A DNA stretch of 64,000 bases. Source: Balneola sp. GTDB taxonomy: Bacteria; Bacteroidota; Rhodothermia; Balneolales; Balneolaceae. The stretch spans positions 62,001 through 126,000 of the forward strand of contig NZMW01000002.1 in NCBI GenBank assembly GCA_002694685.1, written 5' to 3'. Positions 1-64,000 of this stretch are shown piece by piece. The notes under the pieces are model-generated. The model searched no databases. It was given only the letters and a program-made list of their open reading frames with translations, and was not told where the DNA came from. Position numbers and translations under genes: made by a program. Within the stretch, counting starts at the first letter, position 1, and each line of letters starts with the position of its first letter.

Positions 1-79
1 CAATCTGAATAAAGGCTTTCTTCGTAAGAATGAAGTAACACAGAGCCTCATTAATATTATTAACCAAATCATATACGAC

Positions 80-415
80 ATGGACAATACTTATTACAAA
101 GCAGAAGACTTAAAGAAGTTTGGAAATATTACTGAATTCCAGGAAAATCTCGGTAATAAATTTTTTGAATACTATGGAGAGGTCTTTGAGGAAGGGGCGC
201 TTACCAAACGAGAAAAAGCACTTATTGCTCTGGCTGTAGCTCACACGGTGCAGTGTCCATATTGTATTGATGCATATACCAGCGACAGCCTCGAAAAAGG
301 TGCCAGTGAAGAACAAATGATGGAAGCGGTGCACGTTGCAGCGGCTATAAGAGGTGGCTCATCCTTAGTTCATGGCGTACAGATGATGAACAAAGTGAAA
401 GATCTGTCAATGTAA
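80..415 (+). CDS. arsenosugar biosynthesis-associated peroxidase-like protein (AhpD/CMD fold)
   Basis: A small 111-residue carboxymuconolactone decarboxylase/AhpD-like protein. It has the redox motif CPYC (C59 and C62) followed by an AhpD-like helix (IDAYT...A...M.EA). Family knowledge: this subgroup sits beside ArsS radical SAM genes, and some members carry selenocysteine in the motif; here both positions are ordinary cysteines. Its molecular role is unproven, but disulfide or peroxide chemistry is likely. The reading frame stays open upstream to the window edge, so a longer N-terminus is possible. I prefer ATG at 80 because the protein then has the usual family length. It is the first gene of the arsenosugar cluster, 82 bp ahead of ArsS. 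Confidence 0.8.
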   Translation: MDNTYYKAEDLKKFGNITEFQENLGNKFFEYYGEVFEEGALTKREKALIALAVAHTVQCPYCIDAYTSDSLEKGASEEQMMEAVHVAAAIRGGSSLVHGVQMMNKVKDLSM

Positions 416-441
416 AACCTGAAGTTGTTATAAACAGGAAA

Positions 442-467
442 GACCGATCTGGCATACCGGCTTGGTC
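442..467 (+). other. intercistronic hairpin between the peroxidase and arsS
   Basis: Two 11-nt arms (442-452 and 457-467) pair around a CATA loop with one mismatch and two G-U pairs. There is no U-run after it, so it does not look like an intrinsic terminator. It may be an RNA processing or stability element, or an attenuator. This is inferred only from base pairing. Confidence 0.35.
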
Positions 468-497
468 GGGTCATAAATTATTTAGTTAAAGAAAGTC

Positions 498-1544
498 ATG
501 AAAAGTTTATTAGCGGAATCACACTCTCTGTCAAAGCCGAGTGTACAGCTTGAAATCATAAATTCACATAACCAAAAGATTGAATCCCTTCCTAAGTTTG
601 AAGAAAAGATCAATGATATTGGACTGTTCCCACTTAAACCTACCGGAATAGAGATCTTTCAAATGAATGTGGGCTACATGTGTAACATGACCTGCAAACA
701 CTGTCATGTTGATGCAGGGCCTGACCGGCAGGAAATTATGACGAAAGAGACTTTTGAATACTGTCTGGATGCTCTCAAAAATACTGATATCCAAACGGTA
801 GATTTGACTGGTGGAGCTCCGGAGATGAATCCTCATTTTAGGTGGTTTGTGGAAGAGGTTTCGAAGCTGGGTAAGCAGGTTATCGTCCGTTCAAATCTGA
901 CTATTCTGACGACCAATAAATTTAGTGATCTACCCGAATTCTTTAAGAAGCACAATGTAGAGGTTACCTGCTCGCTGCCCTTCTACAGTAAGTCCAGAAC
1001 AGACCGGCAGCGTGGGGAAGGCACGTATGACAAATCAATAACGGCTCTCAAGAGATTGAATGAAATTGGGTACGGAAAAGAAGGCACCGGCCTAATGTTG
1101 AATCTGGTTTATAATCCTGTTGGTGCTTTTTTGCCGGGAGATCAAGCGGAAATCAGGCAAGAGTTTAAAAAAGAGCTGAAGCGAAAGCACGATATTGAGT
1201 TCAACGATCTTTTTACTATCACGAATCTGCCTATCAGTCGATTTTTGAATTTCTTATTAATGTCAGGGAATTTGGAGGACTATATGGAGAAGCTGATCGA
1301 ATCTTTCAACCCTGCAGCTGCAGAAGGAGTGATGTGCCGGAATACGATTTCAATCGGGTGGGATGGTCGTCTTTTCGATTGTGACTTCAATCAAATGCTG
1401 GAGATGGAAACTCACAAAGATACCGTGCAGCACATCAAAGATTTTGATCTGGATTCGTTGAATAACAGGGAAATCATGATTAACCAACATTGCTTTGGCT
1501 GCACGGCCGGTGCAGGAAGTAGTTGTGGCGGGGCAACTACTTAA
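498..1544 (+). CDS. arsS: arsenosugar biosynthesis radical SAM protein ArsS
   Basis: A radical SAM enzyme of 348 residues. The iron-sulfur motif CNMTCKHC places the cluster ligands at C62, C66 and C69. The SAM-binding segment DLTGGAPEMN follows, and the C-terminus is Cys-rich (CFGCTAGAGSSCGG), typical of the DUF3641-type domain of this family. Family knowledge: ArsS is proposed to transfer the 5'-deoxyadenosyl group to dimethylarsenic to build arsenosugars. Some homologues use selenocysteine near the C-terminus; here the codon is TGT. An ArsM methyltransferase would be expected nearby and may lie left of the window. The call is strong by motif and neighbourhood; the exact substrate is inferred. 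Confidence 0.88.
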   Translation: MKSLLAESHSLSKPSVQLEIINSHNQKIESLPKFEEKINDIGLFPLKPTGIEIFQMNVGYMCNMTCKHCHVDAGPDRQEIMTKETFEYCLDALKNTDIQTVDLTGGAPEMNPHFRWFVEEVSKLGKQVIVRSNLTILTTNKFSDLPEFFKKHNVEVTCSLPFYSKSRTDRQRGEGTYDKSITALKRLNEIGYGKEGTGLMLNLVYNPVGAFLPGDQAEIRQEFKKELKRKHDIEFNDLFTITNLPISRFLNFLLMSGNLEDYMEKLIESFNPAAAEGVMCRNTISIGWDGRLFDCDFNQMLEMETHKDTVQHIKDFDLDSLNNREIMINQHCFGCTAGAGSSCGGATT

Positions 1545-1578
1545 AATCAAATACAAAGTGTAATCCGAACATAGTCTC

Positions 1579-1602
1579 GCTCCTGACGCTCTGCGTCGGA
1601 GC
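1579..1602 (+). other. GC-rich intercistronic hairpin
   Basis: GCTCC and GGAGC, then GACG and CGTC, pair around a 5-nt loop with one bulged T. It lies between arsS and the next transferase, 10 bp ahead of that gene. No T-run follows, so termination is unlikely; a processing site or a dispersed repeat is possible. Confidence 0.35.
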
Positions 1603-1611
1603 GGTTAAGTA

Positions 1612-2220
1612 ATGAGAATGAACCAAAGAAATAAGCTCATCATTTTTGTAAAAAACGAAGAAGCCGGCAAAACCAAAACAAGATTAGCTGCAACCATTGG
1701 GGATGAAGAAGCTTTGGAGGCATACAGGAGGTTGCTGACCTATACCTTCAGTCAGGCAAAAAATGTAAATGCCCATAAAGAAGTATGGTATTCAAGATAT
1801 AAAGCTGAAGATGATATTTGGGCCTCAGGTGATTTCAACAAAAAAGTGCAGTCTGGGGAAGATCTTGGAAAGCGTATGTCTAATGCTTTTGAGCATTCTT
1901 TTAAAAAGGAGAAGGTTCAAAGCGTGGTTGTGATTGGGAGTGATTGTGCAGAGCTGAAAACGGAAATCATTGAAGAAGCCTATTCGAAGCTGAAGGATCA
2001 CGATTTTGTAGTTGGACCGGCGGAGGATGGTGGGTACTACTTGTTGGGGATGAGCCAATTCTATCCGGATGTTTTTGAAGGAATTGAGTGGAGTACTGAG
2101 TCTGTTTTTGATCAAACAGTGAAAAAAATAGAGGCATTAGATTTAAACCTTGCCCTGCTGCAAACACTCAATGACGTTGACAATATTGACGATTGGAATC
2201 AGGTCAAAGACCGGTTGTAA
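1612..2220 (+). CDS. rSAM/arsenosugar-associated transferase 1 (DUF2064, CofC-like nucleotidyltransferase fold)
   Basis: A 202-residue protein with the N-terminal signature LIIFVKNEEAGKTKTRLA, typical of DUF2064, and a central VIGSDCAEL...VVGPAEDGGYYLLG block resembling the CofC/MobA nucleotidyltransferase fold. Family knowledge: this is the 'transferase 1' found next to rSAM/selenodomain ArsS genes. It presumably activates or transfers a sugar or nucleotide during arsenosugar formation. It is third in the same-strand cluster. ATG at 1612 is used; M3 (1618) is a close alternative that would change little. Confidence 0.8.
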   Translation: MRMNQRNKLIIFVKNEEAGKTKTRLAATIGDEEALEAYRRLLTYTFSQAKNVNAHKEVWYSRYKAEDDIWASGDFNKKVQSGEDLGKRMSNAFEHSFKKEKVQSVVVIGSDCAELKTEIIEEAYSKLKDHDFVVGPAEDGGYYLLGMSQFYPDVFEGIEWSTESVFDQTVKKIEALDLNLALLQTLNDVDNIDDWNQVKDRL

Positions 2221-2295
2221 TATTTGATCTATTTTTAGTTGTTGTTCATTCAGTAACTTAACGGTCCAAAATATTAGTCTGTTATAGAGTTAAAG

Positions 2296-2997
2296 ATGAT
2301 CAGCATTATAATCCCTGCTTTTAACGAAGAAGATACAATAGGAAAGCTAGTCAAGTATCTGAAGAACCAAGCAACGAGTAGCTTGAAATCCGTAGAAATT
2401 ATTATTGTTGATGGAGGCAGTGCCGACCAAACGGCAGCTATTGCCAAAAGAGAGGGGGCAAAAGTTTATAAATCGCCAAAGAAAGGGCGCGCTTTTCAAA
2501 TGAATTATGGGGCTTCAAAAGCTGAAGGAGAGTGGTTTTATTTTTTGCATGCAGACACAAAGCCGCCCGTTGGTTTTCTTTTAGAAATAGACAAAAAAAC
2601 TGAAGCAGGTTTTAAGTGTGGATGCTTCCGGTTAGAGTTTGATTATTCTCATCCCTTGCTAAAATATTATGCGTGGTTCACCCGTTTCGATGTGGACGTG
2701 TTTAGGTTTGGAGATCAAAGTCTTTTCGTTGAAAAAGCGCTTTTCTATAAGATAGGCGGATTTGATGAAAAGCTCTTGGTTATGGAAGATCAGGAAATTG
2801 TTACCCGGCTTAAAAATCACGCTCAATTTGGGATAATAAAAAAGTCAGTAACTACCTCGGCTAGGAAATATCAGCAATTTGGGGTTTTCAGATTGCAATG
2901 CATTTTCAGTATTATTGTAGTCCTCTTTTATTTAGAGATCAGCCAAGAGGTAATAGCACACTTTTATAAAACGTATATGTCGGGCTCGGCATATTAA
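2296..2997 (+). CDS. rSAM/arsenosugar-associated glycosyltransferase 2 (GT2 family)
   Basis: A family 2 glycosyltransferase of 233 residues. The GT-A start ISIIIPAFNEE is followed by EIIIVDGGSADQT, the metal-binding-like FLHADTKPP, and an acceptor block GGFDEKLLVMEDQE. The C-terminal stretch 200-220 is hydrophobic, so a weak membrane association is possible. Family knowledge: the 'transferase 2' partner of ArsS, likely adding the sugar or aglycone part of an arsenosugar. It closes the cluster; the next gene begins about 90 bp later and encodes an unrelated exported protein. Confidence 0.8.
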   Translation: MISIIIPAFNEEDTIGKLVKYLKNQATSSLKSVEIIIVDGGSADQTAAIAKREGAKVYKSPKKGRAFQMNYGASKAEGEWFYFLHADTKPPVGFLLEIDKKTEAGFKCGCFRLEFDYSHPLLKYYAWFTRFDVDVFRFGDQSLFVEKALFYKIGGFDEKLLVMEDQEIVTRLKNHAQFGIIKKSVTTSARKYQQFGVFRLQCIFSIIVVLFYLEISQEVIAHFYKTYMSGSAY

Positions 2998-3086
2998 GAT
3001 ACTGTTAAAAGGCAGTCAACTCAGAGAGGTTGGTCTCCTTTATTGCTATCTTAGTCAGCCCCATTAAAACCCCGTTAGTAATCTAT

Positions 3087-5222
3087 ATGAGAATTGTCCA
3101 ATTCGGATTGTCTGTAATACTTTTGTTTACATGTTCTGCAAGTCTTATTGCGCAGGCTTCATTTGAAAGAGAAGAAACGAGTGTAGGTACCATAGGCTTA
3201 TCTATCACGAACTTCGGAACTATTGGTAAGCCTGATGTGAGAAATAATCCTGAAAGTGGATTTAGTATGCGCTACCCAAGTGCTACTGGGACTGAGCATT
3301 TGTTCGAAGCCGGCATCTGGATTGGTGCGCTCTACAATAACTCTCAACTCAGAGTTTCTACATCTTCTATCACAACCTCAGGCGGTTATGCAAGAGGTGG
3401 CGCGGGTTTTGAATTTACTGCTGATAATATTTTGTTGAGAAGAAGTAGTAATCCCGGAGACGAATTCTTTTCAGCGCAATCGGTGGGTGAGCAGGATATT
3501 ATTGCTGAATTCTCGGATCGCCGTCGTGATATTAACGGAACGCCAATAAGTGGCCATGACACTCCTTTATACGCAGATGTTCGGTTAGAGAGCTACAACT
3601 GGGGTTTCCCATTCACCGAGAACTTTTCAATCATTAAATACGAGATCACCAATAATAGTGATCAGTATGCCGGCGCTGCTACCTGGGATAGTGTTTTTGT
3701 AGGTACGTATGCTGATTTAGTAGTTAGGAATGTAAATACAGCTACCGAAACCGGGGGCGATTTCTTTAATAAGAACGGAATTGGCTATCTGGATTCTCTG
3801 TATACTACTTATGCTTTTGATGCCGGCTCTCCTGATAACCCAATGATCAACACGTATGGGGCTATTTCATTAATTGGAGCTGAGTATCGAGGCAATTTCT
3901 TCCATCCCAAAAATAAAGACTATTTAGAAGATCAGGGATTGAATGCTCCAAATGTTGGCCCGAGCTATTGGCTGTTTTCATCAGGAACGGGAGTGTTTAG
4001 GGGGCCTTCTAATGATATTGACCGATATACAAGAATGGCAGAACAGTTCCCTATCGACTCTACTGCAGCTAGTGGCGAAACTTACCGTGAAGCGTTAAGA
4101 ACGGATGGGCAAGACGGTGCTGGAAATTATATCTCCTTTATTTCAATGGGGCCTTTTCCTGAAGTTGAACCTGGAGAAACGATCACTGTTTATTTTGCTT
4201 ACTCGGCGGCTTTAAAACCTGAAGAATTCCAGGGAGCCAGTCCTAGTATTAAAGAAATTGATACCGAAGATTCCCGAGCTAATCTTACACAAACCATTTC
4301 ATCTATAAACCGTGTTTTTCAGGGTGAAGACACTAATGATAACGGAATCTTAGATCCGGGCGAAGACACGGACGGTGACGGTGAGTTAACCCGATATTTA
4401 TTCCCAACCCCTCCGGATAATCCTAAAATCAGAATAGAATTAGAAGAGGGTAAAGCTTCTATCTACTGGGATCGTACGGCAGAATTTTCCAGAGATCGTG
4501 TTACCGGAGAAATGGACTTTGAAGGGTACCGTATTTACAGTTCCCAGCTAGGGGATGACCAAGGAGTGGAGCCAAGGTTGATTCGTGAGTTCGACATGCC
4601 TGATAATCAGATAGCTTTTGACACCGGTTTTGAAGAGGTTGAATTAGATGAAGCGGTGACTTTTGATGGTGATACCAGTGAATATTGGTATAAATATGAG
4701 CTAAACGGACTCTTGAGTGGCTGGCAATATGAGGTGTCAGTAACCGCTTTTGATGGTGGAAGTGATACTTTTGAAATTGGAAGCCTAGAAAGTAGTACCA
4801 ACACGAACTCAGTCCGCATTTTTCCTGGAACGCCAGTGAATGATAATTTTGGGAGTAACAGTAGTGAATTTAAAGTAGGTGTCTATCCAAATCCCTATAG
4901 AATTAATGCGGCATGGGATGGACAAAATGAAGACAACAGGAAGTTATATTTCTACAATTTACCAGCAAAAGCAGAGGTGCGAGTTTATACAGTAGCCGGA
5001 GACATCGTAGCTGAGTTAGAGCACGATTCTAATACTTACAATGGGGACATTGCTTGGTTCAATAACTTTAGTGACGACCCAAGAGTTATGGCCGGCGGAG
5101 AACATGCGTGGGATTTACAGTCCAATGCAAACCAAATCTTATCGACAGGTTTATACCTGTATACCGTCAAAGATTTGGAATCAGGAGAAGTACAAACAGG
5201 TAAGTTACTTATCATCAAATAA
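3087..5222 (+). CDS. exported protein with C-terminal T9SS-like sorting domain
   Basis: A large secreted protein of about 711 residues from ATG 3087, which starts MRIVQFGLSVILLF and has a clear signal peptide ending near LIAQA. A TTG at 3030 would add 19 residues and spoil the signal peptide, so I reject it. The middle is beta-rich with no recognised enzyme domain. A DTNDNGILDPGEDTDGDG stretch (about residues 415-435 of this start) resembles calcium-binding dockerin-like loops. The last 90 residues (GVYPNPY ... GKLLIIK) resemble a type IX sorting domain. It heads the export gene run and is 21 bp from the next gene. Function unknown. Confidence 0.7.
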   Translation: MRIVQFGLSVILLFTCSASLIAQASFEREETSVGTIGLSITNFGTIGKPDVRNNPESGFSMRYPSATGTEHLFEAGIWIGALYNNSQLRVSTSSITTSGGYARGGAGFEFTADNILLRRSSNPGDEFFSAQSVGEQDIIAEFSDRRRDINGTPISGHDTPLYADVRLESYNWGFPFTENFSIIKYEITNNSDQYAGAATWDSVFVGTYADLVVRNVNTATETGGDFFNKNGIGYLDSLYTTYAFDAGSPDNPMINTYGAISLIGAEYRGNFFHPKNKDYLEDQGLNAPNVGPSYWLFSSGTGVFRGPSNDIDRYTRMAEQFPIDSTAASGETYREALRTDGQDGAGNYISFISMGPFPEVEPGETITVYFAYSAALKPEEFQGASPSIKEIDTEDSRANLTQTISSINRVFQGEDTNDNGILDPGEDTDGDGELTRYLFPTPPDNPKIRIELEEGKASIYWDRTAEFSRDRVTGEMDFEGYRIYSSQLGDDQGVEPRLIREFDMPDNQIAFDTGFEEVELDEAVTFDGDTSEYWYKYELNGLLSGWQYEVSVTAFDGGSDTFEIGSLESSTNTNSVRIFPGTPVNDNFGSNSSEFKVGVYPNPYRINAAWDGQNEDNRKLYFYNLPAKAEVRVYTVAGDIVAELEHDSNTYNGDIAWFNNFSDDPRVMAGGEHAWDLQSNANQILSTGLYLYTVKDLESGEVQTGKLLIIK

Positions 5223-5243
5223 CAATAAAGACAAGGATCAATT

Positions 5244-8200
5244 ATGATTAATGCTACTATTAAAAGAGGAAGAGGGGCTTTTTTGTTTGTCCTCGTTTTG
5301 CTCTTTAGTTACGGTGCTGCAAATGCACAAGACGTATTTATATCAGAGTACATCGAAGGTTCTAGCAATAACAAAGCAATAGAACTTTACAATGGTGCTT
5401 CTGAAGATGTTGACCTATCAAGTTATATTATGCTTCGCGCAAACAACGGCGCTGAAACATGGGTTTCTGATACATTAAGGTTTACAGGTACTCTTACAAC
5501 TGGCGATGTATATGTGATCGCTAACCCATCAGCTGACCAAACTATTCTTGATGTGGCTGATACCACACACTCTATGACTTTTTATAATGGAGATGATGCC
5601 ATCGGTTTATTCAAAATAACAGGTACAGATACCACTCTCATTGACATGTTTGGAGAACTTGGCGAAGATCCAGGGTCTGCATGGGCAGTAGGTAGTACTT
5701 CTGGCGGAACTGGTGAACACACCTTAGTAAGAAAGGCTGAATTTGAGTCTGGTAATCCAGTGCCATTAGCATCATTTGGAACGGAAGATTTTACATCTGA
5801 ATGGATTGTAACAGCTCAAAACGATTTTTCAAATATTGGTTCTCACGAAGCAGGTATTCCATTTAATTTGAGAAAACTTAATAGATATCGTGAACTTACT
5901 GAGTTTTCTGAAGCTGCTATCGAAAGCCATCCTTTAGCAGGTGAATCAGTAACATTTACTGCTGTAATTACTTCTTATCCTAAGAGTTCAGGGCTATCTA
6001 ACCCTGTAGTGGATGAAGGTAGTGGCGAAGTGACTGGGATCAGTCGTATTCATGTTTTTGTAACAGATACTACTGCCAATTCAATGGGGCGCGAAGGTAT
6101 GTCTATGCAGCTTGTAGAGACTGACTACACGTTACTTGAAGACCGTACTCGTGGCGACGTTGTTACTATTACAGGTAGCTTAGGTTTTTTCGGTGGAACA
6201 GCCCAATTTGATGTTGAATCAATCGACCTTGTTGGAAATGTTAATGATAGCGAATCCCCTGAACTTGCTGAGTATGCACCTCTAATTGATCCTTGGCAGG
6301 TAAGTGTTTCTGACATTAATTCTTTTGACGGTAGTGAGCTTGCTATGCAGTTATCTGGATATCAAAAGTATAATGGTGCTTATGTTGAAGTATTGTCAGC
6401 TACCGTGAGTAATGTGGCTGAAGGAGCTGGTCGAGTTGACTGGGCTATCAATAAGGATGGATCACGAGTATATGTTTATGATACTTCCCTTAGATACAGA
6501 AATGATCATGCAATTGGCGCAGATGGATATCTTGAAAGCTATAATGCGCGTCGTTTGAACGGTGAAGATGGACCATTTGTGGCTCCTCTACCTGGTTCTA
6601 ATGTGGATATCCGTGGTTATGTTAACTATGTAGGCGATGACCCTGATGCTTTGGTTCCCTCTGGAAACGGAGCATTAAGCATAAATCCATTTGAAGACGG
6701 TGTTGTGTGGGTTAACGGCAACAGAAATGTAAATGGTGAAGATGGTTTTGTTTGGCCAACTGACTTAGTTGTTAATGGATTACCTCCAGTAGTATCAAAT
6801 GTTGCTCTATCTGATTCTTCTGTAGCATCTACAGATGCAGTTACAGTAACTGCTGAAGCCGAGGGAGTAGACGGTGCTACTATAACAGGTGTAAATTTAA
6901 CATATAGTACTCCTGACACATCAATTACTATTGCCATGTCTGCAACTACAGGCAATGAATATGAAGCGACACTTCCTACTTTTGAAAATTTTACTCCAGT
7001 TTCATTCTTTATTGAAGCGGAAGATTCAGAAGGGCTAACAGGACGTGCTCCTCTTTCAGGTGCATACAACTTTTTTGTTACCGACGAAGCAATTGCTTCT
7101 ATTGCTCTGCTTCAGGAAACAGCAGACGGCAAAGCAGGTGATAGCCCATTATTAGGTACTGGAGCCCTTCCTGTTGATATCACTGCAACTGTAGTAGCAA
7201 GTGCTGGTGAAAGCGGCTTTATCGTGATTCAGGATCGTGCAGCAGCTTGGTCTGGTGTATATGTTGAGATTGAAGACAATACAGAAACACTAAGCATTGG
7301 TGATCAGATCAGTATTTCTGAACTTGTTGTTAACGAAACGTTTGATGTAACAAGCGTAACTCTTAATGAGTTTGATGTACTCGCATCACCTAACACTCAG
7401 GTGGATACATTAGCTGTTTCTATCCTTACTCAGGACGTAACAAACGGCACCGGTGAGTATGAGAAGTACGAAGGCGTATTCCTTACTTTTGCTGATGTAA
7501 AAGTAACAACGAATCAAGCTGACGGTTCAAGCGACTTTGGTGAGTGGGAAATTGGTTCTACACAAGGTGGCGGAGCTGCTGATACACTAGAAGCCGGAGA
7601 CGGACTACGTGTTGATGATAACGTCAACTTTGGTTCAACAACCTATGGATCAGACCTTAACGACCACGTTAGAGTTGGCGCCATGATCGATTCATTCACA
7701 GGTGTTCTTCACTATTCATTTGGTAATCCCAAAATGATTTTGAGAACAGTTGATGATGTAGTTGGTGACAACTGGAGTATTCCAGATACAGGGTTCGGCC
7801 TTGAATCACCTGCTGATGAAGCAAGTGTTACTGTAAGTGGCGATGTAACTGTTACCTGGGAGTCAACAACTGACTTTGACGGTAATGATGTTACTTACGA
7901 GTGGGTACTTTATTCTGCCGACTCATCCACTGTTGTTGTAACTGTACCATCAGGTGATGAATCAAGCGCTTCTGAAGTGACTCTTCCATATGCTACTGTA
8001 GATGCACTTCTTGAGTCTGCCGGACTTGAGAATGGCGAAAGCGCAGATTTTGTATGGAATGTTCGAGTAAGTGATGGTTTAGACACAGTTGCTGTTGCAA
8101 GTGGCTATGATGTTGCTTCAAACACATTTGAGCCTCTGTACTACAGTCTTACTTTAGAAAGAGCAATGGGTACTTCTAACGAAGCAGTTTCAGATCTTCC

Positions 8201-8465
8201 TGAGAAGTTTGACCTGAAGCAAAACTATCCTAACCCATTCAACCCAACTACAAAAATTGCATTTGACCTGCCACAAGCAGCAAGTGTTGAGTTAGTTGTG
8301 TTTGACATGCTGGGTAGAAAAGTTGCTACACTAGTAAGTGAGCGAATGACAGCAGGTACTCACACCATGGATTTCAATGCATCCAGCCTGGCAAGTGGTA
8401 TGTATATTTACCGCATCGAAGCCGGATCATTCACAAGCATCAAAAAAATGATGCTGATTAAGTAA
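5244..8465 (+). CDS. secreted lamin-tail-domain protein with T9SS type A sorting domain
   Basis: A 1073-residue exported protein. The signal peptide (about 1-28) ends before QDVFISEY. The N-terminal lamin-tail domain (about 28-205) contains EGSSNNKAIELYNG, as also found in ExeM-type extracellular nucleases, but I see no nuclease domain here. The rest is beta-sandwich and OB-like repeats. The C-terminus has the classic sorting-domain start QNYPNPFNPTTKIAF and ends KKMMLIK. Family knowledge: such tails direct export by the type IX system and anchoring at the surface. Its role could be adhesive or structural. It is followed by a strong terminator at 8482. Confidence 0.75.
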   Translation: MINATIKRGRGAFLFVLVLLFSYGAANAQDVFISEYIEGSSNNKAIELYNGASEDVDLSSYIMLRANNGAETWVSDTLRFTGTLTTGDVYVIANPSADQTILDVADTTHSMTFYNGDDAIGLFKITGTDTTLIDMFGELGEDPGSAWAVGSTSGGTGEHTLVRKAEFESGNPVPLASFGTEDFTSEWIVTAQNDFSNIGSHEAGIPFNLRKLNRYRELTEFSEAAIESHPLAGESVTFTAVITSYPKSSGLSNPVVDEGSGEVTGISRIHVFVTDTTANSMGREGMSMQLVETDYTLLEDRTRGDVVTITGSLGFFGGTAQFDVESIDLVGNVNDSESPELAEYAPLIDPWQVSVSDINSFDGSELAMQLSGYQKYNGAYVEVLSATVSNVAEGAGRVDWAINKDGSRVYVYDTSLRYRNDHAIGADGYLESYNARRLNGEDGPFVAPLPGSNVDIRGYVNYVGDDPDALVPSGNGALSINPFEDGVVWVNGNRNVNGEDGFVWPTDLVVNGLPPVVSNVALSDSSVASTDAVTVTAEAEGVDGATITGVNLTYSTPDTSITIAMSATTGNEYEATLPTFENFTPVSFFIEAEDSEGLTGRAPLSGAYNFFVTDEAIASIALLQETADGKAGDSPLLGTGALPVDITATVVASAGESGFIVIQDRAAAWSGVYVEIEDNTETLSIGDQISISELVVNETFDVTSVTLNEFDVLASPNTQVDTLAVSILTQDVTNGTGEYEKYEGVFLTFADVKVTTNQADGSSDFGEWEIGSTQGGGAADTLEAGDGLRVDDNVNFGSTTYGSDLNDHVRVGAMIDSFTGVLHYSFGNPKMILRTVDDVVGDNWSIPDTGFGLESPADEASVTVSGDVTVTWESTTDFDGNDVTYEWVLYSADSSTVVVTVPSGDESSASEVTLPYATVDALLESAGLENGESADFVWNVRVSDGLDTVAVASGYDVASNTFEPLYYSLTLERAMGTSNEAVSDLPEKFDLKQNYPNPFNPTTKIAFDLPQAASVELVVFDMLGRKVATLVSERMTAGTHTMDFNASSLASGMYIYRIEAGSFTSIKKMMLIK

Positions 8466-8481
8466 TTAATTAGATATTCCT

Positions 8482-8518
8482 GGAATGAGGATGGAATACT
8501 CCTCATTCCTATTTTTTT
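8482..8518 (+). terminator. intrinsic terminator after the lamin-tail-domain gene
   Basis: Perfect 10-bp arms (8482-8491 and 8500-8509) are followed by a T-run at 8512-8518. It lies inside the run of exported protein genes, so the downstream lipoprotein and TonB receptor genes may depend on read-through or on a separate promoter. Confidence 0.8.
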
Positions 8519-8535
8519 ACAATTAAAAAGTTCAG

Positions 8536-10056
8536 ATGTATAAATCCCGCATTTTAGTTTTAGCTGTAGTATGTGCAAGCATATTTATCTCAGGATGTGA
8601 TACTGGGTTATCAGGAACATCTTCTGAAAATCAGGCACCATCAACAAACCTAACGGTTGAGAGAATAAACAGGGGAGATGATTTCAGGCTATCCAGTCAG
8701 ATTAATATCTCTTGGTGGGGCAATGACCCTGATGGATATGTGGTGGGATATGAGTACGCCATAAATGATACAAGCGAGGGTGCATGGACTTTTACAGAGC
8801 GATCTGACAGCACCTTTATTCTGCCAATTACAGAAGGTCAGGAAACAGATGATGTATTATTCAAAGTACGCGCTGTGGATGACGATGGTGAAAGAGATCC
8901 AGATGGTGCCCGTCTGGTTTACCCTATTGTTAACTCAAACCCAACAGTATCGTTCAATGCCAATGAAACTCCGCCAGATACTTTATTCTCTATTAGTAGT
9001 TTTGGATGGAGGGTCTTTGATCCGGATGGCTTAGGAAATATCAGGTCAACGGAAATTGCCATCAATGATACAGTAAATGGCTGGGTGGATATCCCTCTTT
9101 CTGAAGAAAATGAAGGGCGTTTATTTATTTCTCTTGAGGTAGATAATAGTACAAGTGGAGTAAAAACTGCTAATGTATTTCTTGGCCGTGCTTACAGAAC
9201 AGGGGTTTATGAGTCAGGCGACCCGATTCAACTTCCCGGTGTAGAAGTTGGAGCTAAAAATACAGCATATATCAGATCTATTGATCAAGCAGGGGCAGTA
9301 AGTAGCGTTGATACTTTGAGTTGGTATATTAAAGAACAGCAATCAAAAGTACTATTCTTAAACGATTTTGGCGCCTCAAACTATGTTGAAGTTCAGAATC
9401 AACACTTGTCTTATTTAAGTGAAAATGGCATAACTCCAGATGTCTGGTTTATCAATACAGGACAACCATCTCTTGGGACTATTGAACTATCAGATCAATT
9501 TCCTACGGTGATAGATCCAACTCTTAGTAAAACATTAGCAAAATGGGATCACATTTACTGGTTGTCAGATGACCTTGATCGGAATATAGTTCACGCTCTA
9601 AATATCACCGGTGAATTTTTTGAAGCAGGTGGTACAATGTTCGTAAACATTCCTATGAAAGACCTAAGGGAAGAAGATGAGGTATTTAATTTTATTCCTG
9701 TTGACTCTGTTGGAAACCTTACTGGTCAACAGACAGGGTTGGTTATAAATTCAGGAGTGGATATAAATCCTGTAAATGGTATAACCGATATAGTTCTTAA
9801 AACGGAAGGACGGCAAGTTGGTGTTTACCCACTCAAGCCAATACCAGCAGCAACTGCTTTATATGATACTAATTTTAGAGCGACTACAGTATTGGGGTCT
9901 ACTCAAGATTATACAGGCTTTGAAAATGTTTCTGTAGAAAACGAAGAAGGGGACCTAATTTATTTTGGCCTAGACCTCACCCTTTTAAATGGGAATAATA
10001 ATGTGGCTGATTTTATCAGAGAAATGTGTATCCAAAGGTTAGGCTTTAGCAACTGA
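8536..10056 (+). CDS. lipoprotein with Ig/FN3-like repeats
   Basis: A 506-residue putative lipoprotein. The signal peptide ends in a lipobox ISGC, with C21 as the lipidation site. Two or more fibronectin/Ig-like blocks follow (INISWWGNDPDGYVVGYEYAINDT; NPTVSFNANE...FGWRVFDPDG). The second half (KVLFLNDFGASNYV...) resembles a Rossmann-like or class I glutamine amidotransferase-like fold, but I see no catalytic triad. It lies 4 bp before the TonB receptor gene, so the two are almost certainly co-expressed; a surface lipoprotein partner of the receptor is plausible. Function otherwise unknown. Confidence 0.7.
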   Translation: MYKSRILVLAVVCASIFISGCDTGLSGTSSENQAPSTNLTVERINRGDDFRLSSQINISWWGNDPDGYVVGYEYAINDTSEGAWTFTERSDSTFILPITEGQETDDVLFKVRAVDDDGERDPDGARLVYPIVNSNPTVSFNANETPPDTLFSISSFGWRVFDPDGLGNIRSTEIAINDTVNGWVDIPLSEENEGRLFISLEVDNSTSGVKTANVFLGRAYRTGVYESGDPIQLPGVEVGAKNTAYIRSIDQAGAVSSVDTLSWYIKEQQSKVLFLNDFGASNYVEVQNQHLSYLSENGITPDVWFINTGQPSLGTIELSDQFPTVIDPTLSKTLAKWDHIYWLSDDLDRNIVHALNITGEFFEAGGTMFVNIPMKDLREEDEVFNFIPVDSVGNLTGQQTGLVINSGVDINPVNGITDIVLKTEGRQVGVYPLKPIPAATALYDTNFRATTVLGSTQDYTGFENVSVENEEGDLIYFGLDLTLLNGNNNVADFIREMCIQRLGFSN

Positions 10057-10060
10057 GATT

Positions 10061-13018
10061 ATGATGAAAAAAATTAATCTGCTTTTATTACTCACTACGA
10101 TACTGACAACAACTCTAGCTTTCGGGCAGAATACAGGTTCAATTGAAGGAACCATCACAGCTGACCCAAGCGAGGAAAGACTCATTGGAGTGAACGTCAG
10201 GATTGTTGGGACATCTTTCGGTTCCGCAACAAACATTGATGGAGAATATACTATCAACAATATTCGTCCGGGAGAATATAATATTGAAATCACGTATATA
10301 GGTTTTGAAACAGTGTTGCTGACTGGTATCAGAGTTACAGCTGGTGAAACTACCGAGCTGGACTATGCTCTTCGGGAGCAGGTACTGAGTGCAGAAGAAG
10401 AGGTAGTCGTAATAGGTGCAGCTCCAATTTTTGATGTAGAAAAATCAACTACCTCAGCAACCATTTCAAGGACTGATATTGAAGCAGCTCCAATTCAACG
10501 AGTAGAAGATGCAGTTGCACTGCAATCTGGAGTTGTTAAAGACCCAACAGGATTATATATCAAAGGTGGTCGTGCTTACGAAACCGGCTATGTTGTAGAC
10601 GGTGTCTCCGCACAGGATCCATTGGCTGGAACAGGGTTTGGATTAGATTTAGGTTCAAACTCATTCAGCAATGTTGAAGTTATTACCGGTGGAGTTGGAG
10701 CTGAATATGGAGATGTAACATCTGGGGTTGTTGCTGTTCAAACTCGGGATGGCGGAGATAGTTACGAAGGAAGCTTCTCTCATAAGAGAGATAATTTTGG
10801 TTCTAACGTGATGTCGAATCAGGCCAATTTCTATGAAGATGTTTATGAACTTACGCTCGGTGGGCCTGAACCTATCACCAAAAAGCTACTACCTCTGGCA
10901 AATATCAACATACCGGGGGATATCTATTTTTATGCAACGGGTCAGGTTGGCTTAGCAGATGGATACACGAAGTTATCAGCAGACCAAATTCAGTCTTCAA
11001 TTGTAGACACCGATTTTTGGTCACCACGCCAGGGTAATCGCTGGAACGGGATGTTTAAGTTGACGTATAATATCAAGCCGGGAATGAGACTGCAGGGAGC
11101 TTATCAGAGGTCGCTTACTATTAACCAGAACACCCGAATGCTTCAAATTACCGGAGCGGATACGCAGATTCAGCCAGGGTTTCAGTTTGCTTTCTCTAAC
11201 GGTTTCCTTGATAATGCAAATACCTACACGCACGATAGTAACCTGTCTTACTTGAAGTGGACACACACGGTAACCCAAACGGCTTTTTATGAAGTTCAGG
11301 TAAGCCGACTATTTACTCGATTACGAGCAGATGCTAACGGCCGCGACTGGAGACCTGAGAATGTGGATGGTGAATTTGATCCGGGAAGTATCAATACCTA
11401 CCCGGGAGAAGAGTTTGAAGGAACAGATGACTTTACCTACGTCTTATCCGGTCCGGGTTATATAAATAACGGCGGTATTGCTACACTTTGGCACGATCAC
11501 TTTGCGGAAGAAGTAACGCTGAAATCAAGCCTCACCAAATATTTCAATGAGCGAAATAATCAGTTGGTTGTCGGCTTTGAGATGAAATTTAATGACTACC
11601 AGTGGATTGATATAACTCGTCCATGGATTGGAGCACCTATCCGAATTGATGATAATACTGTTTCTGAAACGTTTCGAGTTGGTGAAAGTTTTGACGCATG
11701 GAACGTACAGCCAATGCGAGGAGCTATTTTCCTAACTGACAAAATTCGTTATAACGGATTGATCGCTAATATTGGTGGGCGTTTCGAATATTGGTCACCA
11801 GGTTCTTACATAGATGACCGGGTGGCAGAAGCTTTAGATCCAAATACCTACTCTACAATACCAGAATTCATTGCCCAGGATTATTTGGACGAAACCACAG
11901 AAATATTTGGAAACAGGTTCAAATTCATCTTTTTACCTAAGGTGAATGTGTCTTTTCCGGTAAGAGAGAATCAGGTGCTGTTCTTTAATTATGGACACTC
12001 AGCCCGTATTCCTCACCCGAGATTTGTGTATGCCGGGCTTGACCCATTTTATCAGGATCAGTCAGACTTGCCTAACTTGGGTAATCCAAATCTGAATCGC
12101 GAAATTGATATTTCATACGAAATTGGACTACGTAATCAGATTACGGCAAACGATGCCTTGAACGTCTCAGCATTCTGGCGTGATAAGTATGACTTTGTAA
12201 CTTCTGAGCTAATAACGGTTTCCGATATTGATGGAAGGCCGACAACGAAAGCATTCAGAATTAACGGTGATTATGCACGATCCCGAGGTGTGGAAGTAAG
12301 CTACATCAAGCGGTATAAAGATCTATTGCAAGGTCAGGTTTCATTCACCTATTCACGAGCTGAAGGACTTAGCTCAACAAACGATGATAACCTCAATGCA
12401 ATTAATGCCAGCCAAAATGTGGGAAATAATGTAGAAACCCCACTAGCCTGGGATCGCCCTTTTGACATCAAAGGGAACATACGTTTTACCTATGACAGGG
12501 AAGATCCTCTTTTCGATTTAGGTCCATTAAACCAGTTCCAGATGTTTTTATCTGCAGTATGGCGAAGTGGACAAAGATATACGCCGTATGAGTTTATTGG
12601 TTTTGAGCGAAACCCGGTGACTGGTGTTCGTGACTGGAGACCAATTTATGAGCGATTAACTGACCCTGCAGATAGATACAGTGAAGTGGGGCCCGCTTGG
12701 TTCTATATGGATTTTAATGTCCGAAAGTGGTTTGATGTAAATGGAACACGAATTGCGGCCTTCCTTGAGATCACAAATATTTTGAATAATCAGAGTTCGG
12801 TTATTATTAATCCGGTAACTGGAAAAGGATATAAACAATACCCTGCTAATCAGTCATCATTGACTGCATTGAGAGATAACAGAAGCTATGATGTGCCAAG
12901 CAATGTAAGAGATCCTCGTTACCTAGATCCAACTGATAATAACTTGCCGGCCTACGAAAACCCGGCCAATTATCTGGAGCAGCGTCACATCGTATTCGGA
13001 GTATCTATAAACTTTTAA
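10061..13018 (+). CDS. TonB-dependent outer-membrane receptor with carboxypeptidase-like regulatory domain
   Basis: A 985-residue outer-membrane receptor. The signal peptide (about 1-22) precedes a CarboxypepD_reg domain (GSIEGTITADPSEERLIGVNV... about 25-105). A plug domain (about 115-230) carries GLYIKGGRAYETGYVVDGVS, and a large beta-barrel ends in an aromatic residue (GVSINF). Family knowledge: in Bacteroidota such proteins import large substrates or help assemble secreted proteins. No SusD gene is adjacent; the neighbours are a lipoprotein upstream and a PorV-like barrel two bases downstream, so the role is probably linked to the exported proteins of this locus rather than to glycan import. 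The substrate cannot be read from the sequence. Confidence 0.85.
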   Translation: MMKKINLLLLLTTILTTTLAFGQNTGSIEGTITADPSEERLIGVNVRIVGTSFGSATNIDGEYTINNIRPGEYNIEITYIGFETVLLTGIRVTAGETTELDYALREQVLSAEEEVVVIGAAPIFDVEKSTTSATISRTDIEAAPIQRVEDAVALQSGVVKDPTGLYIKGGRAYETGYVVDGVSAQDPLAGTGFGLDLGSNSFSNVEVITGGVGAEYGDVTSGVVAVQTRDGGDSYEGSFSHKRDNFGSNVMSNQANFYEDVYELTLGGPEPITKKLLPLANINIPGDIYFYATGQVGLADGYTKLSADQIQSSIVDTDFWSPRQGNRWNGMFKLTYNIKPGMRLQGAYQRSLTINQNTRMLQITGADTQIQPGFQFAFSNGFLDNANTYTHDSNLSYLKWTHTVTQTAFYEVQVSRLFTRLRADANGRDWRPENVDGEFDPGSINTYPGEEFEGTDDFTYVLSGPGYINNGGIATLWHDHFAEEVTLKSSLTKYFNERNNQLVVGFEMKFNDYQWIDITRPWIGAPIRIDDNTVSETFRVGESFDAWNVQPMRGAIFLTDKIRYNGLIANIGGRFEYWSPGSYIDDRVAEALDPNTYSTIPEFIAQDYLDETTEIFGNRFKFIFLPKVNVSFPVRENQVLFFNYGHSARIPHPRFVYAGLDPFYQDQSDLPNLGNPNLNREIDISYEIGLRNQITANDALNVSAFWRDKYDFVTSELITVSDIDGRPTTKAFRINGDYARSRGVEVSYIKRYKDLLQGQVSFTYSRAEGLSSTNDDNLNAINASQNVGNNVETPLAWDRPFDIKGNIRFTYDREDPLFDLGPLNQFQMFLSAVWRSGQRYTPYEFIGFERNPVTGVRDWRPIYERLTDPADRYSEVGPAWFYMDFNVRKWFDVNGTRIAAFLEITNILNNQSSVIINPVTGKGYKQYPANQSSLTALRDNRSYDVPSNVRDPRYLDPTDNNLPAYENPANYLEQRHIVFGVSINF

Positions 13019-13020
13019 TT

Positions 13021-14028
13021 ATGAAACTCATTAAATCATTGACAAAAAGTAGTTGGTTGATACTTATCGGAGCGTTGTTCCTTGCACAGGATATTTCCGC
13101 ACAAACAAGCTATGGAGAAGACAGAGCAGGAACGGAAGGATTTCAATTTGCAAAAATTTCAATAGATGCCCGAAGTGCTGCAATGGGTAATTCAAATATG
13201 GCAGATGCTATTGACGGCTCTAGTTTGTACTGGAACCCAGCAAACGCATCCGTTTTAGGAAGCTCGAATGTGATGGTTAACCACACCCAATATGTGGCTG
13301 ACATTAATCTTGAGTACCTGAGTTATATCCATAAATTTGGAAAATTTGCTGTTGGCGGTAGCATCCAATACCTGAATTCAGGTGAGATAATGGAAACTAC
13401 CGAAACCCAGCCACTTGGTACAGGTCTGTCATTTAGTACTCATCATGTTTCAGCCGGACTTACCGGATCACACCAGATTACAGAGCTTTTCAGCTATGGA
13501 ATTACTTTTCGGTATCTAGCCGAAAAATATATTGATGTGAGTTACCAGACAGGCGCTATCGATTTTGGGTTTCTATACTACGTGGGCGATACCGGATTAC
13601 GGTTTGGAGTAAGTCTCAACAACTTTGGTCTGGAAGCGGCTCCTAGTGGTACCGTTGAACGAACTCTTACTGGTGGTGAAGTAGTACAAGAAGAACCGGA
13701 GAGTAATTTATCATTACCGACCAGATTCAATATTGCTGCGGCTTACGATATTATTGATACTGAAAATCACGCGTTACTGTTCACCGCACAGATCACAAAC
13801 CCAAGTGATAACTCTGAACAGTTAAATATTGGTGGTGAGTATGGGTTCATGGATCAGTTTTTTGTAAGAACAGGGTATGAATTTGGGGTAGAAGAAAGAG
13901 AATGGCCAAGTTTTGGAGCCGGTGTAAAAGTTCCATTTGCCGGTAAAAGCTTGAAAGCAGATTACGGGTACACAGTATTTGAACGTTTAGGTGGAATTCA
14001 TAGAATTGGTTTAAGTGTAGCTTTATGA
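13021..14028 (+). CDS. PorV/PorQ-family outer-membrane protein
   Basis: A 335-residue outer-membrane beta-barrel. The signal peptide ends near DISAQ, followed by the family hallmark AKISIDARSAAMGNSNMADA and then SLYWNPANAS. Family knowledge: PorV and PorQ are T9SS shuttle or accessory proteins that bind sorting domains. This fits the two sorting-domain proteins encoded upstream. It starts 2 bp after the TonB receptor stop and overlaps the next gene by 4 bp (ATGA), so translational coupling is likely. Whether it is a general T9SS component or dedicated to this locus is unknown. Confidence 0.8.
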   Translation: MKLIKSLTKSSWLILIGALFLAQDISAQTSYGEDRAGTEGFQFAKISIDARSAAMGNSNMADAIDGSSLYWNPANASVLGSSNVMVNHTQYVADINLEYLSYIHKFGKFAVGGSIQYLNSGEIMETTETQPLGTGLSFSTHHVSAGLTGSHQITELFSYGITFRYLAEKYIDVSYQTGAIDFGFLYYVGDTGLRFGVSLNNFGLEAAPSGTVERTLTGGEVVQEEPESNLSLPTRFNIAAAYDIIDTENHALLFTAQITNPSDNSEQLNIGGEYGFMDQFFVRTGYEFGVEEREWPSFGAGVKVPFAGKSLKADYGYTVFERLGGIHRIGLSVAL

Positions 14029-15320
14029 AAAAAGTAGTGAATAGATTATTTATAGGTTTAGTAGTACTGTCAGCAGGGTTCTTGTATGGTTGCGATAATA
14101 TTTTTGGAGCCAAAGACAATGATACTACTGACGAGATTTTTGAAGAAGGTAGTATCGATCCAACACTTGAAACGGTAGAAGGTTATGCTCCTGTTCTTCC
14201 TTTCTGGGGTAACTTTGACGCCCCTACTGATGTTTACGTTGGTTTTGACCGCTTTGTGTATGTGACCGACAGCGAAGGATTACATTTAACAGACAGGGCA
14301 GACTTAAATCCCCGAATTACAGTAGAATTAAATGGCGCAAATTCCGTAACTCAGGATCGCTTGCTAAACGTTTATGTCTCAGCAAGAATTGATACGGTTA
14401 TCGAATCGGTAGACCCAAACATAACCTGGAATCTCCCGGCGGTTTTTAAAATTAAGAATCTTAATGGTACTGGACCTCTCACTGTAGTAGATACACTGAT
14501 CTTTCCATTCGATGATGCAAGTTTAAGTACCTCCGCCGCTCAAAATGCGCGGTTGAATCGTAATTCTGCAAATAATTATGAGCGGGTCGAAATTACAGGT
14601 CTTGCTACATTAGCTGATAACAGTTTATATGTGACACGTCGGGGCCCATCCAATTCAACTACTCAGGTAGCTGCTCCTGATAACACTGTTTTAGAGTTTC
14701 GAAGAGTACGAGTTGATGGTGAGCTGACCGACAAAATGGAGAATATTCGTCAAATTCGAACTTTGAATCCTACAACTCCTTCACTCAGAAGTGGAGTTGG
14801 GCTAAGCTCAATTGTGACTTTTGTATCACCACCTCAGCGAGATACATTTACCGAAGACAGAAGCTTCATTGTTGCCCAAGCTGACCAAACACGAGACATT
14901 TCTTTCAGAGTACTTTGGATAAATGCTGTGGAAACTCCCGATGGATTAATCTTCGAACAAAACTCACAGCTCCTGGCACAGGATACAACACAAGCGGACG
15001 GGTTCTTGTACGAGCCGGATAAATTTCAACAACCAACAGACGTTGCTTTTGGTGGCGATGATGACAGCTTTATCTTTGTAGTTGATGCAGCTCAGCATAA
15101 ACTATATCAGTTTCAGTCTAATGGACAAGAAGGCGTACCTCCACCTCCCGGAGCTGAAAATCAGACCAAACAAGTATTAGTTTCTTTTGGGGAATTTGGA
15201 GCGGGACCAAAGCAATTCAAATCACCAAGCGGAGTAGCTTACTATAATCAGGTAGTATATGTAGCAGATACTGGCAACAACCGTATTGCCCGCTATAAAC
15301 TAACCACCGACTTCGAGTAA
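14025..15320 (+). CDS. NHL-repeat lipoprotein
   Basis: A 431-residue lipoprotein whose lipobox LYGC gives C23 as the lipidated residue. The body has NHL-like beta-propeller blades, clearest at the C-terminus (FKSPSGVAYYNQVVYVADTG NNR... in two pieces, about 405-425) and near DVYVGFDRFVYVTDSEG. Propellers of this kind usually bind proteins or ligands; no enzyme motif is visible. Its start overlaps the PorV-like stop by 4 bp, so it is likely made in proportion to that protein and may be its outer-membrane partner. Confidence 0.7.
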   Translation: MKKVVNRLFIGLVVLSAGFLYGCDNIFGAKDNDTTDEIFEEGSIDPTLETVEGYAPVLPFWGNFDAPTDVYVGFDRFVYVTDSEGLHLTDRADLNPRITVELNGANSVTQDRLLNVYVSARIDTVIESVDPNITWNLPAVFKIKNLNGTGPLTVVDTLIFPFDDASLSTSAAQNARLNRNSANNYERVEITGLATLADNSLYVTRRGPSNSTTQVAAPDNTVLEFRRVRVDGELTDKMENIRQIRTLNPTTPSLRSGVGLSSIVTFVSPPQRDTFTEDRSFIVAQADQTRDISFRVLWINAVETPDGLIFEQNSQLLAQDTTQADGFLYEPDKFQQPTDVAFGGDDDSFIFVVDAAQHKLYQFQSNGQEGVPPPPGAENQTKQVLVSFGEFGAGPKQFKSPSGVAYYNQVVYVADTGNNRIARYKLTTDFE

Positions 15321-15332
15321 AATATAAGACAG

Positions 15333-16568
15333 ATGAAAAGGCATGTATTCCTTCCGCTAATAGTGATTTCATGTCTTTTTGCTTTCGGATGTCAGCAAGA
15401 GACAAGCCATACTCCTAAAGGAGAAAAACTTCTCCTCCTATCTTTTGACGGATTTAGATATGACTATTTATCCAAAGCCGAAACTCCCAATTTCGATCAT
15501 TTGGTTGAAGGTGGAGTTATAAGTGATGGCTTGATTCCTATCTTTCCGTCTAAAACATTTCCAAACTATTATGCTATTGCCACGGGGTTGTATCCTGAGA
15601 ATAATGGCTTTGTAGGAAACAGCATGTATGATCCTGAAATGGATGCTCGGTTTTCGATGGGGAACAGAGATGCAGTCGAGAACCCAGATTGGTACCAAGG
15701 CGAGCCCATCTGGAATACGGTGGAAAAGAACGGCAAACAGGCCGGCACGATGTTTTGGGTTGGCTCGGAAACACCCATACAGGATATGCGCCCAACTCAC
15801 TGGAAGAGTTACGATGGAAGCATGCCTGATTCTGCTCGTATCGATAGCGTTGTTAAATGGCTTTCGTATGGAAACGAATTGGAAGTAGATTTCGCGACGG
15901 TTTATTTTAGTTTTGTGGATAGCAGGGGTCACAGGTATGGACCTGATTCTCCGGAAGTGGTGGAAGCTATCAGGCGAGCCGATGACTTAGTGGGATACCT
16001 GATTGAAAAGATGAACCAGTCCAGACTCAAAGAATACACCAACCTTATGATTGTTTCTGATCACGGCATGGCTGAAGTATCCCCGGATCGAAAAGTTGTT
16101 TTGGACGATATGATAGATCCAGACGATCTTGAGCTTGTTGAGTACAGTCCTTCGTTAATGGCTAATGTGAAAGACGGAAAATTAGATGAAGTTTATAATG
16201 CCCTGAAAGCAAACGAAGAGAATTTCAAAGTCTATAAGAAGGAAGATATTCCGGATCGATATCATCTTAAAAATCACCCCAGAATACCAGAGTTGCTAAT
16301 GGTGGCTGACCTTGGATACACTATTAATTCCAGAGATTATTTTGAATCTCGAGATAATTATCCTTCAGGTGGAGTTCATGGTTTTGATAATATGGAGACG
16401 GAAATGCACGCGATTTTTGTAGCAAACGGACCTGATTTCAAAAGCGGATACAGGATGCAAGCATTTCAAAACGTGCATTTATACGCATTGATGGCGCACC
16501 TTTTAGAGGTTGAACCGGCTCAAACCGATGGGAATTTAAACACCGTTTCTGTGATGTTGAAGCAATAA
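15333..16568 (+). CDS. ectonucleotide pyrophosphatase/phosphodiesterase lipoprotein
   Basis: A 411-residue member of the alkaline phosphatase superfamily (NPP type). A lipoprotein signal ends FAFGC (C20). The first metal site is in LLLLSFDGFRYDYL. The nucleophile Thr is in FPSKTFPNYYAIATGLYPE, and later metal ligands are in IVSDHGMAEV and GVHGFDN. Family knowledge: these enzymes hydrolyse nucleotide pyrophosphates or phosphodiesters outside the cell. It follows the NHL lipoprotein by 12 bp and may release phosphate or nucleosides from extracellular substrates. Specificity is not determined. Confidence 0.85.
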   Translation: MKRHVFLPLIVISCLFAFGCQQETSHTPKGEKLLLLSFDGFRYDYLSKAETPNFDHLVEGGVISDGLIPIFPSKTFPNYYAIATGLYPENNGFVGNSMYDPEMDARFSMGNRDAVENPDWYQGEPIWNTVEKNGKQAGTMFWVGSETPIQDMRPTHWKSYDGSMPDSARIDSVVKWLSYGNELEVDFATVYFSFVDSRGHRYGPDSPEVVEAIRRADDLVGYLIEKMNQSRLKEYTNLMIVSDHGMAEVSPDRKVVLDDMIDPDDLELVEYSPSLMANVKDGKLDEVYNALKANEENFKVYKKEDIPDRYHLKNHPRIPELLMVADLGYTINSRDYFESRDNYPSGGVHGFDNMETEMHAIFVANGPDFKSGYRMQAFQNVHLYALMAHLLEVEPAQTDGNLNTVSVMLKQ

Positions 16569-16690
16569 GAGAAACTTTTTCTTTAGAAAATCGCTTCCAA
16601 ACACCTTATTAAGATTGCATATGTCTAAAAGTGAGGGGATATTCCGCTTGCTAACTATTTCAGTCTTTTAAAATTAAATAGCTTAAAAAC

Positions 16691-17026
16691 ATGCCATACA
16701 TTGTTACCGAACCCTGCATCCAATGTAAATATACTAACTGCGCTGCCGTATGTCCGGTAGATGCATTTCGGGAAGGACCTAACTTCCTCGTAATTGATCC
16801 AATGGAATGTATCGACTGCGATGCTTGCGTTTCAGAATGCCCTGTAGAAGCTATTTATCCTGATGATGAAGTGCCCGAGAAATGGGAAGACTATATTGAT
16901 CTCAATGAAAGGCTTGCTGAAAATTGGGAAGATCGTATCATCAACGAAACTCAGGATGCTTTACCTGACGCCGACGAATGGGCAGAAAAAGAAGACAAAA
17001 AAGATCAGCTGGTAGAAACCTGGTAG
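16691..17026 (+). CDS. fdxA: 7Fe-type ferredoxin (FdxA-like)
   Basis: A 111-residue ferredoxin. The first cluster region [19 protein letters not shown] matches the [3Fe-4S]/[4Fe-4S] FdxA pattern. The second, [16 protein letters not shown], is a regular 4Fe-4S motif. The acidic C-terminal extension is typical of this class. It is a cytoplasmic electron carrier; its partner is not evident from the neighbours. The 122 bp upstream, after the phosphodiesterase stop, probably hold its own promoter. Confidence 0.85.
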
Positions 17027-17091
17027 TTAGTTCATTAGAAGGTTAATTGGCGAAAGCCGGATAGAATTGATCTATCTTAGAGAACCTATTC

Positions 17092-17922
17092 TTGCAAAAA
17101 CTTACTTACTTATTAAGCGCGTCTTCATCTCCAAAAATAATGGGGATTATCAACGCTACGCCTGACTCATTTAGCGATGGCGGGCAATATGAGGATCACA
17201 GCAGGGCAATGGACCGCATTCACATTATGCTTCAAAATGGGGCTGATATTATTGATGTGGGAGGTGAATCAACGCGGCCGGGAGCTGATCTTGTTACTGT
17301 GGATGATGAAATAGCACGGGTTATACCGTTACTCGAAAAAGCTATCCCCACTTTTAGCAATGCCATCTTTTCTATAGACACCACGAAGTTTGAGGTTGCA
17401 AAGAAAGCATTGGAAGCGGGTGTTAAAATCGTTAACGATGTAAGCGGCCTTCAAAAAGAACCCCGCCTTGCAGATCTGTGTGCTGAATTTGGTGCTACTT
17501 ATATTCTGATGCATTCACAGGGGGATTCTAAAACGATGCAGAATAACCCTGAATATGACGATGTGGTCAATGATGTGATGTCTTTCTTTGAACGGCAAGC
17601 TAAGGAAGCTAAAAAAAGAGGGGTTCATCATATTGTACTTGATCCCGGCATTGGCTTTGGAAAAACGCTGGAGCACAATCTTAAACTGGTTGCTCATCTT
17701 GACAAGTTTAAAAAATTTGGTTTTCCTATATTAGTTGGAGCTTCGCGCAAATCCATGATCGGTAGTATTTTAGATAACCGGCCTACAGACGAAAGAATGA
17801 TTGGAACCGTTGCTCTTCACTATCATGCGCTTATGAAAGGTGCAAATATATTGCGTGTTCATGATGTGAAGGAAGCTTCCGATTCAATTCGTATATTCAA
17901 CGCAGTTCAAACCCAACAATAA
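17092..17922 (+). CDS. folP: dihydropteroate synthase
   Basis: A 276-residue folate biosynthesis enzyme that joins p-aminobenzoate to dihydropterin pyrophosphate. Diagnostic motifs are KIMGIINATPDSFSDGG, ADIIDVGGESTRPGA, DPGIGFGKTLEHN, LVGASRKSMIG and the C-terminal LRVHDVKE. The start is TTG at 17092; the first ATG downstream would remove part of the conserved N-terminus. It lies 15 bp before cdaA, an arrangement I recall as common in Bacteroidota. Confidence 0.93.
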   Translation: MQKLTYLLSASSSPKIMGIINATPDSFSDGGQYEDHSRAMDRIHIMLQNGADIIDVGGESTRPGADLVTVDDEIARVIPLLEKAIPTFSNAIFSIDTTKFEVAKKALEAGVKIVNDVSGLQKEPRLADLCAEFGATYILMHSQGDSKTMQNNPEYDDVVNDVMSFFERQAKEAKKRGVHHIVLDPGIGFGKTLEHNLKLVAHLDKFKKFGFPILVGASRKSMIGSILDNRPTDERMIGTVALHYHALMKGANILRVHDVKEASDSIRIFNAVQTQQ

Positions 17923-17937
17923 CCTAACCCGGCGGCC

Positions 17938-18753
17938 TTGTTTCCCATTGGTTTCCTTGAGTTCGGCTTAAAAGATTTTGCCGAAACGCTTGTCATAGCA
18001 CTTGTACTGGTATATTTATACCGGTGGGTGAAGGGTACGTTTGCCATTCAGGCTGCGTTGGGAATATTGTTTGTAGTGATTATCAACGTGATAATTGGTT
18101 TGCTCGGCTTTACCACCATTAATTCGATACTCAGTCAGATTTTAGATGTTGGGGTGATCGCTTTAATTATCCTATTTCAGCCAGAGATACGGAAACTTTT
18201 ATACAGGCTTGGAACCAATACCAGTCTCGATCGCTTTTTCTCGACCTCGAATTCTGACCGGACTATTGATGAGATCATTGATGCGGTGAAAGAAATGTCG
18301 AAGAATAAAACAGGTGCACTTATTGTATTTGCACGAACATCGTCACTGCAGGATTTAGTAGATGCCGGGGTAAATATTGATGCTGAAATACGCAGTGAGC
18401 TCATCAACACGATTTTTCAAAAAGAAACACCGCTACATGATGGGGCTGTCGTAATCCGCGGAAATAGAATTGTTGCTGCAAGTTGTTATTTGCCCATCTC
18501 ACAAAACCCAAATATTTCATCTTCATTTGGAACACGTCACAGAGCTGCCGTAGGTATTAGCGAATCCAATAACGTATTCGTGATTGTGGTTTCAGAAGAG
18601 ACTGGGCGTATATCTATCGCCAGAAACGGAGCGCTTACCAGTGGACTTACCATCCAGAAACTGCGTGCAGAAATGGAAGAAAGCTTTGGAACCCAGAAGT
18701 TCGATGAAGACGTAGCTTTCAGTTCAGCCCAAACCGATATGAACCTGAACTAG
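17938..18753 (+). CDS. cdaA: diadenylate cyclase CdaA
   Basis: A membrane-bound c-di-AMP synthase of 271 residues. Three hydrophobic N-terminal segments (about 14-32, 36-55 and 58-80) precede the DAC domain. The active-site motifs DGAVVIRG and GTRHRAAVG are intact. The start is TTG at 17938, which keeps the full first membrane segment. Family knowledge: CdaA makes c-di-AMP, controlling osmolyte and cell-wall homeostasis. It is coupled to folP. A CdaR regulator is not encoded immediately downstream. Confidence 0.9.
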   Translation: MFPIGFLEFGLKDFAETLVIALVLVYLYRWVKGTFAIQAALGILFVVIINVIIGLLGFTTINSILSQILDVGVIALIILFQPEIRKLLYRLGTNTSLDRFFSTSNSDRTIDEIIDAVKEMSKNKTGALIVFARTSSLQDLVDAGVNIDAEIRSELINTIFQKETPLHDGAVVIRGNRIVAASCYLPISQNPNISSSFGTRHRAAVGISESNNVFVIVVSEETGRISIARNGALTSGLTIQKLRAEMEESFGTQKFDEDVAFSSAQTDMNLN

Positions 18754-18815
18754 GGTTCATTGATTTTTATTGGTTAAGCATGTCACCAATCACCTAATCA
18801 AGATTCCCAAAAATA

Positions 18816-18836
18816 GCGCAAGCGTCCGCTTGTGTT
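18816..18836. repeat. REP-like palindromic repeat copy 1
   Basis: The core CAAGCG-TC-CGCTTG (18819-18832) is a perfect 6-bp inverted repeat. In the opposite orientation, 21 nt match copies 2 and 4. It sits in the gap between the convergent cdaA and aldo/keto reductase genes, a typical REP location. Confidence 0.7.
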
Positions 18837-18844
18837 GCCCTTAA

Positions 18845-19831
18845 CTACCACCGCTGATGAACTAAGGGCTTGATATCATCTTCATAAATCTTTTCAATTT
18901 CATTCATGATATTATCAGAAATGGGATCAGCATCAGAAGCTGCAAGGTTATCAGCAACGTGTTTAACAGATGATGCACCCGGTATCACACAGCTGACTTC
19001 ATCTCTCATTAGCACCCATTTCAGTGCAAGTTGTACCAAATCCTGGTTGTCAGGAAGGTGGTCTTTCAATTTTTCTACAGCTTCAATACCGGTTTCGTAA
19101 GGAATACCGGAAAAGGTCTCCCCAACATCAAAAGCACTTCCATCACGATTGAAATTACGGTGATCATTCTCTCCAAAAGTCGTGTCTTTAGAAAACTTAC
19201 CCGTCAGCAATCCACTAGCCAAAGGTACTCTGACGATGATACCTATATTCTTTTCTTTTGCTTTAGGAAAAAGGAGCTCATGCGGTCGCTGACGAAACAT
19301 ATTATAAATTACCTGAATGCTCGTCACGTTATCATATTCCAGAGCTTTTAAACCTTCTTCAACCTTCTCGATGCTAACACCGAGATTTTGGATTTTGCCT
19401 TCCTCTTTAAGTTTCTCAAATTCACCAAAAATCTCAGGCCGATAATAAACTTCTGTTGGCGGGCAGTGAAGTTGAATAAGGTCGATGGTTTCAACATCTA
19501 ACCGTTGGAGAGAGTCCTCTACATAACTCCGAAGCTTTTCAGCTGTATAATTTTCGTTAGTGTGAGGATTAATCTGCCGTCCGCATTTAGTGGCAACATA
19601 AATTCGTTTGTCAGCATTTTTGATGGCTTTACCTACCGCAACTTCACTGTCGGTTGCCTTATACACATCTGCGGTATCAATGAAATTACAGCCATGAGCT
19701 ATAGCTTCTTCCAGAGTCTTTTGGGCTACATTATGATCAAATTCGGTTCCCCATTTTCCTCCAAGCTGCCATGTTCCAAGCGATACTTCAGAAATTTTGA
19801 ATCCGGTTTTGCCTAACGTTCTATAATTCAT
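18845..19831 (-). CDS. aldo/keto reductase
   Basis: A 328-residue NADPH-dependent oxidoreductase of the AKR superfamily. It opens MNYRTLGKTGFKISEVSLG. The catalytic residues fit FIDTADVYKATDSE (Asp and Tyr), VATKCG (Lys) and IDLIQLHCPP (His). The coenzyme-binding region is near VIPGASSVKHVADN. The substrate is unknown; this subgroup generally reduces aldehydes or sugar ketones. It is single-gene, flanked on both sides by REP-like palindromes. Confidence 0.88.
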   Translation of the reverse strand: MNYRTLGKTGFKISEVSLGTWQLGGKWGTEFDHNVAQKTLEEAIAHGCNFIDTADVYKATDSEVAVGKAIKNADKRIYVATKCGRQINPHTNENYTAEKLRSYVEDSLQRLDVETIDLIQLHCPPTEVYYRPEIFGEFEKLKEEGKIQNLGVSIEKVEEGLKALEYDNVTSIQVIYNMFRQRPHELLFPKAKEKNIGIIVRVPLASGLLTGKFSKDTTFGENDHRNFNRDGSAFDVGETFSGIPYETGIEAVEKLKDHLPDNQDLVQLALKWVLMRDEVSCVIPGASSVKHVADNLAASDADPISDNIMNEIEKIYEDDIKPLVHQRW

Positions 19832-19883
19832 TTATCTAAACAGTTTTGTGTATGATTTTCAGAAAGGTAAACATATCAATTGG

Positions 19884-19904
19884 CTAAAGCATTTGATGCT
19901 TTAG
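19884..19904. repeat. AT-rich palindrome in the RAYT flank
   Basis: TAAAGCAT-TTG-ATGCTTTA forms a perfect 8-bp inverted repeat. A diverged version (ATCATTTGATGCTTCC) follows REP copy 4 near 20671. A related dyad on both flanks of the transposase unit suggests it is part of the mobile arrangement. Confidence 0.5.
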
Positions 19905-19915
19905 ATATTAACTTC

Positions 19916-19942
19916 GCACAAGCGGACGCTTGCGCTAGAAGT
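19916..19942. repeat. REP-like palindromic repeat copy 2
   Basis: A 27-bp stretch from GCACAAGC to CTAGAAGT, identical to copy 4 (20643-20669) and in the same orientation. The core is CAAGCG-GA-CGCTTG. Copies 2 and 4 bracket the transposase gene. Confidence 0.75.
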
Positions 19943-19972
19943 GGCGATGAAAAATTATTAGCAAGACTAGTT

Positions 19973-19986
19973 CAAGCGTCCGCTTG
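19973..19986. repeat. REP-like palindromic repeat copy 3 (core only, inverted)
   Basis: CAAGCG-TC-CGCTTG lies 23 bp past the transposase stop, inverted relative to copy 2. The inverted pair (copies 2 and 3) resembles a BIME-like unit. Confidence 0.65.
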
Positions 19987-20009
19987 GACGGAATAGTACC
20001 CATCAATAA

Positions 20010-20558
20010 CTAGTAAATAATTTCAATATCCAGTATTCCTTTGCCACCATAATAGTCATCGGCGCTACTATACTTCCAATGTTTGGGATGCTTAACAAAA
20101 CCAGCTTTCACAGGGTTGAAATGCAAATACTCCAATTTTTGATGAATCATATTGCCTGAAGTTAATTCTATAGGGTGATTATGTTGTTGCCAAAATTGCC
20201 AGTTATGGTTATTCCCATTTTTTAGTCCGGCTCTTTTCATCATCCAAGTCATCCATTCTTTCCGACTTTCTTTCGGATAAGATGCAATCTCTTCTTTAAG
20301 CTTTCTTGAGGTGAAACTTTTAAAATCTCGCAGAATATTTTGCATGGGTTGCTTTTTTGTCCCTATGATTAAATGAACATGACTCGGCATTATACACCAT
20401 GCATAAAGAATTAGACCTTTTTTGTTTTGGCAAAACCTAAAGCTACTAAGTAAGATTTCTTGATAGTTTGGTCTTATGAAAACGTCAATCCAGTTTATCA
20501 CAGAAAAAGTCACAAAGTAAGGGCTGGACTGATTATGGAACTTATATTTTCGGCTCAT
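20010..20558 (-). CDS. REP-associated tyrosine transposase (RAYT, Y1/HUH family)
   Basis: A 182-residue IS200-like single-strand transposase. The HUH motif is MPSHVHLIIG (H60 and H62), and the proposed catalytic tyrosine is Y144 in QKLEYLHFNPVKAG. Family knowledge: RAYTs are domesticated single-copy transposases that bind and cleave REP palindromes. The gene looks complete and is flanked by four copies of the same GC-rich palindrome within about 1.9 kb, which supports RAYT over an ordinary IS. No terminal repeats of a full IS are seen. Confidence 0.88.
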   Translation of the reverse strand: MSRKYKFHNQSSPYFVTFSVINWIDVFIRPNYQEILLSSFRFCQNKKGLILYAWCIMPSHVHLIIGTKKQPMQNILRDFKSFTSRKLKEEIASYPKESRKEWMTWMMKRAGLKNGNNHNWQFWQQHNHPIELTSGNMIHQKLEYLHFNPVKAGFVKHPKHWKYSSADDYYGGKGILDIEIIY

Positions 20559-20642
20559 TGTAAGATTTTGTTTTTGATACTTACTATGTAAGAGCCGTAT
20601 TAATATGATTCCTTACAAAAATTATACTGTAAGTGGGAAATT

Positions 20643-20669
20643 GCACAAGCGGACGCTTGCGCTAGAAGT
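20643..20669. repeat. REP-like palindromic repeat copy 4
   Basis: Identical over 27 bp to copy 2. It lies about 85 bp upstream of the RAYT start codon, the expected position for a REP next to its transposase. It is followed by a diverged copy of the ATTTGATGC dyad. Confidence 0.75.
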
Positions 20670-20707
20670 ATCATTTGATGCTTCCAATAACTGAGATAGA
20701 AGAATAA

Positions 20708-21715
20708 TTAACTACCCAAAAACTCTTTCATCAAATCCCGGGCAGCCTTATACGAAGAAATTTCACCTTCCTGTACCTGCTTTCGATAAGATTCCAATCG
20801 GGACTTCAATTTAGGATCTCCATAAAAGGCATGATGGAGTTCCTGATTGATGCTTTCGTTGAGCCAGTAGTTTGCTTGTTCTTTGCGCTGCTGTTCAAAG
20901 TAACCTTTGGTTTTTGTGTGGCGAACAAATTCATCCACAATTTCCCAAACATCAGGAATTCCTTTGTTGTGAAAAGCAGAACAGGTGGTAACTTTAGGAA
21001 TCCAGCCGGAATCAGTGGGAGGGAAAAGGTGCAACGCATTTTTATACTCTGCCATTGCTCGCTTTGCAGCATCTTCGTTTCCTGAATCAGCTTTGTTGAT
21101 GACAATAGAGTCGGCCATTTCCATGATGCCCCTTTTAATACCCTGAAGCTCATCTCCGGCCCCGGCCAGCATCAACAGTAAAAAGAAATCAACCATTGAA
21201 TGTACGGCCGTTTCTGACTGACCAACGCCAACGGTTTCAATGAGAATAGTATCAAAACCTGCCGCTTCGCAAAGGGTTATGGTTTCACGCGTGCTCCTTG
21301 CTACGCCACCCAGAGAGCCCGAAGTGGGGGTAGGCCGGATGTAAGCCTTGGGGTGGTGAGATAGCGTCTCCATGCGCGTTTTGTCGCCAAGAATGCTTCC
21401 CCGGGTTTTTGAGCTGCTGGGGTCAACTGCAAGAACGGCTAATGAGCGATCTTGTTCATCAATGATATAGTTTCCGAACGCCTCTATAAAGGTACTCTTT
21501 CCCACGCCGGGGACTCCGGTAATGCCAATGCGAATGGAATTTCCGGAATGAGGCAGGCAGCCTTCAATAATTTCCTGAGCTAAATCCAGATGTTCTTGCT
21601 TAGTACTTTCTATAAGAGTGATGGCCCGGCTAAGAAGCATGCGGTTTCCGGAAACAATGCCATCTATAAATTCCTGAGCTGAAAGTTCTTTTTTAGGCAT
21701 TGGAATAGTTTTCAA
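20708..21715 (-). CDS. meaB: methylmalonyl-CoA mutase-associated GTPase MeaB
   Basis: A 335-residue G3E-type GTPase chaperone that loads and protects the B12 cofactor of methylmalonyl-CoA mutase. Walker A is [10 protein letters not shown]; further motifs are [30 protein letters not shown] and NKAD. Its start overlaps the mutase large subunit gene by 23 bp, so all three genes form one operon. It acts in propionate and branched-chain catabolism in the cytoplasm. Confidence 0.93.
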
Positions 21716-23831
21716 TCAACACATCCAGAATTTGTTTTGCTGCTTTGGGAATTACCGTTCCGGGACCAAATACAGCTGTAACTCCTGCATCATATAAGAA
21801 ATCGTAATCTTGTTGAGGGATCACTCCGCCGGCAATTACTATGATATCTTCTCGGTCTTGTTTCTTGAGTTCTGAAATAACTTCCGGGACTAAGGTTTTA
21901 TGTCCGCCTGCAAGACTAGAAACACCCAAAATATGCACGTCATTTTCAACAGCTTGCCGGGCAGCTTCTTCAGGGGTTTGAAAGAGCGGGCCGATATCTA
22001 CATCAAAACCTAAATCAGCAAAGCTGGTAGAAATAACCTTCGCGCCACGGTCATGCCCATCCTGACCCATTTTGGCAACCATGATTCTTGGGCGGCGACC
22101 ATCCAACTCAGCAAATTGGTCTGCTGCTTCGAGAGCTGCTTTAAACTGATCGTTATTTTTGAGTTCAGAAGAATACACGCCGGAAATTGATTTTATGGTT
22201 GCTTTATATCGCCCAAAAGCTTCTTCCATGGCGTCTGAAATCTCGCCAAGTGTAGCTCTTTCTCGGGCAGCATCAATGGCTAAAGCTAATAAATTTCCAT
22301 CACCTGATTCAGCACCTTGTGTTAGTTTATTGAGAGCTGTTTTGACGGCATCATCATCACGGTCTTCCTTCATTTTGTTGATGCGTTCGATTTGAGACTT
22401 CCGAACTTTCACATTATCTACATCCCGTACATCAATTTCTGATTTTTCATCCGTTTGGAATTTGTTCACTCCTACAATGGTGTCTTTCCCGGAATCGATT
22501 CGTGCTTGTTTTCTGGCAGCAGCTTCTTCAATTCTCATTTTGGGAATTCCAGTCTCAATCGCTTTGGCCATGCCGCCTAATTCTTCTACTTCACCAATAA
22601 GCGACCAGGCACGTCGGGCAATCTTATCGGTCAGATACTCAACATAATAAGAGCCGGCCCACGGGTCCACGGCTTTAGTTATTCCGGTTTCTTCCTGAAG
22701 ATAAAGCTGAGTATTTCGAGCAATACGGGCTGAGAAATCTGTAGGCAGCGCAATGGCCTCATCTAAGGCGTTGGTATGTAGAGACTGAGTATGCCCCAAC
22801 GCAGCAGCCATTGCTTCAATAGTCGTACGGGCTACATTATTGAAGGGATCTTGTTCGGTTAGACTCCATCCTGAAGTTTGAGAATGTGTTCGAAGCGAAA
22901 GTGATTTTGTATTCTTTGGGTTGAAAGACTTCACAATTTTAGCCCACAACATACGCGCGGCCCTCATCTTGGCGATCTCCATAAAATGGTTCATCCCAAT
23001 TCCCCAGAAGAATGAGATACGCGGAGCGAATTCGTCAATATCCATTCCGGCTTCAATCCCGGTCCGCAGATACTCGAGTCCATCGGCTAAGGTGTAAGCA
23101 AGTTCAATATCACAAGTAGCACCCGCTTCCTGCATATGGTAGCCACTCACGGAAATGGAATTGAAACGGGGCATATTCTGTGAGGTGTATTCAAAAATAT
23201 CCCCTATAATTTTCATAGATGGCTTCGGTGGATAGATGTAGGTATTCCGAACCATGAACTCTTTGAGGATATCATTTTGGATGGTTCCCGCAAGCTGTTC
23301 CGGTTTTACGCCCTGCTCTTCAGCAGCTACAATGTAGAAAGCCATGACGGGAATTACAGCTCCATTCATGGTCATGGAAACCGACATTTTATCTAAAGGA
23401 ATTTGGTCGAAAAGGATTTTCATATCCTCAACCGAATCGATAGCAACACCGGCTTTGCCTACATCACCTGAAACTCTGGGATGGTCAGAATCATATCCTC
23501 GGTGGGTGGCCAAGTCAAAAGCTACAGAAAGACCTTTCTGCCCAGCCTCTAAGTTTTTTCTGTAAAAAGCATTTGATTCTTCCGCTGTAGAAAAACCTGC
23601 GTATTGGCGAATAGTCCATGGCCGAACAGCATACATGGTCGAGTAGGGTCCCCGGAGATAAGGAGGAATTCCGGCTGCGTAATTCAGGTGCTCTAGTTCC
23701 TGAATGTCATCTTTGGAAAACTGCTGCTTCACTGAAATCTTCTCAGGTGTTTCCCAAACTTGTTCATTTTGGGTTTCTTTTTTTGTAGCTGCGGATGGAT
23801 TGAAATCGATCTTTGAAAAGTCTTTCTTCAT
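21693..23831 (-). CDS. scpA: methylmalonyl-CoA mutase, catalytic (large) subunit
   Basis: A 712-residue B12-dependent enzyme that interconverts methylmalonyl-CoA and succinyl-CoA. The TIM-barrel part has [20 protein letters not shown] and the [16 protein letters not shown] substrate region. The C-terminal B12 domain carries the base-off motif [13 protein letters not shown], with the cobalt ligand H593. The length is normal for the large subunit. Its ATG overlaps the small-subunit stop (TAATG), and it overlaps meaB at the 3' end. Confidence 0.95.
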
Positions 23832-25237
23832 TATCCTTCTCCGTTTTGAAGTTCAGCTTCGATATTCAGAAAAGTAACTTTCTTAATGTCTGTTTTTTCC
23901 GCTGATTTGAAATCAGGATTCTCAAAACCTTGAATCATGAAGTCTGCATTTTGATGATCTCCTTCAGGCTGGTATTTATTTACCCCAACCAAGACTTTAC
24001 TTTTTTCTTTATAAGCTTTCACTTTCTCTGCTTTGGATGTAGAAATCAAATTCTGGATAAATCCTTTTTTAAGGCATTCATGAAAACGGCCTTTACCTTC
24101 AATTTCCTGAAATAATTCCCAGGCTTTTTTGGCAATGTTCTCTGTTAAAACCTCAATGTAATAAGAGCCTGATCCGGGATCAGCGACTTTATCGAGATAG
24201 GTCTCTTCCTGTAATATGATTTGCGTATTTCGGGCAATGCGGGAAGCAAAATCTGAGCTTTCAGAAAAGTGCTGATCGTAACGGTGTATGGTTATTGAGT
24301 CAGCCCCGCCTAAGGCCGCTGACATTGCTTCCGTAGTGGCGCGAAGCATATTATTATGGGCGTCGGTTTTTGATTTATTCCACAAACAGGTTTCGGCAGA
24401 GATATATGACTTACTCTCTTTTAGATTATACTCATCCAAAACCTGAGACCATACTATTCTAAAAGCTCTGAACTTGGCAATTTCGAGAAAATAGTTTGAG
24501 CCAACAGAAAAGTTAAAGCTAATTCTGTCTGCTAAATTGTGCTCAAGCCCCAAATATTCATTTCCTTCCGCTAGGGCAAAACCCAGCTGTTGTATTATTG
24601 TTGCTCCGGCATTTCCATAAATGGAAGCATTAATCGTGCATGAGCTGAAATCAGCCCCAAAATTCAGCAAGTGTTCTCTAATACTTGAAGCAGAGGCCAG
24701 CTTGCCGGTCAAAACTGCAGCAGAAAGCGGAGCTTGATTGAAGAACACATTAAGTTCATCTGGCTCTAGCCCGCGTTCTTTACAAAGTTCTGTTAACCAC
24801 TCCGCAACTTTGTTTGTTGAAAGAACACTTTGGAATTGAAGGGTGATAAGTTCAATCTGAATACCTTCTAATAAAGACTTGAGGTCTTCTTTTGATTGCA
24901 GATAATTTTCTGTTGGTGAAAAAGACAACCCCAAAGCTCCGTTCTCAAGAGCCTCTAGTGCTTCTTTATTAGCCGATGTTACCTCTAAGCTCTCAATGGG
25001 TTCGATTATACACCAGTTACCATTGTCTTGAACAGCGACCCCGGAATGGCTTAAACTTTTCAGATTCTCTTCCCGATAAAAAGGAAGCGGGCTTATGCCT
25101 TCGCCCGAATTCCAGCGGAGGATCTCTTTATAATTCTTTCCTTTTAAATCGCCTTCAATTACGGTTTCCCACTTTTCGGTACTGATGGGAGGAAATTCAC
25201 TAAAATCGAGGGTATCTTCGAAATCTGATTTTTTCAA
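23831..25237 (-). CDS. mutA: methylmalonyl-CoA mutase small subunit, lacking a B12 domain
   Basis: A 468-residue paralogue of the large subunit that forms the non-catalytic half of the heterodimer. Conserved blocks include [20 protein letters not shown]-type residues (about 230-255), [20 protein letters not shown] and [10 protein letters not shown]. It ends soon after the TIM-barrel and lacks the roughly 130-residue C-terminal cobalamin-fold domain that many MutA proteins keep. It is the first gene of the mutA-scpA-meaB operon. A divergent acyl-CoA dehydrogenase starts 168 bp away. Confidence 0.88.
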
Positions 25238-25405
25238 AATCTGCAGTACAGTTTGTTAGTTTTAGTAATTTAAACGAAAATAAAGAGGTCAGCAGTTCTT
25301 TGCTAACCCGACATAAAAAATACGGTTTTAATTAGTAAAAAAGCGCTTACAATTTGTATATTCAGGTTCACATTCACTCATAAATTAATACAAAAAGTTT
25401 TATAG

Positions 25406-26569
25406 ATGGAACAAACTGAGCAACTCATTCCACCTTTAACACAGCTCACCGAAGACGAGCAAATGTTGAAAGAAGCCGCAGCTGATTTTGCTGAAGCATC
25501 AATCAAACCTCTAGTCGAGGAAATGGACGAAAACGCCAAGCTCGATCCCGGTCTGGTAAAGGAATTTTTTGAAATGGGATTGATGGGGATTGATATCCCT
25601 GAGAAGTATGCTGGTGGAGGAGGGACATTTATGATGTCCATTGTAGCCATTGAGCAAATTTCCAGAGTAGATGCTTCAGCCGGTGTATTTATGGATGTCC
25701 AGAATACTCTGGTTAATAATGCATTTATCAACTTCGGCTCTGACGAGATGAAGGACAAATATTTGCCCTTGCTGGCTACCGAGAAAGTGGGAGCCTACTG
25801 TTTATCTGAAGCCGGATCAGGAAGTGATGCTTTTGCTTTAAAAACGACTGCTAAGGAAGATGGCGATCATTACGTATTGAATGGCTCTAAGCTTTGGATT
25901 ACAAATGCGAACGAAGCAGACATTTTTTTAGTGATGGCAAACATCAATCCAGAAGCAGGATATAAAGGGATAACAGCATTTGTTGTAGAACGTGGAATGG
26001 AAGGCTTTTCAATTTCCAAAAAAGAAAATAAGCTTGGAATTCGCGCTAGCTCAACGTGTGAAATTTTATTAGAAGACTGTCGCGTTCCTAAAGAGAATGT
26101 AGTTGGTGAAGTAGGTAAAGGCTATAAAGTAGCTATCGAAACCCTTAATGAGGGAAGAATCGGTATCGGCGCTCAAATGATTGGAATTGCCCAGGGAGCT
26201 TTTGATGCAGCTCTGGCTTATGTCCAAGAACGAAAGCAGTTTGGTAAAGCCATTTCAGATTTTCAGGGTGTTCAGTTTCAATTGTCACGAATGGCAACAG
26301 ATATTGAGACCGCTCGACTATTGGTTTACAATGCAGCACGTATGAAAATGAATGGACAGAATTTCTTGAAAGAAGCCGCAATGGCTAAATTTTATTCCTC
26401 AGAAGTGGCCGAACGAGTAAGTTCTCAGGCTGTGGATTTATTTGGAGGATATGGATATGTGAAAGAATATCCCGTAGAAAAATATTACCGTGACTCTAAG
26501 ATCGGTAAAATCTACGAGGGTACAACGAACATGCAGCTCAGCACCATTGCTAAGTTGCTACTTCGATGA
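25406..26569 (+). CDS. acyl-CoA dehydrogenase
   Basis: A 387-residue FAD enzyme of fatty acid or branched-chain acyl-CoA oxidation. Motifs are AYCLSEAGSGSDAFAL (FAD and substrate), LWITNANEAD and ITAFVVERGMEGF. The catalytic base is E371 in KIYEGTTNMQ, as in short/branched-chain dehydrogenases. It lies divergent from the methylmalonyl-CoA mutase operon; a link through propionyl-CoA-yielding catabolism is plausible but inferred. Confidence 0.93.
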   Translation: MEQTEQLIPPLTQLTEDEQMLKEAAADFAEASIKPLVEEMDENAKLDPGLVKEFFEMGLMGIDIPEKYAGGGGTFMMSIVAIEQISRVDASAGVFMDVQNTLVNNAFINFGSDEMKDKYLPLLATEKVGAYCLSEAGSGSDAFALKTTAKEDGDHYVLNGSKLWITNANEADIFLVMANINPEAGYKGITAFVVERGMEGFSISKKENKLGIRASSTCEILLEDCRVPKENVVGEVGKGYKVAIETLNEGRIGIGAQMIGIAQGAFDAALAYVQERKQFGKAISDFQGVQFQLSRMATDIETARLLVYNAARMKMNGQNFLKEAAMAKFYSSEVAERVSSQAVDLFGGYGYVKEYPVEKYYRDSKIGKIYEGTTNMQLSTIAKLLLR

Positions 26570-26578
26570 GTGAGTGAG

Positions 26579-26604
26579 AAAAGGGGGCTTCGGCCCCCTT
26601 TTTA
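26579..26604. terminator. bidirectional intrinsic terminator
   Basis: A GGGGGC-TTCG-GCCCCC stem with a stable tetraloop, extended by A/T pairs and followed by T-runs. It separates the convergent acyl-CoA dehydrogenase and SUMF1-like genes. Confidence 0.88.
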
Positions 26605-26606
26605 TT

Positions 26607-27416
26607 TTAAGGCTCTGCAGGTTTAAAATGGAATAAGCCATTGAGGAACCGCTGTTTATTTAGCTCTTCTTGTGAAACAGCGCACCGGAATCCTACTTCA
26701 TAAAATTTAGCATCACTCAAAACACCAACTCGCCAATATACTTTCGATGTGGTTACCCAAGAATTAAAGCTCCCACCTCGCAAAATCCTGATCATATTAC
26801 CTTCAAGATCATGTAGCTCTTTGGGTTTTTCATAAAACTGATAATATTGCCCAATCCATTCCTGTACATTTCCACTCATATCATAAATACCGAGCTCGTT
26901 GGGTTTCTTTGTACCTACTTTAAACGAAAAAGAGACATTAGATTCCGATGTAATCGCATAGTTTTGTAATGAGTCTGGGTTATTGGTGCCTGAGTAGAGA
27001 AACTCTTTTCCACCTGAACGGGCTGCATATTCCCACTCATTTTCAGTGGGGAGTCGCCAGCCAAAGTAATTGCAATAGGCATCTGCATCATACCAGTCAA
27101 CTCGTACAACGGCTCGGTCACCACGTCCATAGTTATCATCCTCGGGTAGCTCTCTGCCTGTAGCTTTGGCAAAAGCGTCGTATTCTGCAAAGGTTACTTC
27201 ATACTTGCCGATGTAATAATCGTCGATTTTGACCTCATGAATAGGAAGAGCATCAGTGTTTACGCTATCGATTATATCACCCATAAAAAACGCACCCCCA
27301 TTTACTTTAATCATCTCAGGTTTAGAGATTTTCGGGGTATTTTTGAAAAGTGTACACCCTGAGGCAAGAAATAAAATAAAACCAAAAACGATAATAAAAG
27401 GCATTTTTAAGCGCAT
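26607..27416 (-). CDS. SUMF1/FGE-sulfatase-domain lipoprotein (GldK-like fold)
   Basis: From ATG at 27416 the protein has about 269 residues with a lipoprotein signal (MRLKMPFIIVFGFILFLASGC). An upstream ATG at 27479 would add 21 residues before the signal, so the shorter start is preferred. The body is a formylglycine-generating-enzyme-like domain: MIKVNGGAFFMGD, EVTFAEYDAFAK, WRLPTENEWEYAARSGG, GNVQEWIGQYYQ and ILRGGSFNSW. I see no catalytic cysteine pair, so it is probably a binding or structural protein like GldK. It is divergent from the PAS gene. Confidence 0.75.
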   Translation of the reverse strand: MRLKMPFIIVFGFILFLASGCTLFKNTPKISKPEMIKVNGGAFFMGDIIDSVNTDALPIHEVKIDDYYIGKYEVTFAEYDAFAKATGRELPEDDNYGRGDRAVVRVDWYDADAYCNYFGWRLPTENEWEYAARSGGKEFLYSGTNNPDSLQNYAITSESNVSFSFKVGTKKPNELGIYDMSGNVQEWIGQYYQFYEKPKELHDLEGNMIRILRGGSFNSWVTTSKVYWRVGVLSDAKFYEVGFRCAVSQEELNKQRFLNGLFHFKPAEP

Positions 27417-27501
27417 ACTAAAAAGGTAGTATATATTTAAAATAAATTCACCTCTAATTGGAATGATGTTGTTGTTCATGTAGTTCAGTTTGGGAATGAT
27501 C

Positions 27502-27516
27502 AGGTATAATCCTACC
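27502..27516. promoter_or_regulatory. possible operator dyad upstream of the PAS gene
   Basis: AGGTATAATCCTACC, read on the minus strand as GGTAGGATTATACCT, resembles dyads upstream of other signalling genes in this window (37840, 61065). It lies in the divergent promoter gap, 20 bp ahead of ATG 27537. Binding by any protein is inferred only. Confidence 0.25.
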
Positions 27517-27536
27517 CAATTAAATGATATAGTAAG

Positions 27537-28802
27537 ATGGATCAGAAGTTAGACTCTGAAGTTTTAGAACAGATTAAGCAATGTTGCAAAGATGAAGCAT
27601 CCTCCTCTAAGCTCGAGGAGCTGTTTGGGGAACTTTTTCAACACTTTCAGCAAGCAAAAAAGCAGCTCTCTTTACTTGAGCAAGCAATAAAGCATGATTA
27701 TGATTCGATTGTAATCACGGAATTGAATTTAGAAAAGCCGGGGCCGAAAATTGTTTATGTGAATGATGGATTTACACGAATGACGGGGTATTCTAAAGAA
27801 GAGGCGATAGGTAAAACACCAAGGATTTTACAGGGCGAAAAAACGGACCGCCATGTATTGGACCGCTTGAAAGAACGGCTAATTGAAGGACAGGCATTTT
27901 TTGGGCATACGGTTAACTACCGAAAAGATGGAACAGAATTTATTAATCAGTGGGATATTCACCCTCTGACTAACAGCAAAGGTGAAATCACACATTGGGT
28001 ATCTTATCAGCGTGATATCACGGAGCGTAAAGAGTCAAGTAAGTTGGTGTTTGATGCCAATCTAGACTTTGACAACCTTGCTGAAGAATCGAAAAAGACA
28101 TTTATCGATCTGGATGTTCAAGGCAATATCATTTCATCCAATAATTCCTTTAAAAACTTAATGGGCCACGATGCCGACGAATTGAAAACAGTAAAGGTTT
28201 GGGATCTTGTAGTAGAAAATGATAAAGAAGAGATGAAATCCTTATTTGCAGATTTTGAAGCAAAAAATATTGAGGATAAAACCTACCCGTGGGAATTTGT
28301 GCAAAAGAACGGAGATACTGTTAAGCTTGAAGGCAGCATAAATTACTTTGTAAGTAACGACGAGACAATTATTCGGGTACACTTTGATAATATCTCAATG
28401 CGAGACCGAATTATCGAAACACTTAAGAAAAAGAAAAATAGCCTGCAGGATATCGTAGGTAAAAAAGATGAATTTACCCTGCGCTTTGTAGTTGATTCGG
28501 AAGGCAACACAGGCTGTAAATTCGTTTCTGATAATTTCACATCTATTACCGGCCGCAAACCAGATGATGTTCTTGGAGAAGGCCTGAAAAGTGTAATTCA
28601 CGATGATGACATTAAAGCTGTTGAGCGCGCACTAGAAGGTGCATTCAATGGTGAAAAAACAAGTATCTCATGCAAATACGAAACTGCAGATGGAAATTAC
28701 GTTTCAGTAATTCAGTCATTTAAGCCAAGCTACGGCAAAAATGATAAAGTAGTGGATAGCGTTAAAAGCGTTGCTATGATTGAACTTGAAGTAGAGAATT
28801 AA
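27537..28802 (+). CDS. PAS-domain protein without output domain (LOV-like first PAS, no photoactive Cys)
   Basis: A 421-residue soluble protein made of an N-terminal helical segment (1-50) and three PAS domains (about 50-165, 175-290 and 305-415). The first is closest to LOV domains: YVNDGFTRMTGYSKEEAIG followed by GKTPRILQG. At the place of the adduct-forming cysteine in the LOV motif (GRNCRFLQ) there is proline (P95), so flavin photochemistry of the usual kind is not expected. No kinase, cyclase or DNA-binding domain follows; it must act through a partner. A terminator follows. Confidence 0.8.
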   Translation: MDQKLDSEVLEQIKQCCKDEASSSKLEELFGELFQHFQQAKKQLSLLEQAIKHDYDSIVITELNLEKPGPKIVYVNDGFTRMTGYSKEEAIGKTPRILQGEKTDRHVLDRLKERLIEGQAFFGHTVNYRKDGTEFINQWDIHPLTNSKGEITHWVSYQRDITERKESSKLVFDANLDFDNLAEESKKTFIDLDVQGNIISSNNSFKNLMGHDADELKTVKVWDLVVENDKEEMKSLFADFEAKNIEDKTYPWEFVQKNGDTVKLEGSINYFVSNDETIIRVHFDNISMRDRIIETLKKKKNSLQDIVGKKDEFTLRFVVDSEGNTGCKFVSDNFTSITGRKPDDVLGEGLKSVIHDDDIKAVERALEGAFNGEKTSISCKYETADGNYVSVIQSFKPSYGKNDKVVDSVKSVAMIELEVEN

Positions 28803-28826
28803 ATTTCTACTAAGTTATATTTTTAA

Positions 28827-28855
28827 AAAAGCCCGCTATATGCGGGCTTTTTCTT
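28827..28855 (+). terminator. intrinsic terminator after the PAS gene
   Basis: AAAAGCCCGC and GCGGGCTTTT pair around a short loop, followed by TTCTTT. An ATG at 28857 lies directly after it, which argues against that ATG as the sufE start. Confidence 0.85.
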
Positions 28856-28892
28856 TATGCAGAGTAGGTTTAACCGTATATTTAAAATAAAA

Positions 28893-29321
28893 ATGGATAT
28901 TCAGGTTACAGAAGAAAGAATTGTTAAAGAATTTGAGCTACTTCAAGATTGGCCGGAAAGGTATAAGTACATCATAAAGCTTGGTGACAAATTAGATCCG
29001 CTGCCAGAAGAAGCAAGAGTTGAAGATAACCTGGTTAAAGGTTGCCAGAGCCAGGTTTGGCTGACAGCAAGTATGGATGATGACAAGATTATCTTTAAAG
29101 CCGATAGTGATGCAGCTATTACTAAAGGACTTGTGTCATTAATGGTTCGTTTTTATTCAGGAAGAGAGCCCGATGTGATTATCGATAAAAAGCCGGAATT
29201 CATTGATAAAATTGGGATGTCTCAGCACTTGTCCCCGACCCGTGCCAATGGTTTGGCGTCTATGGTAAAACAAATGAAAATTTATGCCATGGCTTTTAAG
29301 GCAAAGAAAACGTTATCGTAA
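28893..29321 (+). CDS. sufE: SufE family cysteine desulfurase activator
   Basis: Using the ATG at 28893 (MDIQVTEERIVKEF) gives 142 residues, the usual SufE length. The ATG at 28857 sits right after the terminator and would add 12 unrelated residues. The SufE signature is complete: LGDKLDPLPEEAR, VKGCQSQVWL with the sulfur-accepting cysteine C51 (of the shorter start), and LSPTRANGL. Role: accepts persulfide from SufS and passes it to the SufBCD scaffold in iron-sulfur cluster assembly. No other suf gene is adjacent. Confidence 0.9.
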   Translation: MDIQVTEERIVKEFELLQDWPERYKYIIKLGDKLDPLPEEARVEDNLVKGCQSQVWLTASMDDDKIIFKADSDAAITKGLVSLMVRFYSGREPDVIIDKKPEFIDKIGMSQHLSPTRANGLASMVKQMKIYAMAFKAKKTLS

Positions 29322-29357
29322 TCTAATTGTAAGGCTTAATATAATTGTTTTAATTTC

Positions 29358-29373
29358 GTCCCTTAAAGGGGAC
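29358..29373 (+). promoter_or_regulatory. palindrome covering the ribosome binding site of the hybrid kinase
   Basis: GTCCCTTAAAGGGGAC can fold with 7 bp, and its right arm includes AAAGGGG, the best Shine-Dalgarno match, 5 nt before ATG 29378. Pairing would hide the ribosome binding site. Whether it folds in the cell is unknown. Confidence 0.3.
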
Positions 29374-29377
29374 AACC

Positions 29378-31216
29378 ATGGATATGAGCTCAAAATTTTC
29401 TCTAACTGGCATTTCCGATATAGCATTGGGCAAAGACCTTAGGTCTAAGGATAAAATTATTGGCAAGAAGGCCGGAATGACTGTTTTGAACTCGGTCTCG
29501 TTCTTCCTCGCAGGCGTGTCTGTTTTGTTTTTAGTCGCTTTTCAGATTAATGAATCTGTTTCTCTAACGTGGTTCTTTTTATCTGAAGCACTCGCATTTC
29601 TTTTAATTCCTTTGTTAGCACGTCAAGGGTTTGAAAAAGCAGCTAAAATATTGCTTATAGCCTACGCTGACATAGGTATTATAATATTGAGCTCCGTTTT
29701 TGGCGGGGATGCAATGATTCAGGCTTTCTTTATCCCGGCTATGGGGCTTTCAATCCTTTTATTTGATAATACACAGGTTCACCTTCGCAATATGGGGATT
29801 TTACTCTCCATACTATCCTACTTCATTTTAGATTATATCATTTTTGAGCGGATTAGCATTTCCGAAAGTAGCTTCTCTTTGGTTCGCTGGAGCGTTTTGA
29901 CGGGCTCCTTCGTTACCACCTGGCTCATTTTTAATACCTTTTCTCAGTTTAAAGAAGATGCAGAATATCAAACCCTGGAGCTGCTCCAAAAAGAGCAGGA
30001 GCTGAACCAAGAACTGAGTTTGAAACAGGAAAAGCTGGAAAATTATATTGGTCAGCTTGAAGTGGCTACAGAAGAACTTGCAAAAAGTACAAAAGCCAAG
30101 TCAGAGTTTCTTGCTACCATGAGTCATGAGATCAGAACTCCAATGAATGCGATTTTGGGGATGACTCACCTCTTAAAACAAGACAGCCCGCGTAAAGATC
30201 AGATTGAGCCGATTAACATTCTTGATTTTTCAGGAAAAACGCTTCTTTCTCTTATCGATGATGTGCTTGATTTCTCAAAAATTGAAGCAGGAAAAATAGA
30301 ATTTGAGAACATTGAGTTTGAGCTCAATAAGTTGGTAAATGTAATTGTTGAGAGTTTCAGGGTTACGGCTAAGAATAAGTCCATTGAACTGAAAACAGAT
30401 ATTGGTGATGGTATTCCAAATTATTTAGTTGGAGATCCCGCGCGGTTAACTCAGATATTAAACAACCTATACAGTAATGCTCTGAAATTTACTGAAGAAG
30501 GAGAGGTTCTGTTATCGGTAAATGTTATTGAGGATTTTGATGATTCTGTACGGCTGCAGTTTGCAATTTCAGATACAGGTATTGGCATTGAGAAAAACCG
30601 GGTGGATACGATATTTGAGAGTTTTACTCAGGCCAGTCAAAATACAAAGAGATTATTTGGCGGAACAGGGTTAGGCCTTACCATTAGCAAGCAACTCACC
30701 GACTTACAGGGCGGCTCAATTTCTGTTGAAAGTGAAGAGGGAGAAGGAAGTACGTTTTATGTAGAGCTTACTTTTGAAAAAGGATCTTCGGAAGAAGAAG
30801 CAAAAGCTATTACCGAGAATTTTGATTCTGCAAAAAGCTTAAGTGGCTTAAAAGTATTGCTAGCAGAAGACAACTTGGTTAACCAGAAAGTAATGCTTCG
30901 TTTCCTTGAGCGCTGGAATGTAGAAATGAAAGTGGTAGACAATGGCTTTGAGGCAGTAGAAGCCATTAAGGAAAATAACTACGACGTTGTTCTTATGGAT
31001 CTTCAAATGCCGAAAATGGATGGATATGAAGCTTCAGAAAACATCCGTAAACTGGATGATCCATATAAGCGAAAAACACCAATTATTGCGCTAACTGCTG
31101 CTGCTCTTAAAGAAGTGCGTGAGAAGGTATATGCGTCAGGAATGAATGACTTTGTGACCAAACCTTTCAACCCTGCTGATCTTGAACAAAAGCTTTTCCA
31201 GTTTATCGAGAAGTAA
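29378..31216 (+). CDS. membrane hybrid sensor histidine kinase/response regulator
   Basis: A 612-residue hybrid kinase. About five or six hydrophobic segments span residues 30-195, followed by a coiled coil (about 200-235). The HisKA domain has FLATMSHEIRTPMN (H250). The ATPase domain has NNLYSNALKF (N box), DTGIGI (G1) and GGTGLGLTISK (G2). The C-terminal receiver has LLAEDNLVNQ, VLMDLQMPKMDG (phospho-acceptor D541) and the TKPF lysine. No separate sensing domain is visible, so signals probably come through the membrane part. No partner regulator is encoded next to it. Confidence 0.92.
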   Translation: MDMSSKFSLTGISDIALGKDLRSKDKIIGKKAGMTVLNSVSFFLAGVSVLFLVAFQINESVSLTWFFLSEALAFLLIPLLARQGFEKAAKILLIAYADIGIIILSSVFGGDAMIQAFFIPAMGLSILLFDNTQVHLRNMGILLSILSYFILDYIIFERISISESSFSLVRWSVLTGSFVTTWLIFNTFSQFKEDAEYQTLELLQKEQELNQELSLKQEKLENYIGQLEVATEELAKSTKAKSEFLATMSHEIRTPMNAILGMTHLLKQDSPRKDQIEPINILDFSGKTLLSLIDDVLDFSKIEAGKIEFENIEFELNKLVNVIVESFRVTAKNKSIELKTDIGDGIPNYLVGDPARLTQILNNLYSNALKFTEEGEVLLSVNVIEDFDDSVRLQFAISDTGIGIEKNRVDTIFESFTQASQNTKRLFGGTGLGLTISKQLTDLQGGSISVESEEGEGSTFYVELTFEKGSSEEEAKAITENFDSAKSLSGLKVLLAEDNLVNQKVMLRFLERWNVEMKVVDNGFEAVEAIKENNYDVVLMDLQMPKMDGYEASENIRKLDDPYKRKTPIIALTAAALKEVREKVYASGMNDFVTKPFNPADLEQKLFQFIEK

Positions 31217-31255
31217 TTTTCTAAGATATTTAGGAATAGTAAACTGCTGGGACTA

Positions 31256-31873
31256 TCAGCTTTTAGCCTCATTTTTCTTCATGATCTCAGCCATGCTGCG
31301 ATCACTTTCTGAATCAGATTCTTCTAGAGCTTTTATAACCCCTTCCCTGTCTTTCTGACTTCGGTTCTGGTTGAATTTGAACTGACCTTCCATCCTGTTA
31401 ACATGTACACTCAACCCAACTATACCTTTTAGCAGCTGATCTCTCTTTTCATGGGCAGCCTCATAATCCCAGTCAGAATCTATGCTTTGTTCATGGTGAT
31501 GAGTTAAAGAATCGACCATGGTTCGTAATTCATCTAAATCGTGAGTTATAACCGGAGTTCCATAGATGTGAACCGCAGCGTAATTCCATGTAGGTACCGT
31601 ATTCTTTTCTTTGTACCAGCTTGGTGATATATATCCGTGGGTTCCCTGGAAAACAATGAGTAGCTCTTCCGCCTGAGTAATGTGTTGCCAGTGCTTATTT
31701 GCACGGGCAAAATGGGCAATTAAAATATCTTCTTCTCTTTTAACAAAGAACGGCAAGTGGGATGCCACCGGACCGTTCTTAGTTTGGCTAAATACCGTTC
31801 CAAAATTATGTTCCCTAACAAACGGATAGAGGATATCAGGATCTGTTTCTTTAAATGAATTAGGGGTGTACAT
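31256..31873 (-). CDS. PaiB-like FMN-binding negative transcriptional regulator family protein
   Basis: A 205-residue protein of the split-barrel flavin-binding PaiB family, beginning MYTPNSFKETDPDILYPFVREHNFGT, with VASHLPFFV, HFARANKHWQ and WNYAAVHIYGTP blocks typical of the family. Family knowledge: Bacillus PaiB affects protease and sporulation genes; most members are poorly characterised and may be FMN-dependent enzymes. The gene stands alone between a kinase and the divergent YCII-sigma pair. Confidence 0.85.
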   Translation of the reverse strand: MYTPNSFKETDPDILYPFVREHNFGTVFSQTKNGPVASHLPFFVKREEDILIAHFARANKHWQHITQAEELLIVFQGTHGYISPSWYKEKNTVPTWNYAAVHIYGTPVITHDLDELRTMVDSLTHHHEQSIDSDWDYEAAHEKRDQLLKGIVGLSVHVNRMEGQFKFNQNRSQKDREGVIKALEESDSESDRSMAEIMKKNEAKS

Positions 31874-31963
31874 TAATTGAGAAAGTTTTTATAAGAAATT
31901 GTCCCGAACCGGGAATCCTATTTGTCATACTGATGAATATTAACGTTTAAAATTAAGATTATC

Positions 31964-32299
31964 ATGAACAAATATATGCTATTGCTGTATGATCGAGAAG
32001 ATTCATTCAACGAAATGTCGCCAGAAGATATGCAAAATGAAATTGGTGAACATATGAAGTGGATTGAGAAGCTTGGGGATCATTACGATTCGGGAGAGGC
32101 TTTACTCCAGAATGCAAAAACAATAAAAGGGAAAAGTAAAATTGTTACTGACGGTCCTTACATAGAATCAAAAGAATTGATGGGGGGCTTTTACATCATC
32201 AAAGCTGATAGTTTAGAAGAAGCAGCTGAGTTGGCCAAAAATTGCCCGACCTTAGAATTAGGTGGCAGCGTAGAAGTTCGAGAGGTCATGGAAATGTAG
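31964..32299 (+). CDS. YCII-related (DGPF-domain) protein
   Basis: A 111-residue YciI/DGPF protein. It has MNKYMLLLYDREDSFNE, a central GPYIESKELMGGFYII and the ELGGSVEVREV ending. Family knowledge: DGPF proteins occur next to ECF42 sigma factors and are thought to belong to their regulon or control; their biochemical role is unknown. It is followed after 1 bp by the sigma factor gene, so the two are translationally linked. Confidence 0.85.
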   Translation: MNKYMLLLYDREDSFNEMSPEDMQNEIGEHMKWIEKLGDHYDSGEALLQNAKTIKGKSKIVTDGPYIESKELMGGFYIIKADSLEEAAELAKNCPTLELGGSVEVREVMEM

Positions 32300-32300
32300 G

Positions 32301-33578
32301 GTGAGTGAACCAACATCACATAAAACCAAAGGTATAGTCGATCATCTTTTTCGAAACGAAGCGGGAAAGATGACGGCTATATTAATTCGCCTATTTGGAT
32401 TTAATAAGGCTGAACTCGCTGAGGATATCGTTCAGGAAACTTTTATCTCCGCCATGAAAAACTGGCCGTTGAAAGGAAAGCCAGAGAACCCTTCAGCATG
32501 GTTGATGCAGGTAGCCAAGAATAAGGCTATAAATGTATTGAAAAGAGATCAGTTGATTCAGTCGAAAGAATCTGATATTGAACCGTATCCATCAGCCGAA
32601 GAAGTTGACCGGATTTTTTTGGATCATGAAATAACTGACAGCCAGCTTAGAATGTTGTTCACCTGTTGCTATCAAGAGATTAAACCGAGGGAACAGGTTA
32701 TGTTAATCTTGAATATTCTGGGAGGGTTGAATACAGCTGAGATTGGGAGCGCTTTATTATTGACTCCTGAAGCCGTCAAAAAGGCAATTTTCCGGGCAAA
32801 AAATAAAGTCAGAAAACGCCACCAAAAGTTGCCTGTAATTACAAAGCAAGATATCAGTGAAAAGTATGAGGTTGTACTGACGGCTATTTATCTGATTTTT
32901 AATGAAGGCTATCGAACTAGTTTTTCGGATACTATTGTAAACGATGAGCTATGTTTAACCGCACTCAGGCTGGCTCATTTAATGCTTAACCTTAAGGGCA
33001 TTAATGCTGGAGAGGTTCATGCACTACTCTCGCTTATATACTTTAATATTGCTCGGTTTGAAGCCCGGAAGGAGGGCTCGGAAATGGTAGACCTTAAGAC
33101 TCAGGATAGAAACAAATGGGATGCAGGACTGATAAGTAAAGGATTTCATCATCTTGAAAAATCCAGATCAAGCTTTAGACTATCCCACTATCATTTAGAA
33201 TCCTCAATTGCATCAGTGCATTGCTCCGCTCAAAATTTTGAAGAAACCGACTGGCAGCTAATTTCACGATATTATAAAATGTTGCTGGAAATAAAGAGCT
33301 CACCAATTATTCAAATAAACTATGCAACTGCTGTAAGCTATTGGGAAGGACCTGAAGTAGGACTGCGTAATCTTGACAAGATTGAATATTCGCTGGCTAA
33401 AGAGAAGAAGTATTTACTATCCGCTGCCATTGCCGAAATGAATGCACGTCTTGAGAATTTTGGATTAGCTAAGTCCTATTATCTGGTAGCTTCCGATCAG
33501 GCAAATTCAAAACCTGATATCGAATACCTTTTGAAAAAGGCAGCAGAGTGTGATCGCAAAAGCTTTTCTAAAAATTAA
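32301..33578 (+). CDS. ECF42-type RNA polymerase sigma factor with C-terminal DUF6596 extension
   Basis: A 425-residue ECF sigma factor, starting with GTG. Region 2 contains FNKAELAEDIVQETFISAMKNWP, and region 4 has LNTAEIGSALLLTPEAVKKAIFRAKNKVRKR. The long C-terminal extension (about 190-425) is helical and TPR-like and is typical of ECF42. Family knowledge: this group has no classical anti-sigma factor, and the extension is thought to control activity. The YCII partner is directly upstream. No signal input is visible. Confidence 0.9.
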   Translation: MSEPTSHKTKGIVDHLFRNEAGKMTAILIRLFGFNKAELAEDIVQETFISAMKNWPLKGKPENPSAWLMQVAKNKAINVLKRDQLIQSKESDIEPYPSAEEVDRIFLDHEITDSQLRMLFTCCYQEIKPREQVMLILNILGGLNTAEIGSALLLTPEAVKKAIFRAKNKVRKRHQKLPVITKQDISEKYEVVLTAIYLIFNEGYRTSFSDTIVNDELCLTALRLAHLMLNLKGINAGEVHALLSLIYFNIARFEARKEGSEMVDLKTQDRNKWDAGLISKGFHHLEKSRSSFRLSHYHLESSIASVHCSAQNFEETDWQLISRYYKMLLEIKSSPIIQINYATAVSYWEGPEVGLRNLDKIEYSLAKEKKYLLSAAIAEMNARLENFGLAKSYYLVASDQANSKPDIEYLLKKAAECDRKSFSKN

Positions 33579-33680
33579 AGACGGCTCCAAAAGTTGAGAT
33601 TTGTTAGCCTTTTATTGAACTCCAATCCGAATCCATTAATCATAGATTGGAGAGGCTTTAGGAAGTATATTTAAATAAAA

Positions 33681-33711
33681 AAGGGCCGACTCCTGTCAGA
33701 AGTCGACCCTT
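33681..33711 (-). terminator. intrinsic terminator downstream of the seven-PAS kinase
   Basis: AGGGCCGACT and AGTCGACCCT pair with one mismatch. Read on the minus strand the stem is followed by TTTTTTATTT, so it best serves the minus-strand kinase gene; it may also stop the sigma factor transcript. Confidence 0.7.
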
Positions 33712-33791
33712 GGGTTTTCGGGGTACAAATAAAATTCAGTGCATCATTCTTATCGGCTTAACTTGCCTGACATTTAGTAATCTGGATATTT

Positions 33792-36700
33792 TTAGAGTCC
33801 GCTATGAGGTCCCTTTAATTCACTTTTTGCAAAATGTATTGACAGGGTGCTTTCCGGATCAGAGCTAAGTTTAACCTCTCCATGTATTTGTTTTAAAAGT
33901 ACTTTAATAAGCTCTTTACGAAGGTCGGTATTAGGGTCTTCATCACTATTATATAGTGGTAGCAGGTTGTTGTCTGGATTTTTGAGTTCAATTTTCACAC
34001 ACTCAACATTATTAGTCATGGAGATAAGCAGCTCACTTTTATCATCACCCGAATTGTTCTCGCATATGTAGTCTAGGTAGTCTAAAATCTCGTTTAACAA
34101 CATACCCGCTGGAATAGCTTGATTTACATTCAGCTCAACTTCATCCAGACCTAAGTCTGCAGCTAGTGTAAATGCTCGTTCCTTGAATAAACTACTTACT
34201 TCACCAATAACACTTTGTATGTATTTCTTAAAGCTTACGTGCGAGAGGCTTTCATTTTGGTAAAGCAGTTCATGAATCTTTGCTATTGCAGTGATACGAG
34301 ACCTGGTAGAGTTTAAATGCTTGGCAAATTTAGGATCTGAATTTTCGATGATTTCCAGATCAACCAGTCCTGAAACAATAGCCAGGTTATTTTTCACCCG
34401 ATGGTGTACTTCATTTAGCAGAGTGTCTTTTTCTTGAAGTGACTTTTCAATGATGTTTCTGGCTTCAACTTGTTCTGTTACATCAATGGCTTCAACAAAA
34501 ATCCCATAAGTTTCTCCTTGATCATTATGTATGGGCTTATATACAAAATTGAGATAATGTTTTTTTGAATCTCCGTTTTCACCCTTGTTAAAGTATACTT
34601 CCCTTTCGTTAAAATAGAGAGTTTGGTCTGACTCATAGCTATTGTCTAAAAGCTCAATGAAACCTTGGTTCGCTAATTCAGGTATCGCTTCAAGAACCGG
34701 AAGCCCAATGAGTTCGTCTCTACTTACCAGCTCTTTATACTTATTGTTCACAAAAGTGTAAGTATGATCTTTACCCTCTAGCATGGCTATGGCTGACGGA
34801 GATCCTTCAAACATATCCTGCATTTGAATACGTTCTCTCTTTTCCATTTCCAGAAGATGTACAATCTTGTTTTCAAGCTCTTTGCGTTTAGTTATGTCAA
34901 CGTACATTCCATAGATTGCGATGACTTCACCGTCAAACTCAACAGGTACGCCTCCAACTAGAACGGGAACTTCTTCTCCATTTTTATTGATGCGGGTTGT
35001 TTCAGTCTGGAAACTATCGCCGGTAAAACTGAGTCGGGAAAGCTTTTCACCCTGTTCGTTCATTTTCTTTGGGACGATAGTGTCGTCCAGGCTCTTACCT
35101 GTCAACTCTCCATTGGAATAGCCGAAAATGCTATTGAAGCTATGATTAGTATTTTGGATGCTTCCGTCAGCATCAACCAAAACAATACCAATGGGTGAAT
35201 TAAAGAACAGTTGATTTAGAAGTTGCTGATTTCTCTTAACTTCAATTTCAGCTTTTTTCCTTTCTGTGATGTCGGTATGGGAACCGGCTAATTTGGTTGA
35301 GTTATCTTTACCGTCGTCAAAACTGGCAAATTCTGCAACAGCCATTATCCAGCGATATTCTCCATTTTTAGCTTTAACCCGAAATTCTGCCTCGTATTTA
35401 TCATTGGCACTACGGTATCGCTTAAGCTCTTCATCAGGAATGTCTTTGTCATCTGGATGGAGAAGGCTTAAGAAGAAAGCTCTGTTAAACTCTATTTCTT
35501 CTTCTTTATACCCTAACATTTTATACCAACGGTCATTGTAGTAAGCTTCTCCGGTTTGCATATCAACTTCCCACAAACCTATGTTGGCGCTATTAACAGC
35601 AAGTTCATTAAAGGTCTGAGTTCGCTGGAGTTCTCTTGAGACTAGTAATTTCTCTTTTTCAATTTCTTTGAAATCACTGCGGTTAAGCCCGCCCCCAACA
35701 ATATAGCGTTCGTTGTTTTGCTCAAAACTGGTTCCTTTTAGAAGGTAGTGTACGATGCCGCCGTCTTTTGTAATACACCGGGCTTCTACACTCAATTTAT
35801 TCCCGACTAGTTCTCCAGACATTATATTCTGAAGAATGGGACGATCATCGGGATATACAAGCTCAATTACATTAGTTTGCTCTATCTCTTCCCGGGAATA
35901 TCCTAAGTCTTCTTCAAGCATCTGATTCCAGCGAATCATTTCACCCTTCAGGTTAAAAACAAAAAAAGCAGTGGGTAAACTTGATATGGCTGATTCGGTA
36001 AATTCTTTTTCATCAACCAATTGTTGCTGAATTGCTTTTTGAGAAGATATATCCCGAATATTAATGATCGTTTTTTGAGTTTCATCTTCAGCCTCAAAAA
36101 TTACGGAGCTTACTTCAACCGGTATTTTATGACCATCTTTATGTGTGAATTCAACCTCACCGATAAAAGATCCGCTATCGGATCTTTTAGAAATAGCTTC
36201 AGCATTCATTGGGTTGCTAAGGTCAAATACGAGGTCTCGGTGTTGACCTTCCAACTCCTCAGCTTTATAACCAAGTATATCACACACTGCCGGATTAACC
36301 TTTAATATTTGGCCATCGGGTCTGCCTATGATTGTTCCTTCCAGGGTGTTGTTGAACTGTAGCTTGTATTGCTGCTCAGAGGCTTTTAAAGCTTCTTGAG
36401 TTTCTTTTCGCTCTGTGATGTTTTTAAATGCCCAACTGGTAACAGTTTCTCCATTAATATTTCGAAATAAGCTTACACTTAGTTCAATAGGCACTGTCTT
36501 ATTGTTGGCCGTTTTTATTTCAAACTCACCTAAAGAGTTTCCATGCCGGTTAATTCTTTTTTGAATTTCTGCATGGCTTAAGCCTATAGAAAGGTAGGAT
36601 GAAACATCAGAAAAAAGGAGAGCTTCATTACTTGCTTCAAGAATATTACAAGCAGTTTCATTTGCTTCAATGATTTGATTTTTTTCATTGACCGTTAAAA

Positions 36701-37175
36701 TTCCATACAAGCTATTTTGAAAATGCTTATTAAGCTTTTCTTTTGTCTCTTTAAGATACTCTCTGTTAAGTACTTCAGCACTGATATCTTCGTAAATAAT
36801 AACAGCACCTTCATCAGAACCCAGAGAATTAATTTTTACATTAAAGTGAGCTGTTTGGTTATGCAGAAAAGGCTGATATTTAGTTTCAAATGTCTTTTTT
36901 TCACCATTCAGTACTTCTTTAATACCAAGCAAAAGGCGCAATGCGAAATCATTTCCTTCGGCAAGAGGTCTCTGGAGAAATGACAGGATATTTTCATCCA
37001 GTTTTGGATGGTTCCAATGTTCTTTATTCTCATCACTGAAGATCTTCCACTGCAAGTTGTGGGCCACTACTATCCCTTCTGAATCCAGAATAGCAATCTG
37101 TGCATTCAAGGAATTTAGAATCGCAGAACTGATATTGTCCAATTCTACAGTTTTGAAAATTTGGTTATCATTCAT
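33792..37175 (-). CDS. seven-PAS HisKA_2-type sensor protein with degenerate ATPase domain (probable pseudokinase)
   Basis: An 1127-residue soluble protein. Seven PAS domains (starting near 10, 145, 270, 395, 525, 655 and 785) are separated by DITERK-like PAS ends. The dimerisation helix NEVHHRVKNNLAIVSG (H925) is of the HisKA_2/HWE type. The ATPase region (about 985-1120) keeps IPAGMLLNEIL, but the usual NALKH part of the N box is DYLDY, and the DNG.G and GLGL boxes are absent (KNPDNNL and DLRKELIKVLLKQI stand there). ATP binding is therefore doubtful. It probably acts as a phosphotransfer or scaffold protein. Frame and length are intact, so it is not a broken gene. Confidence 0.85.
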   Translation of the reverse strand: MNDNQIFKTVELDNISSAILNSLNAQIAILDSEGIVVAHNLQWKIFSDENKEHWNHPKLDENILSFLQRPLAEGNDFALRLLLGIKEVLNGEKKTFETKYQPFLHNQTAHFNVKINSLGSDEGAVIIYEDISAEVLNREYLKETKEKLNKHFQNSLYGILTVNEKNQIIEANETACNILEASNEALLFSDVSSYLSIGLSHAEIQKRINRHGNSLGEFEIKTANNKTVPIELSVSLFRNINGETVTSWAFKNITERKETQEALKASEQQYKLQFNNTLEGTIIGRPDGQILKVNPAVCDILGYKAEELEGQHRDLVFDLSNPMNAEAISKRSDSGSFIGEVEFTHKDGHKIPVEVSSVIFEAEDETQKTIINIRDISSQKAIQQQLVDEKEFTESAISSLPTAFFVFNLKGEMIRWNQMLEEDLGYSREEIEQTNVIELVYPDDRPILQNIMSGELVGNKLSVEARCITKDGGIVHYLLKGTSFEQNNERYIVGGGLNRSDFKEIEKEKLLVSRELQRTQTFNELAVNSANIGLWEVDMQTGEAYYNDRWYKMLGYKEEEIEFNRAFFLSLLHPDDKDIPDEELKRYRSANDKYEAEFRVKAKNGEYRWIMAVAEFASFDDGKDNSTKLAGSHTDITERKKAEIEVKRNQQLLNQLFFNSPIGIVLVDADGSIQNTNHSFNSIFGYSNGELTGKSLDDTIVPKKMNEQGEKLSRLSFTGDSFQTETTRINKNGEEVPVLVGGVPVEFDGEVIAIYGMYVDITKRKELENKIVHLLEMEKRERIQMQDMFEGSPSAIAMLEGKDHTYTFVNNKYKELVSRDELIGLPVLEAIPELANQGFIELLDNSYESDQTLYFNEREVYFNKGENGDSKKHYLNFVYKPIHNDQGETYGIFVEAIDVTEQVEARNIIEKSLQEKDTLLNEVHHRVKNNLAIVSGLVDLEIIENSDPKFAKHLNSTRSRITAIAKIHELLYQNESLSHVSFKKYIQSVIGEVSSLFKERAFTLAADLGLDEVELNVNQAIPAGMLLNEILDYLDYICENNSGDDKSELLISMTNNVECVKIELKNPDNNLLPLYNSDEDPNTDLRKELIKVLLKQIHGEVKLSSDPESTLSIHFAKSELKGPHSGL

Positions 37176-37318
37176 CTCTTTTAACTAAACTTAATTTCTC
37201 TTCTCTTTGCCATTGACCCCAACTTGAACAGAATTTATGCATCATTTGGGCAAAGCGAATCACGTGAAAAGCGTATTTCTATAATTAGGTTTAAAAGCGG
37301 AGGAGCTAGATTTACTAC

Positions 37319-37337
37319 CTAGGTGAAAACACCTACC
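37319..37337. promoter_or_regulatory. inverted TAGGTG-AAAA-CACCTA dyad
   Basis: A perfect 6-bp inverted repeat (37320-37325 and 37330-37335) upstream of the seven-PAS protein gene and just behind the receiver gene. The half-site TAGGTG recurs in the next gap upstream. It may be an operator for the LuxR-type regulator of this locus; it lacks a T-run on the minus strand, so termination is less likely. Confidence 0.35.
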
Positions 37338-37363
37338 GTGATTTTTTAACTAAGGCCAAATGA

Positions 37364-37741
37364 TTATTTTTTTGGTAGTAATTCATTAATGGCGCTTATC
37401 ACTTCTATTTCAGTAGGAGTAGTAGAGATGATGCCTGAGGCTCCGGCATCAATAAGAGGCTGTACAAATTTTCTATCCTCATTATAGTCCAGGACCAAGA
37501 TGGGGATATCCTGAGTTATTTGGTAGAGAAGGCTGATATTTTTTGGGGCATTTCCAGTGCCGGAAGACGTATTAAGATCAACAATAACCATATTTCTATT
37601 TTTTAGCTCTTCCTCTGGAAATTCAGAGAAAACAAATTCAGGTCTGATAAACTGAATTTCAGCATCAAAATTTGATAATATAGAATCGGAAATGATGGCG
37701 TTCGTCTTATTGGTCCTTCCGATGAATGCTATTTGCAGCAT
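37364..37741 (-). CDS. degenerate receiver-domain protein
   Basis: A 125-residue single receiver domain in NarL/FixJ style (IDAGASGIISTTP ending). Aligned by eye with the adjacent intact regulator, the acidic pair is replaced by G8 and R9, the conserved Thr/Ser is D85, and the conserved Lys is T107. The phospho-acceptor-like Asp (D55 in VIVDLN) remains. Magnesium-dependent phosphorylation is therefore unlikely. It has no DNA-binding domain. It lies between the LuxR regulator and the degenerate kinase, suggesting a protein-interaction role in this pathway. Confidence 0.75.
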   Translation of the reverse strand: MLQIAFIGRTNKTNAIISDSILSNFDAEIQFIRPEFVFSEFPEEELKNRNMVIVDLNTSSGTGNAPKNISLLYQITQDIPILVLDYNEDRKFVQPLIDAGASGIISTTPTEIEVISAINELLPKK

Positions 37742-37825
37742 ATCTACTCAACTTATTATGGGAGTCTATTGCAAATGTAAGTGAAAGATTAGCCTTTGGA
37801 ATCAGCATAATAGCCTATTTGCATA

Positions 37826-37853
37826 TAGGTGTTTATACGTAGGTGATTACCCT
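37826..37853. promoter_or_regulatory. direct repeat TAGGTG n8 TAGGTG with overlapping dyad
   Basis: Two TAGGTG half-sites (37826-37831 and 37840-37845) lie 14 bp apart, and TAGGTGATTACCCT forms a partial dyad. The site is about 85-110 bp upstream of the degenerate receiver gene. It is a candidate binding site for the LuxR-type regulator encoded next to it. Confidence 0.35.
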
Positions 37854-37929
37854 GAGATCAGCTTGTAAAAAGAAAGGAGTGTGGATATAGATCGTATAAA
37901 AAGGGAAAACCAAAAAGAGATTAGCGATG

Positions 37930-38583
37930 CTAACTTTCAAAGAGATTATTGTTCAGAGCATACTTTACCAATCCGGCTGTATTTTTAGCTCCGGTTTTTT
38001 GAAGAAGGTTTCTTCGGTGAGAATCAACAGTTCTTACACTTACGAATAGTTGATCCGCTATTTCCTGGTTTGTAAACTCATTTACGATGAGCTTTAAAAC
38101 TTCCAGTTCCCGATCTGTGATATTTGCATCTTTTGGTTCGGTAGATTTAGATACTGTAGGTTCAACTAATTGATGGAGAATAGTCTGTGTGGCATCATCA
38201 CTGAAGTAGTGTTTCCCATTTATAATTGAGTTTATGGCCTTAATTAGTTCTTCTTTGCCTGAGCTTTTTAGAATATAGCCTGAAGCACCGGCTTTTATCA
38301 TTTTCCGGATGTGCTGGTCTTCTGTCAGCATAGTAAGAGCCAGGACCTTGATATCGGGGGACTTTTCTTTAATGGCCTGAGTGGCTTCAATCCCGTTCAT
38401 GATAGGCATGGTGATGTCCATGATTATTAAATCCGGCTCATGTTCTTCTGATAGTTCCACGGCTTTATCTCCCGACTCCGCTTCAAAGACAATATCAAAC
38501 CCCGGTTCATCTTCCAGCAGTATTTTAATACCGTCTCTAACGATCTGATGATCATCCACTATTGCTATTTTAATATTAGCCAT
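37930..38583 (-). CDS. NarL/FixJ-type response regulator (receiver + LuxR HTH)
   Basis: A 217-residue DNA-binding response regulator. The receiver is intact: D10 and D11, phospho-acceptor D56 in IIMDITMP, T84 and K106. The C-terminal LuxR helix-turn-helix is TDRELEVLKLIVNEFTNQEI followed by SVRTVDSHR. It overlaps the upstream kinase gene by 8 bp, so HisKA_3 kinase and regulator form a cognate pair. It probably controls nearby signalling genes through the TAGGTG motifs (inference). Confidence 0.93.
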   Translation of the reverse strand: MANIKIAIVDDHQIVRDGIKILLEDEPGFDIVFEAESGDKAVELSEEHEPDLIIMDITMPIMNGIEATQAIKEKSPDIKVLALTMLTEDQHIRKMIKAGASGYILKSSGKEELIKAINSIINGKHYFSDDATQTILHQLVEPTVSKSTEPKDANITDRELEVLKLIVNEFTNQEIADQLFVSVRTVDSHRRNLLQKTGAKNTAGLVKYALNNNLFES

Positions 38584-40954
38584 CTGAATTACTTGTATTG
38601 TTGTTGATTGGAACTACAACATTTAGAAAAGTTCCCCGATTTGGTTTGGAATCAAGTTCAAAATTCCCGCCTAATGCCCCTGTTCTGGTTTTTATTGTTT
38701 GAAAGCCCAGACCGACTTTAAAGTCTTCATCGTTTACGTCAAAGCCTATCCCATTATCATCAATCGTTAGGATCAAATCAAGCTCATCTTTTATAAGTTG
38801 CACGTTTATTTTTGTAGCATCCGCATACTTAATAGCATTTGAAAGTCCCTCTTGTGCAATTCGGTATAAGTTGAATTGAACTTCTCTGGGCAGATCTAAT
38901 CCCTCAATATTGTGGAAATAGTCTAGAGAGATGGAAGAGCTATTTTGGTAACTATCCACTAATGACTCTATAGCCAGAGCAAGTCCGTAATCATCTACTA
39001 CGCGAGGCATAAGATTTCTCGATATCTGCCCGGTTTCAGCTATGGCATTTTTTAAAAGGTTTAAGCCAGTTTTAAACTGATTCTGTTTCTTCTCAGTTAG
39101 ATTTTCAATACTGCTTTTTACTGAATCAAAATTCATGTTAGCCGCAGCAAGATATTGGCCTAATCCATCATGGAGTTCCTGGGCTATACGGGCTCTTTCT
39201 TTATTCTCACCCTCAACAATAGAGGCCAGAACCATTTCCTCTGCTTTCTTCTGTTCTGTGATATCATTTACTAATATAAACCTGTAACTCTTTCCAAAAT
39301 AATTAATGGATGCACCTGATACCCGTACATGGATTATTTCCCCGGATTTTTTTAGATGTCTGAATTCCCCGGTTTCTGAAAGAGGTTTAGCCTTGTCTCT
39401 ATCGATAATGATTTTATCGTGATCACGATCTTCCTCAGGTCTGATGTCCATTAAATTCATTCCATAAAACTCTTTTCGAGAATAGCCATAATGCTTAACA
39501 GCTGCGTTATTTACCTCAATAATTCTAAAGTTTTCAGGGTTATAAATCCACATGGGCTGTGGGCTCTTCTGGAAGAGAAGGCGGTAATTATGCTCAGATT
39601 CTGCTAATCGTGTTTCAGCGTGCACCCGTTCTGTAACATCAACCACTGTTGAAATCATGAGGTTTTGGTCGTATACGGGGATGTTTTTTGCATTAATAAT
39701 CTTTTTCTCTCCCGTCTTTGTAGTGATCTTGACGCCTTCCCAATTCATGCGTTCCGGATTTTTTGAGGAAAGATCAGCTGTAACCATTTCAATCATATTT
39801 TTTCGGTACTTCTCATCCGGATACACGTGTTCGAAAAAGCTATTCACATCTGTAAGAGTTTCCTTAGGCCAGCCATAAATTTCCGAAAAACGCTTGTTGA
39901 TAAGTGTGGTTTCACCCGCATCAATAGAATTAACTGCAACACCGATGGGTAAATTTTCAAGTGTTGTTTCAATAAAGTCGTTTCGTTCTTTTAACTGCTT
40001 TTGGTATTCAGTTCTCTCCGTAACATCAAGCCCGATACCAATAATACTGTTATCAGATAACTGAATATTAGACCATTCCTGTATGTGCATGTTGCCAAAC
40101 TTATCCTGTACTTCAAATTTATACCAGCTCCCATCTGCTTCAGACATAACTTGTTGAGCTTTTTCTCTCATTTTTGCATCAGGATAGCAAGCTCCAAGAA
40201 GGTCAATTTCTTGAATTTCTTTATTTGACCAGCCTAACGTATTTACAAAGGCTTCATTAACCCGGATGGAATTAATTTCAGGATCATAAATATCCACCAT
40301 TACAGGAATCTGCTCAAAAATGCGTTCGAAAAGTTCTTTCTCCCTGTCATATTCTTGTTCAAGCATTTTTGTTTCGGTGATATCTTCAATAACACCTGTG
40401 ATATGAGTTGCTTCTCCCTGTTCATTTTCGTGAACAGTACCCTGACTTTTCATCCAATGGATACTTTCATCCGGCCAAGTGATACGAAATTCAGCTAAAT
40501 AGGGAGTCCTGGTTTCAATTGCTTCAATGAAAGCCTTCTTCACATCACTTACATCATCAGGATGAACCATGCGATAAAAGTCATTTAGGTCCCACTTTTG
40601 GGGCCTTTCTTTTAAACCAAAGAGTTTATAGTGGTGGGGTGAAGTAGAATTCTCGTTGGTTTTTAAATTAATACTCCAGGTTGCAATTTTTACAGAGTCC
40701 AGAGCTTTATCAACAACTTCTTGAGCGTCTTTTATATTATTGTTGCTAAACTGAACCAGAAAATACAGCATCAAGGAAGTTGTAAATACGAATAGCAGAC
40801 CCTTGAGGGTGGAATATCTGGTGAGGGTGTCTACGTCTTTTACAAAGAGAAGAAGAAGTTGATCTGAAAACAAAATCCAGAGTGCCGCAAAAACGAGATA
40901 GATCACGGTAATGGTAACCGAGTTAAGTTGGAATATTTTTCTATATCTACTCAT
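38576..40954 (-). CDS. membrane PAS sensor histidine kinase (HisKA_3)
   Basis: A 792-residue NarX/DesK-class kinase. Two membrane segments (about 11-34 and 46-66) are followed by four PAS domains (about 80-190, 205-315, 325-440 and 450-565). The HisKA_3 helix has ARIAQELHDGLGQYLA (H595). The ATPase domain keeps RIAQEGLSNAIKYADA, DDNGIGFD and the GLGFQTIKTRTG region, so it should be catalytically active. Its stop overlaps the start of the LuxR-type regulator gene. Confidence 0.92.
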   Translation of the reverse strand: MSRYRKIFQLNSVTITVIYLVFAALWILFSDQLLLLFVKDVDTLTRYSTLKGLLFVFTTSLMLYFLVQFSNNNIKDAQEVVDKALDSVKIATWSINLKTNENSTSPHHYKLFGLKERPQKWDLNDFYRMVHPDDVSDVKKAFIEAIETRTPYLAEFRITWPDESIHWMKSQGTVHENEQGEATHITGVIEDITETKMLEQEYDREKELFERIFEQIPVMVDIYDPEINSIRVNEAFVNTLGWSNKEIQEIDLLGACYPDAKMREKAQQVMSEADGSWYKFEVQDKFGNMHIQEWSNIQLSDNSIIGIGLDVTERTEYQKQLKERNDFIETTLENLPIGVAVNSIDAGETTLINKRFSEIYGWPKETLTDVNSFFEHVYPDEKYRKNMIEMVTADLSSKNPERMNWEGVKITTKTGEKKIINAKNIPVYDQNLMISTVVDVTERVHAETRLAESEHNYRLLFQKSPQPMWIYNPENFRIIEVNNAAVKHYGYSRKEFYGMNLMDIRPEEDRDHDKIIIDRDKAKPLSETGEFRHLKKSGEIIHVRVSGASINYFGKSYRFILVNDITEQKKAEEMVLASIVEGENKERARIAQELHDGLGQYLAAANMNFDSVKSSIENLTEKKQNQFKTGLNLLKNAIAETGQISRNLMPRVVDDYGLALAIESLVDSYQNSSSISLDYFHNIEGLDLPREVQFNLYRIAQEGLSNAIKYADATKINVQLIKDELDLILTIDDNGIGFDVNDEDFKVGLGFQTIKTRTGALGGNFELDSKPNRGTFLNVVVPINNNTSNSDG

Positions 40955-41162
40955 TCTATATCACGCAAGTATAGGTTACCATGTTCAGGAAAAACTAACA
41001 GTTTTCTTCTCAAAAGTACAAGGGGTTTGGCTCTAATAAATAACAACTTTTCAAGTATTTCCGGACTCGGGTCAATTTATACAATAAGAGAAGCCAGATT
41101 AGATTAGCGAGAGTATTTATAGATGGTTACATGAATTGGTTCTGTAAACTTGTGCTATAAAA

Positions 41163-41198
41163 AAACCACCCTCGCCTTAAATAAGACAAGGGTGGTTG
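41163..41198. terminator. terminator-like hairpin
   Basis: AACCACCCT and AGGGTGGTT pair perfectly over 9 bp, with A-rich and T-rich sides. It lies between the PAS kinase promoter region and the tRNA-Arg gene; no gene ends immediately before it, so its role is unclear. Confidence 0.55.
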
Positions 41199-41388
41199 TG
41201 TTTGTACCCACGATTTAACCCAATTTGGCTCTCTTAACCACTTAGTTAGAGCGATCCCAAAGCAATTCCTTACAAAGTTTTTTGATTTTTTTTGGCGCGT
41301 TGACTTCTGGTGACTATAACACCCCTGAATAAGGTTGAAAAGCAGTGAGAGCGAAGATTTGTTTAACCTAAATTACACCCTAAAACAA

Positions 41389-41422
41389 AAAAGCCTCACA
41401 AATCAAAGACTTGTGAGGCTTT
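41389..41422 (-). terminator. terminator of the tRNA-Arg gene
   Basis: AAAGCCTCACAA and TTGTGAGGCTTT form a 12-bp stem directly after the tRNA 3' end on the minus strand, followed by TTTTGTTTT on that strand. Confidence 0.8.
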
Positions 41423-41426
41423 AGTG

Positions 41427-41500
41427 TACGCACGAGAGGATTCGAACCCCTGACCTTCTGGTCCGTAGCCAAACGCTCTATCCAGCTGAGCTACGTGCGC
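41427..41500 (-). tRNA. tRNA-Arg(ACG)
   Basis: A 74-nt cloverleaf read on the minus strand. The acceptor stem is GCGCACG/CGTGCGT with a G-U first pair, the D arm GCTCAGCTGGATAGAGC, the anticodon loop CTACGGA (anticodon ACG, read as ICG), and the T arm AGGGGTTCGAATCCTCT. The discriminator base is A, and CCA is not encoded. A terminator follows directly. Confidence 0.95.
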
Positions 41501-41691
41501 ATAAAATTTTCAAGAGCACTAAAGATAAGAAGATCAAAACTGGAGGGCAATTATTTTTACTGCTTAGAAAAAAGAATTTGTTTTTTGGATACCGTTTGTG
41601 CTAAAAACCCTTTAAAACAGGTTTGGTATGATTATTGGACTAATTATTTCATGAAAGTATTAATGCCAAACATATAAAAAGGAGTAATATC

Positions 41692-41862
41692 ATGAATAAT
41701 GCATCCAGACATATTATGATTCAGCTAGAAATAATACTCAGAGAGTATCCGGAAGCCGAATTCTATATTCAGGAACGTATGCGCTCTCTGATCGCAGATC
41801 TTCTGAATTCTGAGATTTGCTTTGAAGAGCTACATCCTCAGAAAGACATTCCTTTGCAATGA
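41692..41862 (+). CDS. small hypothetical protein (56 aa)
   Basis: An ORF of 56 codons with ATG at 41692, preceded by AAAAAGGAG at 7-nt spacing, one of the best ribosome binding sites in this window. The protein begins MNNASRHIMIQLEIILREYP; it is rich in helix formers and acidic residues and has no membrane segment. It lies between the tRNA-Arg gene and the convergent lytic transglycosylase gene. I recognise no family. The strong ribosome binding site and intact frame support translation. Confidence 0.6.
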   Translation: MNNASRHIMIQLEIILREYPEAEFYIQERMRSLIADLLNSEICFEELHPQKDIPLQ

Positions 41863-41907
41863 ATAGTATTTAACCGGAAATTAATTCCGGTTGGAAGAAC
41901 TCAAAGG

Positions 41908-43089
41908 TCATTCCGTGCCTGACATCCAAGACTGATATTGAGCTCGTCGCTCGGTTACTTTTTTGAGGTATCCCTTTGTTTCATCCCAGGGCAGATTCTC
42001 CAACAGGTAATCGTAATTTTCCTGAGCGGTCATGCTGTTGATGGTATCCCTGGCATTATTAAAGTTGGTCGAGTTGATATAAGCCCGGGCTACATTCCCG
42101 GCACCGGTGTTGTAAGCGCAAATCACTAAATACTCGTGTACGGTTTTATCCTCAATACCGCGCATGTAGCGGTTCATTAAAATATCGATGTAGGTAGAGC
42201 CGAAGAGTACATTCTGTGCAGGCTGGAATAGGTAGTCAGCAGAGGGAACGGCATCTTTACCATTCAATACTCTGTAAACATCCCGGCCGGCAGTTCTGGG
42301 TACAATTTGCATCAACCCAAGTGCATTGGCGTGAGACTTAGCCATAGGGTTGAAAAAAGATTCGGTGTGAATAATTGCAAGGATCAGCGTTGGATCCAGT
42401 TCGTACTGCTTGGCATAGGTATCTACTTCGTTGCGGAATTTCTCAGCGCGTTTTCTAAGGTGATCGGGGACAAGCTCAAGATTAAGTACAGCAACTTTTC
42501 TTATTTCTCCGTCTTCACCTTGTATCTCTTTAATTTCTACTTCCTCAGCTAGTTCTTCTGCATATTGAAGAGAGTCCATATCTTCAGGAACCTCAAGTTG
42601 TCCCGCAAGGACAGGTTCAGGGAGTACTTCTGAGGTAGTATCATCAGGCATTCCGGTTTCGGTCCCTTTGCTGCTCATGAGTTCGAGGATACTTTGCTCA
42701 ATGTCAGCCATTAAACTGTCTTCGGTATCATTTTCATCGGCGAGTACTTCAATGGTGCCTTCACCTTCTTCGAAATCGACATCCCAACGAACATTTCCAC
42801 CATTTTTATATTCAACCCAGTTGGACTTGGTTCGCTCTTTGAAGTCTCCCCATTGGCGCTCCATTTCTTCCCGAAACTGAGAGAACTCAAGTTCTTGCTG
42901 AAAAACGTATGCTTCATACTCGGCAATACTGGCATAGAGAGCGGAATCTTGTTCGGCTTGAGTTTGCGCTAATTGTTGCTGCCGCTGCTGAATATATTCT
43001 TCCCAGGTGATGTCTGAATCATCCTGAGCAAAGATAAATGTACTGCCTAAGAAAAGAATGGATAATGCTATTGCAAACGTTTTTTTCAT
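41908..43089 (-). CDS. MltC-like lytic murein transglycosylase
   Basis: A 393-residue periplasmic peptidoglycan-cleaving enzyme. The signal peptide (about 1-21) is followed by a Gln/Glu-rich coiled coil and an MltC-N-like domain (NWVEYKNGGNVRWDVDFEEG). A variable acidic linker leads to the SLT domain (about 225-390), with catalytic E243 in AIIHTESFFNP, then ANALGLMQIVP and ICAYNTGAGNV. No lipobox is evident, unlike enterobacterial MltC. Transcribed alone; the small ORF above converges on it. Confidence 0.88.
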   Translation of the reverse strand: MKKTFAIALSILFLGSTFIFAQDDSDITWEEYIQQRQQQLAQTQAEQDSALYASIAEYEAYVFQQELEFSQFREEMERQWGDFKERTKSNWVEYKNGGNVRWDVDFEEGEGTIEVLADENDTEDSLMADIEQSILELMSSKGTETGMPDDTTSEVLPEPVLAGQLEVPEDMDSLQYAEELAEEVEIKEIQGEDGEIRKVAVLNLELVPDHLRKRAEKFRNEVDTYAKQYELDPTLILAIIHTESFFNPMAKSHANALGLMQIVPRTAGRDVYRVLNGKDAVPSADYLFQPAQNVLFGSTYIDILMNRYMRGIEDKTVHEYLVICAYNTGAGNVARAYINSTNFNNARDTINSMTAQENYDYLLENLPWDETKGYLKKVTERRAQYQSWMSGTE

Positions 43090-43337
43090 TATAACCCCTT
43101 TTATTGCTGATGTACCTAAATAGTAAAATAAGTGTATGTACCCGTTGTTATTTTGATAAATAATTTACAATGTATTGTAGAAAAGCAAAACTCCCTAATT
43201 TTCAAAAATATTTACCTCTGGGGTAGAAACTATTGATACTGCTTTTCGTCTCTGATATAGGATCGTTGATGGGTACAACTAAATATGTAAATTAGCTGAA
43301 CTATCGGCGTCAATTTTAACAAACTGGAAGTTACACT

Positions 43338-45941
43338 ATGAAGAAAATACTACTGCTATTAAGTTTAATTATTCTCGTTCCGGCCTTGGCAACGGCTCAG
43401 AAAGGGGATAAAAAAGAAAGTGAAAAAGAGGACAAATTTACTGAGCTCACAAAAGATGCTGAGCTTATTGAAGGCTTTTTTGATTTGTATAAAACGGAAG
43501 ACGGACTCTATCTAGCCGTAACAGAAGAAGATCTTAATAAAGATTTCTTGATGAATTTTGAAATTGAACAAGGAATTGGAGCTTCAGGATTATACGGCGG
43601 TTCCATGCTGAGCGTATTTGAAGGACTGCTGGTTCGCCTTGAGAAAAAGGAAGGCAAGATCATGCTGATTCAGAAACCTCATCGCTATGTAGCGGAAGAA
43701 GGTACTCCTGAAGCTGCTTCAGTAGAATTAGGCTATGGTGATTCGATCCTCGAAACTGCCAAAGTGGAAACAACCAATGATGATGGCGTCATGTTAATTA
43801 ACGCATACGACTGGTTTGTAGGAGATCTTTCAAATATAGGTCAGCGTGTACAATTCGCTGTTTCATCCCGTCCGGGACAACCCGGGAGAGCTTCACTTGA
43901 TAAGTCTAGAAGCTACCTGAAAGCGGTAAAGTCCTATCCAATGAATACAAATGTAACAGCTCAGCTTACTTTTAATAACAGCGAAACTGGCGGACCGAGA
44001 ACGGTAGCCGACAGTCGTTATATCCCGATATCTATCCATTATACTATGGCGGCTTTACCCGAAACGCCAATGAGCCCGAGAATGGCAGATGATAGAACCG
44101 GTTATTTCATGACGGTTCATAAAGACTTTACTGATGATGACGATGACACATTCTTTAAGAAGTATGTAAACAAATGGAGACTTGAGTGTGATGGCCCGGC
44201 TGGATCAGATGGTCTTTGTGATCCGATCAAACCTATTACCTACTATATCGATCACACTGTACCCGAGCGATACCGCGAAGTGATGATGGAAGGGGTTGAA
44301 GAATGGGCCGGTGCTTTTGAAGCTGCGGGTTTTAGAAATGCTATTCGGGCAGAAATGCTTCCTGAAGGTATGGAGCCGGAAGACATTCGATATGCAACTT
44401 TACGCTGGAATGTTTCTGATCAGCCAGGATACGGAGCAATTGGTCCTTCTGTAGTAGATCCAAGAACAGGAGAAATTATGGATGCTGATATTCTTTTCGA
44501 AGCTAATATGATTTTAGGCGACAAAGAAGAATACCGCGAAATGGTTGAGCCGCGAACTGCAATTGATGAAATATATAACGTGAGCGCAGAAGAAGTAGCC
44601 ATGAGCAGCAGACATGAACTGGCTTCTTTCTATACAGAAATGGGTATGCAGCTCGATATGGTAAAAGGAATTTTAATGGCACGCGGCCAGCTTAAACCCG
44701 GAGAACCCGTTCCTAAAGAATTCACCGATCAGGCACTTAGATGGGTAACTATGCATGAAGTTGGGCATACACTAGGTCTGAGACATAACTTCCGTTCATC
44801 TGTGGACACTCCACTTGATAAACTTTATGATACCGACTTCACTGCAGAAAACGGTGTATTTAGCTCAGCAATGGACTATCCAACGGTTAACTTATCTCCT
44901 GAAGGTGAAAGCAACGATGGACATTACTATAACACAAGCGTTGGTTCTTATGACCGATGGGTAATCAGTTATGGCTACACCCCGGATGATGATGACGCAG
45001 CAGATATTGCCCGAATGGCAGCTCAGCCGGGACATGCTTACGGGACAGATGAAGATGCCCGTGGTTCCGGTGCTGTTGACCCTCTCGTTAATGTGTATGA
45101 CTTAGGTGAAGATCCGCTTGCTTGGGGTAAAGGTCGTGCCGCAATACTCAGAGACCTGATTCCTGAAGTACCTGAAATTGCTCTCGGTGATAACATGCCT
45201 TATTACGAAGCAACCGATCTATTTAACACCTACTTCTTCCAGTACGTACGTGCTCTTGGTCCAACAGTGAAATACATCGGTGGTCAGTATCAGTACCGTG
45301 ATCATGTGGGTGATCCTGATGCCCGTATGCCATTTGTAGCGATTCCAAAAGCTAAGCAACAAGAAGCTTTGGATATGATTACTGAATATGCTTTTGCAGC
45401 TGATGCGTTTAATCTTCCGCAGGAAGTTTACCAACAGTTTGGAGCAGATCGATGGAGCCATTGGGGTAATTCAAACACCTATGGTGGTAGAATAGATTAT
45501 CCGCTTCACCAATATTTAGTAGGGGTTCAGTCCGGTTTACTTGAGGCTTTATTAAACGGAACTCGCTTAGCTCGTATCCGCGATACTGAAGTTAAGTTTG
45601 GTGAAGAAAACACTATTACTATCCCTGAACTGATGAGTCAGATTACAAATGCAGTTTGGAGTGAAGTGTGGACGGCTCCGGGTGAAAACATTACCAGCAA
45701 CCGCCGTGATTTACAGCGAGCCTACCTGGAATCAATGATAGAAATAGTGACAGATGCACCATCAAACATGCCTGCTGATGCACGTTCTGTAGCAAGAGCT
45801 CAGTTAAGGGATTTGGGCGATCGTATTACACGTCGCTTAACCCCGCCTTATAGCTTTGATGCTTATACCGAAGCACACCTTCGCGAAGTAAAAGCTATGA
45901 TTGACAAAGGTCTGGATGCAGGATTAATGATTCAGAACTAA
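43338..45941 (+). CDS. secreted zinc-dependent metalloprotease (DUF5117/DUF4953 type)
   Basis: An 867-residue exported protein with a signal peptide (about 1-20). A DUF5117-like N-terminal region (about 60-270) with VTEEDLNKDFLMNFEIEQG precedes the protease part. The zinc motif HEVGHTLGLRHNF has H473, E474 and H477, with a likely third ligand at H483, followed by SAMDYP as a Met-turn-like element. Family knowledge: large Bacteroidota periplasmic or surface metalloproteases of unknown substrate. The gene stands alone, with a bidirectional terminator after it. Confidence 0.9.
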   Translation: MKKILLLLSLIILVPALATAQKGDKKESEKEDKFTELTKDAELIEGFFDLYKTEDGLYLAVTEEDLNKDFLMNFEIEQGIGASGLYGGSMLSVFEGLLVRLEKKEGKIMLIQKPHRYVAEEGTPEAASVELGYGDSILETAKVETTNDDGVMLINAYDWFVGDLSNIGQRVQFAVSSRPGQPGRASLDKSRSYLKAVKSYPMNTNVTAQLTFNNSETGGPRTVADSRYIPISIHYTMAALPETPMSPRMADDRTGYFMTVHKDFTDDDDDTFFKKYVNKWRLECDGPAGSDGLCDPIKPITYYIDHTVPERYREVMMEGVEEWAGAFEAAGFRNAIRAEMLPEGMEPEDIRYATLRWNVSDQPGYGAIGPSVVDPRTGEIMDADILFEANMILGDKEEYREMVEPRTAIDEIYNVSAEEVAMSSRHELASFYTEMGMQLDMVKGILMARGQLKPGEPVPKEFTDQALRWVTMHEVGHTLGLRHNFRSSVDTPLDKLYDTDFTAENGVFSSAMDYPTVNLSPEGESNDGHYYNTSVGSYDRWVISYGYTPDDDDAADIARMAAQPGHAYGTDEDARGSGAVDPLVNVYDLGEDPLAWGKGRAAILRDLIPEVPEIALGDNMPYYEATDLFNTYFFQYVRALGPTVKYIGGQYQYRDHVGDPDARMPFVAIPKAKQQEALDMITEYAFAADAFNLPQEVYQQFGADRWSHWGNSNTYGGRIDYPLHQYLVGVQSGLLEALLNGTRLARIRDTEVKFGEENTITIPELMSQITNAVWSEVWTAPGENITSNRRDLQRAYLESMIEIVTDAPSNMPADARSVARAQLRDLGDRITRRLTPPYSFDAYTEAHLREVKAMIDKGLDAGLMIQN

Positions 45942-45964
45942 TTCATATTAATATCCTTGATATT

Positions 45965-46003
45965 AAAAACCCCTTCTGCTAAAACAGAAGGGGTTTTCTT
46001 TTT
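45965..46003. terminator. bidirectional intrinsic terminator
   Basis: AAAACCCCTTCTG and CAGAAGGGGTTTT form a 13-bp stem with a 5-nt loop, then TTCTTTTTT. It separates the convergent metalloprotease and phosphatase genes. Confidence 0.88.
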
Positions 46004-46027
46004 TATAGAATATTTATGGGCTGATTC

Positions 46028-47194
46028 TTAGCCGTTATACCCAACGGATAGAACAGTGATATCATCCGATTGATCAGCTTTACCCATAAACTTAAGTACA
46101 TCCACAATAAGGCTGCGCACAAGTTTATTTAAATCGTCTTCACTATGTTTTTTCAGGAAGGCTTCAAGGCGAGGTTCTTCATACATATCTTCATTTTCTG
46201 CCATAGCTTCGGTAACGCCATCCGTAAACATGAGGATTTTCTCTCCGGGTTGAAGAGTCAGCTCTTTGGTTTCAAACTCAATAGGCTCAATTTTTCCAAG
46301 TAAGAGTCCGGATGTATTTTCGATTTCCTCTATGGTTCCATCTTTTCGGACGATGTAGGGAAGATTATGCCCGCCATTGCAGTATTTCACAGTTCCGGTT
46401 CGGGTATCCATCACTCCATAAAATACGGTAACAAAAGTCGTAAGATCACTTTCCGGAATAAGGATGGTATTTACGGTGGATAGGCATTGTGCCGGGTCGT
46501 CAATCTGAGTGGCTAGAGATCGAATCATTGTTCTGGAGACGGCCATGTAAATAGAAGCAGGTACGCCTTTGCCGGAAACATCCGCAATGAGAAAGCCAAG
46601 CCGATGTTCATCCAGCATAAAAAAGTCATAAAAATCTCCACCTACTTGTTTAGCGGTATGCATTTCAGCATAAATACTAAACTCTTTGCGATCGGGGAAG
46701 GGAGGGAATACCTGGGGCAACATTTTTTGCTGAATTCGAGCGGCTGTCTCAAGGTCCGTTTGTACGGATTCAAGCGTCTTCATTTGTTCTCCTGCTTCAA
46801 GGAGATATTTGATCTCAGAAAGTCCTTTTTTGATCGTTAACTCAAGATCTTTGAAGTCGATGGGTTTGGTAACAAAATCAAAAGCGCCTCTATTCATAGC
46901 GGTACGGATATTTTCCATATCGCCGTAAGCAGATACAATCACCGTTTTAAGAACGGGGTTATTCAATTTCTGAGCTTCAGCTAAAAAGGTAAGCCCGTCC
47001 ATTTTAGGCATATTTATATCAGACAGAACAAGCGTTATATCATTTGACTCCTGCAGCATATCCAGTGCTTCTTCCCCGTTTTCAGCAAAACAAAAATCAT
47101 ATACATCTTCTTTGATTTGTTTTCTGAAGCGCTGCAAAATAAGCATTTGCAGATCCGGCTCGTCATCAACCACCATTATTTTGTGCTGTCGCAT
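46028..47194 (-). CDS. response regulator with SpoIIE/RsbU-type PP2C phosphatase output
   Basis: A 388-residue regulator. The N-terminal receiver (about 5-120) has D10 and D11, phospho-acceptor D59 in VLSDINMPKMDG, and FVTKPID. A coiled linker follows, then a SpoIIE phosphatase domain (about 185-385) with KQVGGDFYDFF, IADVSGKGVPASI, GGHNLPY, FTDGVTEA and SDDITVL, all metal ligands retained. Family knowledge: such phosphatases dephosphorylate STAS proteins in partner switching. It is last of the six-gene operon; the divergent STAS gene at 61287 is its likely substrate (inference). Confidence 0.93.
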   Translation of the reverse strand: MRQHKIMVVDDEPDLQMLILQRFRKQIKEDVYDFCFAENGEEALDMLQESNDITLVLSDINMPKMDGLTFLAEAQKLNNPVLKTVIVSAYGDMENIRTAMNRGAFDFVTKPIDFKDLELTIKKGLSEIKYLLEAGEQMKTLESVQTDLETAARIQQKMLPQVFPPFPDRKEFSIYAEMHTAKQVGGDFYDFFMLDEHRLGFLIADVSGKGVPASIYMAVSRTMIRSLATQIDDPAQCLSTVNTILIPESDLTTFVTVFYGVMDTRTGTVKYCNGGHNLPYIVRKDGTIEEIENTSGLLLGKIEPIEFETKELTLQPGEKILMFTDGVTEAMAENEDMYEEPRLEAFLKKHSEDDLNKLVRSLIVDVLKFMGKADQSDDITVLSVGYNG

Positions 47195-47219
47195 AGAATT
47201 GTAGCCCTAACTGTTAATA

Positions 47220-47603
47220 TTATTTATTTTCGTCCAGAAGTTGGTGAAGCTCCTGTTTTAAAGAATCAAAATTGATGGGTTTAGTGAAAAACTCTTTTGC
47301 CCCAGAGTTGATGGCTTTCTCATAATTTTCATCATCCCCATAGGCAGAAATCATGCTGACCTTTATTTGTGGAAACTGTGACTTAACGGCTTCAAGAAGC
47401 TCAAAGCCGGTCATACCCGGCATGTTAATATCAGAGAAGATATAGACTACATCAGGGGGTTGTTTGCTCTCAAGAAGTTCGAGAGCTTCGCTGCCGGAGA
47501 AGGCAAATTCCAATTCAATTAATCCTTGTCTGACCTCTTTGCGGAATTTCTGCCGGAATAGCATCTCTACATCCCGTTCATCATCAACTACTAAAAATTT
47601 CAT
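47220..47603 (-). CDS. single-domain response regulator (receiver only)
   Basis: A 127-residue CheY-like receiver with intact residues: D7 and D8, phospho-acceptor D58 in YIFSDINMPG, Ser in VSMISAYGD, and Lys in FFTKPIN. It has no output domain. It is related to the receiver of the downstream phosphatase (shared FRQKFRKE / QRFRKQ-like segments and the same TKPI end). It lies 19 bp after the propeller kinase and 25 bp before the phosphatase, and may be a phosphate relay or sink for the four kinases. Confidence 0.92.
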   Translation of the reverse strand: MKFLVVDDERDVEMLFRQKFRKEVRQGLIELEFAFSGSEALELLESKQPPDVVYIFSDINMPGMTGFELLEAVKSQFPQIKVSMISAYGDDENYEKAINSGAKEFFTKPINFDSLKQELHQLLDENK

Positions 47604-47622
47604 ATTTCGTACCCTTCCCTAA

Positions 47623-50600
47623 TTAAGTTAAATATACTCTAAAGCGAGTAAACTGTTCTTCTTTTGTTTCGATTTCTAATGTGCCACCGTGAGCTTTGAT
47701 AATATCGTTGGTGATAGACAGCCCCAGCCCTGTACCTTCCGTTCCTTTTTTAGTGGTAAAGAAAGGCTGCAGAATCTTGTCTTTCACTTCCTGACTCATT
47801 CCCGAGCCGTTGTCTTCAATTTCGAGCATAGTTTTTCCGTCCTTCTTTCTAGTTCGGAAGATGATTTTCGGCTTGTAATCAGCATCGCTTTTCGTTTTAT
47901 CCCTCATGGCATCAAAGGCATTGTTGCATAAGTTTACGATTACCCTGCTGAAGTCTTCAGCGATTAGAGGGATGTCACCAACAGCGTCGTCGAGATCAAA
48001 TTCCAGATCTACATTAATGGGGTTTTTGCCTGCTCGCATTCCATGAAAAGAGAGGTTGGCAAATTCTTTAACAAGATCTGAAAGGTTGGTAGGAACTTTT
48101 TTGCCTGAACCGCCCCGTGAGTGTTCTAACATTGATTTTACGATATTGTCAGCGCGGGAACCATGTTCATGGATTTTTTTGAGGTTGGTTTCGATGTTGT
48201 TGAGGATTTCCAGTGCTTCGTTCACCTTACTTACATCCCCCTGTTCTTCATCTTCAGATGAAGAACCTCCCCCTTCTAAGGGGGACTTACCCTTGGGTCT
48301 TAAATCTTTAATTTCATGTCTAACTTCCTCAATCAACTCCACACTTAGCTCTGAAAAATTATTCACGAAGTTAAGCGGATTCTTAATTTCATGAGCAATA
48401 CCGGCGGTTAGCTGCCCCAGGGAAGCCAGTTTTTCTTGCTGTACCAACTGTTGCTGCATGGACTGAAGTTCACTCAAGGTTGAATTCAGCCTTCGATAAG
48501 CAGAGGCATTATCCAACGCGATGGCTGCATAGGTGGCGAGATTTTTCAGCAAGTTTACATGATATGGGGTGTAGGCATCTTTGTTAAAACTTTGAGTTGT
48601 GATTACGCCAATTATACGCCCCTGCTGAATTAACGGCAAATAAATGATAGACAGAGATTCTTCTCCTTCAATCGGAGAGGTGTATGACTTAACATACTTT
48701 TTATACTCCTGCGTATAGTCGCCAATAATGATGTCTTCTTTATTTTTGAAGCAATATACGGCCAACCGTTCTTCATCAAGATTATTGACGAATGGTGAGA
48801 GCATTTTTCCTTTCTCTTTAGTAGCCGGGAACTCAAGTCGATTTCGTTCTTTATTATAAATCCCAACGCCAAAAATGGAAGCGTCCATTATGGAATTCAC
48901 ATTTTCATAAACAGTCTCAATAATTTTCTCTACAGAAAGGGTAGAGGTAATGGCTTGCCCAATCTGGCTTAGTTGTTCGGTATCTGAGCGGCGTTTGTTT
49001 TCTGCTTCAGCACGAAGTTCAGCTTCGCGTAACGTTTGCCTTTCCAGTTCTTTTTTTGAAATTCGGCTTCGCTGAAGACGGTCTACCCCGAAAGCCATAA
49101 ACCCTAACATACCTAATCCCAAACCATAAGCCCACCAGGTGCGATACCAAGGTGGAAGAATGGTGAGATCAATAGAAGCCCCTTCGTTGTTCCAGATACC
49201 ATCTGCATTCGCCGCTTTTACATGAAAGGTATAAGTTCCTTCCGGCAGGTTGGTATAGGTTGCGGATCGTTTATTTCCGGCATCAACCCAGCTTTCGTCA
49301 AAATTTATCAGCTGATAGGAATAAGTGTTACCGGCAGGATTGGCAAAATGGAGAGCTACATAATCAAAAGTCACTTCATTTTGACTGTAGGGTAGGGTGA
49401 TCTTTTTAGTCTCGCTAAGCGATTTTTTAAGTGGAGAATTAGGACCGGGAATAACAGACTCGTTGAAAATTTTAAAATCCGATAATACTACCTGTGGCGG
49501 TATTTCATTTACATGGAGTTGCTCAGGTACAAATGCCGTGATGCCTTCACCACTCCCAAAATACATAACCCCATTACTCCCCTTAAAGTAGCCGTTCTGG
49601 CTATATTCAAGTGCCATAAGTCCATCATCAAGCCCATAATTTCTGAACGTTTCGGTAGCAGGATCAAAATTTGAAATGCCATTGTTGGAGCTCATCCAAA
49701 GGGTGTTTTTACTATCAACCAATAAACCATAAAGAGCGTTATTGGGAAGACCATCTTTTTCTGTGTAATGCTTGGCTGTTTTTGTGTTGATGTCGAAGCG
49801 ATTTAATCCGCCGGCTGATGTTGCTAACCAAAGAATATCCGGTTCATTCTCTAATTGGGTAATACTTGCTATCTGGTTGTGATTGATGGTAGAAGTATCG
49901 GTTGGGTTATAGGTGGAGGCAATGGTGGCATTCCCATCCGGGGTTATTCGTAATAAGCCCAATGTGGTTCCTGCCCAAAGAATGCTGTCCTGGTCTTGAT
50001 GCAAACTCAGTACAGCAGGACCGAATTCTGTATTTAATTCTTCTTTCGGAAGTTTGATGTGCTCAAACTCTCCCGTTTTTGAGTTAAAACGATCGAGGCC
50101 GCCAATACTGCCAATCCAAAGCATATCTTGATCAGCCGCTGTAGGTAAGATCGCAAAAAGACTATTTCGCCCTTGATTTCCATCAACTGGGGGATGTCGA
50201 AATCGGGTAGATTTCTTAGTGGTTCGGTTAAACAAATTCAGCCCACCACTGGTACCTATCCAAAAATTCCCATTATTACCTTCATGAAAAACTCTTATAG
50301 ATCCGAATATAATAGAAGTAGAATCATCAGGGTCAAATGTATAGCGAGAGGTATTTCCGGAATTAATATCAAATTCCGTCAGAATATCCCCACTAGCACC
50401 GATATCAGTACCTGCCCATAGAGTTCCTTTTTTGTCTTCATAAACCCCCCAAACAATACCCGGGGATATAGTTTGGTCGTCATCAGGATCATTTTTTAGA
50501 TGAGTGAAATTAACTGCGCCGGGGTTGAATGCTTGAAGTCCCTTAGTAGCTGTTCCTGCCCAAATAGTCCCTGAGCGATCAGCAAACAGGGAAGAAACGA

Positions 50601-51639
50601 AATTATCGCTGAGGCTATTGGGATCTCTTGGGTTATTGCGGTAGGAGGTGAATTCTTGAGTAAGCCGATCAAATCTTGCAATTCCTGTACCGGGGCCACC
50701 TACCCATAATATATTGGGGTTGTCTGGATCAGGAACAATTTCGTGTATGAAGTTAAGTGGGTTTATATTTTCACCATCATTTGGCTCAATAAGATATCGC
50801 TCAAAATCACCGGTCTTACTATCCAGATAGACTAAACCATTTCCGGTAGCCAGCCAAAGGGCACCGGGTTTTGTAGGAGAAATATATTGACCGAGAATGT
50901 TGTGCGGAGCCCCATAAAACTCTCTACCATCCGGATTATGTAAAAACCGGGTGATTTCCTCCGTATCAATATTAATTCTTGAAATACCGTTGGTGCCTCC
51001 AGCCCAAATAAAACCCTCTTGGTCTTCACTAATCCAAAAAACGGTACTGCTTGCTATTGTGGTGGGGTCATCATGATCATGAGCGTATCGAATAAATGTA
51101 CCATCTTTACCGGCAGGCATTTTATTTAGGCCACTGCCAAAGGTGCCTACCCAAAGGTTGCCGCGGCTGTCTTCAAAAGGCATAAAAGCACTGTTGCTGG
51201 AGATAGAAGTAGAGTCCTCGGGATCATGAAAATACTTAGTGAATTTCCCGGTTGCTTGATCTAAACGATTAAGGCCGGCCGCTTCGGTAGCAACCCAAAT
51301 ATCGCCATTGGATGCTTCAGCCATCCCCCATACCCAGCTTTCGGAAATGGAAGCAGTATCGAAAGGAGTTTGTTTATATACTTTAAATTCATGGCCATCA
51401 TACCTATGCAAGCCACCCTGAGTAGCTATCCAAAGGAAGCCCTTGCTGTCTTGCATAATGGTATTTGCACTGGCTTGATTCATGCCTTCTTGCAACCCTA
51501 TATGTTCAAAACGAAGGGTAGGAGCCTCACTGCTCAAAATGGTAGGCTTTTCTTCCTGCTCAGCTTGCCCAAAAACTGAAGACGAGAAGAACAGATACAG
51601 TAGTCCTGTTATCAGGAAATGGTTAATACGAAATGTCAT
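47623..51639 (-). CDS. two-component regulator propeller sensor kinase with GAF domain
   Basis: A 1338-residue sensor. The signal peptide (about 1-24) is followed by two-component-regulator-propeller blades (about 45-700; DSKGFLWIATQGGLHRYDG and many WxGT repeats). A Y_Y_Y domain (about 735-830) and one membrane segment (about 834-850) follow, then a GAF domain (about 895-1045). HisKA carries LGQLTAGIAHEIKNPLNF (H1083), and the ATPase domain carries DNGSGM and GTGLGLSI. There is no receiver, unlike classical hybrid propeller kinases. The loop between HisKA and ATPase contains the SPLEGG palindrome insert (about 1119-1124). The operon continues to a lone receiver. Confidence 0.92.
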   Translation of the reverse strand: MTFRINHFLITGLLYLFFSSSVFGQAEQEEKPTILSSEAPTLRFEHIGLQEGMNQASANTIMQDSKGFLWIATQGGLHRYDGHEFKVYKQTPFDTASISESWVWGMAEASNGDIWVATEAAGLNRLDQATGKFTKYFHDPEDSTSISSNSAFMPFEDSRGNLWVGTFGSGLNKMPAGKDGTFIRYAHDHDDPTTIASSTVFWISEDQEGFIWAGGTNGISRINIDTEEITRFLHNPDGREFYGAPHNILGQYISPTKPGALWLATGNGLVYLDSKTGDFERYLIEPNDGENINPLNFIHEIVPDPDNPNILWVGGPGTGIARFDRLTQEFTSYRNNPRDPNSLSDNFVSSLFADRSGTIWAGTATKGLQAFNPGAVNFTHLKNDPDDDQTISPGIVWGVYEDKKGTLWAGTDIGASGDILTEFDINSGNTSRYTFDPDDSTSIIFGSIRVFHEGNNGNFWIGTSGGLNLFNRTTKKSTRFRHPPVDGNQGRNSLFAILPTAADQDMLWIGSIGGLDRFNSKTGEFEHIKLPKEELNTEFGPAVLSLHQDQDSILWAGTTLGLLRITPDGNATIASTYNPTDTSTINHNQIASITQLENEPDILWLATSAGGLNRFDINTKTAKHYTEKDGLPNNALYGLLVDSKNTLWMSSNNGISNFDPATETFRNYGLDDGLMALEYSQNGYFKGSNGVMYFGSGEGITAFVPEQLHVNEIPPQVVLSDFKIFNESVIPGPNSPLKKSLSETKKITLPYSQNEVTFDYVALHFANPAGNTYSYQLINFDESWVDAGNKRSATYTNLPEGTYTFHVKAANADGIWNNEGASIDLTILPPWYRTWWAYGLGLGMLGFMAFGVDRLQRSRISKKELERQTLREAELRAEAENKRRSDTEQLSQIGQAITSTLSVEKIIETVYENVNSIMDASIFGVGIYNKERNRLEFPATKEKGKMLSPFVNNLDEERLAVYCFKNKEDIIIGDYTQEYKKYVKSYTSPIEGEESLSIIYLPLIQQGRIIGVITTQSFNKDAYTPYHVNLLKNLATYAAIALDNASAYRRLNSTLSELQSMQQQLVQQEKLASLGQLTAGIAHEIKNPLNFVNNFSELSVELIEEVRHEIKDLRPKGKSPLEGGGSSSEDEEQGDVSKVNEALEILNNIETNLKKIHEHGSRADNIVKSMLEHSRGGSGKKVPTNLSDLVKEFANLSFHGMRAGKNPINVDLEFDLDDAVGDIPLIAEDFSRVIVNLCNNAFDAMRDKTKSDADYKPKIIFRTRKKDGKTMLEIEDNGSGMSQEVKDKILQPFFTTKKGTEGTGLGLSITNDIIKAHGGTLEIETKEEQFTRFRVYLT
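48244..48265. repeat. perfect palindrome inside the propeller kinase
   Basis: TTCTTCATCT-TC-AGATGAAGAA has 10-bp arms. It lies directly next to the TCCCCCTT palindrome in the inter-domain loop, and encodes the acidic/serine stretch SSSEDEE. Confidence 0.6.
48268..48285. repeat. TCCCCCTT-NN-AAGGGGGA palindrome, copy A (in-frame in the propeller kinase)
   Basis: 8-bp arms around CT. Read on the coding strand it gives SPLEGG at about residues 1119-1124. The same arms and the same frame occur at 55461-55478 in the 7TM kinase. The preceding TTACATCCCCC is shared too. Confidence 0.75.
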
Positions 51640-51642
51640 CTT

Positions 51643-54600
51643 TTACCCACCTGTGGGCAGTTTAATAGTAAAGGTTGTACCCTCATTTTGTTTGGTGGTA
51701 ACCTCTAAACTTCCACCGTGCGCTTTTATAATATCATTGGTAATGCTAAGTCCTAACCCCGTTCCTTCGGTCCCCTTTTTGGTAGTGAAGAAAGGCTGTA
51801 GAATCTTGTCCTTTATATCTTCAGAGATTCCGAATCCATTATCCTGAATTTCTATGAAAGTTGCTTGATTCTCTTTGATAGTGCGGATGGTCAGTTTAGG
51901 CTTATATTTTTGCCCCAGATTTTCTGAAAGCTGTCCACCGTCAGCTGACAGCTTCTCCCTCATCGCATCAAAAGCATTATTACTCAGGTTGATAATCACC
52001 CGGCTAAAATCTTCCGCGATAAGTGGGACTTCTGTAATAGATTCATCGAGATCAAATTTAAGATCTACATTGATAGGATCTTTACCCGCCCGCATACCAT
52101 GGAAACTCAGGGTCACAAACTCTTTTAATAAAGAATTAAGGTCAGTAGCCTCTACTTTGCCTGAACCACCACGACTGTGTTCTAACATGGATTTCACAAT
52201 AGAATCAGCGCGCGTGCCATGCTGGTGGATTTTGCGAAGATTTGAGTCAATATCACTGAGGATTTCAAGAACTTCATCCACCTTCTCCCGGTCCTCCGCT
52301 GAGAGCTGATCGCTAAGAGCTGAAAGCTCTTCTTTCGTTTGCTCAATCAGCTCCACACTCAAATCCGAGAAATTATTTACGAAGTTCAGCGGGTTTTTTA
52401 TCTCATGGGCGATACCGGCCGTGAGTTGTCCAAGTGAGGCTAATTTTTCCTGCTGAATAAGCTGATCCTGAGTGGCATGTAATTCCTTCAGTGCAATCTC
52501 CAGACGATCGCGTTCTTCACGGATCAGAAGGGCCTGTTGTTCGGCAGCTTTCAAATCCTCAAAACGTTTGTAAGCGAGATCAAAAACACCAGCGAAGCTT
52601 ACTAATGTATCCAGGGCGTCTGTTGGAGGCTTTGGAACCACACCGGGTAAACTGTAGCCGATTTCACCGTGCGTAGTACGGGCCATGATGAATGTGAGTC
52701 CGCCGATGTGCCGGATATCATCCAGCGTGGGCGCTTGCGGATCTACCTTTTCAAAGTCCCCCAATGTGATCATCTTATCTATATAATCGACAGCCTCATC
52801 TACCTCCATGGCTAAAACATAAGTGGATTCATCGCTTTTCTCCCATTTTGCAACAGGCTCAATGTCACCGTGAATGTGGCGGGGAAGAGTCATCACCATT
52901 CCAATTTTTGTACCGTCACCCGAAGTCATCGCTTTTTTATAGTGATCCGTCAGCCATCGCATATGCCAGAAATAGTGAGCCTCGTGGCCCAAATTCACAA
53001 ATTCAGTCCGCATAGTCACCACAATATCCAGCAAGTCGGAAGATTCCTGCATAGATGTAACTTGTGCCCTAATGCGCTCCATTGATAGTTCAATCTGGGC
53101 TTCTCTCGCCTGTGCCTCAGCCTTTTGCAGATCCAAAAAGCGTGTGTAGGTCTGATCAAAGACTCTGGCAAATCGTTTAAGGATCTCCTGATCCGAATAC
53201 GGTTCGAGCGTAATAATTAACAGGTAGCCGTGTGTAAAATAGGCGGCATTCCACTGCTGCCATTCCGGAAAAGAGAGTCCTTCATCCAGGATCTTCTGGA
53301 AAAACGGCCTGACCTCAGGGAGTGTCATCATGTACTCGTAATGGTTTTTCAGTTCTTGTCCGGTTCCTTCAATTGCCAGAAATTCTATCTCATTTTTCCA
53401 TCCATCATACATTTTTTTGTGAGCAGGATCCACGGTGTTTGGAATAGAAACAGGAGGGAAGACGCCGTTTTCGTTAGCGAACCAAAACTCATCCTTGTCT
53501 CTATTTTCTTTACACAATCCAAAGCCGGTGCCCCAAAGATTACCGCCCAATCCTCTTAGTTGTTCAAAGAGTACAAATGCTACATCTGCAAGTTCTTCGG
53601 ATTTTTGCATTGACATCGTCCGGGCACGAACCCTTTCCAATGCCAACTCAATCTCTGTTTCCCGCGCCTGTGTTTCGGCTTTTTGGAGGTCCAGGAAGCG
53701 GGTATAGGTTTGATTAAAGACCTTGGTGAATCGCTGGAAGATCTCGGTAGCTTCAGGGTTTTTCTCTTGTAAGATGAACATCAAATGTCCATTTGAAAAG
53801 AACCCACAGTGTGTTACCTGGTAGGTTGGCAGGGGATATCCGGCTTCAACAAAACCGCGCATCGTTTCTCCCACAACCGGCAGGGTATCCATATAACGGT
53901 AGGTTTCCTTCAGGGAATCTCCCTCGGATTCAAAAACAAGGAACTCGTCACCTCTGCGTTTCGCCTCGCGGATGGTTGTAAAAAAGTCGTCCTCTGTCAG
54001 CGGTATTCTGAGAGGCTCACCCATTTTTCCATCCGGGCCGGGGTTGTATCCCAGAAAGTAACTGTCATCATCATACCAAAGACTAAATCCACATGACCAA
54101 AGTTCGATGCCCAGATTTTTGATCTGTTCAAACATTAGCTCTGATGTTTCCATCAGCTCATCACTATGCTGCATCGCCATCGTTCGGGCACGTACGCGTT
54201 CCAGGGCGGCTTCGATTTCCAGCTCCCTGTATTTGTCTTGAAGGTCTGCTGTTTGTTGATCAACGAGCTTTTGAAGCTTCTCATTTTCCCGTTTCCACTC
54301 CTCCATGTGCCAGTGATCATTCTCTGTATCTACCGGAGTTGAGGCATGCAAGTGGGTTAGTTTCCACTGGTTGACTATGTATTCCATTACGCAGCTGCAC
54401 CTCATAAAAATGGTGTTCACTTCTTCGGGGGAAGTCATGGTAAGGGTTACTTCTTCTGTGATAAATGCGTTTTTCCCATCATTCGATGTTCGAGTGAAAA
54501 GTCGTTTGCGATCAAGTGAATTCACAAATCCGTCCATCTGTTCGTACTGAGATTTAAACATCGCGTCCAATTCGCTGAATGAGAAAACCTTTTCATCTTT

Positions 54601-54729
54601 GGTAGTGCCAAAAAACATCAGTTCAGGGGCAGCGATATCTGATAAATCTTCATAGGGCACGATGCAAAGCCCAACATTGATGATGCGTTCATAGGTCTCT
54701 TCCAATAAATTTTTTCTCACGGCGTCCAT
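51643..54729 (-). CDS. soluble sensor histidine kinase with NTF2-like domain and three repeated modules
   Basis: A 1028-residue protein with no membrane segment. The N-terminus (1-130) resembles an NTF2/SnoaL-type fold. Three tandem modules of about 185 residues (starting near 170, 357 and 544) each open with a helix such as LERVRARTMAMQHSDEL; modules 1 and 2 also end with FNQTYTRFLDLQKAE-type helices. The kinase core has LGQLTAGIAHEIKNPLNF (H775), NLSNNAFDAM, DNGFGI and GTGLGLSI. Two 30-bp LSAxxxQLS repeats lie in the core. The stop is 3 bp from the next kinase start, so expression is coupled. The signal is unknown. Confidence 0.85.
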   Translation of the reverse strand: MDAVRKNLLEETYERIINVGLCIVPYEDLSDIAAPELMFFGTTKDEKVFSFSELDAMFKSQYEQMDGFVNSLDRKRLFTRTSNDGKNAFITEEVTLTMTSPEEVNTIFMRCSCVMEYIVNQWKLTHLHASTPVDTENDHWHMEEWKRENEKLQKLVDQQTADLQDKYRELEIEAALERVRARTMAMQHSDELMETSELMFEQIKNLGIELWSCGFSLWYDDDSYFLGYNPGPDGKMGEPLRIPLTEDDFFTTIREAKRRGDEFLVFESEGDSLKETYRYMDTLPVVGETMRGFVEAGYPLPTYQVTHCGFFSNGHLMFILQEKNPEATEIFQRFTKVFNQTYTRFLDLQKAETQARETEIELALERVRARTMSMQKSEELADVAFVLFEQLRGLGGNLWGTGFGLCKENRDKDEFWFANENGVFPPVSIPNTVDPAHKKMYDGWKNEIEFLAIEGTGQELKNHYEYMMTLPEVRPFFQKILDEGLSFPEWQQWNAAYFTHGYLLIITLEPYSDQEILKRFARVFDQTYTRFLDLQKAEAQAREAQIELSMERIRAQVTSMQESSDLLDIVVTMRTEFVNLGHEAHYFWHMRWLTDHYKKAMTSGDGTKIGMVMTLPRHIHGDIEPVAKWEKSDESTYVLAMEVDEAVDYIDKMITLGDFEKVDPQAPTLDDIRHIGGLTFIMARTTHGEIGYSLPGVVPKPPTDALDTLVSFAGVFDLAYKRFEDLKAAEQQALLIREERDRLEIALKELHATQDQLIQQEKLASLGQLTAGIAHEIKNPLNFVNNFSDLSVELIEQTKEELSALSDQLSAEDREKVDEVLEILSDIDSNLRKIHQHGTRADSIVKSMLEHSRGGSGKVEATDLNSLLKEFVTLSFHGMRAGKDPINVDLKFDLDESITEVPLIAEDFSRVIINLSNNAFDAMREKLSADGGQLSENLGQKYKPKLTIRTIKENQATFIEIQDNGFGISEDIKDKILQPFFTTKKGTEGTGLGLSITNDIIKAHGGSLEVTTKQNEGTTFTIKLPTGG
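51924..51953. repeat. 30-bp LSAxxxQLS element, copy 1 (in ATPase domain)
   Basis: On the coding strand it runs AGCTGTCAGC...CAGCTTTCAG (30 nt). It adds about ten residues (LSADGGQLS) just after NAFDAMREK, where the sister kinases have only a few. Same phase as copies 2 and 3. Confidence 0.75.
52299..52328. repeat. 30-bp LSAxxxQLS element, copy 2 (HisKA-ATPase loop)
   Basis: On the coding strand AGCTTTCAGC...CAGCTCTCAG, encoding LSALSDQLS near residue 801. It lies in the loop that varies most in length among the four kinases. Confidence 0.75.
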
Positions 54730-54818
54730 ACGAAGCCCTCTATAATCTGTTGTTGACTTAGTTTCATGGGCTATCCATTAATTTTTTTCGGATGGTGCGG
54801 AAGAATTTCAGCATAGAA

Positions 54819-57044
54819 TTACCCGTTAAGTTTGATAGTGAAAACCGTTTGTCCCGGTTTTGAGCGAATGTCCATATTCCCACCATGGGCCTTTACAATA
54901 TCATTGGTGATGCTAAGCCCAAGCCCTGTACCTTCCGTGCCTTTCTTTGTCGTAAAAAACGGCTGCATAATTTTGTCCCTCATCTCCTCCGGAATACCGC
55001 CCCCATTATCTTGTATTTCAATAGTAGTGCCGGAATCAGTTTGCCGGGTTCGAATCGTTAACTTCGGTTTGTATTCTTTTGAATTCAGCTTCTCCCTCAT
55101 CGCATCAAAAGCATTATTACTCAGATTTATAATCACCCGGCTAAAATCTTCAGCTATCAGTGGGACTACTGTAATGGATTCATCGAAATCAAATTGAAGG
55201 TCTACATTGATAGGATCTTTACCGGCGCGCATGCCATGGAAACTCAGGTTCACATATTCTTTGAGCAAGCTGTTTAGGTCAGTCGGTTCTAATTTCCCGG
55301 AACCGCCCCGGCTATGCTCCAGCATGGATTTAACAATAGAGTCGGCGCGTGTGCCGTGCTGGTGGATTTTGCGGAGGTTGGTTTCGATGTCGTTGAGGAT
55401 TTCAAGGGCTTCATCCAGATGGCTTACATCCCCCGGTGATTGATCAGCGGATAAATCCCGTCCCCCTTCAAAGGGGGAATTTTCCTGATTTATATCGGCA
55501 TTTTTTCCCTCTGAGAGCTGACGTCTGAAAGCTGACAGCTCTTCCCTTGTCTCCTCAATCAACTCTATGCTCAAATCGGAAAAATTATTCACAAAATTCA
55601 GCGGGTTTTTAATCTCATGGGCGATACCTGCGGTAAGCTGGCCGAGGGAAGCTAGTTTTTCTTGTTGAACGAGTTGATCCTGTGTTGCTTTGAGTTCCTC
55701 AAGAGAATCTTTAAGCTCTTTGGTGCGAGTCTCTACCTGTTGTTCAAGAATCAAATTCTGATTCTGTAGAAGCTCTTTCTTCTCCTCTGTAACTTTAAGC
55801 ACTTTATCTGCTTCTTCCTTAACGGAATCGAGCGTTTCCCTGAATCGAATAGATATATAGCCCAATAGCAATAAAGGGGTCCCCAGCTGAAGCATGGAAG
55901 TCATGAGTTTGTCGTACTCATTGAAAAGATCCAAGGAATATTTATGGACCGTTATATATATAGAGGCTACGACCACCTGGAATATCATGGCCGCTACCAC
56001 CGCCCATAAAGAACCCTTAATCTGGTTTTTATATTGAACAATCAGATAGGTATAATATCCGATCATCGTAAAGAAGGCGACCCCAAAAGGCCAGGATATG
56101 GAGAATAAATGAGCGAATAAGTTAGTCACCAAAATGGCAACTACCAGAGACTTAACAAAGGTTGAAACCCTGGAGGTTAACAACCATTCAAGGATTAACA
56201 AGCCGAATATGGTGGAAATAGGCTGTAAAGATATGACGATGATGAACCGTATTTTTTCCTCGGTATAGCTTAGTTCATTGAAAAATTGGAAGAAGCTTCC
56301 GATTGCCGCCAATAGGGTAAAGGTGGTCATCCAGGCGATCCACTTAAAAATGCTCTGCTTCGGATTCAGAAATACGAGCAACCAGAAAAGGAAAAAGAGC
56401 AGAAAACTGATGGATATGGTCAGGGCGCCAAAAACATATGCCGAGCGTCTGTCATTGGTTACAAAGTCATCATACTCCGGGCCAGTCAGATTAAGGAAGT
56501 CTTTAAGGTATACCGGTTTCAACCGTAATTCCCGCTGAGTAAAAGTGGTCTCATAATCAACGAAATGAACTGCCATGATGTATTCCTTTCCAATTTCTAA
56601 TTCAATGGGTACCGGGTACTCGAGGTAAGGATTGTAGGCGGAATAGGGATTTCCAGTATCCCCAAAGGAATGGAATAACTTTCCATTTAAATAAATATCA
56701 GTCGCTGCCCATAAATCCCGACTGATAGCAAGCGGCATTCCAGAGAAGGTGCTGTCAAGTTTAAAGGAAATCCTGAACCAACCCTCCAGACGACCGGTTC
56801 CATCTTCCATTTCTGCAGACAACTCTACCGGCCGGAAAGACTTCCAATCTGAAACATCGAGTTCCGGATCAGCTCTGTTAGGGGAATTTCCCTCTTTAAA
56901 AATCCATCCATCCAGTGAAGCAAGATTTAATCTTTGATGACTCTCAAACATATTTTTTGATAGCTCAACGACCGATGAATCCTGAGCTGAAGGAGTCCAT
57001 AAGAAGCAAATAAGGAAAAGAAATAAATTATTCATAAGCTTCAT
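54819..57044 (-). CDS. 7TM (7TMR-DISM-like) sensor histidine kinase
   Basis: A 741-residue membrane kinase. The signal peptide (about 1-20) is followed by an extracytoplasmic ligand-binding-like domain (about 25-200; WFRISFKLDSTFSGMPLAIS, IYLNGKLFHSFGD), seven or eight membrane segments (about 205-400) and a coiled coil (410-455). HisKA carries LGQLTAGIAHEIKNPLNF (H476), and the ATPase domain carries DNGGGI and GTGLGLSI. The loop between them is the longest of the four sister kinases and holds both a 30-bp LSAxxxQLS repeat and the SPFEGG palindrome. Third-from-last kinase position in the operon; no receiver. Confidence 0.9.
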   Translation of the reverse strand: MKLMNNLFLFLICFLWTPSAQDSSVVELSKNMFESHQRLNLASLDGWIFKEGNSPNRADPELDVSDWKSFRPVELSAEMEDGTGRLEGWFRISFKLDSTFSGMPLAISRDLWAATDIYLNGKLFHSFGDTGNPYSAYNPYLEYPVPIELEIGKEYIMAVHFVDYETTFTQRELRLKPVYLKDFLNLTGPEYDDFVTNDRRSAYVFGALTISISFLLFFLFWLLVFLNPKQSIFKWIAWMTTFTLLAAIGSFFQFFNELSYTEEKIRFIIVISLQPISTIFGLLILEWLLTSRVSTFVKSLVVAILVTNLFAHLFSISWPFGVAFFTMIGYYTYLIVQYKNQIKGSLWAVVAAMIFQVVVASIYITVHKYSLDLFNEYDKLMTSMLQLGTPLLLLGYISIRFRETLDSVKEEADKVLKVTEEKKELLQNQNLILEQQVETRTKELKDSLEELKATQDQLVQQEKLASLGQLTAGIAHEIKNPLNFVNNFSDLSIELIEETREELSAFRRQLSEGKNADINQENSPFEGGRDLSADQSPGDVSHLDEALEILNDIETNLRKIHQHGTRADSIVKSMLEHSRGGSGKLEPTDLNSLLKEYVNLSFHGMRAGKDPINVDLQFDFDESITVVPLIAEDFSRVIINLSNNAFDAMREKLNSKEYKPKLTIRTRQTDSGTTIEIQDNGGGIPEEMRDKIMQPFFTTKKGTEGTGLGLSITNDIVKAHGGNMDIRSKPGQTVFTIKLNG
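55461..55478. repeat. TCCCCCTT-NN-AAGGGGGA palindrome, copy B (in-frame in the 7TM kinase)
   Basis: 8-bp arms around CA, encoding SPFEGG at residues 523-528. The outer flanks GATAAATC and GATTTATATC also pair imperfectly, giving a larger hairpin. Same frame and same domain junction as copy A. Confidence 0.75.
55511..55540. repeat. 30-bp LSAxxxQLS element, copy 3 (HisKA-ATPase loop)
   Basis: On the coding strand AGCTGTCAGC...CAGCTCTCAG, encoding LSAFRRQLS near residue 502. The first ten bases match copy 1 and the last ten match copy 2. Confidence 0.75.
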
Positions 57045-57078
57045 CTAATACGTTCATCTTAAAGACTTCCATCAATAA

Positions 57079-60000
57079 TTAGCTTTGTGGAATCTTAATA
57101 ATGAATGTAGTTCCGCTACTGGCTTCGGAGGAGAGGTCTAACTCCCCGCCATGGGCTTTTATAACATCGTTTGTGATGGAAAGACCGAGGCCGGTACCTT
57201 CGGTTCCTTTTTTGGTAGTAAAGAATGGCTGAAGAACCTGTGCTTTAAGATGCTCCGGAATTCCCGGCCCGTTATCTTCTACAAGAATGGTAATGGAGTT
57301 ACCTGCTTTGCTTGTAGTTACCGTGAGCTTTGGCTTATAATTTTCGTCGGAATCTTTGAGCGCTTTCAGCTTATCCCTCATGGCATCAAAAGCATTATTA
57401 CATAAGTTCAGGATCACCCGGCTGAAGTCTTCAAAGATCATCGGCACTTTTCCGACGTTATCTTCAAGCTGTACATCAATATCTACGTTGATAGGATTCT
57501 TACTTGCCCGCATCCCATGAAAGGCAAGGTTTACATATTCTTTTACCAACTGATTTAAATCTACCGGCTCCATATTTCCGCTTCCGCCGCGGGAATGCTG
57601 AAGCATGGATTTCACGATACCATCGGCACGAGTGCCATGCTGGTGAATTTTTTTGAGGTTCATCTCGATATCATTCAGGATATCATCTACATCCTCTGAT
57701 TTCTCATTAAACTTGGCGAGCTCTTCACGGACTTCAGCAATAAGTTCAATGCTTAAATCTGAAAAGTTGTTTACAAAGTTGAGAGGGTTTTTTATCTCGT
57801 GTGCAATTCCTGCGGTAAGCTGACCTAATGATGCCAGCTTCTCTTGTTGTACCAATTGTTCCTGAGCGGCACGTAAATCATTTAAGGCAGACTGAAGTTT
57901 TTGATAGGCCTCTGCATTTTGAACGGCAATACCTACATTAGCGGCGATAGTGGAGAGGAGGCGAAGATCTGATTCACTAAACCGATTTTCCTGTTCTTTA
58001 CTTTGCACACTGATTACGCCCAGTGATTTCTTGCCGGCTACGATTGGAACCCCGAGATAGGACTCCACCATTTCACCTTTCTTCTCGGCCTTGATCTTGT
58101 CGTAGGTTTCATCCAGATCATGGTTTACAAGCAACGGTTCTTTGCTGGTAATAATTTTCTCGGTAATCCCATTTCCAAATGGACGGGATTCAGCTTTATC
58201 CCCGTAGTAATAAGGGAAATGAAGCATGTCCGATTTCCGGTCATGGATCGCGAGATATACAATATCCGCTTTAAAAGTATCTCGCATTTTTTCACCAACC
58301 AGCTTAAATAAAGCATCCACTTCCAACTGGGCTACAATCGCCTTACTGATGCTATTTACGGTTTGAAGCTCAGCAGCACGTTGTTCAGTCTCTGCAAGTA
58401 ATCGGGTGGTTTCATTAAAGAGGCGGGCATTTTCCAGGGCCACACTCATACTGTTGGTAAGTGTTGTGAGTAATCTTACATCAGATTCATTGAAGGCATG
58501 CTCTTTCTCAACATTTTGCAAACTGATGGATCCCATAACTTTATCACCAACAATCATGGGCACAAAGATAGCTGATTTAGGAGCCAGGCCTTTCGTTACA
58601 CCGCTTTCGGTATCCCCATATTTCTTTGCGGTGTCTATGTAGTCTTCATTAATTAGTAACGCTTCCTTGGTTTTGATGAGGTGCTTGTTGGCCCAAATAA
58701 ACGGACGGGGTTCTATATAAAGTCGCTCTCCATTTTCGATAGCGTATTCCCAGGCTTCAATTTCTTTATCATGATCGAAGGTTCGGATGAGCATGGTTTG
58801 AGTATTCAGTACCTCACATATTCGATTCCCAACGAGGCTGTAAATAGCCTGCATATCCATTTCCCGCACCAAGCCTTCCTGTACGCTGTTGATGACAGCC
58901 AATTCAGCATTTCGTTGTTCAGTTTCGGCAAGCAGTCGGTTCGTCTCATTGAAAAGCCGGGCATTCTCAAGAGCAACACTCATGCTATTCACCAGCGTGC
59001 TGAGCAATCGCACATCGGAGTCGCTGAAAGCGTGCTCCTTATCCAGATTTTGAAGACTAACATAACCGCGAATCATGTCGCCAACCACCATTGGAACAAA
59101 AAGGATAGATTTTGGCAGTTTGGTGCCGGGAACAGCCTTCGCAACTTTCCCTGTAATTTCTTCAACTTTGGCAGAAAGATCCTCATTAATAAGTATGAGA
59201 TCCTTGGTTTCTATGAGCTGTTCTCTAACCTTATCGAGTTTTCGGGGAGATGGATAAATTCGGCTTCCATCTTCATAGAGATACTTAAAGTATTCCATTC
59301 CTTCTTCTACATTAATGGTATAGATGCCTACCACCTGAGCATCAAAGACCTTACGGATCTGATCTCCGGCAAGGTCATAAATCCCCTGCATATCCATCTC
59401 AGCTACAAGTCCCTGCTGCACGCTATTGATTACAGCTAATTCTGCATTACGCTGTTCCGTTTCATTAAAGAGGCGGGCATTCTCAAGTGCCACACTCATG
59501 CTGTTGGCAAGCGTGCTTAAAAGGCGAACATCAGAGTCACTAAAAGCATGTTCTTTATCAATATTTTGAAGACTTACGTATCCACGAACAACATCCCCAA
59601 CCTTAAGAGGGACATATAGCATCGATTTTGGGAAGGTGGTTCCCGGAACGGCCTGTGGAGCTTCTCCGGTAATAGTAGTGTAGGCTTCCTTAGCATTTTC
59701 CTCGATGTTAATCAGCTTTTGGGTGCTGATAAGTCGCTTCCGAATTTTATCATACGGTCGGGGGCTGGGCTCAACCCGTTCCCCATTCTCAAAAGCGTAT
59801 TGAAAATGTTCTTGCTCCGTTTCATGATTGAAGGTTGCAATGATCACCCCCTGGGCATCAAATAGAACACGGACTTTTTCACCTACTAAATCATAAATCC
59901 CCTGCATATCCATTTCAGCTACAAGTCCTTGCTGAACACTGTTAATTACGGCCAGTTCTGCATTTCGCTGCTCCGTTTCATTAAACAGCCGGGCATTTTC

Positions 60001-61044
60001 CAGAGCCACACTCATACTGTTGGCAAGCGTACTCAATAAGCGGACGTCTGAATCGCTAAAAGCAAATTCGCGATCTAAATTTTGAAGACTTACATAGCCA
60101 CGGACTTTATCCCCCAAAATGAGGGGTACATAAACCATGGATTCGGGGAACACGGTACCCGGAGCCGCCTCGCCACTTGCTCCATATTCTTTAATCGTTT
60201 TAGCTGCGTTGTCATTAATATGGATTAATTCTTGAGTAGAAATAAGGGCATCGCGTAAGCCATCAAATTTCCTTGGGTCGGGATAAAACCGTTTCCCATC
60301 TTCAAATACATAATGGAAATGTTCTATTTTATTCTCTACATCAAACTCAGCTATCACGGTAACCTGTGAGTCAAAAAGGTCGCGGATTTTGTCGCCTACC
60401 AGATCGTAAATGCCCTGAAGATCCATTTCGGCTACAAGCCCCTGCTGTACACTGTTGATTACCGCCAGTTCAGCATTCCGCTGTTCGGTTTCGTCAAAGA
60501 GCCGGGCATTTTCCAGAGCCACACTTATACTATTTGTGATGGTGCTGAGCAGCTGAACATCCGACTCGCTGAAGGCATGTTCACGATCTACATTCTGAAG
60601 ACTAACATAGCCACGAACTTCACTTCCAATCGTCATTGGAACGTATAGTGCTGATTTGGTGAGTTTAGTCCCCGGAATTACAGAAGGCTCTTCTCCGGTT
60701 AACTCCGTCCACTTTGCATCAACATCTTCAGCAAGGTATATCAGTTGATGATTGTCGATTAGTATTTGCCGAAAGGTATCAATAGGCCGGGGATCAAGAT
60801 AATAGCGCTCACCATCCTCAAAGATGTAATGGAATACTTCTGTGTTGTTATCAAAGTCAAAGGTAGATAAGGAAGCAATTTGAGCATCAAACAAATCCCG
60901 GATTTTTCCCCCTACCAAATCATAAATCCCTTTAAGACTGGTTTCGGCAACCAGTGCTTTTTGGATGCTGTTGATTACACTTAATTCAGCTTCCCGTTGC
61001 TTTAATAGCTCTGACGCTTCCTGCTTCCCCATTCTAATCTCCAA
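57079..61044 (-). CDS. sensor histidine kinase with six tandem GAF domains
   Basis: A 1321-residue soluble kinase. Six GAF domains (starting near 15, 190, 361, 533, 713 and 888) are joined by NARLFNETEQRNAELAVINSV-like helices; the unit length is about 172 residues (roughly 515 bp), and units 2-4 are especially alike. The kinase core follows: LGQLTAGIAHEIKNPLNF (H1082), NLCNNAFDAMRDK, DNGPGI and GTGLGLSI. It has the shortest HisKA-ATPase loop of the four, without repeat inserts, and so may show the ancestral core. First gene of the operon; the promoter is likely in the 242-bp gap facing the STAS gene. Confidence 0.92.
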   Translation of the reverse strand: MEIRMGKQEASELLKQREAELSVINSIQKALVAETSLKGIYDLVGGKIRDLFDAQIASLSTFDFDNNTEVFHYIFEDGERYYLDPRPIDTFRQILIDNHQLIYLAEDVDAKWTELTGEEPSVIPGTKLTKSALYVPMTIGSEVRGYVSLQNVDREHAFSESDVQLLSTITNSISVALENARLFDETEQRNAELAVINSVQQGLVAEMDLQGIYDLVGDKIRDLFDSQVTVIAEFDVENKIEHFHYVFEDGKRFYPDPRKFDGLRDALISTQELIHINDNAAKTIKEYGASGEAAPGTVFPESMVYVPLILGDKVRGYVSLQNLDREFAFSDSDVRLLSTLANSMSVALENARLFNETEQRNAELAVINSVQQGLVAEMDMQGIYDLVGEKVRVLFDAQGVIIATFNHETEQEHFQYAFENGERVEPSPRPYDKIRKRLISTQKLINIEENAKEAYTTITGEAPQAVPGTTFPKSMLYVPLKVGDVVRGYVSLQNIDKEHAFSDSDVRLLSTLANSMSVALENARLFNETEQRNAELAVINSVQQGLVAEMDMQGIYDLAGDQIRKVFDAQVVGIYTINVEEGMEYFKYLYEDGSRIYPSPRKLDKVREQLIETKDLILINEDLSAKVEEITGKVAKAVPGTKLPKSILFVPMVVGDMIRGYVSLQNLDKEHAFSDSDVRLLSTLVNSMSVALENARLFNETNRLLAETEQRNAELAVINSVQEGLVREMDMQAIYSLVGNRICEVLNTQTMLIRTFDHDKEIEAWEYAIENGERLYIEPRPFIWANKHLIKTKEALLINEDYIDTAKKYGDTESGVTKGLAPKSAIFVPMIVGDKVMGSISLQNVEKEHAFNESDVRLLTTLTNSMSVALENARLFNETTRLLAETEQRAAELQTVNSISKAIVAQLEVDALFKLVGEKMRDTFKADIVYLAIHDRKSDMLHFPYYYGDKAESRPFGNGITEKIITSKEPLLVNHDLDETYDKIKAEKKGEMVESYLGVPIVAGKKSLGVISVQSKEQENRFSESDLRLLSTIAANVGIAVQNAEAYQKLQSALNDLRAAQEQLVQQEKLASLGQLTAGIAHEIKNPLNFVNNFSDLSIELIAEVREELAKFNEKSEDVDDILNDIEMNLKKIHQHGTRADGIVKSMLQHSRGGSGNMEPVDLNQLVKEYVNLAFHGMRASKNPINVDIDVQLEDNVGKVPMIFEDFSRVILNLCNNAFDAMRDKLKALKDSDENYKPKLTVTTSKAGNSITILVEDNGPGIPEHLKAQVLQPFFTTKKGTEGTGLGLSITNDVIKAHGGELDLSSEASSGTTFIIKIPQS
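58380..60474 (-). repeat. tandem coding repeat (GAF units 2-5)
   Basis: About 515-540 bp units, each beginning with the AELAVINSV segment and ending with RLFNETEQRN. Similarity is visible at both protein and DNA level, which points to internal duplication rather than separate acquisition. Confidence 0.75.
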
Positions 61045-61064
61045 TTGTACGCCACTGATTGTTA

Positions 61065-61088
61065 TAGGGATTACCTATTTATAATCCC
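61065..61088. promoter_or_regulatory. dyad upstream of the kinase operon
   Basis: TAGGGATTACCTA (61065-61077) resembles the TAGGTGATTACCCT site at 37840. GGGATTA/TAATCCC (61067-61073 and 61082-61088) also forms a 7-bp hairpin, 21 bp from the six-GAF kinase start. It could be an operator or a leader hairpin. Confidence 0.3.
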
Positions 61089-61286
61089 CAAAAATACCCT
61101 TAGCTAAAGAAAGTGCTTTGATTATGACGATAGACAATAATACTGAAGCATTTGTACCCAATTCTGTAGCCAAAATAAGCTAATAGAAAATATCTGATAT
61201 CAAAACTATAACTTTAATATTGATGAGTGGATTTTTATGCCACTTTTTAGTTTGTTTAGTTTCATTTTAAAACAAGCATCAAGATT

Positions 61287-61637
61287 ATGAAATACGACAT
61301 TTCGGAACGGTACAATTGTGTGGTGATTACGTTTAAGGGGAATTTAATGGGCGGACCTGATGCAGAGGAATTCAGGAACGAGCTCCACGAACTCATTGAA
61401 AACGATAAAAAAGATATTATCGTCGATCTCGGAAAAGTGAAGTTTATCAACTCTTCAGGACTTGGGATTTTGATTGGCGGGCTGACAACTATGAAAAATG
61501 CTGGTGGCGAATTGGTTATTTGTCAGGCAGATAAGAAGATTGAAAGTCTGTTAATGGTAACACAACTGATTAAAGTATTTAATCACTTCCGTACACTGGA
61601 TGAAGCTGCTGAATACTTCCACGAAAAGAATAAATAA
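61287..61637 (+). CDS. STAS-domain anti-anti-sigma factor-like protein
   Basis: A 116-residue single STAS domain of the SpoIIAA/RsbV type: DIIVDLGKVKFINSSGLGIL with likely phosphorylated S57 in NSSG, and GGELVICQADKKI. Family knowledge: such proteins switch partners between an anti-sigma kinase and other targets, and are dephosphorylated by SpoIIE/RsbU phosphatases. It is divergent from the kinase operon that ends in such a phosphatase. No RsbW-like kinase gene is in the window, so the partner lies elsewhere or the output is not a sigma factor. Confidence 0.9.
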   Translation: MKYDISERYNCVVITFKGNLMGGPDAEEFRNELHELIENDKKDIIVDLGKVKFINSSGLGILIGGLTTMKNAGGELVICQADKKIESLLMVTQLIKVFNHFRTLDEAAEYFHEKNK

Positions 61638-61639
61638 AA

Positions 61640-61674
61640 AAATCCCACATTAAATGAATAATGTGGGATTAAAA
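61640..61674. terminator. terminator between STAS and ahcY genes
   Basis: AATCCCACATT and AATGTGGGATT pair over 11 bp. The minus-strand side continues into a T-run (TTTTTTTATTTA), so it best terminates ahcY. Confidence 0.8.
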
Positions 61675-61709
61675 TTGATCAAACAGATCAGTATCGTCAG
61701 CTACTTATC

Positions 61710-63026
61710 TTAATAGCGGTATTGATCTGATTTGTAAGGTCCTGTAATCGGAACACCGATATAGTCGGCTTGTTCTTCAGTAAGTGTTTCAAGCTCTACA
61801 CCAATTTTGGACAGGTGTAGTCTCGCTACTTTCTCATCTAAAGATTTAGGCAGTACGTGTACACCCGGCTCAAATTCTTCCGGACGATTCCATAGTGCTA
61901 TCTGTGCAAGAGTTTGGTTAGCAAAGCTGTTACTCATTACAAAAGAAGGGTGGCCTGTTGCATTCCCAAGATTCATTAAGCGACCTTGAGAAAGTAATAC
62001 AACCTGCTTACCAGAGTCATTCATGGTGAAGAGATCAACCTGTGGTTTAATATTCTCTTCTTTCGCGTTTTGCTTCAACCAAGCTACGTCAATTTCATTG
62101 TCAAAGTGACCGATGTTTCCAACGATGGCTTTGTCTTTCATTTTTTTGAAATGACGGTCTTTAATGATGTCTTTGTTACCTGTGGCGGTTACAAAAATAT
62201 CGCCTTCTTCAGCGGCGTTGTCCATCGTCTTCACTTCAAAACCATCCATTGCAGCCTGAAGCGCACAAATCGGATCGATTTCAGTTACAATCACACGGGC
62301 TCCGGCGCCTTGCAGTGAAGCAGCGGTTCCTTTCCCTACATCGCCATAACCTGCAATAACGGCTACTTTTCCAGCCATCATTACATCAGTGGCACGACGG
62401 ATAGCATCAGCTGCAGATTCACGGCAGCCATACTTGTTATCAAACTTAGATTTTGTAACAGAGTCGTTAACATTAATCGCAGGAAGAGAAAGTGTGCCTT
62501 TTCGCTCACGTTCAATCAGGCGAAGAACACCTGTGGTAGTTTCTTCAGAAATTCCGTTGATACCATCAACTAATTCAGGGTAGCGATCCAAGACCATGTT
62601 AGTCAGGTCACCGCCATCATCAAGGATCATATTTAAAGGCTCTCCGTCAGGGAAGAAAAGAGTTTGCTCGATACACCAGTCAAACTCTTCTTCCGTCATT
62701 CCTTTCCAGGCATAAACGGGGATGCCGGCTTCAGCAATAGCGGCTGCAGCGTGATCTTGTGTAGAGTAAATGTTGCAGGAAGACCAGGTTACATCAGCGC
62801 CCAGGTCAACTAAAGTTTCAATAAGTACCGCGGTCTGGATAGTCATATGGAGGCATCCAGCAATTCGAGCTCCCTTTAAAGGCTGTTCTTCTTTGTACTC
62901 TTCACGGATGGCCATCAATCCCGGCATTTCCGCTTCAGCGAGTTCAATTTCCTGACGACCGTAATGGGCCTGAGAAATATCTTTTACTTTGTAAGCTAGT
63001 TTTTCTTGTTCTTTTACTTGTGGCAT
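61710..63026 (-). CDS. ahcY: adenosylhomocysteinase
   Basis: A 438-residue NAD-dependent enzyme that splits S-adenosylhomocysteine into adenosine and homocysteine and so keeps methyltransferases active. Motifs: [41 protein letters not shown] site [20 protein letters not shown] and the C-terminal [13 protein letters not shown]. It starts 4 bp after the thioredoxin-like gene stop, so the two are probably co-transcribed. No SAH riboswitch is seen directly in front of it. Confidence 0.96.
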
Positions 63027-63030
63027 ATAT

Positions 63031-63564
63031 CTATGATGTTTTGTTTTGTTCTATAATTTCTTTGGTGTCTTGATAATCCCTGCCAGTTAATCCAAGTTCG
63101 GCTTTGATTAAATATCCCTGTGGATCTACAAATACCTTAAAGGGGATGCCAAGGGATATTACTTGATCGCCAACTCCATTAGCATCGGCTACATACTCAA
63201 ACTCATAATCGTTTTTCTCTTTAAAAGATCGAACTTCCTCGATGGTATCAGAACTAGTTAGGTTCACTGCTAATACAACAAAGTCATCAGGGTATTCATT
63301 CTGTAGAGAGTCCATAGCCGGAAAAACCTGTAAGCAAGGTCCGCACCAGGTTTCCCAGAAATCAATTAGGACCACCTTTCCTTCAAGGTCAGCAATGGTA
63401 ACTTCATTTCCATCCAGGTCTTGAAAACTTGAATTCCAGATTACACTATCAATTCGTTGCTCTTCTTCCGTTAAATCACGCGGATTTTCCCTGACGTTAG
63501 AATTACAGGAAACAAATAATGCTGTTAAAAATAAAACTGAACAGGCAGTTCTTAAGTAGATCAT
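63031..63564 (-). CDS. TlpA/ResA-like thioredoxin lipoprotein
   Basis: Using ATG 63564 gives 177 residues starting [20 protein letters not shown], a lipoprotein signal with lipobox FVSC. An ATG at 63594 would place ten residues before the signal, so the inner start is preferred. The thioredoxin fold has [20 protein letters not shown] (CxxC WCGPC) and the cis-Pro region [12 protein letters not shown]. It probably reduces periplasmic disulfides. Its pairing with ahcY is not functionally obvious. Confidence 0.85.
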
Positions 63565-63594
63565 AAAATGCTTATGTGAATTATAACAGTACAA

Positions 63595-63937
63595 TCAATA
63601 AAGATACGATTTAGTTCTCAAAAAAGGGGAATAGCCAAGGAAAAAGGATTCCACTACAATTTGTATGATTAAGACAGATGAAGTGAATGGGTGAGCTCAT
63701 GATATAGATTGAGCCTGAAGTGTTAAGTAATAGAAATCTAAGTAATTAAAGCCATGATATTAACGCATTAGAATCTACGTGCAATTGTGTTTAAATATGT
63801 TATTTTGTGTGGAACCAGTCATTGTTTAATTTTTTATTAATTATTAATGATTTTTTATAAGCATATGGTCGTTCGGAGAAAGCTTCATATCTCCATTCAG
63901 AATGATCATAATTAACTACTAACCAAACGAGAACACA
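63595..63937. other. intergenic region of about 340 bp
   Basis: AT-rich divergent region between the thioredoxin-like gene and the partial gene at the right edge. I see no ORF, RNA gene or clear terminator. It must hold promoters for both directions, but no site matches the Bacteroidota promoter consensus exactly. Confidence 0.5.
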
Positions 63938-64000
63938 ATGAAAAAAAGCTACTATATACGATTTCTGGCTGTTCTTTCTGTCACACTCTTTTGTGCACAG
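63938..64000 (+). CDS. partial exported protein (first 21 codons)
   Basis: ATG at 63938 opens a frame to the window end reading MKKSYYIRFLAVLSVTLFCA plus Q, a typical signal peptide whose cleavage site would lie at the edge. The long leader region before it suggests a separately regulated gene. Too little is present to name a family. Confidence 0.6.
   Translation, partial: MKKSYYIRFLAVLSVTLFCAQ

Follow-up and report, generated by a model that had tools for sequence, protein, structure and literature searches.

A conserved pseudo-histidine kinase and pseudo-receiver beside an intact HisKA_3-LuxR pair in Balneolaceae, with a proposed role in feedback

Organization of the locus

The window analysed here, a stretch of 64,000 nucleotides, belongs to a marine bacterium of the genus Gracilimonas (Balneolaceae), with G. 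amylolytica and G. mengyeensis as same-genus matches. On its minus strand lie, in this order, an intact HisKA_3 sensor kinase gene (38576..40954; 792 aa with PAS repeats, HisKA_3 and HATPase_c; Pfam HisKA_3 E=1.2e-12, HATPase_c E=6e-11), orthologues of which are found at module-bearing loci, an intact NarL/LuxR-type response regulator gene (37930..38583; 217 aa; Response_reg 8e-31, GerE 1.9e-16), a pseudo-receiver gene (37364..37741; 125 aa) and a pseudo-histidine kinase gene (33792..37175; 1127 aa). The first two genes overlap by 8 bp, and each of the last two is preceded by a 188-bp gap bearing a conserved inverted repeat. The initial annotation had placed both degenerate genes correctly in coordinates, strand, frame and length; its statement that they directly follow the intact pair has to be qualified by the gap before each of them.

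The pseudo-kinase

A Pfam search with the 1127-residue protein returns several PAS matches and HisKA_2 (E=1.1e-21) and no match to HATPase_c, and the chain comprises seven PAS domains, a HisKA_2 DHp domain and a CA (ATPase) domain devoid of ATP-site residues (33795..34109, minus strand). The phospho-acceptor helix is intact, its motif HHRVKNN (residues 924-930, codons at 34386..34406, minus strand) including the putative phospho-His925. Alignment with intact HisKA_2 kinases places Tyr1033 at the position of the Mg-binding N-box Asn, NPDNN (1066-1070) where those kinases have the DxGxG of G1, and Arg1086 in place of the Gly of G2, with Asn1028-Glu1029 of the N-box retained. Of the features that make a functional HisKA_2 kinase, the protein has the DHp domain with its phospho-acceptor His and lacks a CA domain with N, G1 and G2 boxes. 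The retention of HHRVKNN and the absence of G1 and G2 had been recognized at first reading; the loss of the N-box Asn is added here. AlphaFold2 gives the transmitter a DHp-CA fold (pLDDT 81) whose PDB matches are EL346-type HisKA_2/HWE kinases, EL346 itself being the closest, and no intact ATP site was found in it; for both degenerate proteins, such structural-aligner matches are taken as evidence of fold, not of function.

The N-box Asn, G1 and G2 are gone in all 28 aligned syntenic homologues, drawn from many genera of Balneolaceae, and HHRVKNN is unchanged in every one of them, the invariant columns of the alignment lying mostly within the DHp domain. The HisKA_2 paralogues of the same genome that were included in the alignment retain the ATP motifs, one of them only partly, and none shows all the losses. 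Since the losses recur in every syntenic homologue and the full set occurs in no aligned same-genome paralogue, they are far beyond chance, and their presence in every homologue suggests that ATP binding has probably been lost.

The pseudo-kinases form one clade (support 99/93, and 95/89 in a second tree with more outgroups). A tree of the DHp domain had too few columns, gave three label changes and did not resolve the clade, so that for a single origin of the dead state we rely on the trees of the full DHp-CA region. A genome of a sister family (G100), which has the same gene order and an intact HisKA_2 kinase, was considered as the ancestral live state and rejected; because that kinase does not branch as sister of the dead clade, the genome is comparable in gene order and small receiver alone.

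The pseudo-receiver

The 125-residue protein matches Pfam Response_reg at E=0.13 only, below the family cut-off, and AlphaFold2 folds it as a (beta-alpha)5 receiver (pLDDT 90.6) whose Foldseek matches are receivers, with TM up to 0.8. Alignment bears out the losses reported initially, with Gly8/Arg9 at the acidic pair, Asp85 at the Thr and Ser106/Thr107 at the Lys; what had been left out is that the phospho-acceptor Asp55 is present, as it is in 19 of 24 homologues. Of the PF00072 receiver features the fold is therefore kept, and of the set of acidic pair, Asp, Thr/Ser and Lys only Asp55 remains. At the Thr position most homologues have His, a His-x-Tyr replacing the Thr switch. The protein falls under the definition of a bacterial pseudo-receiver (PsR) as a receiver fold without key catalytic residues, a class whose mode of switching is an open question (PMC12632262). 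From its residues it is predicted to be incapable of normal phosphate cycling and normal switching. An origin by recent tandem duplication of the LuxR receiver was considered, the adjacent LuxR regulator being the next-best match in many genomes, but is not claimed here, as the tree joins long branches.

Distribution among relatives and selection

Synteny searches found the pair of pseudo-receiver and pseudo-kinase in nine of the ten Gracilimonas members examined and in many other genera of Balneolaceae. With one exception at a contig edge, the pseudo-genes occur only in genomes that have the LuxR orthologue, and the Gracilimonas without it (G066) lacks both. The LuxR orthologues themselves share 58-82% identity across the family and have intact active-site residues in all 27 checked.

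The composition of the locus varies. Three genera have the pseudo-kinase and are missing the small pseudo-receiver, and a single relative (G035) carries a frameshifted pseudo-receiver. In two Fodinibius-like genomes (G029, G088) the pseudo-kinase is cut down to PAS domains, the DHp-CA part being lost, and in three others (G038, G074, G075) it is lost entirely, with the rest of the module retained in both cases; the pseudo-kinase is thus not essential to the HisKA_3-LuxR pair. In one Gracilimonas (G051) that pair lies on a different contig from the pseudo-genes. At Fodinibius-like loci the pseudo-kinase is followed by two more genes, for an intact single-domain receiver and for a GAF-HisKA kinase. 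The GAF-HisKA kinase also stands behind the pseudo-kinase in the other Gracilimonas loci and is lost in the window genome, and no adjacent intact single-domain receiver, a potential SdrG-like feeder of the pseudo-kinase, was found at Gracilimonas loci.

For the close pair G040/G064, the one for which dN/dS is given because dS is saturated in most pairs, the ratio is 0.085 for the pseudo-kinase (0.138 for its CA domain), 0.21 for the fast-evolving pseudo-receiver and 0.017 for the LuxR regulator. The losses are old, and both genes are under purifying selection and not decaying, in line with the earlier view of them as selected: they are full-length, their dN/dS is low and they are conserved over many genera, with frameshifts confined to the one relative named above.

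A candidate operator upstream of the degenerate genes

Most module loci have a 16-bp inverted repeat, TAGGT-N6-ACCTA, in front of the pseudo-receiver gene, the pseudo-kinase gene or both. The window holds two copies, each a candidate operator of the LuxR regulator: TAGGTGTTTATACGTA (37826..37841), with one mismatch in its 10 arm bases and 85 bp upstream of the pseudo-receiver gene, and TAGGTGAAAACACCTA (37320..37335), an exact copy 145 bp upstream of the pseudo-kinase gene. Across 28 loci the module gaps, 17.9 kb in total, contain 33 matches with at most one mismatch, and the other 464.5 kb contain 2; 12 control patterns with scrambled arms gave 0-3 matches in the module gaps against 7-33 elsewhere. 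The repeat was present in all of the first nine Gracilimonas-group loci examined, where a weaker second copy often follows at a distance of 24 or 34 bp. No copy precedes the active HisKA_3 kinase gene, and none lies between genes in the 151 kb surrounding the other HisKA_2 kinases that were checked in the host genome. In G051 the repeat stays with the pseudo-genes although the LuxR pair has been relocated.

NarL-type sites are inverted repeats of two 7-bp half sites in 7-2-7 spacing. The geometry found here, TAGGTGN-NN-NCACCTA, lies mostly 35-200 bp upstream of starts, and its half site differs from the classical NarL heptamer; a Bacteroidota-type -7 box takes no consistent position downstream of it. 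A role as transcription terminator was rejected, as the repeat is not followed by a T run and is also found ahead of KaiC genes whose upstream neighbours differ.

The position and conservation of the repeat suggest that the LuxR regulator probably controls both degenerate genes through this candidate operator, which would give feedback. Family-wide conservation together with a common DNA switch makes the pseudo-kinase and pseudo-receiver look like a built-in regulatory module and not like broken genes. The proposal of the initial annotation that they form a pseudo-enzyme module with the active pair is partly borne out, by synteny, co-occurrence and the shared repeat, but not as a fixed four-part machine, since parts are missing or moved in some relatives. 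Genomic evidence gives good support to a tie between the module and the active pair; the module's action on that pair is put forward as a proposal.

A proposed mechanism and its alternatives

In the reading we favour, to which we give roughly even credence, the locus encodes a feedback module of pseudo-enzymes that is conserved in Balneolaceae: a PhyT-like pseudo-kinase and a pseudo-receiver that mimics a receiver, both with their expression set by the LuxR regulator. The HisKA_3 kinase would phosphorylate the LuxR regulator, according to the established chemistry of both families, and the phosphorylated regulator would bind the repeats and set the expression of both degenerate genes; the binder of the operator, the direction of regulation and all phosphotransfer steps are what we infer from the arrangement. 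The pseudo-kinase, presumed not to bind ATP and retaining the DHp dimer and the phospho-His, would then probably act as a PAS-gated histidine phosphotransferase or docking protein in the manner of PhyT, either as a phosphate shuttle linking the LuxR regulator to other receivers or by holding or draining the regulator, while the pseudo-receiver would probably occupy the DHp domain or pair with the LuxR receiver. Since the His is kept where the ATP chemistry is gone, this is the most economical reading.

The closest known counterpart is PhyT (formerly PhyP) of Sphingomonas melonis, which combines an HRxxN motif with a degenerated ATPase domain and transfers phosphate from SdrG to PhyR, which it also sequesters (PMC5898713). 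The pseudo-kinase shares with it the HisKA_2/HWE-type DHp domain with the HRxxN His, the degenerate CA domain and a gene beside the response regulator that would be served. Its neighbours, however, are HisKA_3 and LuxR genes instead of a PhyR-NepR-EcfG locus, it carries a PAS array in place of a periplasmic sensor, and its locus further includes a pseudo-receiver and shared operators; moreover, the host is a member of the Balneolota and not of the Alphaproteobacteria, and phosphotransfer is, for the protein described here, a proposal. The receiver and GAF-HisKA kinase that follow the pseudo-kinase in Fodinibius-like species recall the Pak-SdrG-PhyT-PhyR chain. In the PhyK/LovK-MrrA hub of Caulobacter, HisKA_2 proteins likewise serve as phosphotransferases and not as kinases, and PhyK does so even when G1/G2 are mutated (PMC5964349); their CA sequence is well conserved, whereas the CA residues are lost here in every homologue. 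DHp dimer, phospho-His and degenerate CA domain are also common to the histidine phosphotransferases ChpT and Spo0B (cited in PMC5898713), but the DHp domain here is of the HisKA_2 type and accompanied by seven PAS domains, and the protein has no Pfam match to ChpT/HPTransfase (PF10090, checked to E 1) or Spo0B. The pseudo-receiver resembles CmrT of the Clostridioides difficile CmrRST system in having a receiver fold without the residues of phospho-chemistry and in being encoded together with an intact kinase and regulator, which in one proposed model control the expression of CmrT (PMC12632262). In contrast to CmrT it is a stand-alone domain without output, in which the phospho-Asp is often kept and His-x-Tyr stands for the Thr switch in most homologues.

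A pseudo-kinase that is never phosphorylated and acts as a PAS-gated, non-catalytic scaffold or competitor, using its DHp/CA surfaces to bind the live kinase or the LuxR regulator by a DivL-like logic, strikes us as rather unlikely. Such a protein would suit a CA fold kept without ATP residues, the PAS-only remnants that persist in two genomes and the sequestration of PhyR by PhyT itself (PMC5898713), but the conservation of HHRVKNN in all 28 homologues is hard to explain without His chemistry, even if the His of PhyT also matters for PhyR binding.

Phosphatase activity can outlast the loss of ATP binding, and negative feedback by a phosphatase induced by the response regulator would suit the operator. 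That the pseudo-kinase is a dedicated phosphatase of the LuxR regulator we nevertheless hold to be unlikely, since PhyP was first taken as a phosphatase and proved to be a phosphotransferase (PMC5898713) and the frequencies of pseudo-histidine kinases do not favour a general phosphatase role (PMC12632262).

The host genome has further HisKA_2 kinases, most of those checked being intact, and mixed dimers of histidine kinases are known, so an intact HisKA_2 kinase might phosphorylate the His of the pseudo-kinase in trans from its own CA domain within a heterodimer. We regard this as improbable, as the pseudo-kinase transmitter forms a clade apart from all paralogues and its gene has no HisKA_2 partner gene in linkage. 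Slow decay, with the degenerate genes as outgoing relics kept for a while by linkage, could draw on the truncations and losses in several Fodinibius-like genomes, the frameshift in G035 and the three genera without the pseudo-receiver, yet dN/dS far below 1, open frames across genera, an invariant DHp domain and conserved private operators make this already disfavoured reading very improbable indeed.

To our knowledge, dead HisKA_2 kinases turned phosphotransferases have been proven in the Alphaproteobacteria only. The locus brings together, as a natural conserved module in a distant phylum, a pseudo-kinase, a pseudo-receiver, a live partner and a defined candidate operator, and with all parts side by side and species lacking one part or another, the feedback and phosphotransfer roles proposed above are directly testable.

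Wider occurrence of the repeat

A stricter form of the repeat is rare genome-wide, occurring in 24 of 128 genomes, and in other, related species it stands upstream of KaiC-HisKA_2 pairs, another HisKA_2 kinase and a PAS protein. Conceivably, though we would call it doubtful, the main targets of the LuxR regulator are signalling proteins under one operator (the dead HisKA_2 kinase and dead receiver here, the KaiC-HisKA_2 pairs in sister species), which would amount to a network in which a sensor controls sensors, with the PAS-gated pseudo-kinase as an integrating phosphotransfer node and possibly coupled to a KaiC timer. Small pseudo-receiver genes of two further families, in which a LuxR orthologue is present, likewise have the repeat upstream, as an exact copy in one genome (G107) and with one mismatch in the other (G100).

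KaiC homologues and the inverted repeat

The inverted repeat TAGGT-N6-ACCTA, the candidate operator of the module's LuxR regulator, also lies 109-184 bp upstream of genes encoding KaiC-like double ATPases, each followed by a HisKA_2 kinase gene, in genomes G003 (locus L328, 3818-5272), G051 (L329, 3906-5339) and G011 (L275, 7467-8903; coordinates are within each locus). Because these KaiC-HisKA_2 genes have the module's repeat upstream, the sequences suggest a LuxR-KaiC-HisKA_2 regulon in relatives. A KaiC homologue, together with a small pseudo-receiver and an intact HisKA_2 kinase, also neighbours a second LuxR-type regulator that has lost its acidic pair (L216, 8742-9380, in G006; L217, 7092-7730, in G063). 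This arrangement is the mirror image of the window pattern, in which the regulator is live while the kinase is dead.

Variation of the module and other signalling genes

In two Fodinibius-like genomes the pseudo-kinase gene encodes only PAS domains and neither of the transmitter domains DHp and CA (L282, 840-2357, in G029; L276, 4474-5274, in G088). The pseudo-receiver of G035 is apparently split across two frames (L085, 8500-9008), likely by a frameshift in the genome or the assembly.

A GAF-HisKA kinase gene (about 412 aa; L056, 6192-7430, in G040, with equivalents in other Gracilimonas loci) starts a few bases after the pseudo-kinase gene in other Gracilimonas loci; orthologues occur in seven genomes, with none in the window genome (best match 34% identity). 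A few kilobases upstream of the module, on the minus strand (46028-51639), the window encodes, close together, a SpoIIE phosphatase with a receiver domain, an intact receiver that stands alone and a kinase of 1338 aa. In a further HisKA_2 paralogue of the window genome (L204, G000:C16:160678-161283), the G1 box is partly eroded (NNGNKL).
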